NCBI GenBank assembly: GCA_937873385.1 | Contig: CALMYC010000251.1 | Location: 1 to 47,167, forward strand | Length of the DNA: 47,167 nt | Direction of reading: 5' to 3' | Source of the DNA: an uncultured Flavobacteriales bacterium | GTDB lineage: Bacteria; Bacteroidota; Bacteroidia; Flavobacteriales_F; PHOS-HE28 | Part shown: positions 1-47,167 of the stretch, piece after piece | Layout of the letters: the number at the start of each line of letters is the position of its first letter | Numbering within the stretch: the stretch's first letter is position 1 | Notes under the pieces: model-generated | Seen by the model: the letters and a program-made list of their open reading frames with translations, nothing else | The model's database searches: none | What the model was told of the DNA's origin: nothing | Made by a program: the position numbers and the translations under genes

Positions 1-1
1 C

Positions 2-835
2 CTCGCCGCCATGAGCCATGTGGCCGTGAGCTTCGAGCTGCCCGAATACACCGCCAACGCCGACGGCATCGGCACGCTGCGCTTCCTGGAGGCCATTCGC
101 ATCCTCGGCATGGAAAAGAAGACCCGGTTCTACCAGGCCAGCACCAGCGAACTCTATGGCGGCGTGATCCACAGTGCGCAGAATGAAGAGACTCCATTCT
201 ACCCGCGCAGCCCTTACGGCGTGGCGAAACTGTACGGCTTCTGGATCACCAAGAACTACCGCGAGAGCTACGGCATCTTTGCCTGCAACGGCATCCTCTT
301 CAACCACGAAAGCCCGCTGCGGGGCGAAACCTTCGTCACCCGCAAGATCACCCGCGCCGCAGCCAAGATCAAGCTCGGCCTGCAGAAAACCCTCTACCTG
401 GGCAACCTCGACAGCAAGCGCGATTGGGGCCACGCCAAGGACTACGTGGAAGGCATGTGGCGCATGCTTCAAGCCAAGAAGCCGGACGACTTCGTGCTTG
501 CCACCGGCAAAACCTACACCGTGCGCCACTTCGTGGACCTCGCCTTTGCCGAGGCCGGCATGAAGCTGGAATGGAAGGGCAAGGGCGCCAAGGAAACCGC
601 CATCGACAAAAAGACCGGCAAGACCGTGGTGGCCATCGACCCGCGCTACTACCGCCCCGCCGAAGTGGACCACCTCGAAGGCGACCCCGGCAAGGCCCGG
701 CGCGTGCTCGGCTGGAAACACACATACGAGCTGAAGGACCTGGTGAAGGAGATGGTGCGGGAAGACATCAAGCTCTTCGAGCGCGATGTCTACCTGAAGA
801 AAGGCGGGCATAAGATCCTCAACGAGGAGGAGTGA
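2..835 (+). CDS. gmd: GDP-mannose 4,6-dehydratase, 3' part (5' end outside window)
   Basis: Converts GDP-D-mannose to GDP-4-keto-6-deoxymannose, the first step of GDP-L-fucose synthesis in the cytoplasm. The frame is open from base 2 and reads [12 protein letters not shown]. Gmd normally has AAQSHV at this point, so the ATG at 11 is internal and roughly the first 80-90 residues lie outside the window. Visible extended-SDR features are the substrate-side STSELYG, the catalytic SPYGVAK (Tyr and Lys of YxxxK), the [15 protein letters not shown] stretch typical of Gmd, and the [10 protein letters not shown] motif. The C-terminus contains the usual YYRPAEVD. The next gene is fcl, the following enzyme of the same pathway, 123 bases downstream. 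Identification is very secure; only the 5' end is missing. Confidence 0.95.
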
Positions 836-850
836 TCGCCCGTGGCGATC
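834..850. repeat. Small hairpin overlapping the gmd stop codon
   Basis: GATCGCC (834-840) and GGCGATC (844-850) form a perfect 7-bp stem around a CGT loop. The stem begins inside the TGA stop codon of gmd. No T-tract follows, so it is not a convincing terminator. It may be a degenerate member of the palindromes just downstream, which share GGGCGA and CGCGAT cores. Confidence 0.5.
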
Positions 851-867
851 TCCCTCCTCGTCAGTAA

Positions 868-887
868 GGGCGCGATATATCGCGCCC
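868..887. repeat. Perfect 20-bp palindrome, copy 1
   Basis: GGGCGCGATATATCGCGCCC is its own reverse complement over all 20 bases. It is preceded by GTAA and followed by CCC. An identical copy lies at 932-951, also preceded by GTAA. A related imperfect hairpin (GGGCGATGCG/TGCGTCGCCC, 899-918) lies between them. These three units fill most of the gmd-fcl spacer and look like a REP-like mobile palindrome family. Confidence 0.85.
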
Positions 888-898
888 CCAATACGCAA

Positions 899-918
899 GG
901 GCGATGCGTGCGTCGCCC
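899..918. repeat. Imperfect palindrome between the two perfect copies
   Basis: GGGCGATGCGTGCGTCGCCC has a 6-bp GGGCGA/TCGCCC stem extended by wobble and GC pairs. It starts and ends like the flanking perfect palindromes but has a different centre. Confidence 0.55.
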
Positions 919-931
919 CAAAAAGTAGTAA

Positions 932-951
932 GGGCGCGATATATCGCGCCC
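932..951. repeat. Perfect 20-bp palindrome, copy 2
   Basis: Identical to the 868-887 copy and ends 7 bases before the fcl ATG, so any stem it forms would sit directly against the ribosome entry region of fcl. No promoter-like TAnnTTTG box is visible between gmd and fcl, so the palindromes are probably transcribed as part of a gmd-fcl mRNA. Confidence 0.85.
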
Positions 952-958
952 CAACAAG

Positions 959-1897
959 ATGAACAAGCAAGACAAGATCTACATAGCAGGCCACCGCGGC
1001 ATGGTGGGCAGCGCCATCAAGCGCCGCTTGGAAAACGACGGCCACACCAACATCATCGGGCGCACCAGCGCCGAACTGGACCTGAAGGACCAAGCCGCCG
1101 TGCGCGACTTTTTCCGCACGGAAAAACCGGACACGGTGGTGCTCGCCGCAGCCAAAGTGGGCGGCATCCAGGCCAACAACACCTACCGTGCGCAGTTCAT
1201 CTACGAAAACCTGATGATCCAGAACAACGTGATCCACCAGGCGTACGAACACGGCGTGAAGCGGTTGCTCTTCTTAGGCTCATCCTGCATCTACCCCAAG
1301 CTGGCCCCGCAGCCTCTGAAGGAGGAAAGCTTGCTCACCGGCCTGCTGGAGGAGACCAACGAGCCCTACGCCATCGCAAAAATCGCCGGCATCAAGATGG
1401 TGGAGAGCTACCGCAGGCAATACGGCTGCGACTACATCAGCGCCATGCCCACCAACCTGTACGGGCCCAACGACAACTACGACCTGAAGAACAGCCACGT
1501 GATGCCCGCGCTGATCCGCAAGTTCCACACGGCCAAGCAGGAAGGCGCAGCCACTGTAGAGGTTTGGGGCACCGGCTCGCCCATGCGCGAGTTCCTCCAC
1601 GTGGACGACCTCGCCGACGCATGCGTATACCTCCTGCGGAATTACCACGAGGAACTCTTCGTGAACATCGGCACGGGTACCGACCTCACCATCAAGGCGC
1701 TCGCTGAAATGATCCAGGAGATCGTCGGCTTCCGAGGTGAACTGAAGTGGGACAGCAGTAAGCCCGACGGCACGCCCCGCAAGCTGATGGACGTTTCACG
1801 CCTGCACAACATGGGCTGGAAGCACACCATCGGATTGCGCGAAGGCATCACGCAGGTGTACGAGGCCTTCAAGAAGTACGAAGGGGCGAAAGTGTGA
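959..1897 (+). CDS. fcl: GDP-L-fucose synthase
   Basis: A 312-residue bifunctional epimerase/reductase that converts GDP-4-keto-6-deoxymannose to GDP-L-fucose. The N-terminal Rossmann motif is GHRGMVG (residues 11-17). The SDR catalytic set is Ser108/Ser109 (GSSCIYP) with YAIAK (Tyr137, Lys141), and LAAAKVGGI is the family signature. Length matches the usual 305-325. It follows gmd on the same strand, so the two enzymes of the pathway are adjacent and likely co-transcribed. It supplies activated fucose to the surface glycan that the next three genes probably handle. The product is clear from motifs and neighbour; also known as wcaG. Confidence 0.96.
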
Positions 1898-1924
1898 CCG
1901 GCCCGGCCTGACCGCCCATCCAGC

Positions 1925-1945
1925 TACCTTCGGCCCGCCCGAAGG
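1925..1945 (+). promoter_or_regulatory. -7-like box TACCTTCG overlapped by a 7-bp hairpin
   Basis: TACCTTCG (1925-1932) resembles the Bacteroidota TAnnTTTG box and lies 16 bases before the ATG at 1949. The same bases form one arm of CCTTCGG (1927-1933) / CCGAAGG (1939-1945). The site may be a promoter for the RemB-like gene or a small stem after fcl. The sequence cannot distinguish these. Confidence 0.35.
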
Positions 1946-1948
1946 TGC

Positions 1949-3529
1949 ATGTGGTCCCCTTGTTTCCGTATATCCGCCGCGACGGCGCTGTTCCTGTGCG
2001 TGCTGTCGGCACTTGCCCAGCAGAACGACATTCCCCTCGACCGCGACATCTATTACGATATTGATCGCAATGGCGCACAGCAGGGAAGCACCATGCACAC
2101 CGGCATGCGCCCCTTGCTGGAGAGCCGCGCCGACCTGCACAACGTGATGGGCTACCGGCCGGACAGCGGGCGCTACTACCTGTGGATCACTGAAAAGCTG
2201 TTCAAGGAGCACTTGGTGAAAGTGGAGGACGCAGGCTTCAGGCTCACCATCGATCCGGTGTTCCGCTTTGAGCTGGGCAGGGACTACCGCGAGGGAACCG
2301 AGTTTGCCAAGCACGGCAGTATGGAGCAGAACAGCCGAGGCTTCCGTATTGCGGCCGACCTTGGCCCCACGGTTTCCTTCCAAAGCATGTTCATGGAAAA
2401 CCAATCCTCCCCGACTGGTTACCTGTACACCTACGCCCAGCTCTCCGGCGTGATGCCGGGCCAAGGTCGGATCAAGGCCTTCAACACACGGGGGCTGGAC
2501 TATGCCTGGGCCACCGGGAACGTAAGCTGGACACCGCGCCCATGGCTCAATGCGCAATTGGGCCAGGGAAGGAACTTCGTGGGCAATGGATACCGGAGCG
2601 TATTGCTCAGTGACAACAGTTCGCCATATCCGTTCGTGAAACTAAGCGCCCTCACCAACAACAAGCGGTTCCAGTACACGGCGATATACGCGAAATTGCA
2701 ACAGGTCGGCGCTTCAAACCGCCTGCCCACCGGCGAAGCGGCCGAATCGCTCTTCTGGTGGAAACGCGCCACCTTTCTGCACTTCAGCGCCAACCTGGGC
2801 CCGTTGCAACTGGCCCTGTTCGAGGGCACCATGTGGAAGACCCTCGGGCCCGACGGCGTCCTGCCCTTCAACGCGATGCAGCTCAATCCGGTGATCGGCC
2901 TGAACACCGCGGCCAACGGTTTTGAAGGCCGCAACACCCAATTGCTGGGACTGGACGCCAAGTACCGCATCACCAACAAGGTCTTCGCCTATGGTCAATA
3001 CGCGCTCACCGACCCCGGCCGCAACCGGTACGCATGGCAAGCGGGCGTACAGTGGTTTGACTTGTTCCGCCGTGACCTGCACCTCTTGGCCGAGTTCAAC
3101 CAGGCCACGCCCTTCGCCTATGCCAAGGGCGATGCGCGCATGAGCTGGACCCACAGCGGGCAACCCATGGCCTCACCCCTGGGCACGGGCTACAAGGAAC
3201 TGGTGGTGCTGGCGGACTACGGCATTCAGCAGCGTTTCTGGTTCCAAGGCGAGATCAGCCTTGTGCAGCACCCGTGGGGCATGAACATGGTGCAGGTGCC
3301 CGGAGGCGACATTTACGGAACCGATGACCCGCCTGCCACCACCGGCTGGGACCGCAAACGCGTGTATGGCAGTTTGAATGCCTCGTGGCGCATGAACCAA
3401 ATGACCAACATGCAGATCACACTGGGTTATACCATGCGCGACCTGAACCCGGGACCAGTAGGCCAGGACAGTGGATACCTGTACCTCGCCTTCCACACCG
3501 GCTTGTTCAACCGCTACTACGATCTTTGA
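1949..3529 (+). CDS. RemB/Wzi-like outer-membrane beta-barrel protein, copy 1
   Basis: A 526-residue protein with an N-terminal signal peptide (hydrophobic residues about 8-22, cleavage near ALAQQ), then alternating aromatic/polar strands typical of an outer-membrane barrel, ending NRYYDL. The segment GQGRNFVGNGYRSVLLSD followed by PYPFVKL matches the signature I associate with gliding motility protein RemB and the Caps_assemb_Wzi family, whose E. coli member anchors capsule at the cell surface. It shares this signature with the protein encoded at 4660-6255. The position between fcl and a WecA-type transferase suggests a role in export or surface anchoring of a fucose-containing polysaccharide. 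Family membership is fairly secure; the exact role is inference. Confidence 0.75.
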   Translation: MWSPCFRISAATALFLCVLSALAQQNDIPLDRDIYYDIDRNGAQQGSTMHTGMRPLLESRADLHNVMGYRPDSGRYYLWITEKLFKEHLVKVEDAGFRLTIDPVFRFELGRDYREGTEFAKHGSMEQNSRGFRIAADLGPTVSFQSMFMENQSSPTGYLYTYAQLSGVMPGQGRIKAFNTRGLDYAWATGNVSWTPRPWLNAQLGQGRNFVGNGYRSVLLSDNSSPYPFVKLSALTNNKRFQYTAIYAKLQQVGASNRLPTGEAAESLFWWKRATFLHFSANLGPLQLALFEGTMWKTLGPDGVLPFNAMQLNPVIGLNTAANGFEGRNTQLLGLDAKYRITNKVFAYGQYALTDPGRNRYAWQAGVQWFDLFRRDLHLLAEFNQATPFAYAKGDARMSWTHSGQPMASPLGTGYKELVVLADYGIQQRFWFQGEISLVQHPWGMNMVQVPGGDIYGTDDPPATTGWDRKRVYGSLNASWRMNQMTNMQITLGYTMRDLNPGPVGQDSGYLYLAFHTGLFNRYYDL

Positions 3530-3544
3530 CCGCGAACCGATCCC

Positions 3545-4663
3545 GTGGGACAGCACGACTACATATTGCTGATGGGTTTCCTCACCGCGTTCCTCGTGGT
3601 GCTGTTCACCATGCCCAGCCTGATCAAGGTGGCGCGGATGAAGCATTTGGTGGACGAGCCCAGCGAGGAACGAAAGCTTCACCACCGCAGCATTCCCACG
3701 ATCGGGGGCATCATCATCTTCGCCGCCATCATCTTCAGTTACAGCCTTTGGTTCCCCTCGGGCCGATCAGCGTTCAGCGACCCGAACGCCAACTTCAAGG
3801 TGCTCTATGGCGAAATGGCTTCCGCCTATGCCGACTTCAAGATCGTCATCGCCGCCATGGTATTGCTGTTCTTCATCGGCGTGAAGGACGACATCATCGG
3901 TTTTTCACCCGTTAAAAAGCTCGTCGGGCACTTCGTGGTGGCGTACATCCTGGTGATCATCGGGGACATCCGCATCACCAACATGCACGGTATACTCGGC
4001 TTGTATGAACTGCCCGGTGCGGTGAGCATCGCCTTCTCCTTCTTCACGTACATCGTCCTGGTGAATGCCTTCAACCTGATCGACGGCGTGGACGGCCTTG
4101 CGGGGGGCATCGGCCTGATCAGCAGCGTTACCTATGGCTTCTGGCTCTATTGGTCCGGTGATGTGGCGCTGGCCCTCTTGGCCTTTACCCTGGCCGGAGC
4201 CCTGGTGGGCTTTTTGGTGTTCAACGCCCACCCCGCGCGCATTTTCATGGGCGACAGCGGTTCCCTGATCATCGGTGCCATCCTCAGCGTGCTGGCCATG
4301 CGGGTGGTGGACCATGATATATCCCGGCTTCCGCAATGGCTGCGCACCGTGCCCACGCCCTTGTTCGCCATGGCCGTGATCGCCTATCCCTTGGTGGACA
4401 CGTTCCGCGTCTTCATTGTGCGGATGGCCCGCGGCACCTCTCCCTTCCAGGCCGACCGCAACCACATCCACCACAGGCTGCTCGCCCTGGGGCTCGGTCA
4501 TCGGGGAACCGTGCTGGTCTTGTACGCCTATGCCATCATCCTCATCCTCCTGAGCCTTACCACGCGTGACGTATTGCCCAACAAAGGCCTGATGATCCTC
4601 GGTATTGCAGCCTTCGGCCTGGCCATGGTGCCCTTTGCGTTCCGCAAAAAAAAGGAAGCATGA
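3545..4663 (+). CDS. WecA/TagO-type polyprenyl-phosphate GlcNAc-1-phosphate transferase
   Basis: A 372-residue polytopic enzyme of the MraY/WecA family that starts polysaccharide assembly by moving a sugar-1-phosphate from a UDP-sugar to undecaprenyl phosphate on the inner membrane. Conserved loops are all present: DEPSEERKLHHR (37-48) with PTIGG, GVKDD (Asp115/Asp116), NAFNLIDGVDGLAGG (174-188), MGDSGSL (235-241) and DRNHIHHRLL (304-313), the last being the cytoplasmic His-rich loop of WecA-type members. About ten hydrophobic segments are visible. The start is GTG at 3545, 15 bases after the previous stop, and the stop overlaps the next ATG by four bases. UDP-GlcNAc as substrate is a family inference; another N-acetylhexosamine is possible. 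Confidence 0.88.
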   Translation: MGQHDYILLMGFLTAFLVVLFTMPSLIKVARMKHLVDEPSEERKLHHRSIPTIGGIIIFAAIIFSYSLWFPSGRSAFSDPNANFKVLYGEMASAYADFKIVIAAMVLLFFIGVKDDIIGFSPVKKLVGHFVVAYILVIIGDIRITNMHGILGLYELPGAVSIAFSFFTYIVLVNAFNLIDGVDGLAGGIGLISSVTYGFWLYWSGDVALALLAFTLAGALVGFLVFNAHPARIFMGDSGSLIIGAILSVLAMRVVDHDISRLPQWLRTVPTPLFAMAVIAYPLVDTFRVFIVRMARGTSPFQADRNHIHHRLLALGLGHRGTVLVLYAYAIILILLSLTTRDVLPNKGLMILGIAAFGLAMVPFAFRKKKEA

Positions 4664-6255
4664 GGCGGGGCCATTGCCTCGTCGCGCTCCTGGCCGGTTC
4701 CACCGCTTTTGGCCAGCAGGGGCTGCTGCCCTTGTCCAATACCATCGACGCGCCTTTCACAGCGTTGATGCACCGCCCCGAAGTGGCCGCACACAGCGCC
4801 ATCCGCCCGTATTTCCGGGAGGACTTGGCCACCTTGCCCGGCGTGGACAGCCTGCTCCACCCGGCGTGGAAGCCGCTGCTGCAGCGCATCACCGACCCCG
4901 CGCGACGCCTGCATTTCGGGCCTGTTGTGGACGCATTGGGCGGGGCATCGCTTGGTGAAACCAGTGCGTTGAAATACCGCACCGGGGCAGGTGCCTGGGT
5001 GGGTTGGAACGCCTCCCCCCGCTGGACGCTGGGCATTGATGCCGAGGGCTGGGCGGAATCATTGCCAAATTATTTGGACAGTCTTGTGCGGGCTTCGGAA
5101 GTTGCGCCAGGCGAAGGCTTTGCCCGGAGGTCCGGCACCGGCATCACCCATCTGGATTGGCGGGGCTACGCGGATTACAAGGCCGGGCAATACTTCCACC
5201 TCACCTTGGGAAAGGGAACCAATTTCTTCGGGGAGGGCTTCCGCTCACTCCTGCTCAGCGACGAGGCCTATGGCTACCCCTACTTGCGGATCACCACCAC
5301 GGCCTGGCACTTCCGCTACGTGAACCTCTTTGCCCTGATGGACGACATCCGCGGTGCAGGCGGAGACCCCGCGCGCTTCGCCAAGAAGTTCACCAGCATG
5401 CACTACCTCAGCTGGAACATCTCCAAACGCGTGAACGCCGGCGTTTTCGAAGCCATCGTCTGGCAGGACAATGACCCGAATTATCCGCGCGGTTTCGACC
5501 TTTCCTACATGAACCCCGTGATCTTCTACCGGCCCGTGGAATTCGGCCTGGGCTCACCGGACAACGCGTTGCTCGGCTTTGCGCTCAACGTCAAGGCCGG
5601 CAAGCGCACCCTGCTGTACGCCCAGGTGGTCCTGGACGAATTCCTGCTGGGCCACGTGCGCGCCGGTGATGGTTGGTACGGGAACAAACAAGGGGTGCAG
5701 GCAGGGGCTGTTTCCCATGATGCGTTCGGCAAGAAAGGCCTGACGCTGCGCGCCGAACTGAACTATGTGCGCCCGTTCATGTACACGCACATGGACACCC
5801 GCCAGAACTATGCACACTATAATCAGCCCCTGGCCCATCCGTACGGCAGCGGGTTCATGGAAATGCTGGCCCAGGGGGAATGGCGGAAGGACCGCTGGGT
5901 GATCGGAAACGTGTTCAGCTATGCCCTGATGGGCCGGGACACGGCGACAACCGGCACTGGCAGCTATGGCAACAACATCTTCCTGCCCGAGGTTGACCGG
6001 CCGCAATTGCCCGCAGGCACCCTCAAGCGTGATTTCGGCTACTACTTGGGCGAACCGTTGCGGAGCAACGTGGTGCAAAACGAATTCAGGGCAGGTTGGC
6101 TCCTCGAACCCCGGTCGGGCATGTTGCTGGAGCTGGCTTGGACCTTCCGCTCCGAAACCGCGGACGGCTTGGCTTCGCTGCAGACCAACTACATCCGGGC
6201 GGGGGTGTCCACCAACCTGCACGGCAGGCATCCCTTCCAAGCCCGGCGCTACTAG
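4660..6255 (+). CDS. RemB/Wzi-like outer-membrane beta-barrel protein, copy 2
   Basis: A 531-residue paralogue of the protein at 1949-3529. It has a signal peptide (residues 1-18, ending AFGQQ) and the same core signature, here GKGTNFFGEGFRSLLLSD then GYPYLRIT. Long runs of aromatic-rich beta strands and a terminal Tyr (RARRY-like end) fit an outer-membrane barrel. Its ATG overlaps the stop of the WecA-type gene (ATGA), indicating translational coupling. The two paralogues share overall plan but little uninterrupted identity, so the duplication is old. The likely role is surface handling of the polysaccharide initiated by the upstream transferase; a role in gliding as for RemB is an alternative. 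Confidence 0.75.
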   Translation: MRRGHCLVALLAGSTAFGQQGLLPLSNTIDAPFTALMHRPEVAAHSAIRPYFREDLATLPGVDSLLHPAWKPLLQRITDPARRLHFGPVVDALGGASLGETSALKYRTGAGAWVGWNASPRWTLGIDAEGWAESLPNYLDSLVRASEVAPGEGFARRSGTGITHLDWRGYADYKAGQYFHLTLGKGTNFFGEGFRSLLLSDEAYGYPYLRITTTAWHFRYVNLFALMDDIRGAGGDPARFAKKFTSMHYLSWNISKRVNAGVFEAIVWQDNDPNYPRGFDLSYMNPVIFYRPVEFGLGSPDNALLGFALNVKAGKRTLLYAQVVLDEFLLGHVRAGDGWYGNKQGVQAGAVSHDAFGKKGLTLRAELNYVRPFMYTHMDTRQNYAHYNQPLAHPYGSGFMEMLAQGEWRKDRWVIGNVFSYALMGRDTATTGTGSYGNNIFLPEVDRPQLPAGTLKRDFGYYLGEPLRSNVVQNEFRAGWLLEPRSGMLLELAWTFRSETADGLASLQTNYIRAGVSTNLHGRHPFQARRY

Positions 6256-6300
6256 TGCTCGATCTCCGGGTGGGGCCACAAGATGCAAGCCCCTTTGCCT

Positions 6301-6308
6301 TACATTCG
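6301..6308 (+). promoter_or_regulatory. -7 box TACATTCG ahead of ctaB
   Basis: Matches TAnnTTTG with one change and lies 8 bases before the TTG start at 6317. The following CGCCGCC is identical to the bases after the box at 32017-32024. No clear -33 TTG at the right distance. It would give an almost leaderless ctaB mRNA. Confidence 0.55.
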
Positions 6309-6316
6309 CCGCCGAT

Positions 6317-7213
6317 TTGGACCAGGAACACGCATACTCCGCCCGCGCAGGTTTTGCGGGCAAACTAAAGGACATCGCCGTACTTTTCAAGCTCCGCTTG
6401 GCGTCCTTGGTGGTGGTCAGCGCCGTGTTGGGCTATGCCTTGGGGATACCTCAGGGCGAATTCAGCATTGTGAACGCGCTTTTGCTCGCGTTGGGCGGCC
6501 TATTGGTAACCGGTTCTTCCGATGCCTTGAACCAAGTGATCGAGGTGGAGCAGGACGGCCGCATGCAGCGCACCAGCCAACGCCCTTTGGTGCGCGGCAG
6601 CATGAGCATTTCCGAGGCGGTGGTCCTCGCTTTGCTGGCTGGGGTGGCAGGCACCGTGGTGCTCTGGACCACCTTTGGCCCGCTCACGGGCATTCTGGGG
6701 CTGTTGTCCTTGTTCATGTACGTGGCGCTCTACACGCCCATGAAGCGCCTCAGTCCATGGGCCGCCTTCGTTGGGGCATTCCCCGGCGCCTTCCCGCCCA
6801 TGTTGGGCTTTGTGGCCGCAACGGGGCATTTCGGCTTAGGGCCCGGCCTCGTGTTCGCCATGCAGTTCATGTGGCAATTCCCACATTTTTGGAGCATTGC
6901 CTGGGTCCTGAACGATGACTATGCCAAGGCCGGTTACCACCTGTTGCCTTCCCGCGGCGGGCGTGACCGGTACAGCGGTTTCCTCATCGCCTTGTACACC
7001 TTCTTTGCCCTGTTGGCCGGACTGCTGCCCTGGGTTTTCGGCCTCACGGGCCACTGGTCCGCCCTGGTCGCAGTGCTCCTGGGCTTGTGGATGCTGTTGC
7101 ACGCCCTGCGCCTGATGCGCACGCTGGACAAGGCTGATGCACGCCGTCTCATGTTCGCCAGCTTTTTGTACTTGCCCGTGGTGCAGTTGGCCTATGTCCT
7201 GGACAAGCTATGA
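6317..7213 (+). CDS. ctaB: Protoheme IX farnesyltransferase (heme O synthase)
   Basis: Attaches a farnesyl group to heme B to make heme O for heme-copper oxidases; an inner-membrane UbiA-family prenyltransferase. The two Asp-rich motifs are NQVIEVEQDGRMQRTSQRPL (72-91, with the RTxxRPL signature) and the second loop near DDYAKAGYHLLP. About eight hydrophobic helices. The open frame extends back to 5966 inside the previous gene, but that part is a shadow. The only credible start is TTG at 6317, which gives 298 residues (the usual family length) and sits just after a TACATTCG box. No ATG or GTG is available before the first helix. It overlaps the next gene by four bases (ATGA). Confidence 0.9.
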   Translation: MDQEHAYSARAGFAGKLKDIAVLFKLRLASLVVVSAVLGYALGIPQGEFSIVNALLLALGGLLVTGSSDALNQVIEVEQDGRMQRTSQRPLVRGSMSISEAVVLALLAGVAGTVVLWTTFGPLTGILGLLSLFMYVALYTPMKRLSPWAAFVGAFPGAFPPMLGFVAATGHFGLGPGLVFAMQFMWQFPHFWSIAWVLNDDYAKAGYHLLPSRGGRDRYSGFLIALYTFFALLAGLLPWVFGLTGHWSALVAVLLGLWMLLHALRLMRTLDKADARRLMFASFLYLPVVQLAYVLDKL

Positions 7214-7932
7214 CCGCAACGGAGGACATTGAGCGGAAGGCCCGGCTGACCAAGGCCAAGAAGAGCATCACGTACTTGCTGTTCTTCTCCATTGTCATGT
7301 TCTTCGCCGGGCTTACCAGCGCCTATCTGGTCAGCAAGGGCGGTGCCACCTATTGGGTGAACTTCAAATTGCCCGCTGCTTTCTGGTGGAGCACCGGCCT
7401 TATTTTAGTGAGCAGCGGCACGCTCCAATTGGCCTTGGTGCAGGCACGGAAGGGCAACAAGCGCGCAGTGGCCCCCTTCGTGCTGCTCACTCTGGTGCTT
7501 GGCATTTGCTTCAGCGCGAGCCAATTCAAGGGTTGGAAAGCACTGTTCGACCATGGCTACGCCCTGGTGGCCCAGTTGCAGCACATCAAGGGCACCTATG
7601 GCACGGATTACACCATTGAGCGCCGTGGGGTCACGTTGGTGAAGGCGGACGACCTGTACTTCCTGCCAGAGGATGCCACGCAGGAGCACCCGTTGAACGC
7701 GGAAATGGACAAGTCCCGCAATGCGGCCAGTTCGTATTTCTACGTCTTGACCTACGCCCACTTCGCACACGTCATTGGCGGGCTCATCGCCCTGCTGGTC
7801 ATTTTCATCAAGGCCCTGATGGGCCGGTACGGAAAGGAAGACCACCAAGGCCTGTGGGCCGGCACGATCTACTGGCACTTCCTGGCAGGCCTTTGGGTTT
7901 ACCTGCTTTTGTTCTTGGCTTTCGTTCATTAA
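7210..7932 (+). CDS. Cytochrome c oxidase subunit III, copy 1
   Basis: A 240-residue heme-copper oxidase subunit III family membrane protein. Helices are visible at about 21-43, 58-78, 87-105, 176-199 and 215-239. Family features are LTSAYLVSKG in helix 1, SQFKGW, TYAHFAHVIGGLIAL, and the C-terminal IYWHFLAGLWVYLLLFL. It has a soluble insertion (about 115-170) between helices, common in Bacteroidota versions. Start ATG overlaps the ctaB stop. The next gene encodes a second subunit III, an arrangement typical of Bacteroidota caa3/aa3 clusters in which ctaB, two subunit III genes, subunit IV, SCO and DUF420 follow each other. Subunits I and II are not in this window. Confidence 0.9.
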   Translation: MTATEDIERKARLTKAKKSITYLLFFSIVMFFAGLTSAYLVSKGGATYWVNFKLPAAFWWSTGLILVSSGTLQLALVQARKGNKRAVAPFVLLTLVLGICFSASQFKGWKALFDHGYALVAQLQHIKGTYGTDYTIERRGVTLVKADDLYFLPEDATQEHPLNAEMDKSRNAASSYFYVLTYAHFAHVIGGLIALLVIFIKALMGRYGKEDHQGLWAGTIYWHFLAGLWVYLLLFLAFVH

Positions 7933-7954
7933 CATTGCCCACGAATTACACCCC

Positions 7955-8803
7955 ATGTCAGGCGAAGCATCCAAAACGCTCAGCAACTCCGTCCTGTGGG
8001 GCGGTGGCCGCTCCCCGTTCAGCATCAGCTACGGGAAGCTCATGATCTGGTTCTTTCTCGTGTCCGACGCACTGACCTTCAGTGGCTTGTTGGTGTCGTA
8101 TGGTTTTGCGCGCCACTCACTGAGCCCCGGCGTGGAGTGGCCCGTGGGCGAATACGTATTCAGCAAATTCCCCGGCATCGAGGCGGAAATGCCATTGATG
8201 TACGTCGCCCTGATGACCTTCATCCTCATCATCAGCTCGGTGACGATGGTGCTGGGCGTGGAAGCCGGGCATCGGATGGACAAGAAAGGCGTGGTGAAAT
8301 GGCTGTTCCTCACCATCATCGGCGGTTTGTTCTTCCTGAGCTCACAAGCTTACGAGTGGTCCCATTTCATCCATGGAAGCCATGCCCGCGTCACGTTGGC
8401 GGACGGCCGCACCGCCTACCTGGAAGAAAACCCGCACCACGGCGAGACCATCGATCCGGCCAACTTCGCCATGACCATCGGGAGCCCCCGCTCCGAGGAG
8501 GTGTTGAAAGGCCCGGAGGCCTATAAGCTTTATCAGAACGCCATCCACGTTACCAGTGGGGCGAACATGACGGAGAACGAGTACGGCCCGCCGGCATACG
8601 CCAATTTCTTCTTCTTCATCACCGGTTTCCACGGTTTCCACGTCTTCAGCGGCGTGGTGATCAACATCGTGGTGCTCTCCATGGTGATCAAGGGTGTTTT
8701 CCAACGCCGCGGCCACTACGAAATGGTGGAGAAGGCGGGCCTTTACTGGCACTTTGTGGACCTCGTGTGGGTGTTCGTCTTCACCTTCTTCTACCTTGTT
8801 TGA
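7955..8803 (+). CDS. Cytochrome c oxidase subunit III, copy 2
   Basis: A 282-residue second subunit III. Helices are at about 27-48, 81-102, 113-130, 210-240 and 258-280. It ends with the family signature GLYWHFVDLVWVFVFTFFYLV, which is closer to canonical CoxC (WHFVDxVWxF) than copy 1. A polar loop of roughly 75 residues (about 133-205) is inserted before the last helices. It lies 22 bases after copy 1, with ACCCC before the ATG and no promoter-like box, so it is probably in the same transcript. Both copies are conserved side by side in related organisms; which one is the structural subunit cannot be decided here. Confidence 0.9.
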   Translation: MSGEASKTLSNSVLWGGGRSPFSISYGKLMIWFFLVSDALTFSGLLVSYGFARHSLSPGVEWPVGEYVFSKFPGIEAEMPLMYVALMTFILIISSVTMVLGVEAGHRMDKKGVVKWLFLTIIGGLFFLSSQAYEWSHFIHGSHARVTLADGRTAYLEENPHHGETIDPANFAMTIGSPRSEEVLKGPEAYKLYQNAIHVTSGANMTENEYGPPAYANFFFFITGFHGFHVFSGVVINIVVLSMVIKGVFQRRGHYEMVEKAGLYWHFVDLVWVFVFTFFYLV

Positions 8804-8828
8804 TCCATTGAACCAAACTGCACGGCAA

Positions 8829-9197
8829 ATGGAACGTGACGACATCATCGAATACAGTCTGGGGGCCGGCCACAGCGAGGAACAGGGCCGCGCCATCCGC
8901 AAGAAGATCTACTTCGTCACCGTGCTCCTCACGGTGATCACCTCCTTTGAAGTGCTCCTGGGCGTTTTCTGGCGCACATGGATGCCGGGATCATGGCATT
9001 GGGTGAAATGGACGTTCATTGTGTTGACCTTGGTGAAGGCAACCTACATCGTGATGACCTTCATGCACCTGGGCGATGAGCGCAGGAACATCCGGAGCTT
9101 CATCCTGATCCCCTACGCACTGTTCCTGCTGTACCTCATCTTCATCGCCATCTGGGAGTCGCAGTACATTCACTGGGCGTTGCACACCTTCCTGTGA
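8829..9197 (+). CDS. Cytochrome c oxidase subunit IV-type small membrane protein
   Basis: A 122-residue protein with three hydrophobic helices (about 27-47, 60-83, 93-113), with the KATYIVMTFMHLGDE segment that marks bacterial COX4/CyoD-like subunits. The open frame extends upstream to 8694 inside subunit III, but that part is a shadow. The ATG at 8829 gives the family's normal length and starts with a polar N-terminus. It lies 25 bases after subunit III and overlaps the SCO gene by four bases (GTGA). It is thought to stabilise the oxidase complex. Confidence 0.85.
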   Translation: MERDDIIEYSLGAGHSEEQGRAIRKKIYFVTVLLTVITSFEVLLGVFWRTWMPGSWHWVKWTFIVLTLVKATYIVMTFMHLGDERRNIRSFILIPYALFLLYLIFIAIWESQYIHWALHTFL

Positions 9198-9892
9198 GCA
9201 CGGAACTGAGACCGGCGGGGAAGGGCAAGAAAATTGCCCTGTTGCTGGTGTTGTTGGCGGGGATCCCTGGGGTTGTTTTCCTTTTCCGGGACAGCAAAAG
9301 TTATTACACCCAGCTGCCCTATCTGGGGGAGCGCGAAGCCAATGCCCCCGGTGATACCAGCTACTTCACGGTACCGCCGTTCCACTTCATCGACGAGGAT
9401 GGCAAGCCCTTCACTGACCAGGACGTGCGGGGCAAGGTGCTCATCGTGGATTTCTTCTTCACACGCTGCACCTCCATCTGCCCCAAAATGAGCGTGCAGA
9501 TGCAACAGCTCCAGTTGCAAATGGACGACCCTGCGTTCAAGGATGTCCTCTTCCTGAGCCACACCGTGGACCCGGACCATGACACCCCAACGGTGCTGAA
9601 GGCCTATGCCACGCGGTTGGAAGCCGACCCCAAGCGCTGGAAATTCCTGACCGGCAATGCGGCCGACATTTACCGCCAAGGCAATCTGGGCTACTTGCTC
9701 AGCGCGGGTGCCGACTCATCCAACGCTGAGGATTTTGTGCATTCGCCGCAGTTCGTTCTGGTGGATGCCCAACGCCATATCCGGGGCATGTATGACGGCA
9801 CCAACACCGAGGCCATGCGCAGCTTGTTGACGGATGTGAAGGCGCTGCTGCACGAAAGCAGGGGCAGGGCCGCCAAAAAACCGGGATCGTGA
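9194..9892 (+). CDS. SCO1/SenC family copper chaperone
   Basis: A 232-residue thioredoxin-fold protein anchored by one N-terminal helix (about 13-31), facing the periplasm, that delivers copper to the CuA site of cytochrome oxidase subunit II. Copper ligands are present: CTSIC (Cys92 and Cys96) and His183 in FVHSPQFVLVD. Other family features are VRGKVLIVDFFFTRC and SHTVDPDHDTP. The GTG start at 9194 lies inside the previous stop (GTGA), and its own stop overlaps the next GTG start in the same way, so translation of three consecutive genes is coupled. Confidence 0.93.
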   Translation: MSTELRPAGKGKKIALLLVLLAGIPGVVFLFRDSKSYYTQLPYLGEREANAPGDTSYFTVPPFHFIDEDGKPFTDQDVRGKVLIVDFFFTRCTSICPKMSVQMQQLQLQMDDPAFKDVLFLSHTVDPDHDTPTVLKAYATRLEADPKRWKFLTGNAADIYRQGNLGYLLSAGADSSNAEDFVHSPQFVLVDAQRHIRGMYDGTNTEAMRSLLTDVKALLHESRGRAAKKPGS

Positions 9893-10422
9893 CCAAGGCA
9901 GCGGAAGGTTCACACGGCCGGGGCACCATGGCGGCATGGTTGCTGAGCGCGCTATTGCTCGGGGTCATCGGCTTTCTTTACCTGGGCCCTAAGCTGATCT
10001 ATGTGGCGGACCTCTCGCCCTCCACCCTGCCGAAGGTGAATGCCTGCCTGAACGCGGCATGTGCCTTGGTGCTCATATTCGCCTGGAGGGCCATCCTGCG
10101 CAAGAACATCAGCCTGCATAAGCGGCTGATGCTTTCCGCCGTTGTGATCAGTGCGCTGTTCCTGGTCAGTTATGTGGTGCAGCACGGCAGCTTCCCTTCC
10201 GCGAAATATGGCGGCACCCTGGGTTGGCTGTACTATCCGGTGCTCATTTCACACATCATGCTGGCGGCGGCCATCGTGCCGATGGTGCTGATCACATTGG
10301 TCCGGGCGCTCGGCAACCGGTTCGACAAACACCGTAAGATAGCCCGGTGGACCTTGCCCTTGTGGCTGTATGTAAGCGTGACGGGCGTGGGGGTCTACCT
10401 GATGTGCGCACCGTATTACTAG
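9889..10422 (+). CDS. DUF420 family membrane protein (CtaM/YozB-like)
   Basis: A 177-residue inner-membrane protein with about five helices. DUF420 signatures are SLHKRLMLSAVVIS, followed by YVVQHG, and the C-terminal RFDKHRKIARWTLPLWLYVS with VTGVGVYLM. The family member CtaM/YozB is needed for maturation of aa3-type heme-copper oxidase in Gram-positive bacteria. The same assembly role is likely here because the gene closes the ctaB-coxIII-coxIII-coxIV-sco run. GTG start at 9889 overlaps the SCO stop (GTGA). Ends with TAG. Confidence 0.87.
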   Translation: MTKAAEGSHGRGTMAAWLLSALLLGVIGFLYLGPKLIYVADLSPSTLPKVNACLNAACALVLIFAWRAILRKNISLHKRLMLSAVVISALFLVSYVVQHGSFPSAKYGGTLGWLYYPVLISHIMLAAAIVPMVLITLVRALGNRFDKHRKIARWTLPLWLYVSVTGVGVYLMCAPYY

Positions 10423-10449
10423 GCAGGGCATCCAGGTTCCGATCGGCCC

Positions 10450-10457
10450 TACTTTTG
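10450..10457 (+). promoter_or_regulatory. -7 box TACTTTTG, 5 bases before an ATG
   Basis: A perfect match to TAnnTTTG, followed by TCCCG and the ATG at 10463. Transcription would start at or within a base or two of the ATG, so the mRNA would be leaderless. It gives the small CxxC gene its own promoter downstream of the oxidase operon. Confidence 0.65.
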
Positions 10458-10462
10458 TCCCG

Positions 10463-10729
10463 ATGAAACTGCAACGATTTTTCCTGGCTGCGTTCATTGC
10501 GGTGTTGTTCATGCTGCCTGCCGAAACATGGGCCCAAGGTTGTTCCATGTGCAAGGCGGTGGCCGCCACCGATCCCGGCAGCAACGTATATGGCGGAGCA
10601 CAGGCCGTTGGCGGTGGCTTGAACAAGGGCATCCTGTTCATGATGGCCGTGCCCTACGTGCTGTTGTTCATCTTCTTCCGCAAGAAGATCGCAGGCTTCG
10701 TCAAGGAGTTCAGGAGCGCACAAGGCTGA
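10463..10729 (+). CDS. Small exported CxxC membrane protein
   Basis: An 88-residue protein with an N-terminal signal peptide or anchor (about 5-22, ending ETWAQG), a CSMC motif right after it (Cys27, Cys30), a Gly-rich linker, and one C-terminal helix (about 54-71) followed by a basic tail (FFRKK). The motif would face the periplasm. I do not recognise a named family. The position directly after the oxidase assembly genes suggests a redox or metal-handling helper, but this is inference. It has its own promoter-like box, so it can be expressed separately. Convergent with the protease gene that ends at 10772. Confidence 0.75.
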   Translation: MKLQRFFLAAFIAVLFMLPAETWAQGCSMCKAVAATDPGSNVYGGAQAVGGGLNKGILFMMAVPYVLLFIFFRKKIAGFVKEFRSAQG

Positions 10730-10771
10730 GCAGGGCATGGCACCATGCGCATGGCATCCGGTGGCCCGGGG

Positions 10772-13700
10772 CTATGGCAGTTGTTCCGTGCGTATGGAAG
10801 TGGGCGCATTGCCGCCGATGTTGAGGAGAATGGCATCGCGGTCGTTCTGGGCACCGGTGTATTTCACCGTTCCGTCCAGATTCACATCCGCAGCTTGATA
10901 ACCCGTGCTGGTGGCTGTGGGTGTACTGCCCCCAATGGCCTGCAGGATCGGGTCACGGTCGTTTCCGGCACCCGTGTAGCCGATGGTGGCATCGCGCACG
11001 ACATTGCCGGACCACAACATTGCGCGCCCGTCGGTCAATTGCAGGGCATTGGTGCCGTAGGTGGCCGTTGCGGGCAAGCCGAAATCAATGGTGGCCGCGG
11101 ATGTGCCGAGTGCCACGGCGGCAGCGGTCATGCAGCCCAAGTGGTTGCGGTGGCGCACGGCCACATAATAGTTGCCCGCGGGCATGGCAAAGTGAATGGA
11201 GGCCGTGCCGTCGGCGGCAACTACGTCACCATCGCGTTGAAGCAGGGCACAATGGGCGGCAACGACCGTGGCCGGCGCGGACGAGGAGCGCAGCTCCACC
11301 ACGACCCAATCGACGATGGCGTTGTCGCCGATGGTCGCCAAGAGCCCCGGCCCTGCGGTTTCGCCCCCGCCTCCGGGCAGGCTGAAGCCCATTGCCGTGT
11401 ACGGCTCGCCCGCAGGCAGCAGATTGTTCGCCCGCATTTGGTCGCCCATGCGGTGATCCGTGCTGTTGTAAGCGCCGCTGAGGTACATCCGGACGTTGGC
11501 CGCCACATTCACCACCGTTCCGGAAATGTTCACATTGTCGAAATAGAGCCGTTGCCCATAGCCGCAGGTGCCCTCAAAACGCAGCTGGATGCTGCCGCCG
11601 TCGTAAGCGCTGAGATCAATGTTGTGGTGGGCCCACTCATTGCAATTGGCCGGGCTCCAGGTACTGCTGGTGCTGTTCGCTGCGGTGGCCAGTGCACTGC
11701 CTGATGCCTGGTAGATGTTCGTCCAAGTGCTGCCGCAGTCAGCGCTGAGGTCCACGCGGAAGCCGTCGGAATAAGTGGCGTTGTAGCGTGCATACGCATG
11801 GTCAAAGGTGAGGTGCGTGCCGGCCGTTGCGGCCAGGTCAACCACGGGGGTTACCAAACCGTCCTGCTCCCCAATGGAACTGTAGGCGTAGTAATTGATC
11901 ATCCATGCGGTGGTGCTCGCACACGCCGGGCCGTTGGCCACAACGGAAGTCACCCAGGTGGTTGAATTGTCCGGGTTCGTCAACGTCCAGCCTGCGGGCA
12001 CGGCAGAGCCGCCTTCCACATCCTGGTTCAACGGGGCGGCCACCACCGTGGCGGCCACGGCCGTAATGGCATTCACCGTTTCATCGTCCCCGGCAAACTG
12101 GTCACCCGTGAGGACTGTACCGGCGGTAAGCGTATGAGGGCCGGGGGCAAGTCCCGTGATCGGCTGCGCAAATGTGACGGTCTGTGTGGCACCGGCCGCC
12201 AGTGTTCCTGCAAAGGCTTGGCTTACATACGCTCCTCCGTCCAGTTTGTAGCGCACGGAAAAGCCGGATTGCGGCAACAGGCCGAAATTGCGCACGGTGG
12301 CCATGACGGGGATGGGTGAAGCACCACAGATCTGCACGTTGGCCCCGGCGGGGACAATGGCTGAAACGCCCACGTCGTTCTGCAGGGGCAGGTTGAATGC
12401 TTCCGTTTGGTCGGTAACGCTGTTGGAGCTTCCTTGGCTGGCGCCATAGCCCAGGCCACGGCGTGCAAAGGCTGCCCAGATCAAGTTTTGGTTGGCGCCC
12501 CCGTACAGCACGGCATCAGCCTGAAGGATGGCATCGCGGCCATCCACGAAGCCCGGGCTGCATGGCGTAAGCTTCAGGCCTTCGGCCACCAGGTACATGG
12601 CCATGTTATTGCCGCCGGTGCCATTGTACAGGTCCGGGTCGAACCCGTATTGGTCGATCAAATCCCAGGTCATTTCCCACAGCATGGTGCACCAGATGAA
12701 CCCAATGTCATGTGCATCACTGTAGTTGGGGTTGTTGGTGGCCGCGTAGGTGAAATTGTTCACCGAAAAGGAGGTGCTGTATGGCGAAGGGCGGATGCCC
12801 GCACCAGTGGGCGGTTCACCCAGGACATAGGTGCCGATCCCCCGGGCCTGCGTGCGCGTATCACCGGTGTTCATGGTCATCATCAGGCCGAAAAAGTCAC
12901 TCCAACCCTCGCCCATCTGCTCGCCGTTGTCCAAGCAGTTCACGTTGGACGGGCCGCCGACCAACCGGTTGCTGATGCCGTGGCCGAACTCGTGGCAGAT
13001 GATCCCGCTGTCAAAATCCCCATCGCGCTGGGGCGTGGTCTGGTTCCAGAGGTACATCTGCATCCGTGGGCTGCTGCCGTCCGGTGGTGTGGCGAAATTG
13101 GCATTGTTCATGCCGCTGCCGTCCTGGCCGTCCGCCAGCACATAGTCCGCACCGGTACCGCCCCTGCCGTAATTGTTCTGCTGAAAGTTGCCGGCCGCCT
13201 CATCAAAACCGTAATGGTACCATACGTCGTGCATGATGTTGTTCCAGTAGAACAGGTTGGTGAGCGCGGCATCACGATAGGTGGAGGGGGCTTGGGCCAG
13301 GTTCACCGGGAAATCAAAATCCAAGGTGGTGCCGCCGTTCGGACTGTAGCCCGTGCCATTGTTTCCGTTGGCATCCTCCTGAGCCAGCACATTGTTCCCC
13401 CTGGTAATGGTGTACTCCGCGCCGGCAGCGCCATTGGTGTCGTGCCAGCCGTAGGGTGAAGCGGTGCCGCCATTGGCCCATGGGGTGTTCCGGATGCCAC
13501 GCGGGCCATGCGATGGGCTTTCAACCGGAACAGGGTACACATTGTAATCATTCGGGGCTGCCGGTGCAGGCGGCGGCATCATTGAGGCTTTCCATGCACT
13601 GTGTTCCACCACCTTGTCAAACCCGCATTGGGCCACCCAATCATTGCGGTCCACCTCCTTGCCGTTGGCCGCGGCCACGCGCACGTTCCACCAATGGGCG

Positions 13701-14251
13701 CCATCGAGCCGGTAATAGTTCACGTTCCATACCAGCCGGAGGGTGCCGTCCATCGGCTGGTACATCAGCTGCACTGTTACGGGTTCATTGCCGAACGCGG
13801 TCCCATCAAAGGTTTGCAGCTTGCCGCCGTCGGCGCTGCTGACCAAGGCGGGTGTCGTGGTGCTCCCCAGGTCCCGGCGCAATACGGTTGCAAGTGCCTG
13901 TTCCGCGGAAATTGAGGGGGTCGGGTCTTCAGCGGTTTTTCCTGCATACGGCCACGCCGCGCAACTGAACTTGAACATGCGCCCATCGGCGGCCCGGTGC
14001 AGCGCGATATCGCCATTGAATACTTCAATGCCCTGCCAACGTTGGCGCAGGTAGGTATGCTCCATGCCCGTGCGCGAGTCCCGGTACTGGTCCTTCACCA
14101 CCAGATCGGCGAGGTCCTCGGCTTTATAGCCGTGGCCTACAAGTCGTTCCCTGGCCGTGGCTGCAGGGTCGTTCAGCCTGTCTTGGGCGTTGACGGAAAA
14201 GGGCAGGCATGCAACGGCCAAAAGGCATGGGATCCGGGAAAAGCGGTGCAT
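10772..14251 (-). CDS. Secreted M36 (fungalysin-type) metalloprotease with dockerin-like C-terminus
   Basis: A 1159-residue exported zinc protease. Order of parts: signal peptide (1-22); fungalysin/thermolysin propeptide (about 25-190); M36 catalytic domain with HEFGH (His420, Glu421, His424) and GEGWSD (Glu448 as third zinc ligand); a CARDB-like beta domain (about 635-740) starting NDVGVSAI; a jelly-roll domain of the cleaved-adhesin/MAM type (about 750-930); another beta region; and a C-terminal tail. The tail carries two related units, GAGNDRDPIL and GAQNDRDAIL, with ADVNLDGTV between them, a dockerin-like calcium-binding pattern. It ends RTEQLP rather than with a classic T9SS type A domain. 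Probably secreted to digest external protein. Confidence 0.88.
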   Translation of the reverse strand: MHRFSRIPCLLAVACLPFSVNAQDRLNDPAATARERLVGHGYKAEDLADLVVKDQYRDSRTGMEHTYLRQRWQGIEVFNGDIALHRAADGRMFKFSCAAWPYAGKTAEDPTPSISAEQALATVLRRDLGSTTTPALVSSADGGKLQTFDGTAFGNEPVTVQLMYQPMDGTLRLVWNVNYYRLDGAHWWNVRVAAANGKEVDRNDWVAQCGFDKVVEHSAWKASMMPPPAPAAPNDYNVYPVPVESPSHGPRGIRNTPWANGGTASPYGWHDTNGAAGAEYTITRGNNVLAQEDANGNNGTGYSPNGGTTLDFDFPVNLAQAPSTYRDAALTNLFYWNNIMHDVWYHYGFDEAAGNFQQNNYGRGGTGADYVLADGQDGSGMNNANFATPPDGSSPRMQMYLWNQTTPQRDGDFDSGIICHEFGHGISNRLVGGPSNVNCLDNGEQMGEGWSDFFGLMMTMNTGDTRTQARGIGTYVLGEPPTGAGIRPSPYSTSFSVNNFTYAATNNPNYSDAHDIGFIWCTMLWEMTWDLIDQYGFDPDLYNGTGGNNMAMYLVAEGLKLTPCSPGFVDGRDAILQADAVLYGGANQNLIWAAFARRGLGYGASQGSSNSVTDQTEAFNLPLQNDVGVSAIVPAGANVQICGASPIPVMATVRNFGLLPQSGFSVRYKLDGGAYVSQAFAGTLAAGATQTVTFAQPITGLAPGPHTLTAGTVLTGDQFAGDDETVNAITAVAATVVAAPLNQDVEGGSAVPAGWTLTNPDNSTTWVTSVVANGPACASTTAWMINYYAYSSIGEQDGLVTPVVDLAATAGTHLTFDHAYARYNATYSDGFRVDLSADCGSTWTNIYQASGSALATAANSTSSTWSPANCNEWAHHNIDLSAYDGGSIQLRFEGTCGYGQRLYFDNVNISGTVVNVAANVRMYLSGAYNSTDHRMGDQMRANNLLPAGEPYTAMGFSLPGGGGETAGPGLLATIGDNAIVDWVVVELRSSSAPATVVAAHCALLQRDGDVVAADGTASIHFAMPAGNYYVAVRHRNHLGCMTAAAVALGTSAATIDFGLPATATYGTNALQLTDGRAMLWSGNVVRDATIGYTGAGNDRDPILQAIGGSTPTATSTGYQAADVNLDGTVKYTGAQNDRDAILLNIGGNAPTSIRTEQLP

Positions 14252-14365
14252 CGATAGCGGTTTGGGATCGCAAGGTATCCTGCACGATCATTCCAAGGCA
14301 AGCAGGTTGCCGCACTCGATCCCCGCAAGGTTGACCCCTGTCAGCAGATCACACGCGCCCTTCAG

Positions 14366-14373
14366 TACCTTTG
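14366..14373 (+). promoter_or_regulatory. -7 box TACCTTTG, 4 bases before an ATG
   Basis: A perfect TAnnTTTG match followed by CGGC and the ATG at 14378. The spacing again implies a leaderless mRNA. It sits in the divergent region shared with the protease gene; on the minus strand only a weak match (TACCTTGC) is visible. Confidence 0.65.
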
Positions 14374-14377
14374 CGGC

Positions 14378-14836
14378 ATGAAAGCCGTCCATCTGGCGGC
14401 GGCGGAACCCGAAGAACCATTGAACATGTACCCCGAAGAATTGACCGCGCCGATGGTGGCGGACCTCACTGAAGTTGGATTCAAGGAATTGAAAACGCCC
14501 GCCCAGGTGGACCAGGCATTCAGGATGCCGGGCACCGTGCTGTGCGTGGTGAACAGCGTGTGCGGTTGCGCCGCTGGGGCGTGCCGCCCCGGGGTGAAAG
14601 CGTCACTGGCCGGCGAAAAGCGGCCGGACCATCTCACAACCGTTTTTGCCGGAGTGGACACCGATGCAGTGATGCAGGCCCGCCAGCACTTCCTGCCCTA
14701 CCCGCCCAGCAGCCCGAGCATTGCCCTGTTCAAGGACGGCAAGCTGGTCCATTTTGTTGAGCGGCACCACATCGAAGGCCGCAGTGCAGGGATGATCGCG
14801 GAGCACCTGAAAATGGTGTATGATGAATTCTGCTGA
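14378..14836 (+). CDS. BrxA/BrxB-type bacilliredoxin
   Basis: A 152-residue thioredoxin-like protein of the YphP/YqiW (DUF1094) family. In Bacillus these remove bacillithiol from oxidised protein thiols. The active site is the family CxC motif in NSVCGCAAG (Cys62, Cys64). MYPEELTAPM and the final YDEFC are also family hallmarks. Length is slightly above the usual 140-145 because of a short N-terminal extension (MKAVHLAAAEPEE). If translation instead starts at Met17 (MYPEE), the product would be 136 residues, but the promoter box sits directly before the ATG at 14378. Bacillithiol synthesis genes are not visible here, so the thiol partner is inference. Confidence 0.88.
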   Translation: MKAVHLAAAEPEEPLNMYPEELTAPMVADLTEVGFKELKTPAQVDQAFRMPGTVLCVVNSVCGCAAGACRPGVKASLAGEKRPDHLTTVFAGVDTDAVMQARQHFLPYPPSSPSIALFKDGKLVHFVERHHIEGRSAGMIAEHLKMVYDEFC

Positions 14837-14851
14837 AGTCCTGGCCGCAAA

Positions 14852-14891
14852 AACGAACAAAAGCCCCGCTGATGCGGGGCTTTTGTTCGTT
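14852..14891. terminator. Bidirectional terminator
   Basis: A perfect 18-bp stem (14852-14869 with 14874-14891) around a TGAT loop. The GC core is GCCCCGC/GCGGGGC, flanked by AAAA on one side and TTTT on the other. It lies between the convergent bacilliredoxin and YwqK-like genes and can serve both. Confidence 0.93.
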
Positions 14892-14917
14892 GATCCCAAT
14901 AAGGGCCGCTGCAACGC

Positions 14918-15817
14918 TTACTGATCGTCCTCGGTAAGCTGGGCCTTGCCCACGTACCTCCCGTCCACGTAAACTTCGATCTTTCGAAGGATGCCGTTCC
15001 GGTCGTACTTGAACACCTTTCCCTGCCACAGCCGTCCATTGCGGAAATTGCCCTGCTGTGATAAGCGGTGCTGGTCATCATAAAGTGCATTCCATCCGTC
15101 AGCCTTGAACACGGCGGAATTGGTCTGTTCATTGGCGGCCTTTACGGGTGCCGCCTTGGCATCGGCGGGCAACGGTGCGGCAACCAGTACTGACTTGGGC
15201 TTGTAGCTCCGGAATGATCCCGGATCGGCTTCACCACCCTTGAAACTGGCGGTTGCCTCCAAGTTGCCATTGGCGTAGTACCGCTTCAACGTGCCTTCTT
15301 CCTTGCCGTCGGCCACGTTCACCGCCACTTCCAGGTTTCCGTTTTCATGGTAGTACTTCTGAACCCCGTTGCGCGTACCGTAGGCGTCAAAAACGAATTC
15401 CTGCATCAGGTTTCCGTTGGCATACCACCGCTTGAACCCACCGGTGTTGCGGTCCAAGTCCCAGCTACCCTGCTCTTCCTGTGATCCGTCCGGGTAAAAG
15501 GTGGTGTAGCTGCCCTTGGGAAGACCTTTCAGATAGGTCACTTCACTGCGGATGCGGCCATTCGGCCAATAGCGCTTCCACGTGCCTGTGCGTTTGTTGT
15601 CGGCGTAGCGGCCTTCTTCGTACAAAGCGCCAGCCCGGTAGTCGGGCTTGTCGGCAACCGGGCCGGAAACGCGCCACCAGCCTTGTTTCAGGCCCTGTTC
15701 ATCCAACTTGTTGAGCGTGTCCGCGGCCACGCTACTGGCTTGTGCAGTGGCACCAGGGCCCGCCAAGAACCACGCTATGGTGAAAGCCAGCAAGGGGAAG
15801 GGGGAGGATATGCGCAT
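14918..15817 (-). CDS. Exported YwqK/MORN-like repeat protein
   Basis: A 299-residue protein with a signal peptide (about 8-26, ending ATAQA), then at least seven short repeats of about 22 residues of the form YYxNGNLExxxxxxxGKxxGxxxxY. Clear examples are RYWPNGRIRSEVTYLKG, YYHENGNLEVAVN and RYYANGNLEATASFKGG. This is the MORN-variant repeat found in YwqK-type proteins, often annotated as an antitoxin in Gram-positive bacteria. Here the signal peptide and lack of any nearby toxin argue against that name. It lies 49 bases downstream of the threonine dehydrogenase gene on the same strand and may be cotranscribed. Its role is unknown; a surface or periplasmic structural protein is plausible. Confidence 0.8.
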   Translation of the reverse strand: MRISSPFPLLAFTIAWFLAGPGATAQASSVAADTLNKLDEQGLKQGWWRVSGPVADKPDYRAGALYEEGRYADNKRTGTWKRYWPNGRIRSEVTYLKGLPKGSYTTFYPDGSQEEQGSWDLDRNTGGFKRWYANGNLMQEFVFDAYGTRNGVQKYYHENGNLEVAVNVADGKEEGTLKRYYANGNLEATASFKGGEADPGSFRSYKPKSVLVAAPLPADAKAAPVKAANEQTNSAVFKADGWNALYDDQHRLSQQGNFRNGRLWQGKVFKYDRNGILRKIEVYVDGRYVGKAQLTEDDQ

Positions 15818-15866
15818 GGGCTGAAGCGGTATTCGCCCCGGCGAAACGAAACTTCTCTCTCCCGGG

Positions 15867-16832
15867 TTACAACTGCGCCCCGGTCTTCGCTTGCAACAGC
15901 GGCTTCAGGTGGGCCATCATGTCGTCCACCATGGCCTTGAGGTCGAAGACTGGCTTCCACCCCCAATCGCGGCGTGCCGCACTGTCGTCGATGCTGCGTG
16001 GCCAGGAATCAGCATACGCCTGGCGCTCGTCCGGTGCATAGCTCATCTTGAAACCGGGGATGTGGCGGGCCACCTCAACCGCGATCTGTTCGGGATCGAA
16101 GCTCATGCCGGCGATGTTGTAGCCGGTACGCTCCTTCACCTGCTCCACCGGGGCTTCCATCAGCTCAATGGTGGCCCGGATGGCATCGGGCATGTACATC
16201 ATCGGCAAGGTGCTCTTGGGGCCCAGGAAACTGGTGTATGCCCCTCGCTTGATGGCTTCGTGGAAGATATGGACGGCATAGTCCGTGGTGCCGCCGCCCG
16301 GGGCGCTCTTCCAGCCGATGAGGCCCGGATAGCGGATGCTGCGCACATCCACGCCGTAGCGGTGGTGGTAGTAGTTGCACCAACCTTCGCCGGCCAGCTT
16401 GCTGATGCCGTAAACCGTGCTGGGTTCGGTCACCGTGTGCTGGGGCGTCATGTCCTTGGGCGTGGTAGGGCCGAAAGCCGCGATGCTGCTGGGCCAATAG
16501 ACCTTCTGCAACCGCCCTTCCCGCGCCAGCTCCAGGATGATGAGCAGGCTTTCCATGTTCAGCTTCCACGCGAAGGCGGGGTCTTTTTCGGCCGTGGCGC
16601 TCAGCAAGGCCGCCAGCAAATACACTTCGGTGATGCCGTGCTTGTCCAGGATGCGCTCGATGCCGTGGCGGTCCATGGCGTTCACGAGCACGAAGGGGCC
16701 GTCCTGCTTCGCCTGCGGCTCCTTGATGTCGCTGGCCACCACGCTTTCCGCGCCGAAGCGGGCGCGAAGGCCTTCAACGAGTTCAGTGCCGATTTGGCCG
16801 GAGGAGCCGATCACGAGGATTTTCTTGGACAT
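15867..16832 (-). CDS. tdh: SDR-type L-threonine 3-dehydrogenase
   Basis: A 321-residue NAD-dependent enzyme of the extended SDR class that oxidises L-threonine to 2-amino-3-oxobutyrate. Motifs are GSSGQIG (nucleotide binding, 9-15), WPSSIAAFGP (Ser115/Ser116), YGISK (Tyr141, Lys145) and RYPGLI. The stretch PGGGTTDYAVHIFHEA is typical of the epimerase-like threonine dehydrogenases known from Flavobacterium and Cupriavidus, as opposed to the zinc-dependent type. The partner 2-amino-3-ketobutyrate CoA ligase is not in the window. A perfect -7 box lies 37 bases upstream. Alternative call: general NAD-dependent epimerase; I favour Tdh from the conserved order of motifs. Confidence 0.85.
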   Translation of the reverse strand: MSKKILVIGSSGQIGTELVEGLRARFGAESVVASDIKEPQAKQDGPFVLVNAMDRHGIERILDKHGITEVYLLAALLSATAEKDPAFAWKLNMESLLIILELAREGRLQKVYWPSSIAAFGPTTPKDMTPQHTVTEPSTVYGISKLAGEGWCNYYHHRYGVDVRSIRYPGLIGWKSAPGGGTTDYAVHIFHEAIKRGAYTSFLGPKSTLPMMYMPDAIRATIELMEAPVEQVKERTGYNIAGMSFDPEQIAVEVARHIPGFKMSYAPDERQAYADSWPRSIDDSAARRDWGWKPVFDLKAMVDDMMAHLKPLLQAKTGAQL

Positions 16833-16869
16833 GTTCGTAAGTGACTTGCCACGCCTGAACGGGCGGGGA

Positions 16870-16877
16870 CAAAGCTA
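16870..16877 (-). promoter_or_regulatory. -7 box TAGCTTTG for tdh
   Basis: On the minus strand this reads TAGCTTTG, a perfect TAnnTTTG match, 37 bases before the ATG of the threonine dehydrogenase gene. It is divergent from the box at 16907-16914, which serves trhO; the two boxes are only 29 bases apart. Confidence 0.6.
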
Positions 16878-16906
16878 TTCCCGGCACGGGCACCTCCGGC
16901 TCGGCG

Positions 16907-16914
16907 TAAATTCG
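16907..16914 (+). promoter_or_regulatory. -7 box TAAATTCG, 5 bases before the trhO ATG
   Basis: TAnnTTTG with one change, followed by CACCC and the ATG at 16920. Same spacing as at 10450, 14366 and 30923, implying a leaderless transcript. Confidence 0.55.
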
Positions 16915-16919
16915 CACCC

Positions 16920-18095
16920 ATGGACACGCACCGACTGCGCAACCTGCTGCACCCGGAATTGCTCCGTGAGCGATCGGTGCATGAAGCCAGGCCGCGCACC
17001 ACGCTGTCGTTCTATCGCTATGTGCGCCTTGGCGGATTGGAAGCACTGCGCCATGCACTGTATGCGGAATGGGAACAGCTTGGCGTGCTGGGCCGCATCT
17101 ATATCGCAACGGAAGGAATCAACGCGCAAGTGAGCTTGCCCACCGAAAACCTGGGCCTGTTCCGCAGCACCTTGGATGCACGGACTGCATTCCGGGAAGT
17201 GCCCTGGAAGATCGCCGTGGAGGATGAAGGCAGGAGCTTCTTGAAACTCGCCGTCAAAGTGAGGAAGAAGATCGTGGCGGACGGCCTGGCCGACGATGCC
17301 TTTGATGTGAGCGCGGTGGGTGCGCACCTGGATGCGGAAACCTTCAACCGGAAAATGGAGGAAGGCGCGCTGGTGATCGACATGCGAAACAACTACGAGT
17401 GCGCCATCGGGCATTTTGAAGGGGCCTACCTGCCCAAGGCGGATACCTTCCGCGGTGCGATCGAGGAGGTGGTGGGGATGTTGAGTGAAGAGGTGAAGGA
17501 GAGAGAAGGTGCGGAAGTGAGGAAGAGAGGAGGTGAAGAGGTGAAGGAGGCGCCCGAGATCCTGCTCTATTGCACCGGCGGCATCCGCTGCGAAAAAGCC
17601 AGTGCCTACTTGAAGCACCACGGCTACGCCAACGTGGGCCAGCTGCATGGCGGCATCATCGATTATGCACGGCAGATCAAAGCACAAGGGCTGCCCAGCA
17701 AATACAAGGGGCAGAACTTCGTGTTCGACGAACGACTGGCGGAGCGGATCACCGACGATGTGGTGGGCACCTGCATGCAATGCGGAGCGGCATGCGACCG
17801 CATTGGCAACTGCCACGAGGCCACGTGCAACATGCTGCTGGTGCAATGCGAAGCCTGTGCAACCAAGTATGCGGATTGCTGCTCACCAAGCTGCCGGGAG
17901 ATCCACCTCTTGCCCTTCCAGGTGCAACGTGCATGGCGCAAAGGCCGCAGCACGCGCAGCTCGAAGACCAAGGCCATCAACGATCCGGAAGGCTTGCGGA
18001 AACGGATACGCGAGGAGGAGAAATTGCTTGCGCTCCGCGGCACGCTTCATCCGGAATTGATATCCGTCACGCTACAGGAAAAGACCAGCGCGTAA
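16920..18095 (+). CDS. trhO: tRNA uridine(34) hydroxylase TrhO (rhodanese-like, YceA family)
   Basis: A 391-residue enzyme that hydroxylates U34 of certain tRNAs on the way to 5-methoxy/carboxymethoxy-uridine. N-terminal acylphosphatase-like domain with YIATEGINAQVSLP (61-74), then a rhodanese domain with LVIDMRNNYE and the active-site loop CTGGIRCEKA (Cys218), then LHGGIIDYA. A Cys-rich C-terminal region (CMQCG, CxxATC, CEAC, CCSPSC) follows, as in the bacterial family. Oddity: just before the active-site strand there is an in-frame, purine-rich stretch of about 23 residues (about 188-210, mostly Glu, Lys, Arg, Gly) that breaks the usual short loop. The active-site residues are intact, so the enzyme is probably functional. 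Confidence 0.92.
   Translation: MDTHRLRNLLHPELLRERSVHEARPRTTLSFYRYVRLGGLEALRHALYAEWEQLGVLGRIYIATEGINAQVSLPTENLGLFRSTLDARTAFREVPWKIAVEDEGRSFLKLAVKVRKKIVADGLADDAFDVSAVGAHLDAETFNRKMEEGALVIDMRNNYECAIGHFEGAYLPKADTFRGAIEEVVGMLSEEVKEREGAEVRKRGGEEVKEAPEILLYCTGGIRCEKASAYLKHHGYANVGQLHGGIIDYARQIKAQGLPSKYKGQNFVFDERLAERITDDVVGTCMQCGAACDRIGNCHEATCNMLLVQCEACATKYADCCSPSCREIHLLPFQVQRAWRKGRSTRSSKTKAINDPEGLRKRIREEEKLLALRGTLHPELISVTLQEKTSA
17485..17549 (+). repeat. In-frame purine-rich duplication inside trhO
   Basis: The 17-mer GTGAAGAGGTGAAGGAG occurs at 17485-17501 and again at 17533-17549, exactly 48 bases apart. Over this tract the coding strand is nearly all A and G with scattered T, unlike the flanking trhO sequence. 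Because 48 is a multiple of three, the frame is kept. It looks like insertion or local duplication of a simple-sequence element in the loop before Cys218. Confidence 0.8.
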
Positions 18096-18126
18096 GCTTG
18101 TGCGAACGGACAACCCGTAACCGAAA

Positions 18127-19284
18127 ATGCCCATCTACCACACCCTCGGCAGCATCCCGCACAAGCGGCACACCCAGCACAAAAGCCCGGAAGGCAAGCT
18201 GTACTACGAGCAGCTCTTCGGCACCGAGGGCTTCAGCGGCATGAGCTCGCTGCTCTATCACGTACACCGGCCCACGCAAGTGAAGCAATTGGTGAGCGAT
18301 CGCGACATCACCCCCAAGATCGCCATCGCCAAGAACATGCGCGCCCTGCGCCTGAAAGGCTTTGACGTGAAGCCCGAGGCCGACCACATCGCAGCCCGCA
18401 AGACCATTCTGGCGAACAACGACTGCGCCGTGATCTTGGCAGCACCCACCGCCAACAAGGTGGACTACTTCTACAAGAACACCGACTGCGACGAGCTGAT
18501 CTTCATCCACAAAGGCACTGGCCGCCTGCGCAGCACCTTCGGCACCTTGGATTTCAAGTACGGCGACTACCTGCTGATCCCGCGCGGCATCATCTTCACC
18601 CTGGAGTTCGACACGGCGGACAACCGCCTGTTGATTGTGGAAAGCCGGCACCCCATGTACACCCCGCACCGCTACAGGAACGAATTCGGGCAGTTGTTGG
18701 AGAGTTCACCCTTTTGTGAGCGCGACATCCGCCGCCCGCACGGGCTGGAAACCCACGATGAAAAGGGCGACTTCCGCATGTTCGTGAAGAAGCAGGACGT
18801 GCTGCATGAAATGATCTACGCCACCCATCCCTTCGACGTGGTGGGCTGGGACGGATACAACTATCCGTACGCCTTCAGCATCCACGATTTCGAGCCCCTC
18901 ACCGGCCGTGTACACCAGCCGCCGCCCGTGCACCAGACCTTCGAGACCAAGGCCTTCGTTGTGTGCAGCTTCTGCCCCCGCCTCTACGACTACCACCCGC
19001 TGGCGATCCCCGCACCGTACAACCACAGCAACATCGACAGTGATGAGCTCTTGTACTACGTGGCCGGTGATTTCATGAGCCGCAACGACATCAAGGAAGG
19101 CAATCTCACGCTGCACCCTGCCGGCATCGTGCACGGTCCGCAGCCCGGCGCCATGGAGCGCAGCATCGGCAAGACCGAGACCAACGAACTGGCCGTGATG
19201 ATCGACACCTTCAAGCCCCTGCAAGTGACCGAGGAGGCGCTGAAGATCGATGATGGGTCATATTGGAAGAGTTGGCTCGAGTAA
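18127..19284 (+). CDS. hmgA: Homogentisate 1,2-dioxygenase
   Basis: A 385-residue iron enzyme that opens the ring of homogentisate to maleylacetoacetate in tyrosine and phenylalanine breakdown. Cupin-like features are FIHKGTGRLRSTFG and YGDYLLIPRG in the N-terminal half. The iron site is in PYNHSNIDSDELLYYV (His300 with Asp306/Glu307) and LHPAGIVHGPQPG (His330, His336). It starts IYHTLGSIPHKRHTQ, a characteristic bacterial N-terminus. It is 31 bases after trhO with no clear -7 box. The partner gene hpd is on the same strand but 3.5 kb away, with accessory genes between; elsewhere the two are often neighbours. Confidence 0.94.
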   Translation: MPIYHTLGSIPHKRHTQHKSPEGKLYYEQLFGTEGFSGMSSLLYHVHRPTQVKQLVSDRDITPKIAIAKNMRALRLKGFDVKPEADHIAARKTILANNDCAVILAAPTANKVDYFYKNTDCDELIFIHKGTGRLRSTFGTLDFKYGDYLLIPRGIIFTLEFDTADNRLLIVESRHPMYTPHRYRNEFGQLLESSPFCERDIRRPHGLETHDEKGDFRMFVKKQDVLHEMIYATHPFDVVGWDGYNYPYAFSIHDFEPLTGRVHQPPPVHQTFETKAFVVCSFCPRLYDYHPLAIPAPYNHSNIDSDELLYYVAGDFMSRNDIKEGNLTLHPAGIVHGPQPGAMERSIGKTETNELAVMIDTFKPLQVTEEALKIDDGSYWKSWLE

Positions 19285-19413
19285 GGCGATCGGACGATCA
19301 GATGATAAGATGATGGCTCCCTCAAGGTCTCCCGCTCCGCAGGCCGGAGCGCTTCACGAAGGCTTGAAGGGGCCTTGTGTCCGATAAATCAGAATTGCCA
19401 ATGGCCATTTGTA
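19285..19413. other. Gap after hmgA: low-complexity stretch and small hairpin
   Basis: Holds a GATGATAAGATGAT-like low-complexity stretch (about 19288-19314) and a 7-bp GC hairpin, CGCTCCG (19333-19339) with CGGAGCG (19345-19351), which may be a weak terminator for hmgA. No promoter box is evident. Confidence 0.4.
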
Positions 19414-19460
19414 TTCATCCTTGTAAATCCACATCTTCGTTGTGGATTTACAAGGATGAA
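19414..19460. repeat. 20-bp perfect inverted repeat covering the start of the DUF4143 gene
   Basis: TTCATCCTTGTAAATCCACA (19414-19433) is followed after a 7-base spacer by its exact reverse complement (19441-19460). The second arm includes the ATG at 19456. In RNA this would be a 20-bp hairpin that hides the start codon. It could be a translation control element, a terminator-like stem, or the end of a mobile unit. The AT content of the arms is higher than in the surroundings. Confidence 0.9.
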
Positions 19461-20601
19461 AAAGCGACCGGAATCTCTTGCGCGGGTGAACAAGGCGCTC
19501 AAACGCAGCCCCATCGTAATGCTCGTGGGGCCGCGCCAGTGCGGCAAAACCACGTTGGCGCGGCAGCTTGTGGGCAATCGCATCGCGAACTATTTCGACT
19601 TGGAACAGCATGCCGTTGCCAAGGTGATGTCGGAGCCTTCCTTGATCCTGGACAGCCTCACCGGCCTGGTGGTATTGGATGAGGCACAGCGCATCCCGGA
19701 CCTCTTCCCTCATTTGCGCGTGCTTGCTGACCGCCCCCGCAAGCCAGCCCGTTTCCTTGTGCTCGGAAGCGCATCGCCCGAACTCTCCCGCCAAGCGGCC
19801 GAATCACTGGCCGGCCGGGTGGAGATCATCGAGGTGCGCGGTTTCGACCTCGGCGAGGTGAAGCCGACCGAGATGGGAAACCTGTGGCTTCGAGGGGGAT
19901 TCCCACGGTCGTTCCTTGCAAAGAGCGCTGAGGAGAGCTTGATCTGGCGTGAGAACTTCATCAACACTTTCCTGGAGCGCGACTTGGGCAACCTTGGTTT
20001 CAGGGTTTCACCGGTGGCGATGCGCCGTTTCTGGACCATGTTGGCACATTACCATGGACAGGTGTGGAACGCGGCGCAGATGTCCACCTCATTGGGCATA
20101 TCAGCCAGCAGCGCGCGCAACTACCTTGATGCGTTGGAACAGACCTACATGGTGCGCCGCCTGCAGCCTTGGTTCGTGAACACCGGCAAGCGCTTGGTGA
20201 AAAGCCCCAAAGTGTACATACGAGACACCGGCGTGCTGCATGCCTTGGAGGACATCGGAAGCACAAAACAACTATGGACCCACCCGCGGATGGGGGCTTC
20301 TTGGGAAGGCTTCGCCTTGGAAGAAGTACTGGGCCACTTCCGGCCACGTCAAGCTTGGTTCTACGGCACGCAGGCCGGAGCCGAACTCGACCTGTTCTTC
20401 CTGTACAAAAACAAACGCATCGGTGTGGAATTCAAGCGCTCCGCCACGCCAACCATCACCCGCTCCATGCACATCGCCATGGAGGACCTCAAACTGGACA
20501 AACTCTATTTCATCTATCCCGGGGAACTGCATGTCAAGTTGGCCCCCAAGGTGGAAGCAGTTCCATTGGCCAAGTTGCGGGAGTTGGTTCCGGTGAAGTG
20601 A
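19456..20601 (+). CDS. AAA_14/DUF4143 ATP-binding protein
   Basis: A 381-residue protein of the widespread AAA_14 plus DUF4143 family, with no agreed function. The AAA part has Walker A GPRQCGKTT (25-33, Lys31) and Walker B VVLDEAQ. A winged-helix-like middle contains SLGISASSARNYLDALEQTYMV. The C-terminal domain carries GTQAGAELDLFF followed by IGVEFKRS, resembling a PD-(D/E)xK nuclease core (Asp, then ExK). The frame stays open upstream to 19375, but the ATG at 19456 fits the family's usual start. This family often appears as isolated, horizontally moved single genes. Here it sits in a non-conserved stretch between hmgA and hpd, with a 20-bp inverted repeat over its start. Confidence 0.85.
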   Translation: MKKRPESLARVNKALKRSPIVMLVGPRQCGKTTLARQLVGNRIANYFDLEQHAVAKVMSEPSLILDSLTGLVVLDEAQRIPDLFPHLRVLADRPRKPARFLVLGSASPELSRQAAESLAGRVEIIEVRGFDLGEVKPTEMGNLWLRGGFPRSFLAKSAEESLIWRENFINTFLERDLGNLGFRVSPVAMRRFWTMLAHYHGQVWNAAQMSTSLGISASSARNYLDALEQTYMVRRLQPWFVNTGKRLVKSPKVYIRDTGVLHALEDIGSTKQLWTHPRMGASWEGFALEEVLGHFRPRQAWFYGTQAGAELDLFFLYKNKRIGVEFKRSATPTITRSMHIAMEDLKLDKLYFIYPGELHVKLAPKVEAVPLAKLRELVPVK

Positions 20602-20684
20602 CCCAAAGGCCAATAACGGACGACTATGGCTCGACGACGGGAAGTAGTGAAGCACTGGGTGCAGCAAGGCTCAACAGTATTCTG

Positions 20685-21101
20685 ATGACAATGAACACCA
20701 TCCTCAAGCATTACCTATACGGAATTGTGCTTGCCATTTTAGTATTCGGGTTCTCCACTTTTGTCCAATCCCTTCCTATTCCTGGATATGGGGCTTTAGG
20801 ATACATGTATGCATTTACATTAGGGGCGCAAGTGACATATTATTGGCTCACATCCACTAATCACCTAAAACATGCCATTCTAAATTTCATTTTGAACTTT
20901 TTTCTTTGGATCACGGAGCTTGTTCAATTGGAACATCTATTGGATGGAACCGGCATCCACAGGATAATTTACCGTTCGGATGAACTCTACGTGCTTCGAT
21001 CCCTTCTTGGTGGCATATTGTGGGCATCCAATAAGCTCCTCATTGATAAATTCGTTCCTTTCGTGAGCACCCATAGGAAAAGCGAACACGAAAGACCATG
21101 A
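20685..21101 (+). CDS. Small AT-rich membrane protein of unknown function
   Basis: A 138-residue protein (136 if the second ATG at 20691 is used). Hydrophobic segments are at about 10-30, 38-58 and 68-85, with a possible fourth at 115-130, then a charged tail (STHRKSEHERP). Base composition is clearly more AT-rich than in the neighbouring genes, with codons such as TTA, ATA and AAT that are rare elsewhere in the window, suggesting recent acquisition. The frame continues upstream to 20169 as a shadow of the DUF4143 gene. No family is recognised. The 83 bases before it contain no obvious promoter. Confidence 0.6.
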   Translation: MTMNTILKHYLYGIVLAILVFGFSTFVQSLPIPGYGALGYMYAFTLGAQVTYYWLTSTNHLKHAILNFILNFFLWITELVQLEHLLDGTGIHRIIYRSDELYVLRSLLGGILWASNKLLIDKFVPFVSTHRKSEHERP

Positions 21102-21140
21102 TCGTTTCATTATGACCCACGAGCTGAACATCAAATCAAC

Positions 21141-21608
21141 ATGAAAGCCCCCCCTCTTTTCCTTGGCCGCAGCACTATTTGCCATTGCTACCAGCGCCCA
21201 GAAACCCGCACCACAGGCCACATACGTGTTGTGTTACCAGCAATGTCCATGGCAGGATGTCATGGTGGTCCCGGCCGGGGATACAACTGCGATGAACACC
21301 ACCACTGTCGGCTTCTTCAGCCTTCCGAAGACCGATCTGAGAAGGACCTTCGCCGACCTGACCGAAGCGGACCTGAAGCAGGTGAAGAAGCAGCCCATCG
21401 TTCGCACACCTGCTTGGTGACCGGGAATGACGATTACCACACGCCCAAGCAGATCAAGGAACCTGATCTGAAGAAGGAGGCCGAACTCAACGCCGGGATC
21501 CAGTTCTACTTCATGGCCCCTATTGCAACGATCGACCATGCCTGCGACCTCCCTCCCTACCACAAGCGGGACCGGGAAAAATGGCAGGCTGCCAGGGGTG
21601 CGAAGTGA
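21141..21608 (+). pseudogene. Small exported protein gene with two compensating frameshifts
   Basis: The ATG at 21141 and the stop at 21606-21608 are in one frame, but the protein-like sequence switches frame in the middle. A run of seven C (21148-21154) has one C too many. With six C the start reads MKAPLFSLAAALFAIATSAQ, a textbook signal peptide. The body (ATYVLCYQQCPW to QPIVRTPAW) continues in the +1 frame and hits TGA at 21418-21420. Between about 21395 and 21420 the frame returns, giving CLVTGNDDYHTPKQIKEP through to WQAARGAK. Net change is zero over about 155 residues. The product would be a small secreted protein with Cys pairs; family unknown. Sequencing error in the C run is possible. 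Confidence 0.65.
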
Positions 21609-21759
21609 GTCCACCAAATTCAGCGCCCGCTGCCGATCTTCATTCCCAAGGGCAGGAAGCTCCACTGACCCAAGCCTGCAAAGGCGGCATTTCACCTCAG
21701 CAACTACCCGGATCGTGGTATTGCGGCATCCGTCATCGCATTGTCATTTTGCGCCCACG

Positions 21760-22725
21760 ATGGAGACTACCGGGGGAAGTGCGTGGAAGCAGCAGGGCAC
21801 GGGTGTGCTGGCCTTTGTGATCGTGTTGTTGCTGATGCCCTTGGGCCATGCCCTCATGGTATTGCTGGAAATGCTGGGCGCAGCCGTGTTTGTCAGTGCC
21901 TTGGGCTTGGGGACCTTGGGCTGCATGCTGCTTTGGTGGGGCGTGGCCCGCCCCATGCGCGACCTCTACGCCACACTGCTTGGCGCCCTGGGCGGCGTGC
22001 TCGTGTGGACCGGCTGGGTGGAGTTCAGTTTCGTATGGCTGGCCCACAAGCTCCATGTGCAACCCCTGATGGAGCACGGCGAGGTGGTCACCAAGCCGGA
22101 ATACCTGGTGATGCTCAGCTCCATCGGCCTGTTGGGAACCATGACCATGCTCTTTATGTTCGCCCACACCCGCTGCCCCTTCTTCGCATGGGGGCAGAAG
22201 CGCATGGGCGTGCACAAGGCCGTGGCCATTCCCAGCGCCTCGCAACGGCCGTTGGCCATGATCGCCTTCATTGAGATGGTCATGGTTGTGTGGACCTTCT
22301 ATATCGTACTGCTTGTGTGCTATGACGAAAGCATCGTCGGCGACCGCCATCCGTTCACCTGGGCGGTGGCCTTCGGATCACTGGCCTGGAGCATCCATCT
22401 ATTTTGGCAACTGCTTCGCATCAAAAGCTTCGACCATGCGGTACGGTACGCCATCCCCACGGTGGTGATCTTTTGGAATTTCATTGAGATCATGGGCCGC
22501 TGGAACATGTTCAAGGAGATCTGGATACATCCCAAGGAGCACTGGATGGAGAACAGTCTGCTGCTGGCCTTGCTGGTGTTCTTCACGGCCTACTTCATGA
22601 TCAAGGGGCGCAAGGACCGGCAGCGCAGTGCAAAGGCACGGTTGGCCGGGAAGGGCATGCAACCATCGCAGGCGGCTCCACGCAGGGCCAGGAGGCAAGC
22701 CACGGTGTTGGAGGGAACTGCGTAA
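21760..22725 (+). CDS. Polytopic membrane protein of unknown function
   Basis: A 321-residue protein with about eight hydrophobic helices and a basic tail (KGRKDRQRSAKARLAGKG). Helices lie at about 12-32, 36-56, 65-90, 108-130, 160-185, 200-218, 230-250 and 265-285. Features such as HTRCPFFAWGQKRMG and HPKEHWMEN are not ones I can assign to a family. The frame is open upstream to 21523, but ATG 21760 is the better start: a TCATTTTG box (one mismatch to TAnnTTTG) ends 8 bases before it, and the hydrophobic part begins soon after. It is on the same strand as hpd and ends 72 bases before it. Confidence 0.7.
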   Translation: METTGGSAWKQQGTGVLAFVIVLLLMPLGHALMVLLEMLGAAVFVSALGLGTLGCMLLWWGVARPMRDLYATLLGALGGVLVWTGWVEFSFVWLAHKLHVQPLMEHGEVVTKPEYLVMLSSIGLLGTMTMLFMFAHTRCPFFAWGQKRMGVHKAVAIPSASQRPLAMIAFIEMVMVVWTFYIVLLVCYDESIVGDRHPFTWAVAFGSLAWSIHLFWQLLRIKSFDHAVRYAIPTVVIFWNFIEIMGRWNMFKEIWIHPKEHWMENSLLLALLVFFTAYFMIKGRKDRQRSAKARLAGKGMQPSQAAPRRARRQATVLEGTA

Positions 22726-22762
22726 GGGCCGGTGGACCCCACCCGATAAGGCGAAAAAGCCC

Positions 22763-22770
22763 GACCTTTG
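22763..22770 (+). promoter_or_regulatory. -7-like box GACCTTTG ahead of hpd
   Basis: TAnnTTTG with the first T replaced by G, 27 bases before the hpd ATG. Weak but placed as expected. Confidence 0.35.
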
Positions 22771-22797
22771 CAACCTACACCCGCAACTAATTCCGCC

Positions 22798-23937
22798 ATG
22801 GCCATCGAAAGTGCAACACCCCAGCTCGAAAAAGTAGTCCCGGAGGCAGCGGACTTCCTCCCCCTCCTAGGGACCGACTACGTGGAGCTCTATGTGGGCA
22901 ACGCCAAGCAGGCTGCCCACTTCTACAAGACCGCCTTCGGTTTCCAGAGCTTGGCGTAGGCGGGCCTGGAGACGGGCGTGAAGGACCGCACGAGCTACGT
23001 GCTGGTGCAGGACAAGATCCGCCTGGTGCTCACCACGCCGCTGACGAAGGAGCACGAGATCAACGACCACTTGCGCAAGCACGGGGACGGCGTGAAAGTG
23101 ATCGCCCTTTGGGTGGACGATGCACGCAAGGCGTTCGCTGAAACCACCAAGCGTGGTGCGGTACCTTATTTTGAGCCCCGCGTGGAAAAGGACGCAGACG
23201 GCGAAGTGGTGAAAAGCGGCATCAAGCTGTACGGTGACACGGTACACGTGTTCGTGGAACGCAAGAACTACAAAGGCACTTTCCTGCCCGGGTTCAAACC
23301 GTGGAAAAGCGCCTACAACCCGCCCACGGCCGGCCTGAAATACGTGGACCACATGGTGGCCAACGTAGGATGGAATGAAATGAACCCCTGGGTGAAGTTC
23401 TATGAGGACGTAATGGGGTTCGCCAACGTGCTGGGCTTTGACGACAAGGACATCAGCACGGAGTACAGCGCCTTGATGAGCAAGGTGATGAGCAATGGCA
23501 ACGGCCGCATCAAGTTCCCCATCAACGAACCCGCCGAAGGCAAGAAGAAAAGCCAGGTGGAGGAGTTCCTTGATTTTTACAACGGACAGGGAGTTCAGCA
23601 CATCGCCATCGCCACGGACAACATCGTGCACACCGTGCGCGAGCTGATGAGCCGCGGGGTGGAGTTCCTGAAGGTGCCTTCCAGCTATTACGAAGGCCTG
23701 CTGGACCGGGTGGGCCCCATTGAAGAGGACTTGGGACCCTTGGCCGAACTGGGCATCCTGGTGGACCGCGACGACGAGGGCTACCTGCTGCAACTCTTCA
23801 GCAAACCCTTGCAGGACAGGCCTACCCTATTTGTGGAGATCATTGAGCGCAAGGGCGCCAAGAGCTTCGGCAAGGGCAACTTCAAGGCGCTGTTCGAGGC
23901 GATCGAACGGGAGCAGGAGGCACGGGGGACGTTGTGA
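22798..23937 (+). pseudogene. hpd: 4-hydroxyphenylpyruvate dioxygenase gene interrupted by an amber codon
   Basis: Encodes a 379-codon HPPD, which makes homogentisate, the substrate of HmgA. The frame is interrupted only by TAG at 22957-22959 (codon 54), in FGFQSLA-stop-AGLETGVKDRT, where HPPDs normally have Tyr; a TAT or TAC codon changed by one base explains it. Downstream all iron ligands are present: YVDHMV (His185), VQHIAIATDN (His268) and LFVEIIER (Glu347). A GTG at 22978 could restart translation but would lose the first 60 residues of the N-terminal domain. TAG ends several intact genes nearby, so codon reassignment is unlikely. It is either a recent nonsense mutation or an assembly error. 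Confidence 0.88.
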
Positions 23938-24026
23938 TCTTTGCTAATTGAGCATCCCCAAAAGCGCATCCTGTGGGGCGCCATTGCGGCAAGGGAGGCC
24001 ACCCATGGTTGTTGACCAGCCGCACC

Positions 24027-24563
24027 TCACGGGCTTTCCGTCGCAAGGCCGTGCGTGAACGCCATGGCATACAGAGGACCGTGGCCGTAGCGCGAAGGTC
24101 TTTCGCCCAACAGAACTGCATGGTCGAAGCCTGCCTTGGCGAACAAGGGCGCTGCGCCATGGCGCGGCAAGGGGAACGGCACCCACGGGGCCAATGGCCG
24201 TGCGGTGTCATACTCAACGAGCAGCGCTGTTTGAGCGACTTGTGCAATGCGGGCCAGCAGCTTTTCCTTGCTTTCCACGAAGTGGAGCACATTGGCCAGC
24301 AGCACGCCGTCCATGGGGCCGGGCAGCGGCTCCCCCACATCGGCGTTCAGTGTGGCAATGCGCACGCCTTGGTGCATGGCGGGCACTGCGCGCAAGGCTG
24401 CCACATCGCGATCCACGGCCGTGATGGTGCTTCCGGCCGGCAGCAGTTCCGCCAAGGCCCGGGTGAAGGTGCCCGTGCCGCAGCCGAGTTCCAGCCAATG
24501 GTTCGCGCGTCCCTGATCCATGCAAGCCCGCGCTATCAAGCTCTTTGCTTCCTTGATGGTCAT
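24027..24563 (-). CDS. Class I SAM-dependent methyltransferase
   Basis: A 178-residue small methyltransferase. The SAM-binding motif I is LELGCGTGTF (24-33). The acidic end of strand 2 is ITAVDRD, and motif II/III is seen as VLLANVLHFVESKE, close to the Methyltransf_11/25 pattern. There is no substrate-specific domain, so the target is unknown. Its convergent neighbour is hpd (89-base gap) and it is divergent from the lipoprotein gene. Promoter boxes for both divergent genes lie directly before their ATG codons. Confidence 0.82.
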   Translation of the reverse strand: MTIKEAKSLIARACMDQGRANHWLELGCGTGTFTRALAELLPAGSTITAVDRDVAALRAVPAMHQGVRIATLNADVGEPLPGPMDGVLLANVLHFVESKEKLLARIAQVAQTALLVEYDTARPLAPWVPFPLPRHGAAPLFAKAGFDHAVLLGERPSRYGHGPLYAMAFTHGLATESP

Positions 24564-24567
24564 GCTT

Positions 24568-24575
24568 CAAGGATA
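24568..24575 (-). promoter_or_regulatory. -7 box TATCCTTG, 4 bases before the methyltransferase ATG
   Basis: On the minus strand TATCCTTG matches TAnnTTTG with one change and is followed by AAGC and the ATG (24563). Same leaderless spacing as several plus-strand genes. Confidence 0.5.
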
Positions 24576-24590
24576 CGGACATGGCCGGTA

Positions 24591-24598
24591 TAATTTTA
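24591..24598 (+). promoter_or_regulatory. -7 box TAATTTTA, 4 bases before the lipoprotein ATG
   Basis: TAnnTTTG with the last base changed, followed by CCCC and the ATG at 24603. The box overlaps a TATAAT-like string, but the position matches the other boxes in this window. Confidence 0.45.
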
Positions 24599-24602
24599 CC
24601 CC

Positions 24603-25010
24603 ATGAGAAACATGCTCATCCTGTTCGGCACCATGTGCCTGCCCTGGCTCTCCACCGGCTGCACCAAGGACCAGGACCAGGCGGACACCGGCTACCGTGC
24701 AGCGGCCATCACCTTCCGCCAGGACAGCGGCTACACCTACCTGAACGATACATTTCCCGCCGGGGACACTGTCCGCATCGGCGTCACCGTTGACCAAGGA
24801 ACCGAGCACTTGGTCACGTTCCGGGTGGACCGCAAATACGACAATGGCCCGGTGGTGCACATGGATACGGTACCGATCCCGGCCGTGCCATTCCACCATG
24901 ACGCCATCTACGTACTGCGCAACCAGCCTGGCGTGGAGCAATGGTCCTTCATCGCCGTGGAAAGCAACGGCGACCTCACCAAGCGGAGCCTCACGTTCAC
25001 CACGCAGTAG
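24603..25010 (+). CDS. Probable lipoprotein of unknown function
   Basis: A 135-residue protein with a lipoprotein-type signal (hydrophobic 4-16, then LSTGC with Cys20 as the likely lipidated residue; the lipobox lacks the usual Leu at -3). The mature part is a short beta-rich domain with a regular alternation of charged and hydrophobic residues ([43 protein letters not shown]), suggesting a single Ig-like or jelly-roll fold. No family name can be given. It ends 56 bases before aspS. Confidence 0.7.
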
Positions 25011-25025
25011 GTGATGCGCGGGCAA

Positions 25026-25033
25026 TACCTTCG
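25026..25033 (+). promoter_or_regulatory. -7 box TACCTTCG for aspS
   Basis: TAnnTTTG with one change, 33 bases before the ATG at 25067, leaving a short GC-rich leader with no Shine-Dalgarno sequence. Confidence 0.5.
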
Positions 25034-25066
25034 CGGCGGCCGCCACCGGCCCCTATAGCAGCGTTG

Positions 25067-26812
<1,746 letters not shown>

Positions 26813-26831
26813 ACCGGAAGCACAAGCAACA

Positions 26832-26857
26832 AGGGCCGCATGGGGACATGCGGCCCT
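26832..26857. terminator. Hairpin between convergent aspS and the S74/T9SS gene
   Basis: AGGGCCGCATG (26832-26842) pairs perfectly with CATGCGGCCCT (26847-26857) around a GGGA loop, an 11-bp stem. No strong T-tract on either side, so termination may be partial. Confidence 0.65.
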
Positions 26858-26885
26858 CGCCGTGTGCATACTATCGTCCTCTCTC

Positions 26886-28859
26886 TCACCGCGCCACTTT
26901 CACAACCTTCTGAACCACCACCGTGCCATCCAGCATATACGTACACAGGTAGGTGCCCGGTGCCAGTCGGCCCGTGTTCCATTGATAGCTGTATGCGCCC
27001 GGTTCCGCCATCTCCTCGCGCAGCGTGCCCAATGGCCGGCCATCCATGCTGGCCACTTGCAGCACCACCTTGCCCGCAACGGGCACGTAATACTCCAGCG
27101 TGGTGAGGTCGACCACTGGGTTGGGGACGATGAGCAGGCGTTGTTCCCGCAGTTCGCCTGTTGCCGGGTTGTCCTTCAGGCTACCATTGCCTTCCGCCGT
27201 CATGCCGGGATTGGAAGCACAGCATTGGGCCACTTGGGCCTGAAGGGCTGCAATCTCCTGCTGTTGGGCCTGGAAGCCCGCGATCAGCAAGGGGATGAAG
27301 CCCTGGTAGTTCATGGCTTTGAAAGCAAGCTCCGGCTCAATGATATTGCCCAATGAATCGACTTGGGCAGGCCTGATCACATCCTGCACCAATTCCGGAA
27401 AAACTGGTTCAACCTCTTGGGAAATCAATCCAAGCTGTGTACCACTGGGAAAGTGCAGGTATGGGTATCCCAATGTGTCAAAGATGTAGGACTTGGGGTG
27501 CAATTCCATCAGGCCCGCAACCACATCAGATGATGGGAGGTTCGCCAAATCCTGTTTCAAATTTCCATCCGAATAGCTCCAAGTTGAAGCACCTAGAAAA
27601 CCGCTTCCATCAAACCATGCAGCCCAGTCATTTCCGCCCGTAGCCCCCGAAGCTTTTCCGTACACGCCCACCGTGCGTTGTGCATTCGCATTTGCGGTGG
27701 CGACGCCCGCGACGCCAATGATATCAACGGCCATGGAGCCGGGTGCTCCGTTGCTGGCCAAACCCGATACGCCGTAAGTGTACTTGGCATTTGATCCAAA
27801 TCCACCGACCCCATAGAGCGCGGTACTTGAAAACTGGTTGCCGAGCGGTGTGCGTGCATGGCCTGCCACGCCCCATCCTCCAACGGTGGCTGAAAGAAGC
27901 GTTGAAACCGTCACGGCCCCGGAAAAAAGTGGGCTGGAACCATCGTACTCTACTTCAAGCTTGGCTTTTGGGAACTGGACCCCTACGCCCACGAAGTTGT
28001 CATAGTTCCATGGGCATGAACTTCCATCGTACACACTGGCTACATCATTGTTCGCCTGCAGCTTCCAGGTGCAATCCCCGAAGCCGCTGATGTTCTTCCA
28101 CTTCACCACGCCACGTTCGTTGGGGTCCGTGGAGGCATCCACGACCATCACTTTGTAGGGCTGGTCGGTTTCCGGATCATCGGGTAACTTCTGGATGCGC
28201 ACCCTTCCATCGCGCACGTGCAAACGTTCGGTGGGATCACCGCCGAAGGCATTGAAATCTCCTATGCCCACATTGATCTCTTTGTCATTCTTTGGAAACA
28301 GGCGCATGCCTTCCAAGCCTTCCATGGACCTTGCACCAGAAGTGGAGCCGTTAAAACCATTGGTGAAAATGAAGCGCATGCGGTCCGTTCCATAGTGTGA
28401 ACCTGCAGGATTGTCGCTCCATTGGATCACCATATCGGTATTGTCCAAAGAGGTGTACTTCTGGCCCAGGTATCCTTGGTCAGCATTTCCGGTCAAGGTA
28501 ATCCCGTTCTGCATCCACGGGCGGTACCCGTATGCCTGCATGTTGTCCGAGGTGTTCGCCGCTAAATGCAGGCTGCTGAACGGGCCCGGACCGGTGCTCC
28601 ACATGCTATTGTTAGGACAGAGTCCTACGGCACCGTCCTTTACCTGTGCGGCGAAGGAGCCGATGGTGTAGCTCTGGTTCGCATTGATCCGCAGGCGTTG
28701 CGTGGCGTTGGTGCGCAACATCAACGCATTGTTGTCTGTGGTGCCCACGTAGTGGACTGTCGGATTGGTACTTCCATTTCCAGGCAGTATCCATGGTGAT
28801 TGTGCATTTGCGCTGGAAGCCGCCAGGAGCGTTCCCATCCATATCAAAGTGCGTTTCAT
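26886..28859 (-). CDS. Secreted protein with S74 chaperone domain and T9SS type A sorting domain
   Basis: A 657-residue exported protein. Signal peptide (1-20, ending SSANAQ); a long repeat-poor beta-rich N-terminal part; an S74 intramolecular chaperone domain of the endosialidase type (about 425-545) beginning YSDGNLKQDL, with the Ser430/Lys435 pair used in self-cleavage; a short coiled coil (QAQQQEIAALQAQVAQ); and a C-terminal T9SS sorting domain (LLIVPNPVVD to the end). The upstream open frame to 28970 is excluded because MKRTLIWMG starts the signal peptide. In phage tail spikes S74 domains trim themselves after helping trimer folding; here the domain is followed by a sorting signal. It lies 32 bases after the next T9SS gene on the same strand. 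Confidence 0.8.
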   Translation of the reverse strand: MKRTLIWMGTLLAASSANAQSPWILPGNGSTNPTVHYVGTTDNNALMLRTNATQRLRINANQSYTIGSFAAQVKDGAVGLCPNNSMWSTGPGPFSSLHLAANTSDNMQAYGYRPWMQNGITLTGNADQGYLGQKYTSLDNTDMVIQWSDNPAGSHYGTDRMRFIFTNGFNGSTSGARSMEGLEGMRLFPKNDKEINVGIGDFNAFGGDPTERLHVRDGRVRIQKLPDDPETDQPYKVMVVDASTDPNERGVVKWKNISGFGDCTWKLQANNDVASVYDGSSCPWNYDNFVGVGVQFPKAKLEVEYDGSSPLFSGAVTVSTLLSATVGGWGVAGHARTPLGNQFSSTALYGVGGFGSNAKYTYGVSGLASNGAPGSMAVDIIGVAGVATANANAQRTVGVYGKASGATGGNDWAAWFDGSGFLGASTWSYSDGNLKQDLANLPSSDVVAGLMELHPKSYIFDTLGYPYLHFPSGTQLGLISQEVEPVFPELVQDVIRPAQVDSLGNIIEPELAFKAMNYQGFIPLLIAGFQAQQQEIAALQAQVAQCCASNPGMTAEGNGSLKDNPATGELREQRLLIVPNPVVDLTTLEYYVPVAGKVVLQVASMDGRPLGTLREEMAEPGAYSYQWNTGRLAPGTYLCTYMLDGTVVVQKVVKVAR

Positions 28860-28861
28860 TC

Positions 28862-28886
28862 GTTTCGGTGTATTGTCACCCGAAAC
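28862..28886. other. Small stem in the 32-base gap between the two T9SS cargo genes
   Basis: GTTTCGG (28862-28868) pairs with CCGAAAC (28880-28886) around an 11-base loop that can add one more TG/CA step. It could be a processing site or attenuator between the two cotranscribed genes. Confidence 0.4.
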
Positions 28887-28891
28887 ACTCC

Positions 28892-29833
28892 TCATTCCTT
28901 GATGAACTTGCCTTGCACGTATTGCCCGTCCGCGTAGGCGCGCATCAGGTACAGACCGGCAGGCAGCCAAGAAGGCACTACCACGGTACCATGCACAGGC
29001 ACAGTTTCATACCTCGCCACCACGCGCCCGACTACATCCTGGACCGTCAGTCCATGGAGCGGACCTAAGCCACTCCAGTGGATATTCCGGCCATCGTAAC
29101 CAAGCTGCCCGGCAGGACGGTGCTCCGCAATGCCAACTGTCATGTCTTCCAACTCAACACCGTCGATCAGGTAGTAGGCGGACGTATAGACCGAACCACT
29201 GATCTCCCCAATTTGCAAATCCCCATTGGGAATAAAAGATCCGATGGTCAGGTAGGCCTCGCCTCCCTGCGCCACGAGGCTATCTTCCAGCAGCCCCCAT
29301 CCATCGGCCTGGTCCAGCAATGGTTCACCAACGTAGGTGATTTGCGGCTGTTGATGGATCATGCCCCAGCCATCCAAGGCAATCGAGGTTTGGGTGAACA
29401 GCGCGCCCAACCGGTCCACGGCGTAACGAAACACCGAATAAGCCTGATAGCGAATGCGCAGCCGATAGGAATGACCGGCAACTAAAGGTACAACCAAGGG
29501 AACCGCACAGTAGTCTTTCAATGAATCACCGAAATTAAAGGCATAGAAGCCGGCAAAGCGGTTGCCATTGAAGGGGTCTCTGTACATATCAGGGTTGTTC
29601 GGATTTACAACGGGCAGGTAGGTGCCGCAATCTGAAAGGCTGTCTATGGTGTAGAGGTCAGGAGTGGCCGTATTAGGAGTGAACCATGGTGTTGCCAATT
29701 CCAAAGTATAGTTCCACGGTATACCCACGCATGAGGTGGGTTCCTCGAAATCTCCGTTGGGTACCAAGTTCTGTGCCGTCGCCATCCCGGCGAGGGCAAG
29801 GTTCATCAAGGAAAGAAGGAGTGCTTTGGGCAT
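28892..29833 (-). CDS. T9SS-exported protein with N-terminal carbohydrate-binding-like domain
   Basis: A 313-residue secreted protein. Signal peptide (1-21, ending MATAQ), then NLVPNGDFEEP, a start typical of carbohydrate-binding jelly-roll modules (CBM4/9-like), running to about residue 225 (YLIDGVELEDMTVGI), and a C-terminal T9SS type A domain ending WLPAGLYLMRAYADGQYVQGKFIKE-like. The frame is open to 30010, but MPKALLLSLMN (29833) is the obvious start. It is upstream of and cotranscribed with the S74/T9SS gene. No catalytic residues are recognised; substrate binding or surface adhesion is the likely role. The final Lys-Glu is typical of type A sorting domains. Confidence 0.8.
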   Translation of the reverse strand: MPKALLLSLMNLALAGMATAQNLVPNGDFEEPTSCVGIPWNYTLELATPWFTPNTATPDLYTIDSLSDCGTYLPVVNPNNPDMYRDPFNGNRFAGFYAFNFGDSLKDYCAVPLVVPLVAGHSYRLRIRYQAYSVFRYAVDRLGALFTQTSIALDGWGMIHQQPQITYVGEPLLDQADGWGLLEDSLVAQGGEAYLTIGSFIPNGDLQIGEISGSVYTSAYYLIDGVELEDMTVGIAEHRPAGQLGYDGRNIHWSGLGPLHGLTVQDVVGRVVARYETVPVHGTVVVPSWLPAGLYLMRAYADGQYVQGKFIKE

Positions 29834-29924
29834 GTTGTTCTTCTCCGTTCTTGTTTGCCGCACCATTGGCACGTGGAGGTGCGCCCTCCGCTTCCGGCCC
29901 GCTTGCGGCACCGGGTGCTCACCG

Positions 29925-29957
29925 CCCCGCCCGGCATGCAGCTTGTTCCGGGCGGGG
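29925..29957. repeat. 10-bp GC-rich inverted repeat
   Basis: CCCCGCCCGG (29925-29934) and CCGGGCGGGG (29948-29957) are perfect reverse complements around a 13-base loop, ending 4 bases before the TACCTTTG box. It could be an operator-like element for the downstream promoter or a terminator on the opposite strand. Confidence 0.6.
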
Positions 29958-29961
29958 TCGG

Positions 29962-29969
29962 TACCTTTG
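29962..29969 (+). promoter_or_regulatory. -7 box TACCTTTG of a candidate small RNA
   Basis: A perfect TAnnTTTG match with a TTG (29943-29945) 16 bases upstream as a possible -33 element. No protein gene starts within 300 bases downstream. The next strong element is a terminator hairpin about 50 bases on. Confidence 0.6.
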
Positions 29970-29973
29970 TTCA

Positions 29974-30053
29974 GCTTTTGTTCATCTGCTTTCGCGAGTT
30001 GGTGGGACATGAGCGACCAAGGCCCTCGGTGTTCGCAGCACCGGGGGCTTTAT
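29974..30053 (+). ncRNA. Candidate small RNA of about 80 nt
   Basis: Bounded by a perfect -7 box (29962-29969) and a 13-bp hairpin followed by CTTTATCGTT. Within it, TTGGT (29999-30003) and ACCAA (30016-30020) can pair into a second small stem; these last bases overlap the start of the terminator stem, so the two folds could compete. The only short open frame (from ATG 30009) runs past the terminator and is not convincing. No known RNA family is recognised; 5' and 3' ends are estimates. Confidence 0.4.
30019..30051 (+). terminator. Terminator-like hairpin
   Basis: AAGGCCCTCGGTG (30019-30031) pairs with CACCGGGGGCTTT (30039-30051) over 13 positions with two G-T wobbles, loop TTCGCAG, followed by ATCGTT. 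Well formed for a Bacteroidota terminator though the T-tract is short. Confidence 0.65.
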
Positions 30054-30100
30054 CGTTGGGGCAACACCATGTGGGGTTACCTTGTCGGCTTTGAAAAATT

Positions 30101-30134
30101 GTGGCCGGTGGCCGGTGGCCGGTGGCCGGTGGCG
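30101..30134. repeat. Tandem heptamer GTGGCCG, four copies plus a partial
   Basis: Four head-to-tail copies of GTGGCCG followed by GTGGCG, in non-coding DNA. Such short tandem arrays tend to vary in copy number. Confidence 0.9.
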
Positions 30135-30275
30135 CTACGCGCAAGCCAAGCAAGGGGGCTGAATGGAGTTGCGCGTTCATGGTGCAACGAATGTAATGAA
30201 ATTTATCTGGTTCGACCAAGCCTACCTGAACAATCTACGTCCCAATTTCACGCCCATCTGATTGACCAATTCAAG

Positions 30276-30866
30276 ATGTTCAACGTCCTCTCCATCTGCG
30301 GCAGCACACGGGCCGCTTCATCCAACCTGGACGTGATCCAGGCCATTGCCCGGCTGGCGCATGACCAGTTCGTCGTACACTTGTACAACGGACTTGAACA
30401 ACTGCCACAGTTCAATCCCGATCGGGACAACGAGGAAGCTCCTGCGGAAGTGGCCGATCTCCGCAAGCAGTTGCGCGCAGCGGACGGCGTGCTGATCTGC
30501 ACCCCGGAATATGCCCTGGGCGTGCCGGGCGCGTTGAAGAACGCGATCGACTGGGCGGTTTCCTCCATGGAATTCTCCAAGAAACCTGTGGCGTTAGTTA
30601 CCGCGTCACTCTCCGGTGAAAAGGCCCACCAGTCCTTGCTGGGCACCTTGCTGATCATCGAATCCCGGATGACGCGGGACAGCCAACTGCTGATCTCCGC
30701 CGTGCGCACCAAGGTGGGCCATAATGCAACGATCATGGATGCAGCCACAGGGGAAGGCATTGACAGGCTGATCACATCCTTGGTGGAAATGATGGGCGAT
30801 GCGGAGGACACCCAGCTTTCTTCACCCCGGTTGGTGAACAGGGGGGTGGGCAGCGCCGGCAATTGA
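30276..30866 (+). CDS. NADPH-dependent FMN reductase family protein
   Basis: A 196-residue flavodoxin-like protein of the FMN_red family (SsuE, chromate reductase, azoreductase relatives). N-terminal phosphate-binding loop ICGSTRAASSN (7-17). The second flavin loop is TPEYALGVPGALKNAIDW, a strong family signature. GEKAHQSLLGTL fits the third conserved segment. Start ATG 30276 gives the family length (about 180-195); the frame is open upstream to 29736 but that part is intergenic. The reduced substrate cannot be told from sequence. Followed after 69 bases by the guanine deaminase gene, which has its own promoter box. Confidence 0.87.
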   Translation: MFNVLSICGSTRAASSNLDVIQAIARLAHDQFVVHLYNGLEQLPQFNPDRDNEEAPAEVADLRKQLRAADGVLICTPEYALGVPGALKNAIDWAVSSMEFSKKPVALVTASLSGEKAHQSLLGTLLIIESRMTRDSQLLISAVRTKVGHNATIMDAATGEGIDRLITSLVEMMGDAEDTQLSSPRLVNRGVGSAGN

Positions 30867-30922
30867 GTAACAACCAGGGGTTCTTCATCACGCCTGTTGG
30901 AACGAAGGCAGAGGTGATCCGC

Positions 30923-30930
30923 TATCTTTC
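30923..30930 (+). promoter_or_regulatory. -7 box TATCTTTC, 5 bases before the guanine deaminase ATG
   Basis: TAnnTTTG with the last base changed, then CACCG and the ATG at 30936. A TTG at 30897-30899 lies 23 bases upstream, within the reported range for a -33 element. Implies a leaderless mRNA. Confidence 0.55.
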
Positions 30931-30935
30931 CACCG

Positions 30936-31412
30936 ATGAACGAGCAAGATGAAAAATTCCTGCGCGAAGCCATCGCCATGGCCCGTAACGGCATGGAGCG
31001 CGGTGATGGCGGCCCGTTCGGCTGCGTGATCGTGAAGGACGGCCAAGTGGTGGGCAGCGGCAACAACCGCGTTACGTCCACCAACGACCCCACGGCCCAC
31101 GCCGAGGTGGTGGCCATCCGCGATGCCTGTTCCAGGCTGGGCTCCTTCCAACTGGCCGGCTGCACCTTGTACACCAGTTGCGAACCTTGCCCCATGTGTT
31201 TGGGCGCGATCTACTGGGCGCGCCCGGACCGCATTGTGTACGCCGCCACGCGCATGGATGCCGCCGATGCGGGCTTTGATGACCAGCTGATCTACGACGA
31301 GCTGCCGTTGCCCCCGGACCAGCGGAAGTTCCGCATGGAGCAACTATTGGGCGATGAAGCCACGCAGGTGTTCAGGGCTTGGAAGGCGATGGCGGGAAAG
31401 GTGAGGTATTGA
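30936..31412 (+). CDS. guaD: Guanine deaminase (cytidine-deaminase fold)
   Basis: A 158-residue zinc hydrolase that turns guanine into xanthine. Zinc site: HAE (His55, Glu57 as proton shuttle) and PCPMC (Cys85, Cys88). The surrounding sequence TNDPTAHAEVVAIRDAC, TSCEPCPMCLGAIYWARP and DAADAGFDDQLIYDE closely resembles Bacillus GuaD rather than TadA, which lacks the AGFDD/IY segment. Length equals GuaD (156). Ends WKAMAGKVRY, matching the family's aromatic C-terminus that covers the active site. Followed by a repeat region and convergent tRNA-Gln. Confidence 0.9.
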   Translation: MNEQDEKFLREAIAMARNGMERGDGGPFGCVIVKDGQVVGSGNNRVTSTNDPTAHAEVVAIRDACSRLGSFQLAGCTLYTSCEPCPMCLGAIYWARPDRIVYAATRMDAADAGFDDQLIYDELPLPPDQRKFRMEQLLGDEATQVFRAWKAMAGKVRY

Positions 31413-31430
31413 GGCTTGTTCCCTGGTCCT

Positions 31431-31543
31431 CAGGGTCCCCACCAGCGGCCTTTGCCGCCACTGCTGGGAAACCGCTGAGGGAGCTTCGACCCCAGGGTCC
31501 CCAAACCGGCTTTCCGGCTGTCGATGGGAGACCGCTGAGGGAG
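31431..31543. repeat. Two direct repeats of about 52 bp
   Basis: Unit 1 (31431-31483) and unit 2 (31493-31543) both begin CAGGGTCCCC and end ACCGCTGAGGGAG, with an inverted GC-rich centre (GGCCTTTGCCGCC and CCGGCTTTCCGG) and a shared GGGA before the end. They follow the guaD stop codon by 18 bases. They look like a dispersed intergenic repeat family. Confidence 0.8.
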
Positions 31544-31553
31544 TATAAACAAC

Positions 31554-31581
31554 GGAAAACCCCGCTTTCGCGGGGTTTTCC
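31554..31581. terminator. Terminator copy 1 of the tRNA-Gln cassette array
   Basis: GGAAAACCCCGC (31554-31565) pairs with GCGGGGTTTTCC (31570-31581), 12 bp, loop TTTC. Symmetric, so usable from both strands: it can stop guaD transcription from the left and the tRNA array from the right. Confidence 0.9.
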
Positions 31582-31582
31582 G

Positions 31583-31678
31583 TTGGCCGACCAGGGCTTC
31601 CCTTCGCTGCGCTCGGGACAAGCTTCGCGCTGGTGCCTTCCGGCACCTGCAAGTGCTGCGCACTTGCAGGTCGGCCAA
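31583..31678 (-). repeat. tRNA-Gln-derived cassette 2 (aberrant tRNA-like unit, 96 nt)
   Basis: Read on the minus strand it opens with TTGGCCGACC (31678-31669) and closes with AGCCCTGGTCGGCCAA (31598-31583). The closing 16 bases equal the 3' end of the real tRNA-Gln, and the first eight equal its 5' acceptor strand. The ends form a perfect 10-bp stem. The middle does not hold an anticodon arm; instead it has a 12-bp hairpin (ACCTGCAAGTGC/GCACTTGCAGGT) and a GGTGCC/GGCACC stem. It is followed by terminator copy 1. Confidence 0.8.
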
Positions 31679-31680
31679 CA

Positions 31681-31704
31681 AAAAACCCCGCTTTCGCGGG
31701 GTTT
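31681..31704. terminator. Terminator copy 2 of the tRNA-Gln cassette array
   Basis: AAAACCCCGC (31681-31690) pairs with GCGGGGTTTT (31695-31704), loop TTTC, with extra A on the left and T on the right. Same sequence as copies 1 and 3. Confidence 0.9.
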
Positions 31705-31708
31705 TTCC

Positions 31709-31812
31709 GTTGGCCGACCAGGGCTTCCCTCGACGCGAGACGCGCTCGGGATAAACTTCCCGCCAGGTGCCTCACGGCACCTGCAAGTGCTGCGCACTTG
31801 CAGGTCGGCCAA
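31709..31812 (-). repeat. tRNA-Gln-derived cassette 1 (aberrant tRNA-like unit, 104 nt)
   Basis: Minus-strand unit with TTGGCCGACC at its 5' end (31812-31803) and AGCCCTGGTCGGCCAA at its 3' end (31724-31709). The 5' half (12-bp hairpin with GCA loop, then GGTGCC GTGA GGCACC) is almost the same as in cassette 2. The 3' half before AGCCCTGG differs (a CGCGTCTCGCG stretch replaces CGCAGCG). Followed by terminator copy 2. D-arm, anticodon arm and most of the T-arm of a true tRNA are absent. Confidence 0.8.
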
Positions 31813-31814
31813 CA

Positions 31815-31840
31815 AAAAACCCCGCTTTCGCGGGGTTTTT
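31815..31840. terminator. Terminator copy 3, directly after tRNA-Gln
   Basis: AAAAACCCCGC (31815-31825) pairs with GCGGGGTTTTT (31830-31840), loop TTTC, 11 bp. On the minus strand it lies 3 bases after the tRNA 3' end (CGG between), a normal place for a tRNA terminator. Confidence 0.92.
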
Positions 31841-31843
31841 CCG

Positions 31844-31917
31844 TTGGCCGACCAGGGCTCGAACCTGGACTCTTCTGAACCAAAATCAGACGTGTTGCCA
31901 GTTACACCATCGGCCAA
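31844..31917 (-). tRNA. tRNA-Gln (anticodon UUG)
   Basis: A 74-nt cloverleaf on the minus strand. Acceptor stem TTGGCCG (31917-31911) with CGGCCAA (31850-31844). Anticodon stem TCTGA/TCAGA with loop TTTTGGT, giving anticodon TTG (plus-strand bases 31881-31883 read CAA). T-arm CCAGG-TTCGAGC-CCTGG. CCA is not encoded (CGG follows). It reads toward the terminator array and two partial copies of its own ends. Confidence 0.95.
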
Positions 31918-32016
31918 TACCGCTTCAAAACCGGCCGAAGCCACCTTTGAAGCGCGGCAAATTTAGAAAGTTCCACAATACGGTGGCAGGAAAAGAGCGC
32001 AACATGCGACTTTAGG

Positions 32017-32024
32017 TACATTCG
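32017..32024 (+). promoter_or_regulatory. -7 box TACATTCG for the DUF2723 gene
   Basis: TAnnTTTG with one change, 25 bases before the ATG at 32050. The string TACATTCGCCGCC recurs at 6301 before ctaB. Confidence 0.5.
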
Positions 32025-32049
32025 CCGCCTACTGAAGCCAGCGACCTCC

Positions 32050-35000
32050 ATGAACTTCAAGAAGTTGAACAACCTCACCGGATGGGCCGTTTTTCTGGTG
32101 GCCGCCTACACCTACCTCTCCACCATTGAGCCCACGGCGAGCTTTTGGGACTGCGGGGAGTTCATCGCCACGGCCTTCAAACTGGAGGTGGGCCACCCGC
32201 CGGGGGCGCCCCTTTTCATGCTGCTGGCGCGTGTGGCCAGTGCCTTCGTTTCCACGGAGCACGTGCCCGTGGCCGTGAACGTGCTGAGCGCCCTGGCCAG
32301 TGCATTCACCATCCTTTTCCTCTTCTGGAGCATCACGCACATGGCGCTGCGGCTTGCCACCCGCAAGGGCGATGAGGAACTGGACGGCGGCAAGGTCATC
32401 GCCATCCTCGGAAGCGGCATCGTGGGCGCTTTGGCCTATACATGGAGCGATTCCTTCTGGTTCAGTGCCGTGGAGGGCGAGGTGTACGGCATGTCCTCCT
32501 TCTTCACGGCCATTGTGTTCTGGGCCATCCTGAAGTGGGAAAGCGAGGCCGACAAACCGCATAATACCCGCTGGCTGATCCTGATCGCTTACCTCATGGG
32601 CCTCAGCATCGGCGTCCACTTGCTGAACTTGCTCTGCATCCCGGCCATTGCCTTCGTGTACTACTTCAAGCGCTACGAGGTAACGCGCAAAGGCGTGATC
32701 TGGACCTTCATCATTTCCGCGGTGATCCTGGGCACCATCCAGGCCATCATCATTCCGGGCCTGGTGAAGATGGCCGGTTGGTTCGAACTGCTGTTCGTGA
32801 ACGATTTCGGGCTGCCGTTCAATGCAGGAACCTTGTTCTATACCGTGCTCATCATCGGCCTGATCGCATGGGGCCTGGTGTGGTCGCAGCGCAGGGGCAA
32901 GGTGCTGGTCAACACGGTGATCCTCGGCGTAAGCGTGATCCTGCTCGGTTACAGCACCTTCGCGATGATCACCGTGCGCAGCACGGCCAACCCCCCTATC
33001 GACGAGAACAACCCGGAAAATGTGTTCAACCTGCTGAGCTACCTGAACCGCGAGCAGTACGGCGACCGTCCGCTGCTGCTGGGCCAATTCTGGGACAGCC
33101 CCATGACCAGCGAGCGCGGGGACGGTTCACCCGTGTACACGGCCATTTGGAAGGTGATGAAGGGCAGCCGCACCGAGAAGGTGTTCTACGACGGCTGGAG
33201 CGCCGATCATTACGTGGCGGAGAACAAGGGCCTCACGGTGGACAATGAGTACGTGATCACCGACGCGCGCAAAGGCACCGAGCCGCAGTACGACCCGGCC
33301 ACCACCATGCTTTTTCCGCGCATGTACAGCAGCCAGCCGAACCACATTACCGCATACAAGCAGTGGAGCGACTTCAAGGGGCGGCCGGTACGCACCACGG
33401 ACCGGGACGGCAAGCCGCTGGTCGTGCAGGTGCCCACGCAGATGGAGAACATGCGCTTTTTCGTCAACTACCAGGTGAACTGGATGTACTGGCGCTACTT
33501 CCTGTGGAATTTCGCCGGCCGCCAGAACGACCTGCAAGGCAACGGCAACATCACCGATGGCAATTGGTACACCGGCATCAAGGCCATTGATGCCCAGCGC
33601 CTCGGCAACCAGGACCACCTGCCGCCAAGCATGACGGACAACAAGGGCATGAACAAGCTCTACCTGCTGCCCCTGATCCTCGGGTTGATTGGCCTGGTCT
33701 ACCAGTTGACCCGTGACGTGCGCAACTGGAGCGTGGTGATGCTGCTCTTCCTGTTCACCGGCATGGCCATCGTGGTGTACCTGAACCAGTATCCGTTCCA
33801 GCCACGCGAACGGGACTATGCCTACGTAGGTTCCTTTTACGCCTTCGCCTTCTGGATCGGGCTGGGTGTGTATGCCTTGTTTGATGCGGCCAGGTCCATC
33901 TCCCAAAAGGAACTGCTTTACGGGGTGGGCGGCACGCTGGGCCTGGGCGTGCTGAAATACCTCGTGGAGCTTGTATCCGGCGCGGACCATTCCATCTCCT
34001 ACTGCATCTTCCTCATCGGCATTGTGGGCGGTGCCGCGCTTGGGGTGATGTACCTGATGCGCAACTTGCGGAATGATCGCGCCAGTGCCGTGCTGGCCAC
34101 GCTGCTCGGCCTGGTGGTGCCCGTGGTGATGGTGCGTGCCGAATGGAACGACCACGACCGCAGCCACCGCTACCCGGCCCGCGACCTGGCCGCCGATTAC
34201 CTGAACAGTTGCGCACCGAACGCCATCCTCTTCACCAACGGCGACAACGACACATTCCCCTTGTGGTATGCGCAGGAAGTGGAAGGCATCCGCACCGATG
34301 TGCGCGTGGTGAACCTGAGCCTGCTGAACACGGACTGGTACATCGACCAGATGCGCCGCAAGGCATACGAGAGCGAGCCGGTGCCGTTCCACATGGATCC
34401 CTCCAAATACAGGCAAGGCACGCGCGACGTGGTGGCGCTGATCCCGAACGAGAAAGTGAAGGGTTTCCTGGACCTGAGGCGTGCCATGGAATTCGCCACG
34501 GACGACCGCAACCTGCAACAGATCTTCCAATTGGGCATGAAGGATGCCTACATTCCTTCGCAGAACTTCCGCGTACCGGCTGACAGCGCGTTCTGCTTCG
34601 GCCCGCAGGGCATGCTCAGTGCCAAGGACACCGCGCACTTCACCGGCGATATCCGCTGGTCCATCAAGAAACAGTACGTGCTGAAGAACCACTTCATGAT
34701 GATGGACCTGCTGGCCTACAACGACTGGAAGCGGCCCATCTACTTCGCGGTGACCACCGGCCCTGACAGCTACTTGAACCTGCAGGACTACTTCCGCCTG
34801 GAGGGCCTCACCTACCGACTGGTGCCCGTGGCGGAAAAATCGGCCAATCCGAACACCTACGGCAGTGTGGCCACGGATATCATGCTGGACAATGTGATGA
34901 ACAAGTTCAAGTGGGGCGGCATGGACTACCAGCCCGGGGTGTACCTGGATGAAAACGTGCTGCGCATGACCACCAACCTGCGCCTGCAGATCGCCACGCT

Positions 35001-35424
35001 GGCCTCCGAACTGGCCACGGAAGGGCGCAAGGCGGAAGCCAAGCAAGTGCTGGACCTGGCCCAGGCGAAGATGCCGGAAAAGAACGTGCCCTACGACCGC
35101 ATCATGCTCCCCATCATCGAAGCGTATTACCAGTCGGGTGACAGCTCATCCGCCAACAACTTGACCAAGCGCCTTTTCCAGATCATGGACGAGAACATGA
35201 CCTGGTACCTGAGCCTTACACCGGAGTTCGCCGACAAGGTGAGCGACGACATGGGCATGGCGAAGCTGGTGATGGAACGTCTGGCACGCAATGCACAGGT
35301 CAACGGTCAGAAAGCACTCTTCGACTCGCTGAACGCCCGTTCCGCGGAACTGGACACCCTTTACGAGGAGAAGTTGCAGGACATCGCCACGCAGGGCTTG
35401 CGCACGGTCAACGCACGGTTCTAA
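32050..35424 (+). CDS. DUF2723 (TMEM260/GT117-type) membrane protein
   Basis: A large 1124-residue inner-membrane protein. The N-terminal two-thirds has about 12 or more helices. The conserved loop after helix 1 reads SFWDCGEFI (32-40), with the acidic residues (Asp34, Glu37) expected in the GT-C active-site loop, and VGHPPGAPLF follows. A second conserved segment, LFTNGDNDTFPLWY (near 728), starts the C-terminal soluble part with helical repeats. The human relative TMEM260 is a protein O-mannosyltransferase, and DUF2723 proteins are classed as GT117. In Bacteroidota a role in glycosylating exported proteins or glycans is plausible but unproven. Its stop overlaps the next ATG by one base (TAATG). 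Confidence 0.85.
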   Translation: MNFKKLNNLTGWAVFLVAAYTYLSTIEPTASFWDCGEFIATAFKLEVGHPPGAPLFMLLARVASAFVSTEHVPVAVNVLSALASAFTILFLFWSITHMALRLATRKGDEELDGGKVIAILGSGIVGALAYTWSDSFWFSAVEGEVYGMSSFFTAIVFWAILKWESEADKPHNTRWLILIAYLMGLSIGVHLLNLLCIPAIAFVYYFKRYEVTRKGVIWTFIISAVILGTIQAIIIPGLVKMAGWFELLFVNDFGLPFNAGTLFYTVLIIGLIAWGLVWSQRRGKVLVNTVILGVSVILLGYSTFAMITVRSTANPPIDENNPENVFNLLSYLNREQYGDRPLLLGQFWDSPMTSERGDGSPVYTAIWKVMKGSRTEKVFYDGWSADHYVAENKGLTVDNEYVITDARKGTEPQYDPATTMLFPRMYSSQPNHITAYKQWSDFKGRPVRTTDRDGKPLVVQVPTQMENMRFFVNYQVNWMYWRYFLWNFAGRQNDLQGNGNITDGNWYTGIKAIDAQRLGNQDHLPPSMTDNKGMNKLYLLPLILGLIGLVYQLTRDVRNWSVVMLLFLFTGMAIVVYLNQYPFQPRERDYAYVGSFYAFAFWIGLGVYALFDAARSISQKELLYGVGGTLGLGVLKYLVELVSGADHSISYCIFLIGIVGGAALGVMYLMRNLRNDRASAVLATLLGLVVPVVMVRAEWNDHDRSHRYPARDLAADYLNSCAPNAILFTNGDNDTFPLWYAQEVEGIRTDVRVVNLSLLNTDWYIDQMRRKAYESEPVPFHMDPSKYRQGTRDVVALIPNEKVKGFLDLRRAMEFATDDRNLQQIFQLGMKDAYIPSQNFRVPADSAFCFGPQGMLSAKDTAHFTGDIRWSIKKQYVLKNHFMMMDLLAYNDWKRPIYFAVTTGPDSYLNLQDYFRLEGLTYRLVPVAEKSANPNTYGSVATDIMLDNVMNKFKWGGMDYQPGVYLDENVLRMTTNLRLQIATLASELATEGRKAEAKQVLDLAQAKMPEKNVPYDRIMLPIIEAYYQSGDSSSANNLTKRLFQIMDENMTWYLSLTPEFADKVSDDMGMAKLVMERLARNAQVNGQKALFDSLNARSAELDTLYEEKLQDIATQGLRTVNARF

Positions 35425-36062
35425 TGCTGCACGGAGCGGTCCTGCGCATGCTGGCCATGCTGGACCGCCACAGGCTGTGGCATGTGCCGGGGGCGGGACG
35501 GGAAATCTTCCTGACCTTTGATGACGGGCCTGAGCCGGAGGTAACTCCCCGTGTCCTGGACATGTTGGCCGCCCACGGTGCCAAGGCCACGTTCTTCTGT
35601 TTGGGCAGAAATGCGGAACAGCACCCGCAACTGCCCGCCCGCGCCCGTGCGGAGGGCCATGCAATAGGCCACCACACTTGGGACCATGCCGATGCTTGGC
35701 GCATGTCTTCCAGGGCCTTTTTCCGCAGTGTCCTGCAGGGTGCCGCGCAACTTGAAGGAGCCTTGTTCCGCCCCCCATACGGGCATTTGGGACGAGGGCA
35801 TGCCCGCGTGTTGGGCCGACGCTTCAATGTGGCAATGTGGGACGTGATGGGCGGCGACTTCAGGCCGGGCAGAAGTGCGCAAGCCTGTGCGCGCCACGTG
35901 CTGCGCAATGTCCGGGCGGGCAGCATCATTGTGCTGCACGACAACAGGAAAAGCGCGGCCTGCCTGCTCGGTGCATTGCCGTTGATCCTTACCGGCTTGC
36001 GTAAAAAAGGCTTCTCCTGTGTTCCGCTCAGCAGCGTGGTCATGAACCGGCCACCCCGGTGA
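35424..36062 (+). CDS. Polysaccharide deacetylase (NodB-like)
   Basis: A 212-residue carbohydrate esterase family 4 protein. Motif 1 TFDDGP (31-36, catalytic Asp33 and metal-binding Asp34), motif 2 HHTWDH (His84 and His88 as metal ligands), motif 3 RPPYG (116-120), then WDVMGGDF and a final motif SIIVLHDN with the conserved His. There is no cleavable signal peptide, so it may act in the cytoplasm or be exported in another way. Coupled to the DUF2723 gene (TAATG). Its last 23 bases overlap the end of the convergent OmpA-family gene, which leaves no room for an intergenic terminator. Confidence 0.9.
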   Translation: MLHGAVLRMLAMLDRHRLWHVPGAGREIFLTFDDGPEPEVTPRVLDMLAAHGAKATFFCLGRNAEQHPQLPARARAEGHAIGHHTWDHADAWRMSSRAFFRSVLQGAAQLEGALFRPPYGHLGRGHARVLGRRFNVAMWDVMGGDFRPGRSAQACARHVLRNVRAGSIIVLHDNRKSAACLLGALPLILTGLRKKGFSCVPLSSVVMNRPPR

Positions 36063-38238
36063 CCATGTACTCCACCCGTTCATTGGCCGCATTCTGGGCA
36101 TCGGTGCATTGCACCCCGGGCCCGCAGGGGTTCAGTGGCTTGGTGCTGCCGTATGCCTTCACCGAAAGGCGCTCCTTCGCCACTCCCTTGGAACGCAGGT
36201 AGGCATCCAATGCCTTGGCCCTTTCCTGCGTGATCCTCATGGCGGCTTCCGCAGCCTGGCGGGTATCCGCGTGCACGCCCACTTCGATGTCCAGTGACGG
36301 ATTCACCTGCATGCGGTCGGCGAGCTGGTCCAAGGCAGCCTTGGCGGTCGGCGTCAACGCTTTGCCGCCGTCCGGCCAAACAACGAACTTCAAGGGGATC
36401 ACGCGGCCAATTTCCATGGGCTCCAGAGCCAATTCCTGCACATCACCGAGCTCGATCACACCGCGCTTCATACCGGCGGTGTTCACCGGTACACTGATGC
36501 TGAAATACCCGGGTTTATCCAGCAACACCTCGAATTGCTCGTTCGGCTGCATGCGGAAAATGAAATCGCCGCCGGCATCCGTTGAATGCACCTCACTGAA
36601 AAAGCTGGTCAAGTTCACCACGCTCACCTTGACGCCTTCCACGAAGCCCAGCTTGTCCTTGTATTTCACTGCTCCGCGCAACCAAACCCCTGCATCAGGG
36701 ATCAGATGCACATCCCTGGCCACGATCTGCTTCTGCCCGATGTCCTCCGTGCTCAGGTGGACCAACCCGTCGTAGTGGCCGGCCATTCGCGCACGCACCG
36801 CATACACTTTGTCCTCCTCCACCGGGAATGCATACCGCCCGTCCTTGTCGCTCCTTGCCGTTTCCTGCACGGTGCCGTCCTCGTTGAGCAACGACACTTC
36901 CGCATCCGCCACGGGCTGGGCATTTTCATCATCGATCACGGTGCCGGTGCACAGGAAGCGCTGTTCCAGCGGGTAGTGCATCACAAATGCATAGATGTCA
37001 TCCCCGCCCCGGCCGCCAGGTCTGTCACTACTGAAGTATCCCGTGGCATTGGCCTTGTCGATCACAAAGGCAAAGTCGTCCTTGGGGCCGTTCACAGGCG
37101 CGCCCACGTTCACGGCAAAAGGAAAATCACCCTTGGGCCCGCGCTTTGCGGCAAACACGTCCAGCCCGCCAAGGCCCGGCAGGCCCGAGCTGGAGAAATA
37201 CAGCGTGCCATCCGCTGCCATGTACGGGAAAAGCTCGTTCCACTGGGTGTTGATGCCCGGCCCGAGGTTGTGCGGCTCACCCCACTGCCCGCCCTGGTCC
37301 TGGCAAACATAGATGTCCGTGCCGCCGTATCCGCCCGGCATATCGCTAACGAAAAAAAACCACTTGCCGTCGGCGGAAATGGCGGGATGCCCCACCGAAC
37401 ATTCCGGGTTGTTATACAGGAACGGGTCTTCGCCGTGCCAACCGGCCCCCTCCTTTGTTGCATGCAAGATGCTCAACCGGTGGATCCCGTTCTTGCTTTT
37501 GGCCGCGTTGGTGCGGGTGTACCACAAAGTGCCGTCAGGGGACACCACGCACGGGCCTTCATGCAACTTGGTGTTCACGTTCCCCGGAACGCGCACGGGA
37601 TCGATCAGGTCGCCGTTCTGTTGGCGCTTGGCCGTGTACAGGTCCAAAAAAGGTTCATCGTTCCAGGCCGACCGCCATTGGACCCCAACAGTGGTGTCAC
37701 GTGAAGAAGAGAAGATCACCTGGTCCTGGCCATCCCAAGTGGCGCCCATGTCGTCCATCTTGGAATTGGCGGATACGGAGGTTACGGAGAAGCGGTCCAG
37801 GTTTGCCGTGAATTTTCGTGCAAAATCCACGATGTTGCTCTGCTTCGGTGCACCTTCCATTTGCACCATGCCCAAGTAGCGGTCCATCCATTCCTCCGCT
37901 TCCGCGTATTTGCCGTTGCCCTTGAGCGCCTGCGCATACATGTAGAGGTCCTGGGGCTCGCGGTTCAGGAATTTGACCACTTGGGCGTACCAGATCTCAC
38001 CATCCGCGGTGTCGCCGAGCTTCATGGAACAATCCGCCAAGCGCTTCACCACATGCTCATTCACCGCCCCCAGCTTCGCGGCAATGGCATATTCCTCCTT
38101 GGCCTGGGCATAGGCCATGCGCTGGTAGAACCTGTCGCCTGCACGGGTATGTGCGTCCGCACTGCCCTGCGCGAACATCGGTGCTGCCGGTGCGGCAAGC
38201 ACGAAGAAGAACAGCAGGGCACGCAGGTTCGGTACCAT
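36040..38238 (-). CDS. OmpA-family outer-membrane protein with TPR, PD40 and carboxypeptidase-regulatory domains (PorE-like)
   Basis: A 732-residue exported protein. Signal peptide (1-23, ending PMFAQ); TPR-like helices (about 30-130); a WD40-like PD40 propeller (about 145-430, with ADGKWFFFVSDMPGG and ADGTLYFSSSGLPGLG as clear blades); carboxypeptidase-regulatory or CnaB-like beta domain(s) (about 435-610, VIDDENAQPVADAEVSL); and a C-terminal OmpA domain that binds peptidoglycan (about 620-730, with the IEVGVHADTRQ and NANERVEYMV-type segment). This architecture is that of PorE, a T9SS component, and of OmpA proteins encoded next to PorP/SprF. Its ATG overlaps the sprF-like stop by one base. 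Confidence 0.85.
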   Translation of the reverse strand: MVPNLRALLFFFVLAAPAAPMFAQGSADAHTRAGDRFYQRMAYAQAKEEYAIAAKLGAVNEHVVKRLADCSMKLGDTADGEIWYAQVVKFLNREPQDLYMYAQALKGNGKYAEAEEWMDRYLGMVQMEGAPKQSNIVDFARKFTANLDRFSVTSVSANSKMDDMGATWDGQDQVIFSSSRDTTVGVQWRSAWNDEPFLDLYTAKRQQNGDLIDPVRVPGNVNTKLHEGPCVVSPDGTLWYTRTNAAKSKNGIHRLSILHATKEGAGWHGEDPFLYNNPECSVGHPAISADGKWFFFVSDMPGGYGGTDIYVCQDQGGQWGEPHNLGPGINTQWNELFPYMAADGTLYFSSSGLPGLGGLDVFAAKRGPKGDFPFAVNVGAPVNGPKDDFAFVIDKANATGYFSSDRPGGRGGDDIYAFVMHYPLEQRFLCTGTVIDDENAQPVADAEVSLLNEDGTVQETARSDKDGRYAFPVEEDKVYAVRARMAGHYDGLVHLSTEDIGQKQIVARDVHLIPDAGVWLRGAVKYKDKLGFVEGVKVSVVNLTSFFSEVHSTDAGGDFIFRMQPNEQFEVLLDKPGYFSISVPVNTAGMKRGVIELGDVQELALEPMEIGRVIPLKFVVWPDGGKALTPTAKAALDQLADRMQVNPSLDIEVGVHADTRQAAEAAMRITQERAKALDAYLRSKGVAKERLSVKAYGSTKPLNPCGPGVQCTDAQNAANERVEYMVTGVAGS

Positions 38239-39164
38239 CAGAAGTAGCGCGGTGAAATGGTGCGGCCCTTGGTGAACTTGAAGTCATAGCCCACCATGAT
38301 CTCGTGGGTGCCGGCGTTGTACGCCCCCATGGTCGTGGTGGTCATGTCGAAGGCGTAGCCCACGCGCAGTTGCTCATTCACCTGGTATTGCGCCTGGACG
38401 CCAAAGCCGTTGCCATAACGGTACATCGCCCCGAACCACACCCGGTCGCGCAGCAGGAAGGAGGCATTCACATCCAGTGATAGCGGCGCCCCCTCCACGG
38501 CCCGTAGCATGATGGACGGCTTGAACTTCAGGTCTTGTGAAAGGTCCATGACATAGCCGGCGATGAGAAAATAGTGCCGGAATTCCTGGCTTGTGGTAAC
38601 CGCGCCATCATCACCGATCACATTTTCCAACAATTTGGGGGCGCTCAAGCCCACGTAATAGCGCGGTGAGCTCCAATACAGGCCGAAACCGAAATTGGGC
38701 AGCACCTTGCCTTTGATGTTGGCGTTGTGCGGTTCCACCTCCACCGTGCTCAACGAGGCCAGGTCGGCTTGAAAGAAATTGATGCCGCCGCTGAGCCCGA
38801 AAGACAGGCGCGTGTCCGCTCCGGTGCGTATGCGGTAGGCCACGTCCAGGAAAGCACTGTTCTGCTTTGCCGGGCCGGCCACGTCGTGGATCAGATTGCC
38901 CCCCAAGGCGAGTTTATTGCCGGGCAGTGGCGAGTGCAGCGAAAGGGTTTGGGTGGCGGGGGCGCCTTCAAATCCCACCCACTGGTGCCTGCTCAGCGCC
39001 ATGGCCGTAAAGACATCCGCACTTCCGGCATAGGCCGGATTGAACGCGAGCGTGTTGAACATGTACTGGCTGTACATGGGGTCCTGCTGTGCCGCAGCCC
39101 GACCACCAAGCGCAACTGCGCAAAGTGCGGCAACCGCCATATGAACTTGCCCTTGGCGCCTCAT
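38238..39164 (-). CDS. PorP/SprF family type IX secretion membrane protein
   Basis: A 308-residue outer-membrane beta-barrel protein. Signal peptide (about 8-25, ending AAAQQ), then the family hallmark DPMYSQYMFNTLAFNPAYAGS and SRHQWVGFEGAP. The rest is a regular series of beta strands, and the C-terminus is PRYF. The frame is open to 39284, but the ATG at 39164 overlaps the adhesin stop (ATGA) and starts the signal peptide. In Flavobacterium, SprF is needed to export the adhesin SprB encoded next to it. Here the adjacent giant repeat protein with a gliding-type C-terminus is the obvious client. Confidence 0.92.
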   Translation of the reverse strand: MRRQGQVHMAVAALCAVALGGRAAAQQDPMYSQYMFNTLAFNPAYAGSADVFTAMALSRHQWVGFEGAPATQTLSLHSPLPGNKLALGGNLIHDVAGPAKQNSAFLDVAYRIRTGADTRLSFGLSGGINFFQADLASLSTVEVEPHNANIKGKVLPNFGFGLYWSSPRYYVGLSAPKLLENVIGDDGAVTTSQEFRHYFLIAGYVMDLSQDLKFKPSIMLRAVEGAPLSLDVNASFLLRDRVWFGAMYRYGNGFGVQAQYQVNEQLRVGYAFDMTTTTMGAYNAGTHEIMVGYDFKFTKGRTISPRYF

Positions 39165-42100
39165 CGGTTCAGGTAGACAAAGCCTTTGATGGTTTCCGCG
39201 CCATTGCCCAAGTCCAGCACGTAATAATAGGTGCCTGAGGTGGCATCGCCCGGCATCAGCGCGTTCGGGGAACTTCCGTCCCAACCAGTATGCCTATTGT
39301 CATAGCCGTTGGCGCGGTACACCTCACTGCCCCACCGGTTGAAAATGACGATGTTATTGCCCGGGTAGCCTTCAATTCCGGGGATCACGAAGCTGTCGTT
39401 GATGCCGTCGCCATTGGGGGTAAAGGATTCCGGCACGAACACGACATCCTGGAAATGGCACGGCGTGGTGCCTTCCACGGTGCGAGGGGTGCAGTGGTTG
39501 GCATCATCCACGGCGAAAGTGAACGGTTGGCTCGTGAAGATGGGCGCACTGGTGAAGATGAACGGGGCGGAATTTGAAAGCGCGCCCGGTCCCCCGGTCA
39601 CCGCATAGCTGGCGGGCGATCCGCCTGTGATGGTAAAGCGTACCGCATAGGTCCGGTCTTGCACGTTGCAATCGCGTTGCACATCGGAAACGGATATGCC
39701 ATCCACCACCAGCAACGCCACCACTGAATTGTCCGACGGGCATCCCGCCACGTCCACCCTGTATCCAAAGTGGTACAGGCCAGCGCTCAGTTGGCCGGCA
39801 TTTGCCGCTGCCCCGGACAATGCACCGCTGCCGTCCGTGTCAGACCACGTGCCTCCCGGCTGGGCACCACCGCCCAACAAAGGGAAAAGCTGCACACTGC
39901 CTTCATTGCAGGTTTGTGCCGACCCGTCGGAACCGGCATTTGCAGGTTGGTTCACTACGATGGAGATCCGCGCCAACGTATCGCTGCACCAGGCCGTCCC
40001 CGCAAGGTGGTAGCCGTAGACCCCGGCAGGGTCGGTGGCGGGATCGAACACGCTGTCCGTGGGCTGGCCATCGGGTCCGGTCCAAAATCCTCCGGCTTCG
40101 GCACCATGGAGCAGTGGTTGCAGCGTGAAGGCTGGTTCCGTGGCACACACCGTCAAGGCCGTATCGGGCCCTGGGTCCGGGAAAGGCGCCACATACATCA
40201 GAACTACACTTTGCACCTGGCCGCATCCCACGTCGGTCAGCGTGTATACGAGCGGATAGGAGGAACCCGGGGCAAGTGCAGTTGCGTTCAACAAGTCCCC
40301 ATTGATGGCCCCGATTCCCGTCTGTTCGCTCCAAACCCCGCCCGGGGATGGATTCCCACCCAGGGATTGGAACAAGTTGTAGGCCGTATGCGCTCCGCAA
40401 ATGGTGTCGTTGCCCCCAACGCCTGCATTGAGCCCGGCGCCCACGATCACAGTTACCGTGGCCACGGCGCTGTCGCACGGGCCTGAACCAGCCACGGTGT
40501 ATGTGAAGGCGTATGAACCTACCGCCACCTGGGTCGCGTCAAAGAGGCTGTCGGGCAGCACGGTATTGGAGCTGTCCGTCCAAGTGCCGGTATTGTCGGC
40601 GGTAGGCCCGAGCGCTGCAAAGAGATTCACCGCCGTGTCGGTGGGGCATACGTTCAATTGCGCGCTCACACCTGCCTGCGGGGCGCGGATCTCGTTCACG
40701 GTGAGCCTGGCCGTATCATTGGCGCAGGCACCGGCGCCCGTGCGGATGTAGAGGAACACACCGCTGCTGTCCACTGCGGGATTGTAAGCAGGGCCATGGC
40801 TTGTAGGCGGTGTGCCATTGCGCATCCAGGTGCCGCCATTCTGCGGATTGCCCGCCAACTTGACGATCATCTGGAACGTGCCGTCACTGGAGCAGAACGT
40901 GTAGGTATTATCATCGCCGGCGAACGGGGCCGGGGTTTCCGCAACGGTTACGGTGGCCGTGGCATTGGGGCAAGGGGTCATGCCCAAAACCGTATACACG
41001 TAGCTCCCCGGGGCATCCAGTACCGGGTTGTAGATGGAGCTGTGGGAAACCGGTGAACCCACTGGCGGATGGTAGGTCCAACTTCCACCGGGATCGGGGT
41101 TCCCATTGAGGCCTGCGCCCAAGTTCTGGGAGGGGCTGTTGGAACAGAAAGCAAGCACCCCGTTCTGACCTGCATTTACCGCGGCCACGATCGCCACGTT
41201 CACCAAGGCGGTGTCCGCGGCACAGCTTCCCACGGAGGGAACCACATAACGGTAAATGCCGGCAGGTGCCGCCGATGGATCGATAACGGACCCGGAAACC
41301 ACCCCGCCGCTTCCCGGGTAATGCCAAATGCCGCCGGCATCATGCACTCCGATCAGCAAGGAGAGGTCAATGTTGCTGCTGCTGGAACATGTGGTGATCC
41401 CTCCGTCGGTGCCTGCGTTCGGGCCGTTCAAAATGGTCAAGGTGAGGAGTGCCGTGTCCGGCGCGCAATTGGCCGAGCCGCTGAGCACGTACCGGAAATG
41501 GAACAACCCTTCGCCGAGCTGCGCAGCATTGAGCACTCCGTTCAGCAGGGCAGCTTGTGCTGCGGCTTCCTGTGCGGCCCATGTTCCGCCGGGTTGCGGA
41601 TCGCCATTGAGCAGCGTGGTCAGGAACACATTGCCGCTGGAGCAGACGGTGGCCGCAGTGTTTGCGCCGGCATTGAGTTCCGGCGTCACCGTAACCGACA
41701 CGCTGGCGGTGTCGTTGGGGCAGGGACCAACGCCTGCTTTGGTATAGCGGAAATGATAGGTTCCGGGAGCAACCCCCGCTGCATTGAACACGCCATTGGA
41801 CAATTGACCGGTTGCATCCACATCGGTCCAGCTACCGCCGGTCTGCGGCGATCCGTTCAGCCCCGCGAACAGGTTCACAGCGGTTTCACTGATGCACGCG
41901 GAGAGGCTCCCATAGGTGCCTGCATGGGGCGGTTGTACCAAGGCAACCTGCACCGTGGCGGAGGAACTCGAACATGCCGCGGACCCGGCCACGGTGTATA
42001 CATATGCACCCGGCAGGTCCGTTGCAGGGTCGAAAACGGGCCCATGAGAAACCGGTGCACCAATCGTTGGTTGGAACACCCAGCTACCGTTGTTGTCCGG

Positions 42101-45100
42101 ATTGCCGCCCAGCAAGCCCAGCAATGGAACCTGCTGGCCACTGGCACACAACTGGGGCGCCGTACTGATCCCGGCCTGCGGCTTCCGTTCCAAGGTAATG
42201 GTCACCTTGGCGGTATCGTTCACGCAGGGTGCATCTCCGTGAACAATGTATCTGTACACGTAGGTCCCGGCCGGATGGGCACTGGGTGAAAAGTTGGAAA
42301 TGACGGCCCCATTGGCGGCATTGACCCAAGTGCCGGCCGCATTCGCTCCGGGGCCCAGCAGGCCGAACATGTCCACATCCGCGCCATTGGTACAAGCCGC
42401 CAGGGATGCATCCTGCCCTGCATAAGCAACGGGGTTCTGGATGATGGTGGCCTGGGCGGTTGCTGCACCGCAGGGGAATTGGCCCGCCACCGTATACGTG
42501 AAGGTGTGTACCCCGGATGCATATTGGGAAGGTACGTAGATCCCGTTCATAATGGCCCCCAGCGCGTTCCTCCAAGTGCCGCCCCAGGCGGGGTTGCCGT
42601 TCAGTACCGAGTTCAGCAACACGGCCGAGGTATCGTCGCAAATGGTCAACACGCCATTGCTTCCGGCCGTGGGCATCTGGTTCACCGCAACCGACACGGT
42701 GGCGGTATCGTTGACGCAACCACCGGACCCCTGCTTGGTGTAGTGGTAGTTGCCCGGCACGTCAGTGGCCGGATTAAAATTGCCTGAATGGTTGCTCCCA
42801 TTATAGCTCCATGTTCCCCCGGCCTGTGGATTGCCGGTGAGGGCAGGGAACATGGCCACAATCCCGCTCGTGGAGCAAAGCGGCAGGGGGCCGTCGCCAC
42901 CCGCCCACGGTGCGCTGGTCACATTGATCGTCAGGACCGCTTGCACCGGCCCGCATGGGGAGTTTCCCACCGGTTGCACGGTATAGCGATAGCTGTACGT
43001 GCCGGGTGCACCGGGCGAGAACACGCCATTGCTCGCCGGGCCTGAAGGCAGCCTGTACCAAGTACCGTTCAGGTCAGGGGTACCCCCCAAACTGTCCACC
43101 ATCGCAAATGGCTGTGCCGTGGAGCAGATGTTGATGTTCCGGCTGAGGCCGGCATTGGGCGGGGTGGCCACGGATATGGTGACCGTGCTGCTGTCATTGG
43201 CGCAGGGTGGCGTGCCGTTCACATGGTATGTGTAGGTGCCCGGCGCATTGGTGCCCGGCAGGAAAGTGCCGCTGAAATAGGGGTTGGACGGTGCAGGCCC
43301 GGTCCATGTGCCCGTCATCTCATGTGGTCCGCCCAGGACGTTCACCAGTTGGACGGATCCCGTCCCCAGGCAATAGGCCACACTTGTATCACGGCCCGCA
43401 TTGGCATGCGCCACTTCGAACACGGTGACGGTGCCCACGGCCAGCCCGCACGGGGCGATGCCCGCGACCACGTAGCGGTACCTGCCAGGATGGCTCACAC
43501 CCGGCGTGTAGTATCCCGTGCTGTACAGTATGCTGTCCGGATCGAACCAAGTGCCGCCAGTTTGCGCCCCGGTAAGCAACGGAAACAAAGGGAATCCCGC
43601 CGCATTGTCGCACACGGTGATGCTGTTGTCACCGCCCGCCTGCGGCACGGGGTTGACGTTCACGGTAAGCGAACTGGATTTGTCGCCGCAAGGGAATGTG
43701 CCTGTGACGGTGTAGATGTACACGCCGCTGCTATCCTGGCCGGGAACAAAGGTGCTGGAGTGCGGCTGGTTGAAGGGGTCCCGCCAAGTGCCGTTCAGTG
43801 CGGGCGTGCCGCCCAGTGCGGCTGTCATGTTGAACGAAGCACTGTTCGCGCACTTGGTCACCACCGCAGGGTTTCCGGGGTTCGGGCCCTGTGTTTCCGC
43901 CACGTGCAGCACGGTCACCACGGCACTGCATGGCGCGATGCCGCTCACCGTGTAGGTGTAATCGCCCGGATCGAACGTGCTGGGCACGTAGGTTCCACTG
44001 AACACTTGGTTGCCCGGCGCGGGCTTGCGCCAGGTTCCGTTTGCTTGGGCCGGACTGATGTAGGGAAACAAGTTCACTGGCGGGCCGTCGGAACAGAAGG
44101 TGGCCCATCCTTCATGGCCGGCGTTCGGGGCCGCTGTCACGTTCACTGTTACCACGGCCGAATCCGAGTTGCAGCCCAAGGCCCCGGTTAGTCGGTAACG
44201 GAAATGGAATGTGCCCGCACCGGCACCGTTCGCATTGAAATACTGGCCGGTCACCTGCCCGGTTCCGTCCATGTCGATCCACTCGCCGCCGGGTTGCGGG
44301 GTGCCCCCCAAGCCCGTGAAGAGGTTCACTTGCGTCTGGGAACTGCATACGGCCTTCGTACCGTTGTTGCCCGCATCGAGGATGGGCACAATGGTTACAC
44401 GCACCGTGGCGGTGTCGCCCGCACAGGTGCCGTTCGCCGGCACTAGGTAGCGGAAATTGTAATTGCCAGCCGGCAATTGCGTAGGCACTCCCGGATTGAA
44501 AAAATGGGAACTGAGGCGCCCGGTGCCGCTCAGGTCGGTCCAGGTTCCGTTCAGGTCCGGCGTTCCGCCCAGTCCATCAAATAGGTCCACCACGGCTTGG
44601 CCGCTGCAGATCGTGATCGTATCGCTGATGCCTGCATCCGGCGCCTGCGACACGTTCACGGTAATGAGTGCACTGTCGGGGCCGCAAGGTGCCGTGCCCG
44701 TGACCTTATACTTGTACACAAAGGTTCCGGCAATGGACGGAATGAACACGCCATTGCTGGAATTACCGCCGGGGCCGGTCCATGTGCCGCCCACATCGGG
44801 AGTGCCACCGATGCTGTTGAAGAGGTTTACCGCAGCATCCGTACTGCACAATGCAACGGTGGCACTGGTGCCTGCCACCGGCCTGCGGTGCTGGGTCACC
44901 GTAACAACGGCACTGGCGTTGGCACAGGGGCTTAGGCCCGCAACGGTATATGTATATCCGCCTTGCACCGCGCCCAGGCCCGGAACAAATGAACCATTGT
45001 TGGCCGCATTGGTCGGGTCCTTCCAGGTTCCGCCTGCATCCGGGGTTCCACCGAGCTGTGCGAACAAGTCAACCGGTGCAGCATCGCTGCATACGGTGAT

Positions 45101-47167
45101 TGCTCCATTGGTGCCGGCAACAGGGGCTGTGTTCACCTGGATGGTCACCTTGCCCGTGTCATTGGCACAGGGTGCCAGCCCGTTCACCACATAGCGGTAT
45201 ACGCCTGAGGGGGTGCTGCCCGGCGTGAACGTGGCCGGAACCGTGGCATTGGCCGCATTGATCCAGGCACCACCGGCATCCACCGGAGCACCAAGGATGG
45301 AACCCATGTTGAATGGCGGGTTGGTGCTGCACTGCACCGTAATGCCGTCCACACCGGCTTGCGGAGCCTGGTTCTCCACCACTTGCACAATGGCGGAAAC
45401 ATTGGGGCAGGGTGCGCTGCCGGTCACCGTGTACGTATAATTCCCTGCCGGATGTGCCGGGTTGGCGGGTTGGTAGATGCCGCCTGCCAACGTACCTCCC
45501 CCCGGTTTGGTCCATGTGCCGCCCGCATTCGGTGTGCCCCCGAGGTGCGTGAAGAGGTTCTCGTTCGGGCTGGTGCTGCACAACGTAACCGATCCGTTGC
45601 TTCCCGCGTTGGCGGCCGTTACCACGTTCACTGTTACCGTGGCGGTGGCATTCGCACAAGGGCTGGTGCCCACCACCGTGTAGGTGTACACCCCTGCCGG
45701 GCTTGTTCCGGGGGTGAAATTGCCTGCGGGAACGGGGCCACCGGGACCAGTCCAAGTGCCGCCCACATTAGGCGTTCCGCCCAGCAGCGGAAACAGGGCA
45801 AAGGCTGCGTCACTGCTGCATACCGGATGGGTCACGCTGGTGCCCGCATTGGGCGCAGCGACCACGGCAACGGTAACGGTGGCCACCGCAGGAGCGCAAG
45901 GTGCCTGTCCATTGACCCTGTACGTGTAGGTGCCGGGCAAGGAGGTACCGGGCACGAACGTTCCGGAAGGGAACGGAAGATCCAGGGGACTGCGCCAAGT
46001 GCCGCCGGGGGCAGGTGTTCCGCCCAACTGGGAGATCAATGTGAAGGAAGGGTTGTTGGAGCATTTCGTGACGCTGGTGCTGGTGCCCGCATTGGGTGCG
46101 GCACGTACCGTAACCGTCACCGTGGCCGTGGCTGGATCGCATGGTGCCTGGCCCGCCACATGGTACACATAGGCTCCGCCCTGGTCCGTGCCGGGCTGGA
46201 ACTGGCCGCTGTGCGCACCCCCCGGGCCAGTCCATGTGCCGCCTGCATCCGGTGTGCCGCCAAGGGAATCCAGCAGTGTGAAGACCGCACCATCGCTGGA
46301 ACCGGCCGCCGGGAGGCTTGTGACGGCAACGGGGGCTTCACGCACGGTGATGGTGAGCACCGCCATGGCGTTGGCGCAAGGTGGTGCACCTGCCACCGTG
46401 TAGGTATATCCACCCGGCGTGGACGTGCCGGGGGTGAAGGTGCCCGTGCTGGAAGGAGACCACGTACCGCCCGCATCCGGCGTGCCTCCCAACTGGGCCC
46501 GCATGTTGAATGGCGCATCATCGCTGCATACCGTGAGGCTGCGGCTACTGCCAGCATCGGGTGCTGTTACCACCGTTACCACCACGTTGGCCGAGGCGTT
46601 CGGGCAAGGCGGTGTTCCGTTCACGGTGTACACGTAGGTGCCCGGTATGGATACGCCCGGCGTGAAACTGTTGCTCACCGGTGCAGCGGCCAAGGTCCAG
46701 GCACCACCGGCATCCGGTGTGCCGGTGAGCTTGGTAAAGAGGTCCACCACGGGGCCATTGCTGCACGTGTTCAGTGTTCCATTGCCCCCTGCGGACGGCA
46801 CCGTGTTCACAGTGATCGTAAGCGTGGCCGTTGCATTCGGGCAGGGCGCCGTTCCCAATACCGTGTAGGTGTAGATCCCCGGAATACCGGTGCCGGGCGT
46901 GAACGTATCCCCGCCGCCCGGGGACCAAGTGCCGCCCGGTTGCGGGGAGCCCCCCAATTTTGAGCGCATGCTGAACGGAGCATCATTGTTGCACGCGGTG
47001 TAACTGCTACTGCTGCCCGCATTGGGTGCCGCCACCACGGAAACCGTCACCGTAGCGCTGGCCACCGGGGGGCCGGGAACGGTGTAGGTAAACACCCCGG
47101 GAGCGTCGATAGTGGGATCAAAAGTGCCCGGATGTGCGGCAGGGCCGCTCCACGTGCCACCGGGCTC
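39161..47167 (-). CDS. Giant repeat adhesin with gliding-motility-type C-terminal domain (N-terminus beyond window)
   Basis: At least 2668 residues; the frame is open to the right edge (the Met at 47095 is internal). The visible part has about 30 tandem repeats plus a partial one, each near 79 residues. Consensus: AGxxGxxxxCSxxxxxxLFxxLGGxPxxGGTW in the first half and FxPGxxxxGxYxYxVxGxxPCxxxxAxVTVxV in the second, so nearly every unit has two Cys. A C-terminal region (last about 170 residues) includes a distinct domain with DCNVQDRTYAVRF and then a CHU_C/gliding-motility-associated sorting domain, starting VFVPESFTPNGDGINDSF with IFNRWGSEVY and ending GFVYLNR. Exported by T9SS, probably with the adjacent SprF-like protein, and likely an SprB-like adhesin. 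Repeats are diverged, not identical. Confidence 0.92.
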   Translation of the reverse strand, partial: EPGGTWSGPAAHPGTFDPTIDAPGVFTYTVPGPPVASATVTVSVVAAPNAGSSSSYTACNNDAPFSMRSKLGGSPQPGGTWSPGGGDTFTPGTGIPGIYTYTVLGTAPCPNATATLTITVNTVPSAGGNGTLNTCSNGPVVDLFTKLTGTPDAGGAWTLAAAPVSNSFTPGVSIPGTYVYTVNGTPPCPNASANVVVTVVTAPDAGSSRSLTVCSDDAPFNMRAQLGGTPDAGGTWSPSSTGTFTPGTSTPGGYTYTVAGAPPCANAMAVLTITVREAPVAVTSLPAAGSSDGAVFTLLDSLGGTPDAGGTWTGPGGAHSGQFQPGTDQGGAYVYHVAGQAPCDPATATVTVTVRAAPNAGTSTSVTKCSNNPSFTLISQLGGTPAPGGTWRSPLDLPFPSGTFVPGTSLPGTYTYRVNGQAPCAPAVATVTVAVVAAPNAGTSVTHPVCSSDAAFALFPLLGGTPNVGGTWTGPGGPVPAGNFTPGTSPAGVYTYTVVGTSPCANATATVTVNVVTAANAGSNGSVTLCSTSPNENLFTHLGGTPNAGGTWTKPGGGTLAGGIYQPANPAHPAGNYTYTVTGSAPCPNVSAIVQVVENQAPQAGVDGITVQCSTNPPFNMGSILGAPVDAGGAWINAANATVPATFTPGSTPSGVYRYVVNGLAPCANDTGKVTIQVNTAPVAGTNGAITVCSDAAPVDLFAQLGGTPDAGGTWKDPTNAANNGSFVPGLGAVQGGYTYTVAGLSPCANASAVVTVTQHRRPVAGTSATVALCSTDAAVNLFNSIGGTPDVGGTWTGPGGNSSNGVFIPSIAGTFVYKYKVTGTAPCGPDSALITVNVSQAPDAGISDTITICSGQAVVDLFDGLGGTPDLNGTWTDLSGTGRLSSHFFNPGVPTQLPAGNYNFRYLVPANGTCAGDTATVRVTIVPILDAGNNGTKAVCSSQTQVNLFTGLGGTPQPGGEWIDMDGTGQVTGQYFNANGAGAGTFHFRYRLTGALGCNSDSAVVTVNVTAAPNAGHEGWATFCSDGPPVNLFPYISPAQANGTWRKPAPGNQVFSGTYVPSTFDPGDYTYTVSGIAPCSAVVTVLHVAETQGPNPGNPAVVTKCANSASFNMTAALGGTPALNGTWRDPFNQPHSSTFVPGQDSSGVYIYTVTGTFPCGDKSSSLTVNVNPVPQAGGDNSITVCDNAAGFPLFPLLTGAQTGGTWFDPDSILYSTGYYTPGVSHPGRYRYVVAGIAPCGLAVGTVTVFEVAHANAGRDTSVAYCLGTGSVQLVNVLGGPHEMTGTWTGPAPSNPYFSGTFLPGTNAPGTYTYHVNGTPPCANDSSTVTISVATPPNAGLSRNINICSTAQPFAMVDSLGGTPDLNGTWYRLPSGPASNGVFSPGAPGTYSYRYTVQPVGNSPCGPVQAVLTINVTSAPWAGGDGPLPLCSTSGIVAMFPALTGNPQAGGTWSYNGSNHSGNFNPATDVPGNYHYTKQGSGGCVNDTATVSVAVNQMPTAGSNGVLTICDDTSAVLLNSVLNGNPAWGGTWRNALGAIMNGIYVPSQYASGVHTFTYTVAGQFPCGAATAQATIIQNPVAYAGQDASLAACTNGADVDMFGLLGPGANAAGTWVNAANGAVISNFSPSAHPAGTYVYRYIVHGDAPCVNDTAKVTITLERKPQAGISTAPQLCASGQQVPLLGLLGGNPDNNGSWVFQPTIGAPVSHGPVFDPATDLPGAYVYTVAGSAACSSSSATVQVALVQPPHAGTYGSLSACISETAVNLFAGLNGSPQTGGSWTDVDATGQLSNGVFNAAGVAPGTYHFRYTKAGVGPCPNDTASVSVTVTPELNAGANTAATVCSSGNVFLTTLLNGDPQPGGTWAAQEAAAQAALLNGVLNAAQLGEGLFHFRYVLSGSANCAPDTALLTLTILNGPNAGTDGGITTCSSSSNIDLSLLIGVHDAGGIWHYPGSGGVVSGSVIDPSAAPAGIYRYVVPSVGSCAADTALVNVAIVAAVNAGQNGVLAFCSNSPSQNLGAGLNGNPDPGGSWTYHPPVGSPVSHSSIYNPVLDAPGSYVYTVLGMTPCPNATATVTVAETPAPFAGDDNTYTFCSSDGTFQMIVKLAGNPQNGGTWMRNGTPPTSHGPAYNPAVDSSGVFLYIRTGAGACANDTARLTVNEIRAPQAGVSAQLNVCPTDTAVNLFAALGPTADNTGTWTDSSNTVLPDSLFDATQVAVGSYAFTYTVAGSGPCDSAVATVTVIVGAGLNAGVGGNDTICGAHTAYNLFQSLGGNPSPGGVWSEQTGIGAINGDLLNATALAPGSSYPLVYTLTDVGCGQVQSVVLMYVAPFPDPGPDTALTVCATEPAFTLQPLLHGAEAGGFWTGPDGQPTDSVFDPATDPAGVYGYHLAGTAWCSDTLARISIVVNQPANAGSDGSAQTCNEGSVQLFPLLGGGAQPGGTWSDTDGSGALSGAAANAGQLSAGLYHFGYRVDVAGCPSDNSVVALLVVDGISVSDVQRDCNVQDRTYAVRFTITGGSPASYAVTGGPGALSNSAPFIFTSAPIFTSQPFTFAVDDANHCTPRTVEGTTPCHFQDVVFVPESFTPNGDGINDSFVIPGIEGYPGNNIVIFNRWGSEVYRANGYDNRHTGWDGSSPNALMPGDATSGTYYYVLDLGNGAETIKGFVYLNR

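Follow-up and report, generated by a model that had tools for sequence, protein, structure and literature searches.

The tRNA-Gln gene in the window (the whole 47,167-nucleotide stretch analyzed, from an uncultured Flavobacteriales bacterium) is followed by what are probably two tandem copies of a short, protein-less (non-autonomous) mobile element that inserts at the tRNA T loop and displaces the tRNA tail. We give this reading, which comes from sequence comparison, a probability of roughly 0.55. Support comes from the array structure, an empty site, linkage to tRNA genes of many isotypes throughout the phylum, a closing stem that covaries with the tRNA, a core that diverges as a module of its own, and cargo-bearing sister units.

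The tRNA-Gln array and its empty site

On the minus strand the order is tRNA-Gln(TTG), terminator, cassette 1, terminator, cassette 2, terminator. Cassette 1 spans 31812–31710 (103 nt) and cassette 2 spans 31678–31583 (96 nt), with terminator hairpins at 31818–31837, 31684–31703 and 31558–31577. The tandem repeat in the array covers 94 nt at 98% identity with a spacing of 134, far beyond chance. The segment copied in each cassette is the tRNA-Gln tail, from nt 59 onward. Two cores in the following list carry scores from R1, a covariance model built from 12 tRNA-Gln cassettes; both belong to its training sequences, and their scores are to be read accordingly.

31844–31916 (−): tRNA-Gln, anticodon TTG (ARAGORN; Rfam RF00005, 62.6 bits)
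31725–31858 (−): inserted unit 1, 134 nt, comprising tail, terminator 1, reverse-complement arm, hairpins and core (repeat coordinates; empty site in G028)
31814–31842 (−): terminator 1, between tail and reverse-complement tail (sequence; inverted repeat I8)
31803–31812 (−): cassette 1 reverse-complement arm, TTGGCCGACC (sequence)
31779–31805 (−): cassette 1 hairpin 1, 12 bp; subtype B only, pairing kept, sequence not conserved (repeat and comparison with relatives)
31766–31781 (−): cassette 1 hairpin 2, GGTGCC/GGCACC (repeat and comparison with relatives)
31718–31767 (−): cassette 1 conserved core (GGGAAGTTTATCCCG..CGAGGGAA) and start of tail (model R1, 58.7 bits, as a training sequence)
31710–31725 (−): cassette 1 tail copy, AGCCCTGGTCGGCCAA (sequence)
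31598–31724 (−): inserted unit 2, 127 nt, organized as unit 1 (alignment of the two units)
31680–31709 (−): terminator 2 (sequence)
31669–31678 (−): cassette 2 reverse-complement arm (sequence)
31645–31671 (−): cassette 2 hairpin 1 (sequence, repeat search)
31632–31647 (−): cassette 2 hairpin 2 (repeat search)
31591–31634 (−): cassette 2 conserved core (model R1, 50.1 bits, as a training sequence)
31583–31598 (−): cassette 2 tail copy, the displaced original tRNA tail (flank match to the empty site in G028)
31550–31585 (−): terminator 3, probably the original terminator of tRNA-Gln (16-bp perfect palindrome I9; flank comparison)

The initial annotation of this DNA had already described the order of the array, the exact 16-nt tRNA 3′ end that closes each cassette, and the 12-bp and GGTGCC/GGCACC hairpins in both; all of these are confirmed, and its start and end positions are correct to within a few bases. 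It had also taken the cassettes to open with the tRNA 5′ acceptor strand, a reading that we replace. Reverse-complementing the tRNA tail GGTCGGCCAA gives the arm TTGGCCGACC exactly. The arm continues for two bases after the acceptor stem ends, and at that point the 5′ end of the tRNA has TGG rather than CC. Because its final CC agrees with the tail but differs from the tRNA 5′ end, the arm is best described as the tail copied in inverted orientation, and an origin from the tRNA 5′ end is unneeded. Over the window locus, ARAGORN and the Rfam tRNA model recognize tRNA-Gln and neither cassette. The window units contain no endonuclease or integrase gene.

Across the genus, tRNA-Gln loci carry zero, one, two or three cassettes, and cassette presence is patchy among close relatives and across isotypes. 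Genome G028 provides an empty site, with the same flank, a single tail and a single terminator. Compared with it, two units (134 and 127 nt) stand between tRNA nt 58 and the original tail, and alignment of the G028 flank with the window places the final tail and terminator of the array at the ancestral position. The two units are identical at 91 of 93 aligned positions outside the core and at 28 of 41 inside it (p = 2.9e-6); since divergence is greater inside, the core acts as a separate module. Downstream of the array lie two tandem REP-like hairpins (CTCCCTCAGCGG..GGGGACCCTGAGG; window 31428–31543, minus strand), present as one copy in the same place in G028.

Such arrays tend to collapse in assembly, several contigs end within them, and the source genome assembly is fragmented (359 contigs). 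At G000:C295:1-135 (L005), a tRNA-His, a terminator and a reverse-complement tail run into the contig end, probably another array lost in assembly.

The conserved core and its closing stem

The conserved part of the cassettes is the core, consisting of GAGAAGTTYATCCCG, a variable hairpin and CGGGAA; the tRNA tail, starting near nt 59, comes next. Core and tail are what all cassettes of the genus have in common. The 12-bp hairpin and the acceptor part are confined to one subtype, found in the source genome and in G031, G011, G042, G005 and G036. In that subtype hairpin 1 varies in sequence with its pairing retained, and an outer pair swaps between G-C and A-U in step with the tRNA.

The closing stem is paired with the tail and varies along with it (27 cassettes, six tRNA types); for example, where C60 of the tRNA becomes T60, the G of the arm becomes A. 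The closing and inner stems covary, with a score of 0.249 against 0.136 for shuffled controls (0 of 500 reach it) and at most 0.119 for slid controls. A first covariation test, which took tRNA-Gln cassettes alone, was uninformative. The internal loop of the core is near-invariant. In the inspected cassettes the arm is the reverse complement of the tail over 4 to 13 nt, and arms are perfectly Watson-Crick even where the tRNA T stem holds G-U (Asp, Leu). Derivation of the arm from the 5′ strand of the T stem was rejected, the Asp and Leu arms fitting the reverse-complemented tail and not the T stem.

The sequence of the variable hairpin does not follow isotype overall, which favors mobility. In the genus, nearest-neighbor cassettes share an isotype in 17 of 25 cases, against 7.7 expected; by this excess some cassettes are inherited in place, a point that counts against mobility. 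At L312 and L313 (both G130), one cassette with a Leu-CAG tail is found at both the Leu-GAG and the Leu-CAG gene, which we read as possible transfer or gene conversion between tRNA loci.

Linkage to tRNA genes, sister elements and cargo

R1 has matches at E of 0.01 or better in 31 of the 45 genomes examined from the genus. Coding-sequence chance matches aside, these follow tRNA-Gln, Lys, Asp, His, Leu-GAG, Leu-CAG and Arg. A second covariance model (R2), built over several isotypes, detects the core in 41 of the 237 genomes sampled from the class, representing 30 of 132 genera, and in some other classes of the phylum, model calibration having been short. Locus inspection extends the range to Asn, Trp, Thr, Gly, Met and Ser tRNAs and to additional Leu and Arg tRNAs, and altogether the core is found at 18 anticodon types. 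At Gln, Lys, Asp, Asn, His, Trp, Leu, Met, Ser, Arg, Thr and Gly loci the copied tail agrees with the tRNA beside it. Intact cassettes of the genus carry the tail of the tRNA upstream, some decayed ones lack a tail, and cassettes always lie on the strand of their tRNA.

Among 116 distinct strict core matches in all fetched loci, a tRNA end lies at most 400 nt upstream on the same strand in 96, the 12-mer that follows is repeated upstream in 93 (random 12-mers, 2.9%), and one or the other feature is present in 106; this count is somewhat biased, as some loci were fetched for their tRNA, and the model searches are unbiased. Several loci in which ARAGORN finds no tRNA show a truncated one with the cassette still in place. 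L184, L272, L326, L327, L334 and L337 have 3′ parts of tRNAs only, followed by intact cassettes, which suggests subsequent insertions or deletions inside the tRNA. A ubiquitous dispersed repeat was rejected, since the genome has a single match when up to 3 mismatches are allowed. Carriage of the core by phages was likewise set aside: four of five viral-contig matches are coding sequence, and only L352 is tRNA-linked. Because this Bacteroidota-wide family sits almost only behind many kinds of tRNA genes, these genes seem to serve as a common target for tiny mobile elements.

Thirteen loci of the genus have a GIY-YIG gene (PF01541, about 85–120 aa) between a tRNA and its partial copy, which lies about 320–460 nt downstream of the tRNA. 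The tRNAs are Pro-GGG, Ala-GGC, Val-CAC, Met, Asn and Leu-TAA, and their copies usually have a TCCCG..CGGGA palindrome in place of the anticodon arm. One is the tRNA-Ala of the source genome: at G000:C43:5890-6222 (L260), tRNA-Ala(GGC) is followed by a terminator, a GIY-YIG gene (product roughly 85 aa) and a partial tRNA-Ala copy with the palindrome replacing the anticodon arm. The Val-CAC and Ala-GGC sites differ between species: where one species has a GIY-YIG unit, another has an ORF-less unit, with nearly identical 3′ ends. The complete related genome G041 has ORF-less versions at both Ala-GGC and Val-CAC, with ends nearly those of GIY-YIG units, and a tail copy within 250 nt at 7 of its 40 tRNA genes. 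We infer a link between the GIY-YIG elements and the core-type units of the window. The core itself was rejected as the end of GIY-YIG elements, its model giving zero matches in 70 loci fetched for GIY-YIG genes.

Core-type units can be larger. In G174, a 1.9-kb unit behind tRNA-Leu(TAG) (L318:14474-16520) holds an ImmA/IrrE-like (Peptidase_M78) gene and a DUF4411/PIN gene and closes with core and tail; by sequence the two genes resemble a toxin-antitoxin-like pair carried as cargo. A candidate 7-kb cargo unit at L279 was dropped, as the locus is better explained by another tRNA-Asn gene that has decayed and carries a separate cassette.

Mechanism, alternatives and relation to known systems

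The element would insert into the tRNA gene at the T loop, at about nt 58/59, leaving a regenerated tail and terminator beside the tRNA body. The old tail would be pushed downstream, behind the conserved end of the element, formed by the reverse-complement arm, GAGAAGTTYATCCCG, the variable hairpin and CGGGAA. We infer that the units move, in a homing-like process in which the tRNA gene would be acted on by a nuclease or recombinase and the tRNA restored through repair or recombination across its tail; the mobilizing enzyme would act in trans. The observations are consistent with elements that rebuild the tRNA and shift its former tail away, by analogy with endonuclease-bearing elements in fungal mitochondrial genes. 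There, mobile ORFs with an endonuclease replace the 3′ ends of atp6, atp9, cox2 and nad3; the ORF (LAGLIDADG; GIY-YIG in atp9) supplies a new 3′ end, and the native one is displaced downstream (PMC3630166). The GIY-YIG sister elements do likewise at tRNA genes, with the endonuclease gene inside the unit. At the window locus the host 3′ end is duplicated and, against the G028 empty site, the native copy lies downstream, with neither endonuclease nor integrase in the units. In contrast to the fungal ORFs, the hosts here are bacterial tRNA genes, the end is a conserved palindrome, and most units, including both in the window, are ORF-less.

The three origins proposed in the initial annotation are partly supported overall. 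Closest are repeated integration footprints at a tRNA 3′ end, for which insertion is backed by the empty site, tail duplication at many isotypes and the cargo-bearing sister units. Decayed tandem tRNA copies with palindromes fit in part: the related elements at other tRNAs copy the tRNA incompletely, with a palindrome in the place of the anticodon arm or T loop. A family of acceptor-stem mimics does not fit: most relatives lack the acceptor part and the 12-bp hairpin and retain just core and tail. The outcome named there as refuting, the same palindrome recurring at numerous loci away from tRNAs, is absent from the genome and family searches.

Several points weigh against mobile elements. Core-type units neither encode an enzyme nor are tied to one, and the core model misses the GIY-YIG sisters. 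An element moving among tRNAs must adopt the tail of each target, and a tail-complementary arm requires a templated origin or selection; simple integration explains neither. Tandem duplication and gene conversion could produce part of the pattern. A passive origin, in which palindromes (terminator, core hairpin) drive template switching and tandem duplication to give inverted and direct tail copies with no mobility, would account for the alternation of tail and reverse-complement tail around hairpins, for arms that stay Watson-Crick-perfect despite G-U in the Asp and Leu T stems, and for tandem copies with matching terminators. We consider it unlikely, given that one core sequence recurs across many genera and isotypes, that core and flanks of the window units diverge differently, and that units with cargo exist.

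A functional structured RNA, in which the read-through cassette regulates or helps process the upstream tRNA, for instance by pairing of the arm with the tRNA tail, seems somewhat less improbable. The near-invariant internal loop, conserved closing- and inner-stem pairing and constant strand agree with it, and the arm can pair with the tail, the full transcript being predicted to break the cloverleaf. Yet a terminator precedes nearly every unit, the distribution is patchy across close relatives and isotypes, and the predicted protection of tRNA folding by the native arm and core failed. In thermodynamic folding, which disregards co-transcriptional folding and tRNA modification, acceptor pairing was 0.93 for the tRNA alone, 0.01 with the native cassette and 0.02 with shuffled ones. 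The idea that core and arm insulate the tRNA by hiding the duplicate tail was thus rejected, native cassettes being no better than shuffled. As read-through arm-tail pairing would disrupt the cloverleaf, the terminator before each unit would be important.

The least probable origin considered is as footprints of large tRNA-targeted integrative elements, the core being part of a tyrosine integrase attachment region left after deletion. tRNA tails are classical attachment sites for such elements, and at L352, an IMG/VR contig, a tRNA-Asn T arm, terminator, core and tail directly adjoin a Phage_integrase (tyrosine integrase) gene; the integrative element to which it belongs also has VapE-like and DUF3871 genes. 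That is the single integrase neighbor seen, and most units are 50–130 nt without remnant genes. Moreover, integrases are usually specific to one tRNA, whereas the core occurs at 18 anticodon types. The mobile elements preferred here do resemble tyrosine-integrase elements in duplicating the tRNA 3′ end and restoring the gene, but the window units are about 130 bp, have no integrase, and share one core that serves many tRNAs.

An integron-like cassette system anchored at Bacteroidota tRNA genes, with the folded arm-core-tail hairpin as the recombination site, units moved by an enzyme and stacked in tandem behind the tRNA, and endonucleases or toxin-antitoxin pairs as cargo of some units, is doubtful to about the same degree as a structured RNA. 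Like attC, the cassette end is an imperfect hairpin with a variable tip and an asymmetric internal loop, and sometimes there is gene cargo. The outer arms instead follow the tRNA tail (GTTGGCC/GGCCAAC here, varying with the tRNA elsewhere), the RYYYAAC and GTTRRRY sites of attC are absent, and no integron integrase was seen.

In E. coli, tyrT is followed by the rtT repeats, a tandem series in which every repeat carries a copy of the tRNA 3′ end; to our knowledge they are known from one tRNA. The window array is likewise a set of tandem repeats that carry the 3′ end of the preceding tRNA, but the cassette sequence differs, the family spans many isotypes and genera, and the Rfam rtT model has no match in the window locus or six relatives. 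REP palindromes are short, probably non-autonomous, and mobilized by RAYT transposases (PMC3733652). The cassettes are similar in being short, probably non-autonomous palindromes; they differ in that each genome has few of them, nearly all at tRNA tails with the copied tail at their flanks, rather than many dispersed extragenic copies.

No Rfam family matches the cassettes in the window locus and six relatives, and we found no earlier description of tRNA-linked GIY-YIG genes or tail repeats in the open literature searched. The cassette family is therefore previously unlisted relative to Rfam, Pfam and open papers. If the mobile reading is correct, tiny tail-duplicating elements, for which a search model now exists, would occupy a substantial fraction of the tRNA genes of a major phylum of bacteria (in the complete genome G041, 7 of 40); some assembly breaks at tRNA genes would be explained, and adaptation of the end of a short element to whichever tRNA precedes it would become testable.

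At L191:1030-1115, a cassette tail and its terminator match the Brucella sRNA BSnc120 below threshold (34 bits against a cut-off of 114); the terminators probably just resemble each other. A different cassette class, of about 155 nt, follows tRNA-Pro(CGG) at G000:C305 (L044/L325). It resembles the Leu-GAG cassettes of relatives, which share GATCCACTTCACGGCC with an Arg-TCT cassette.
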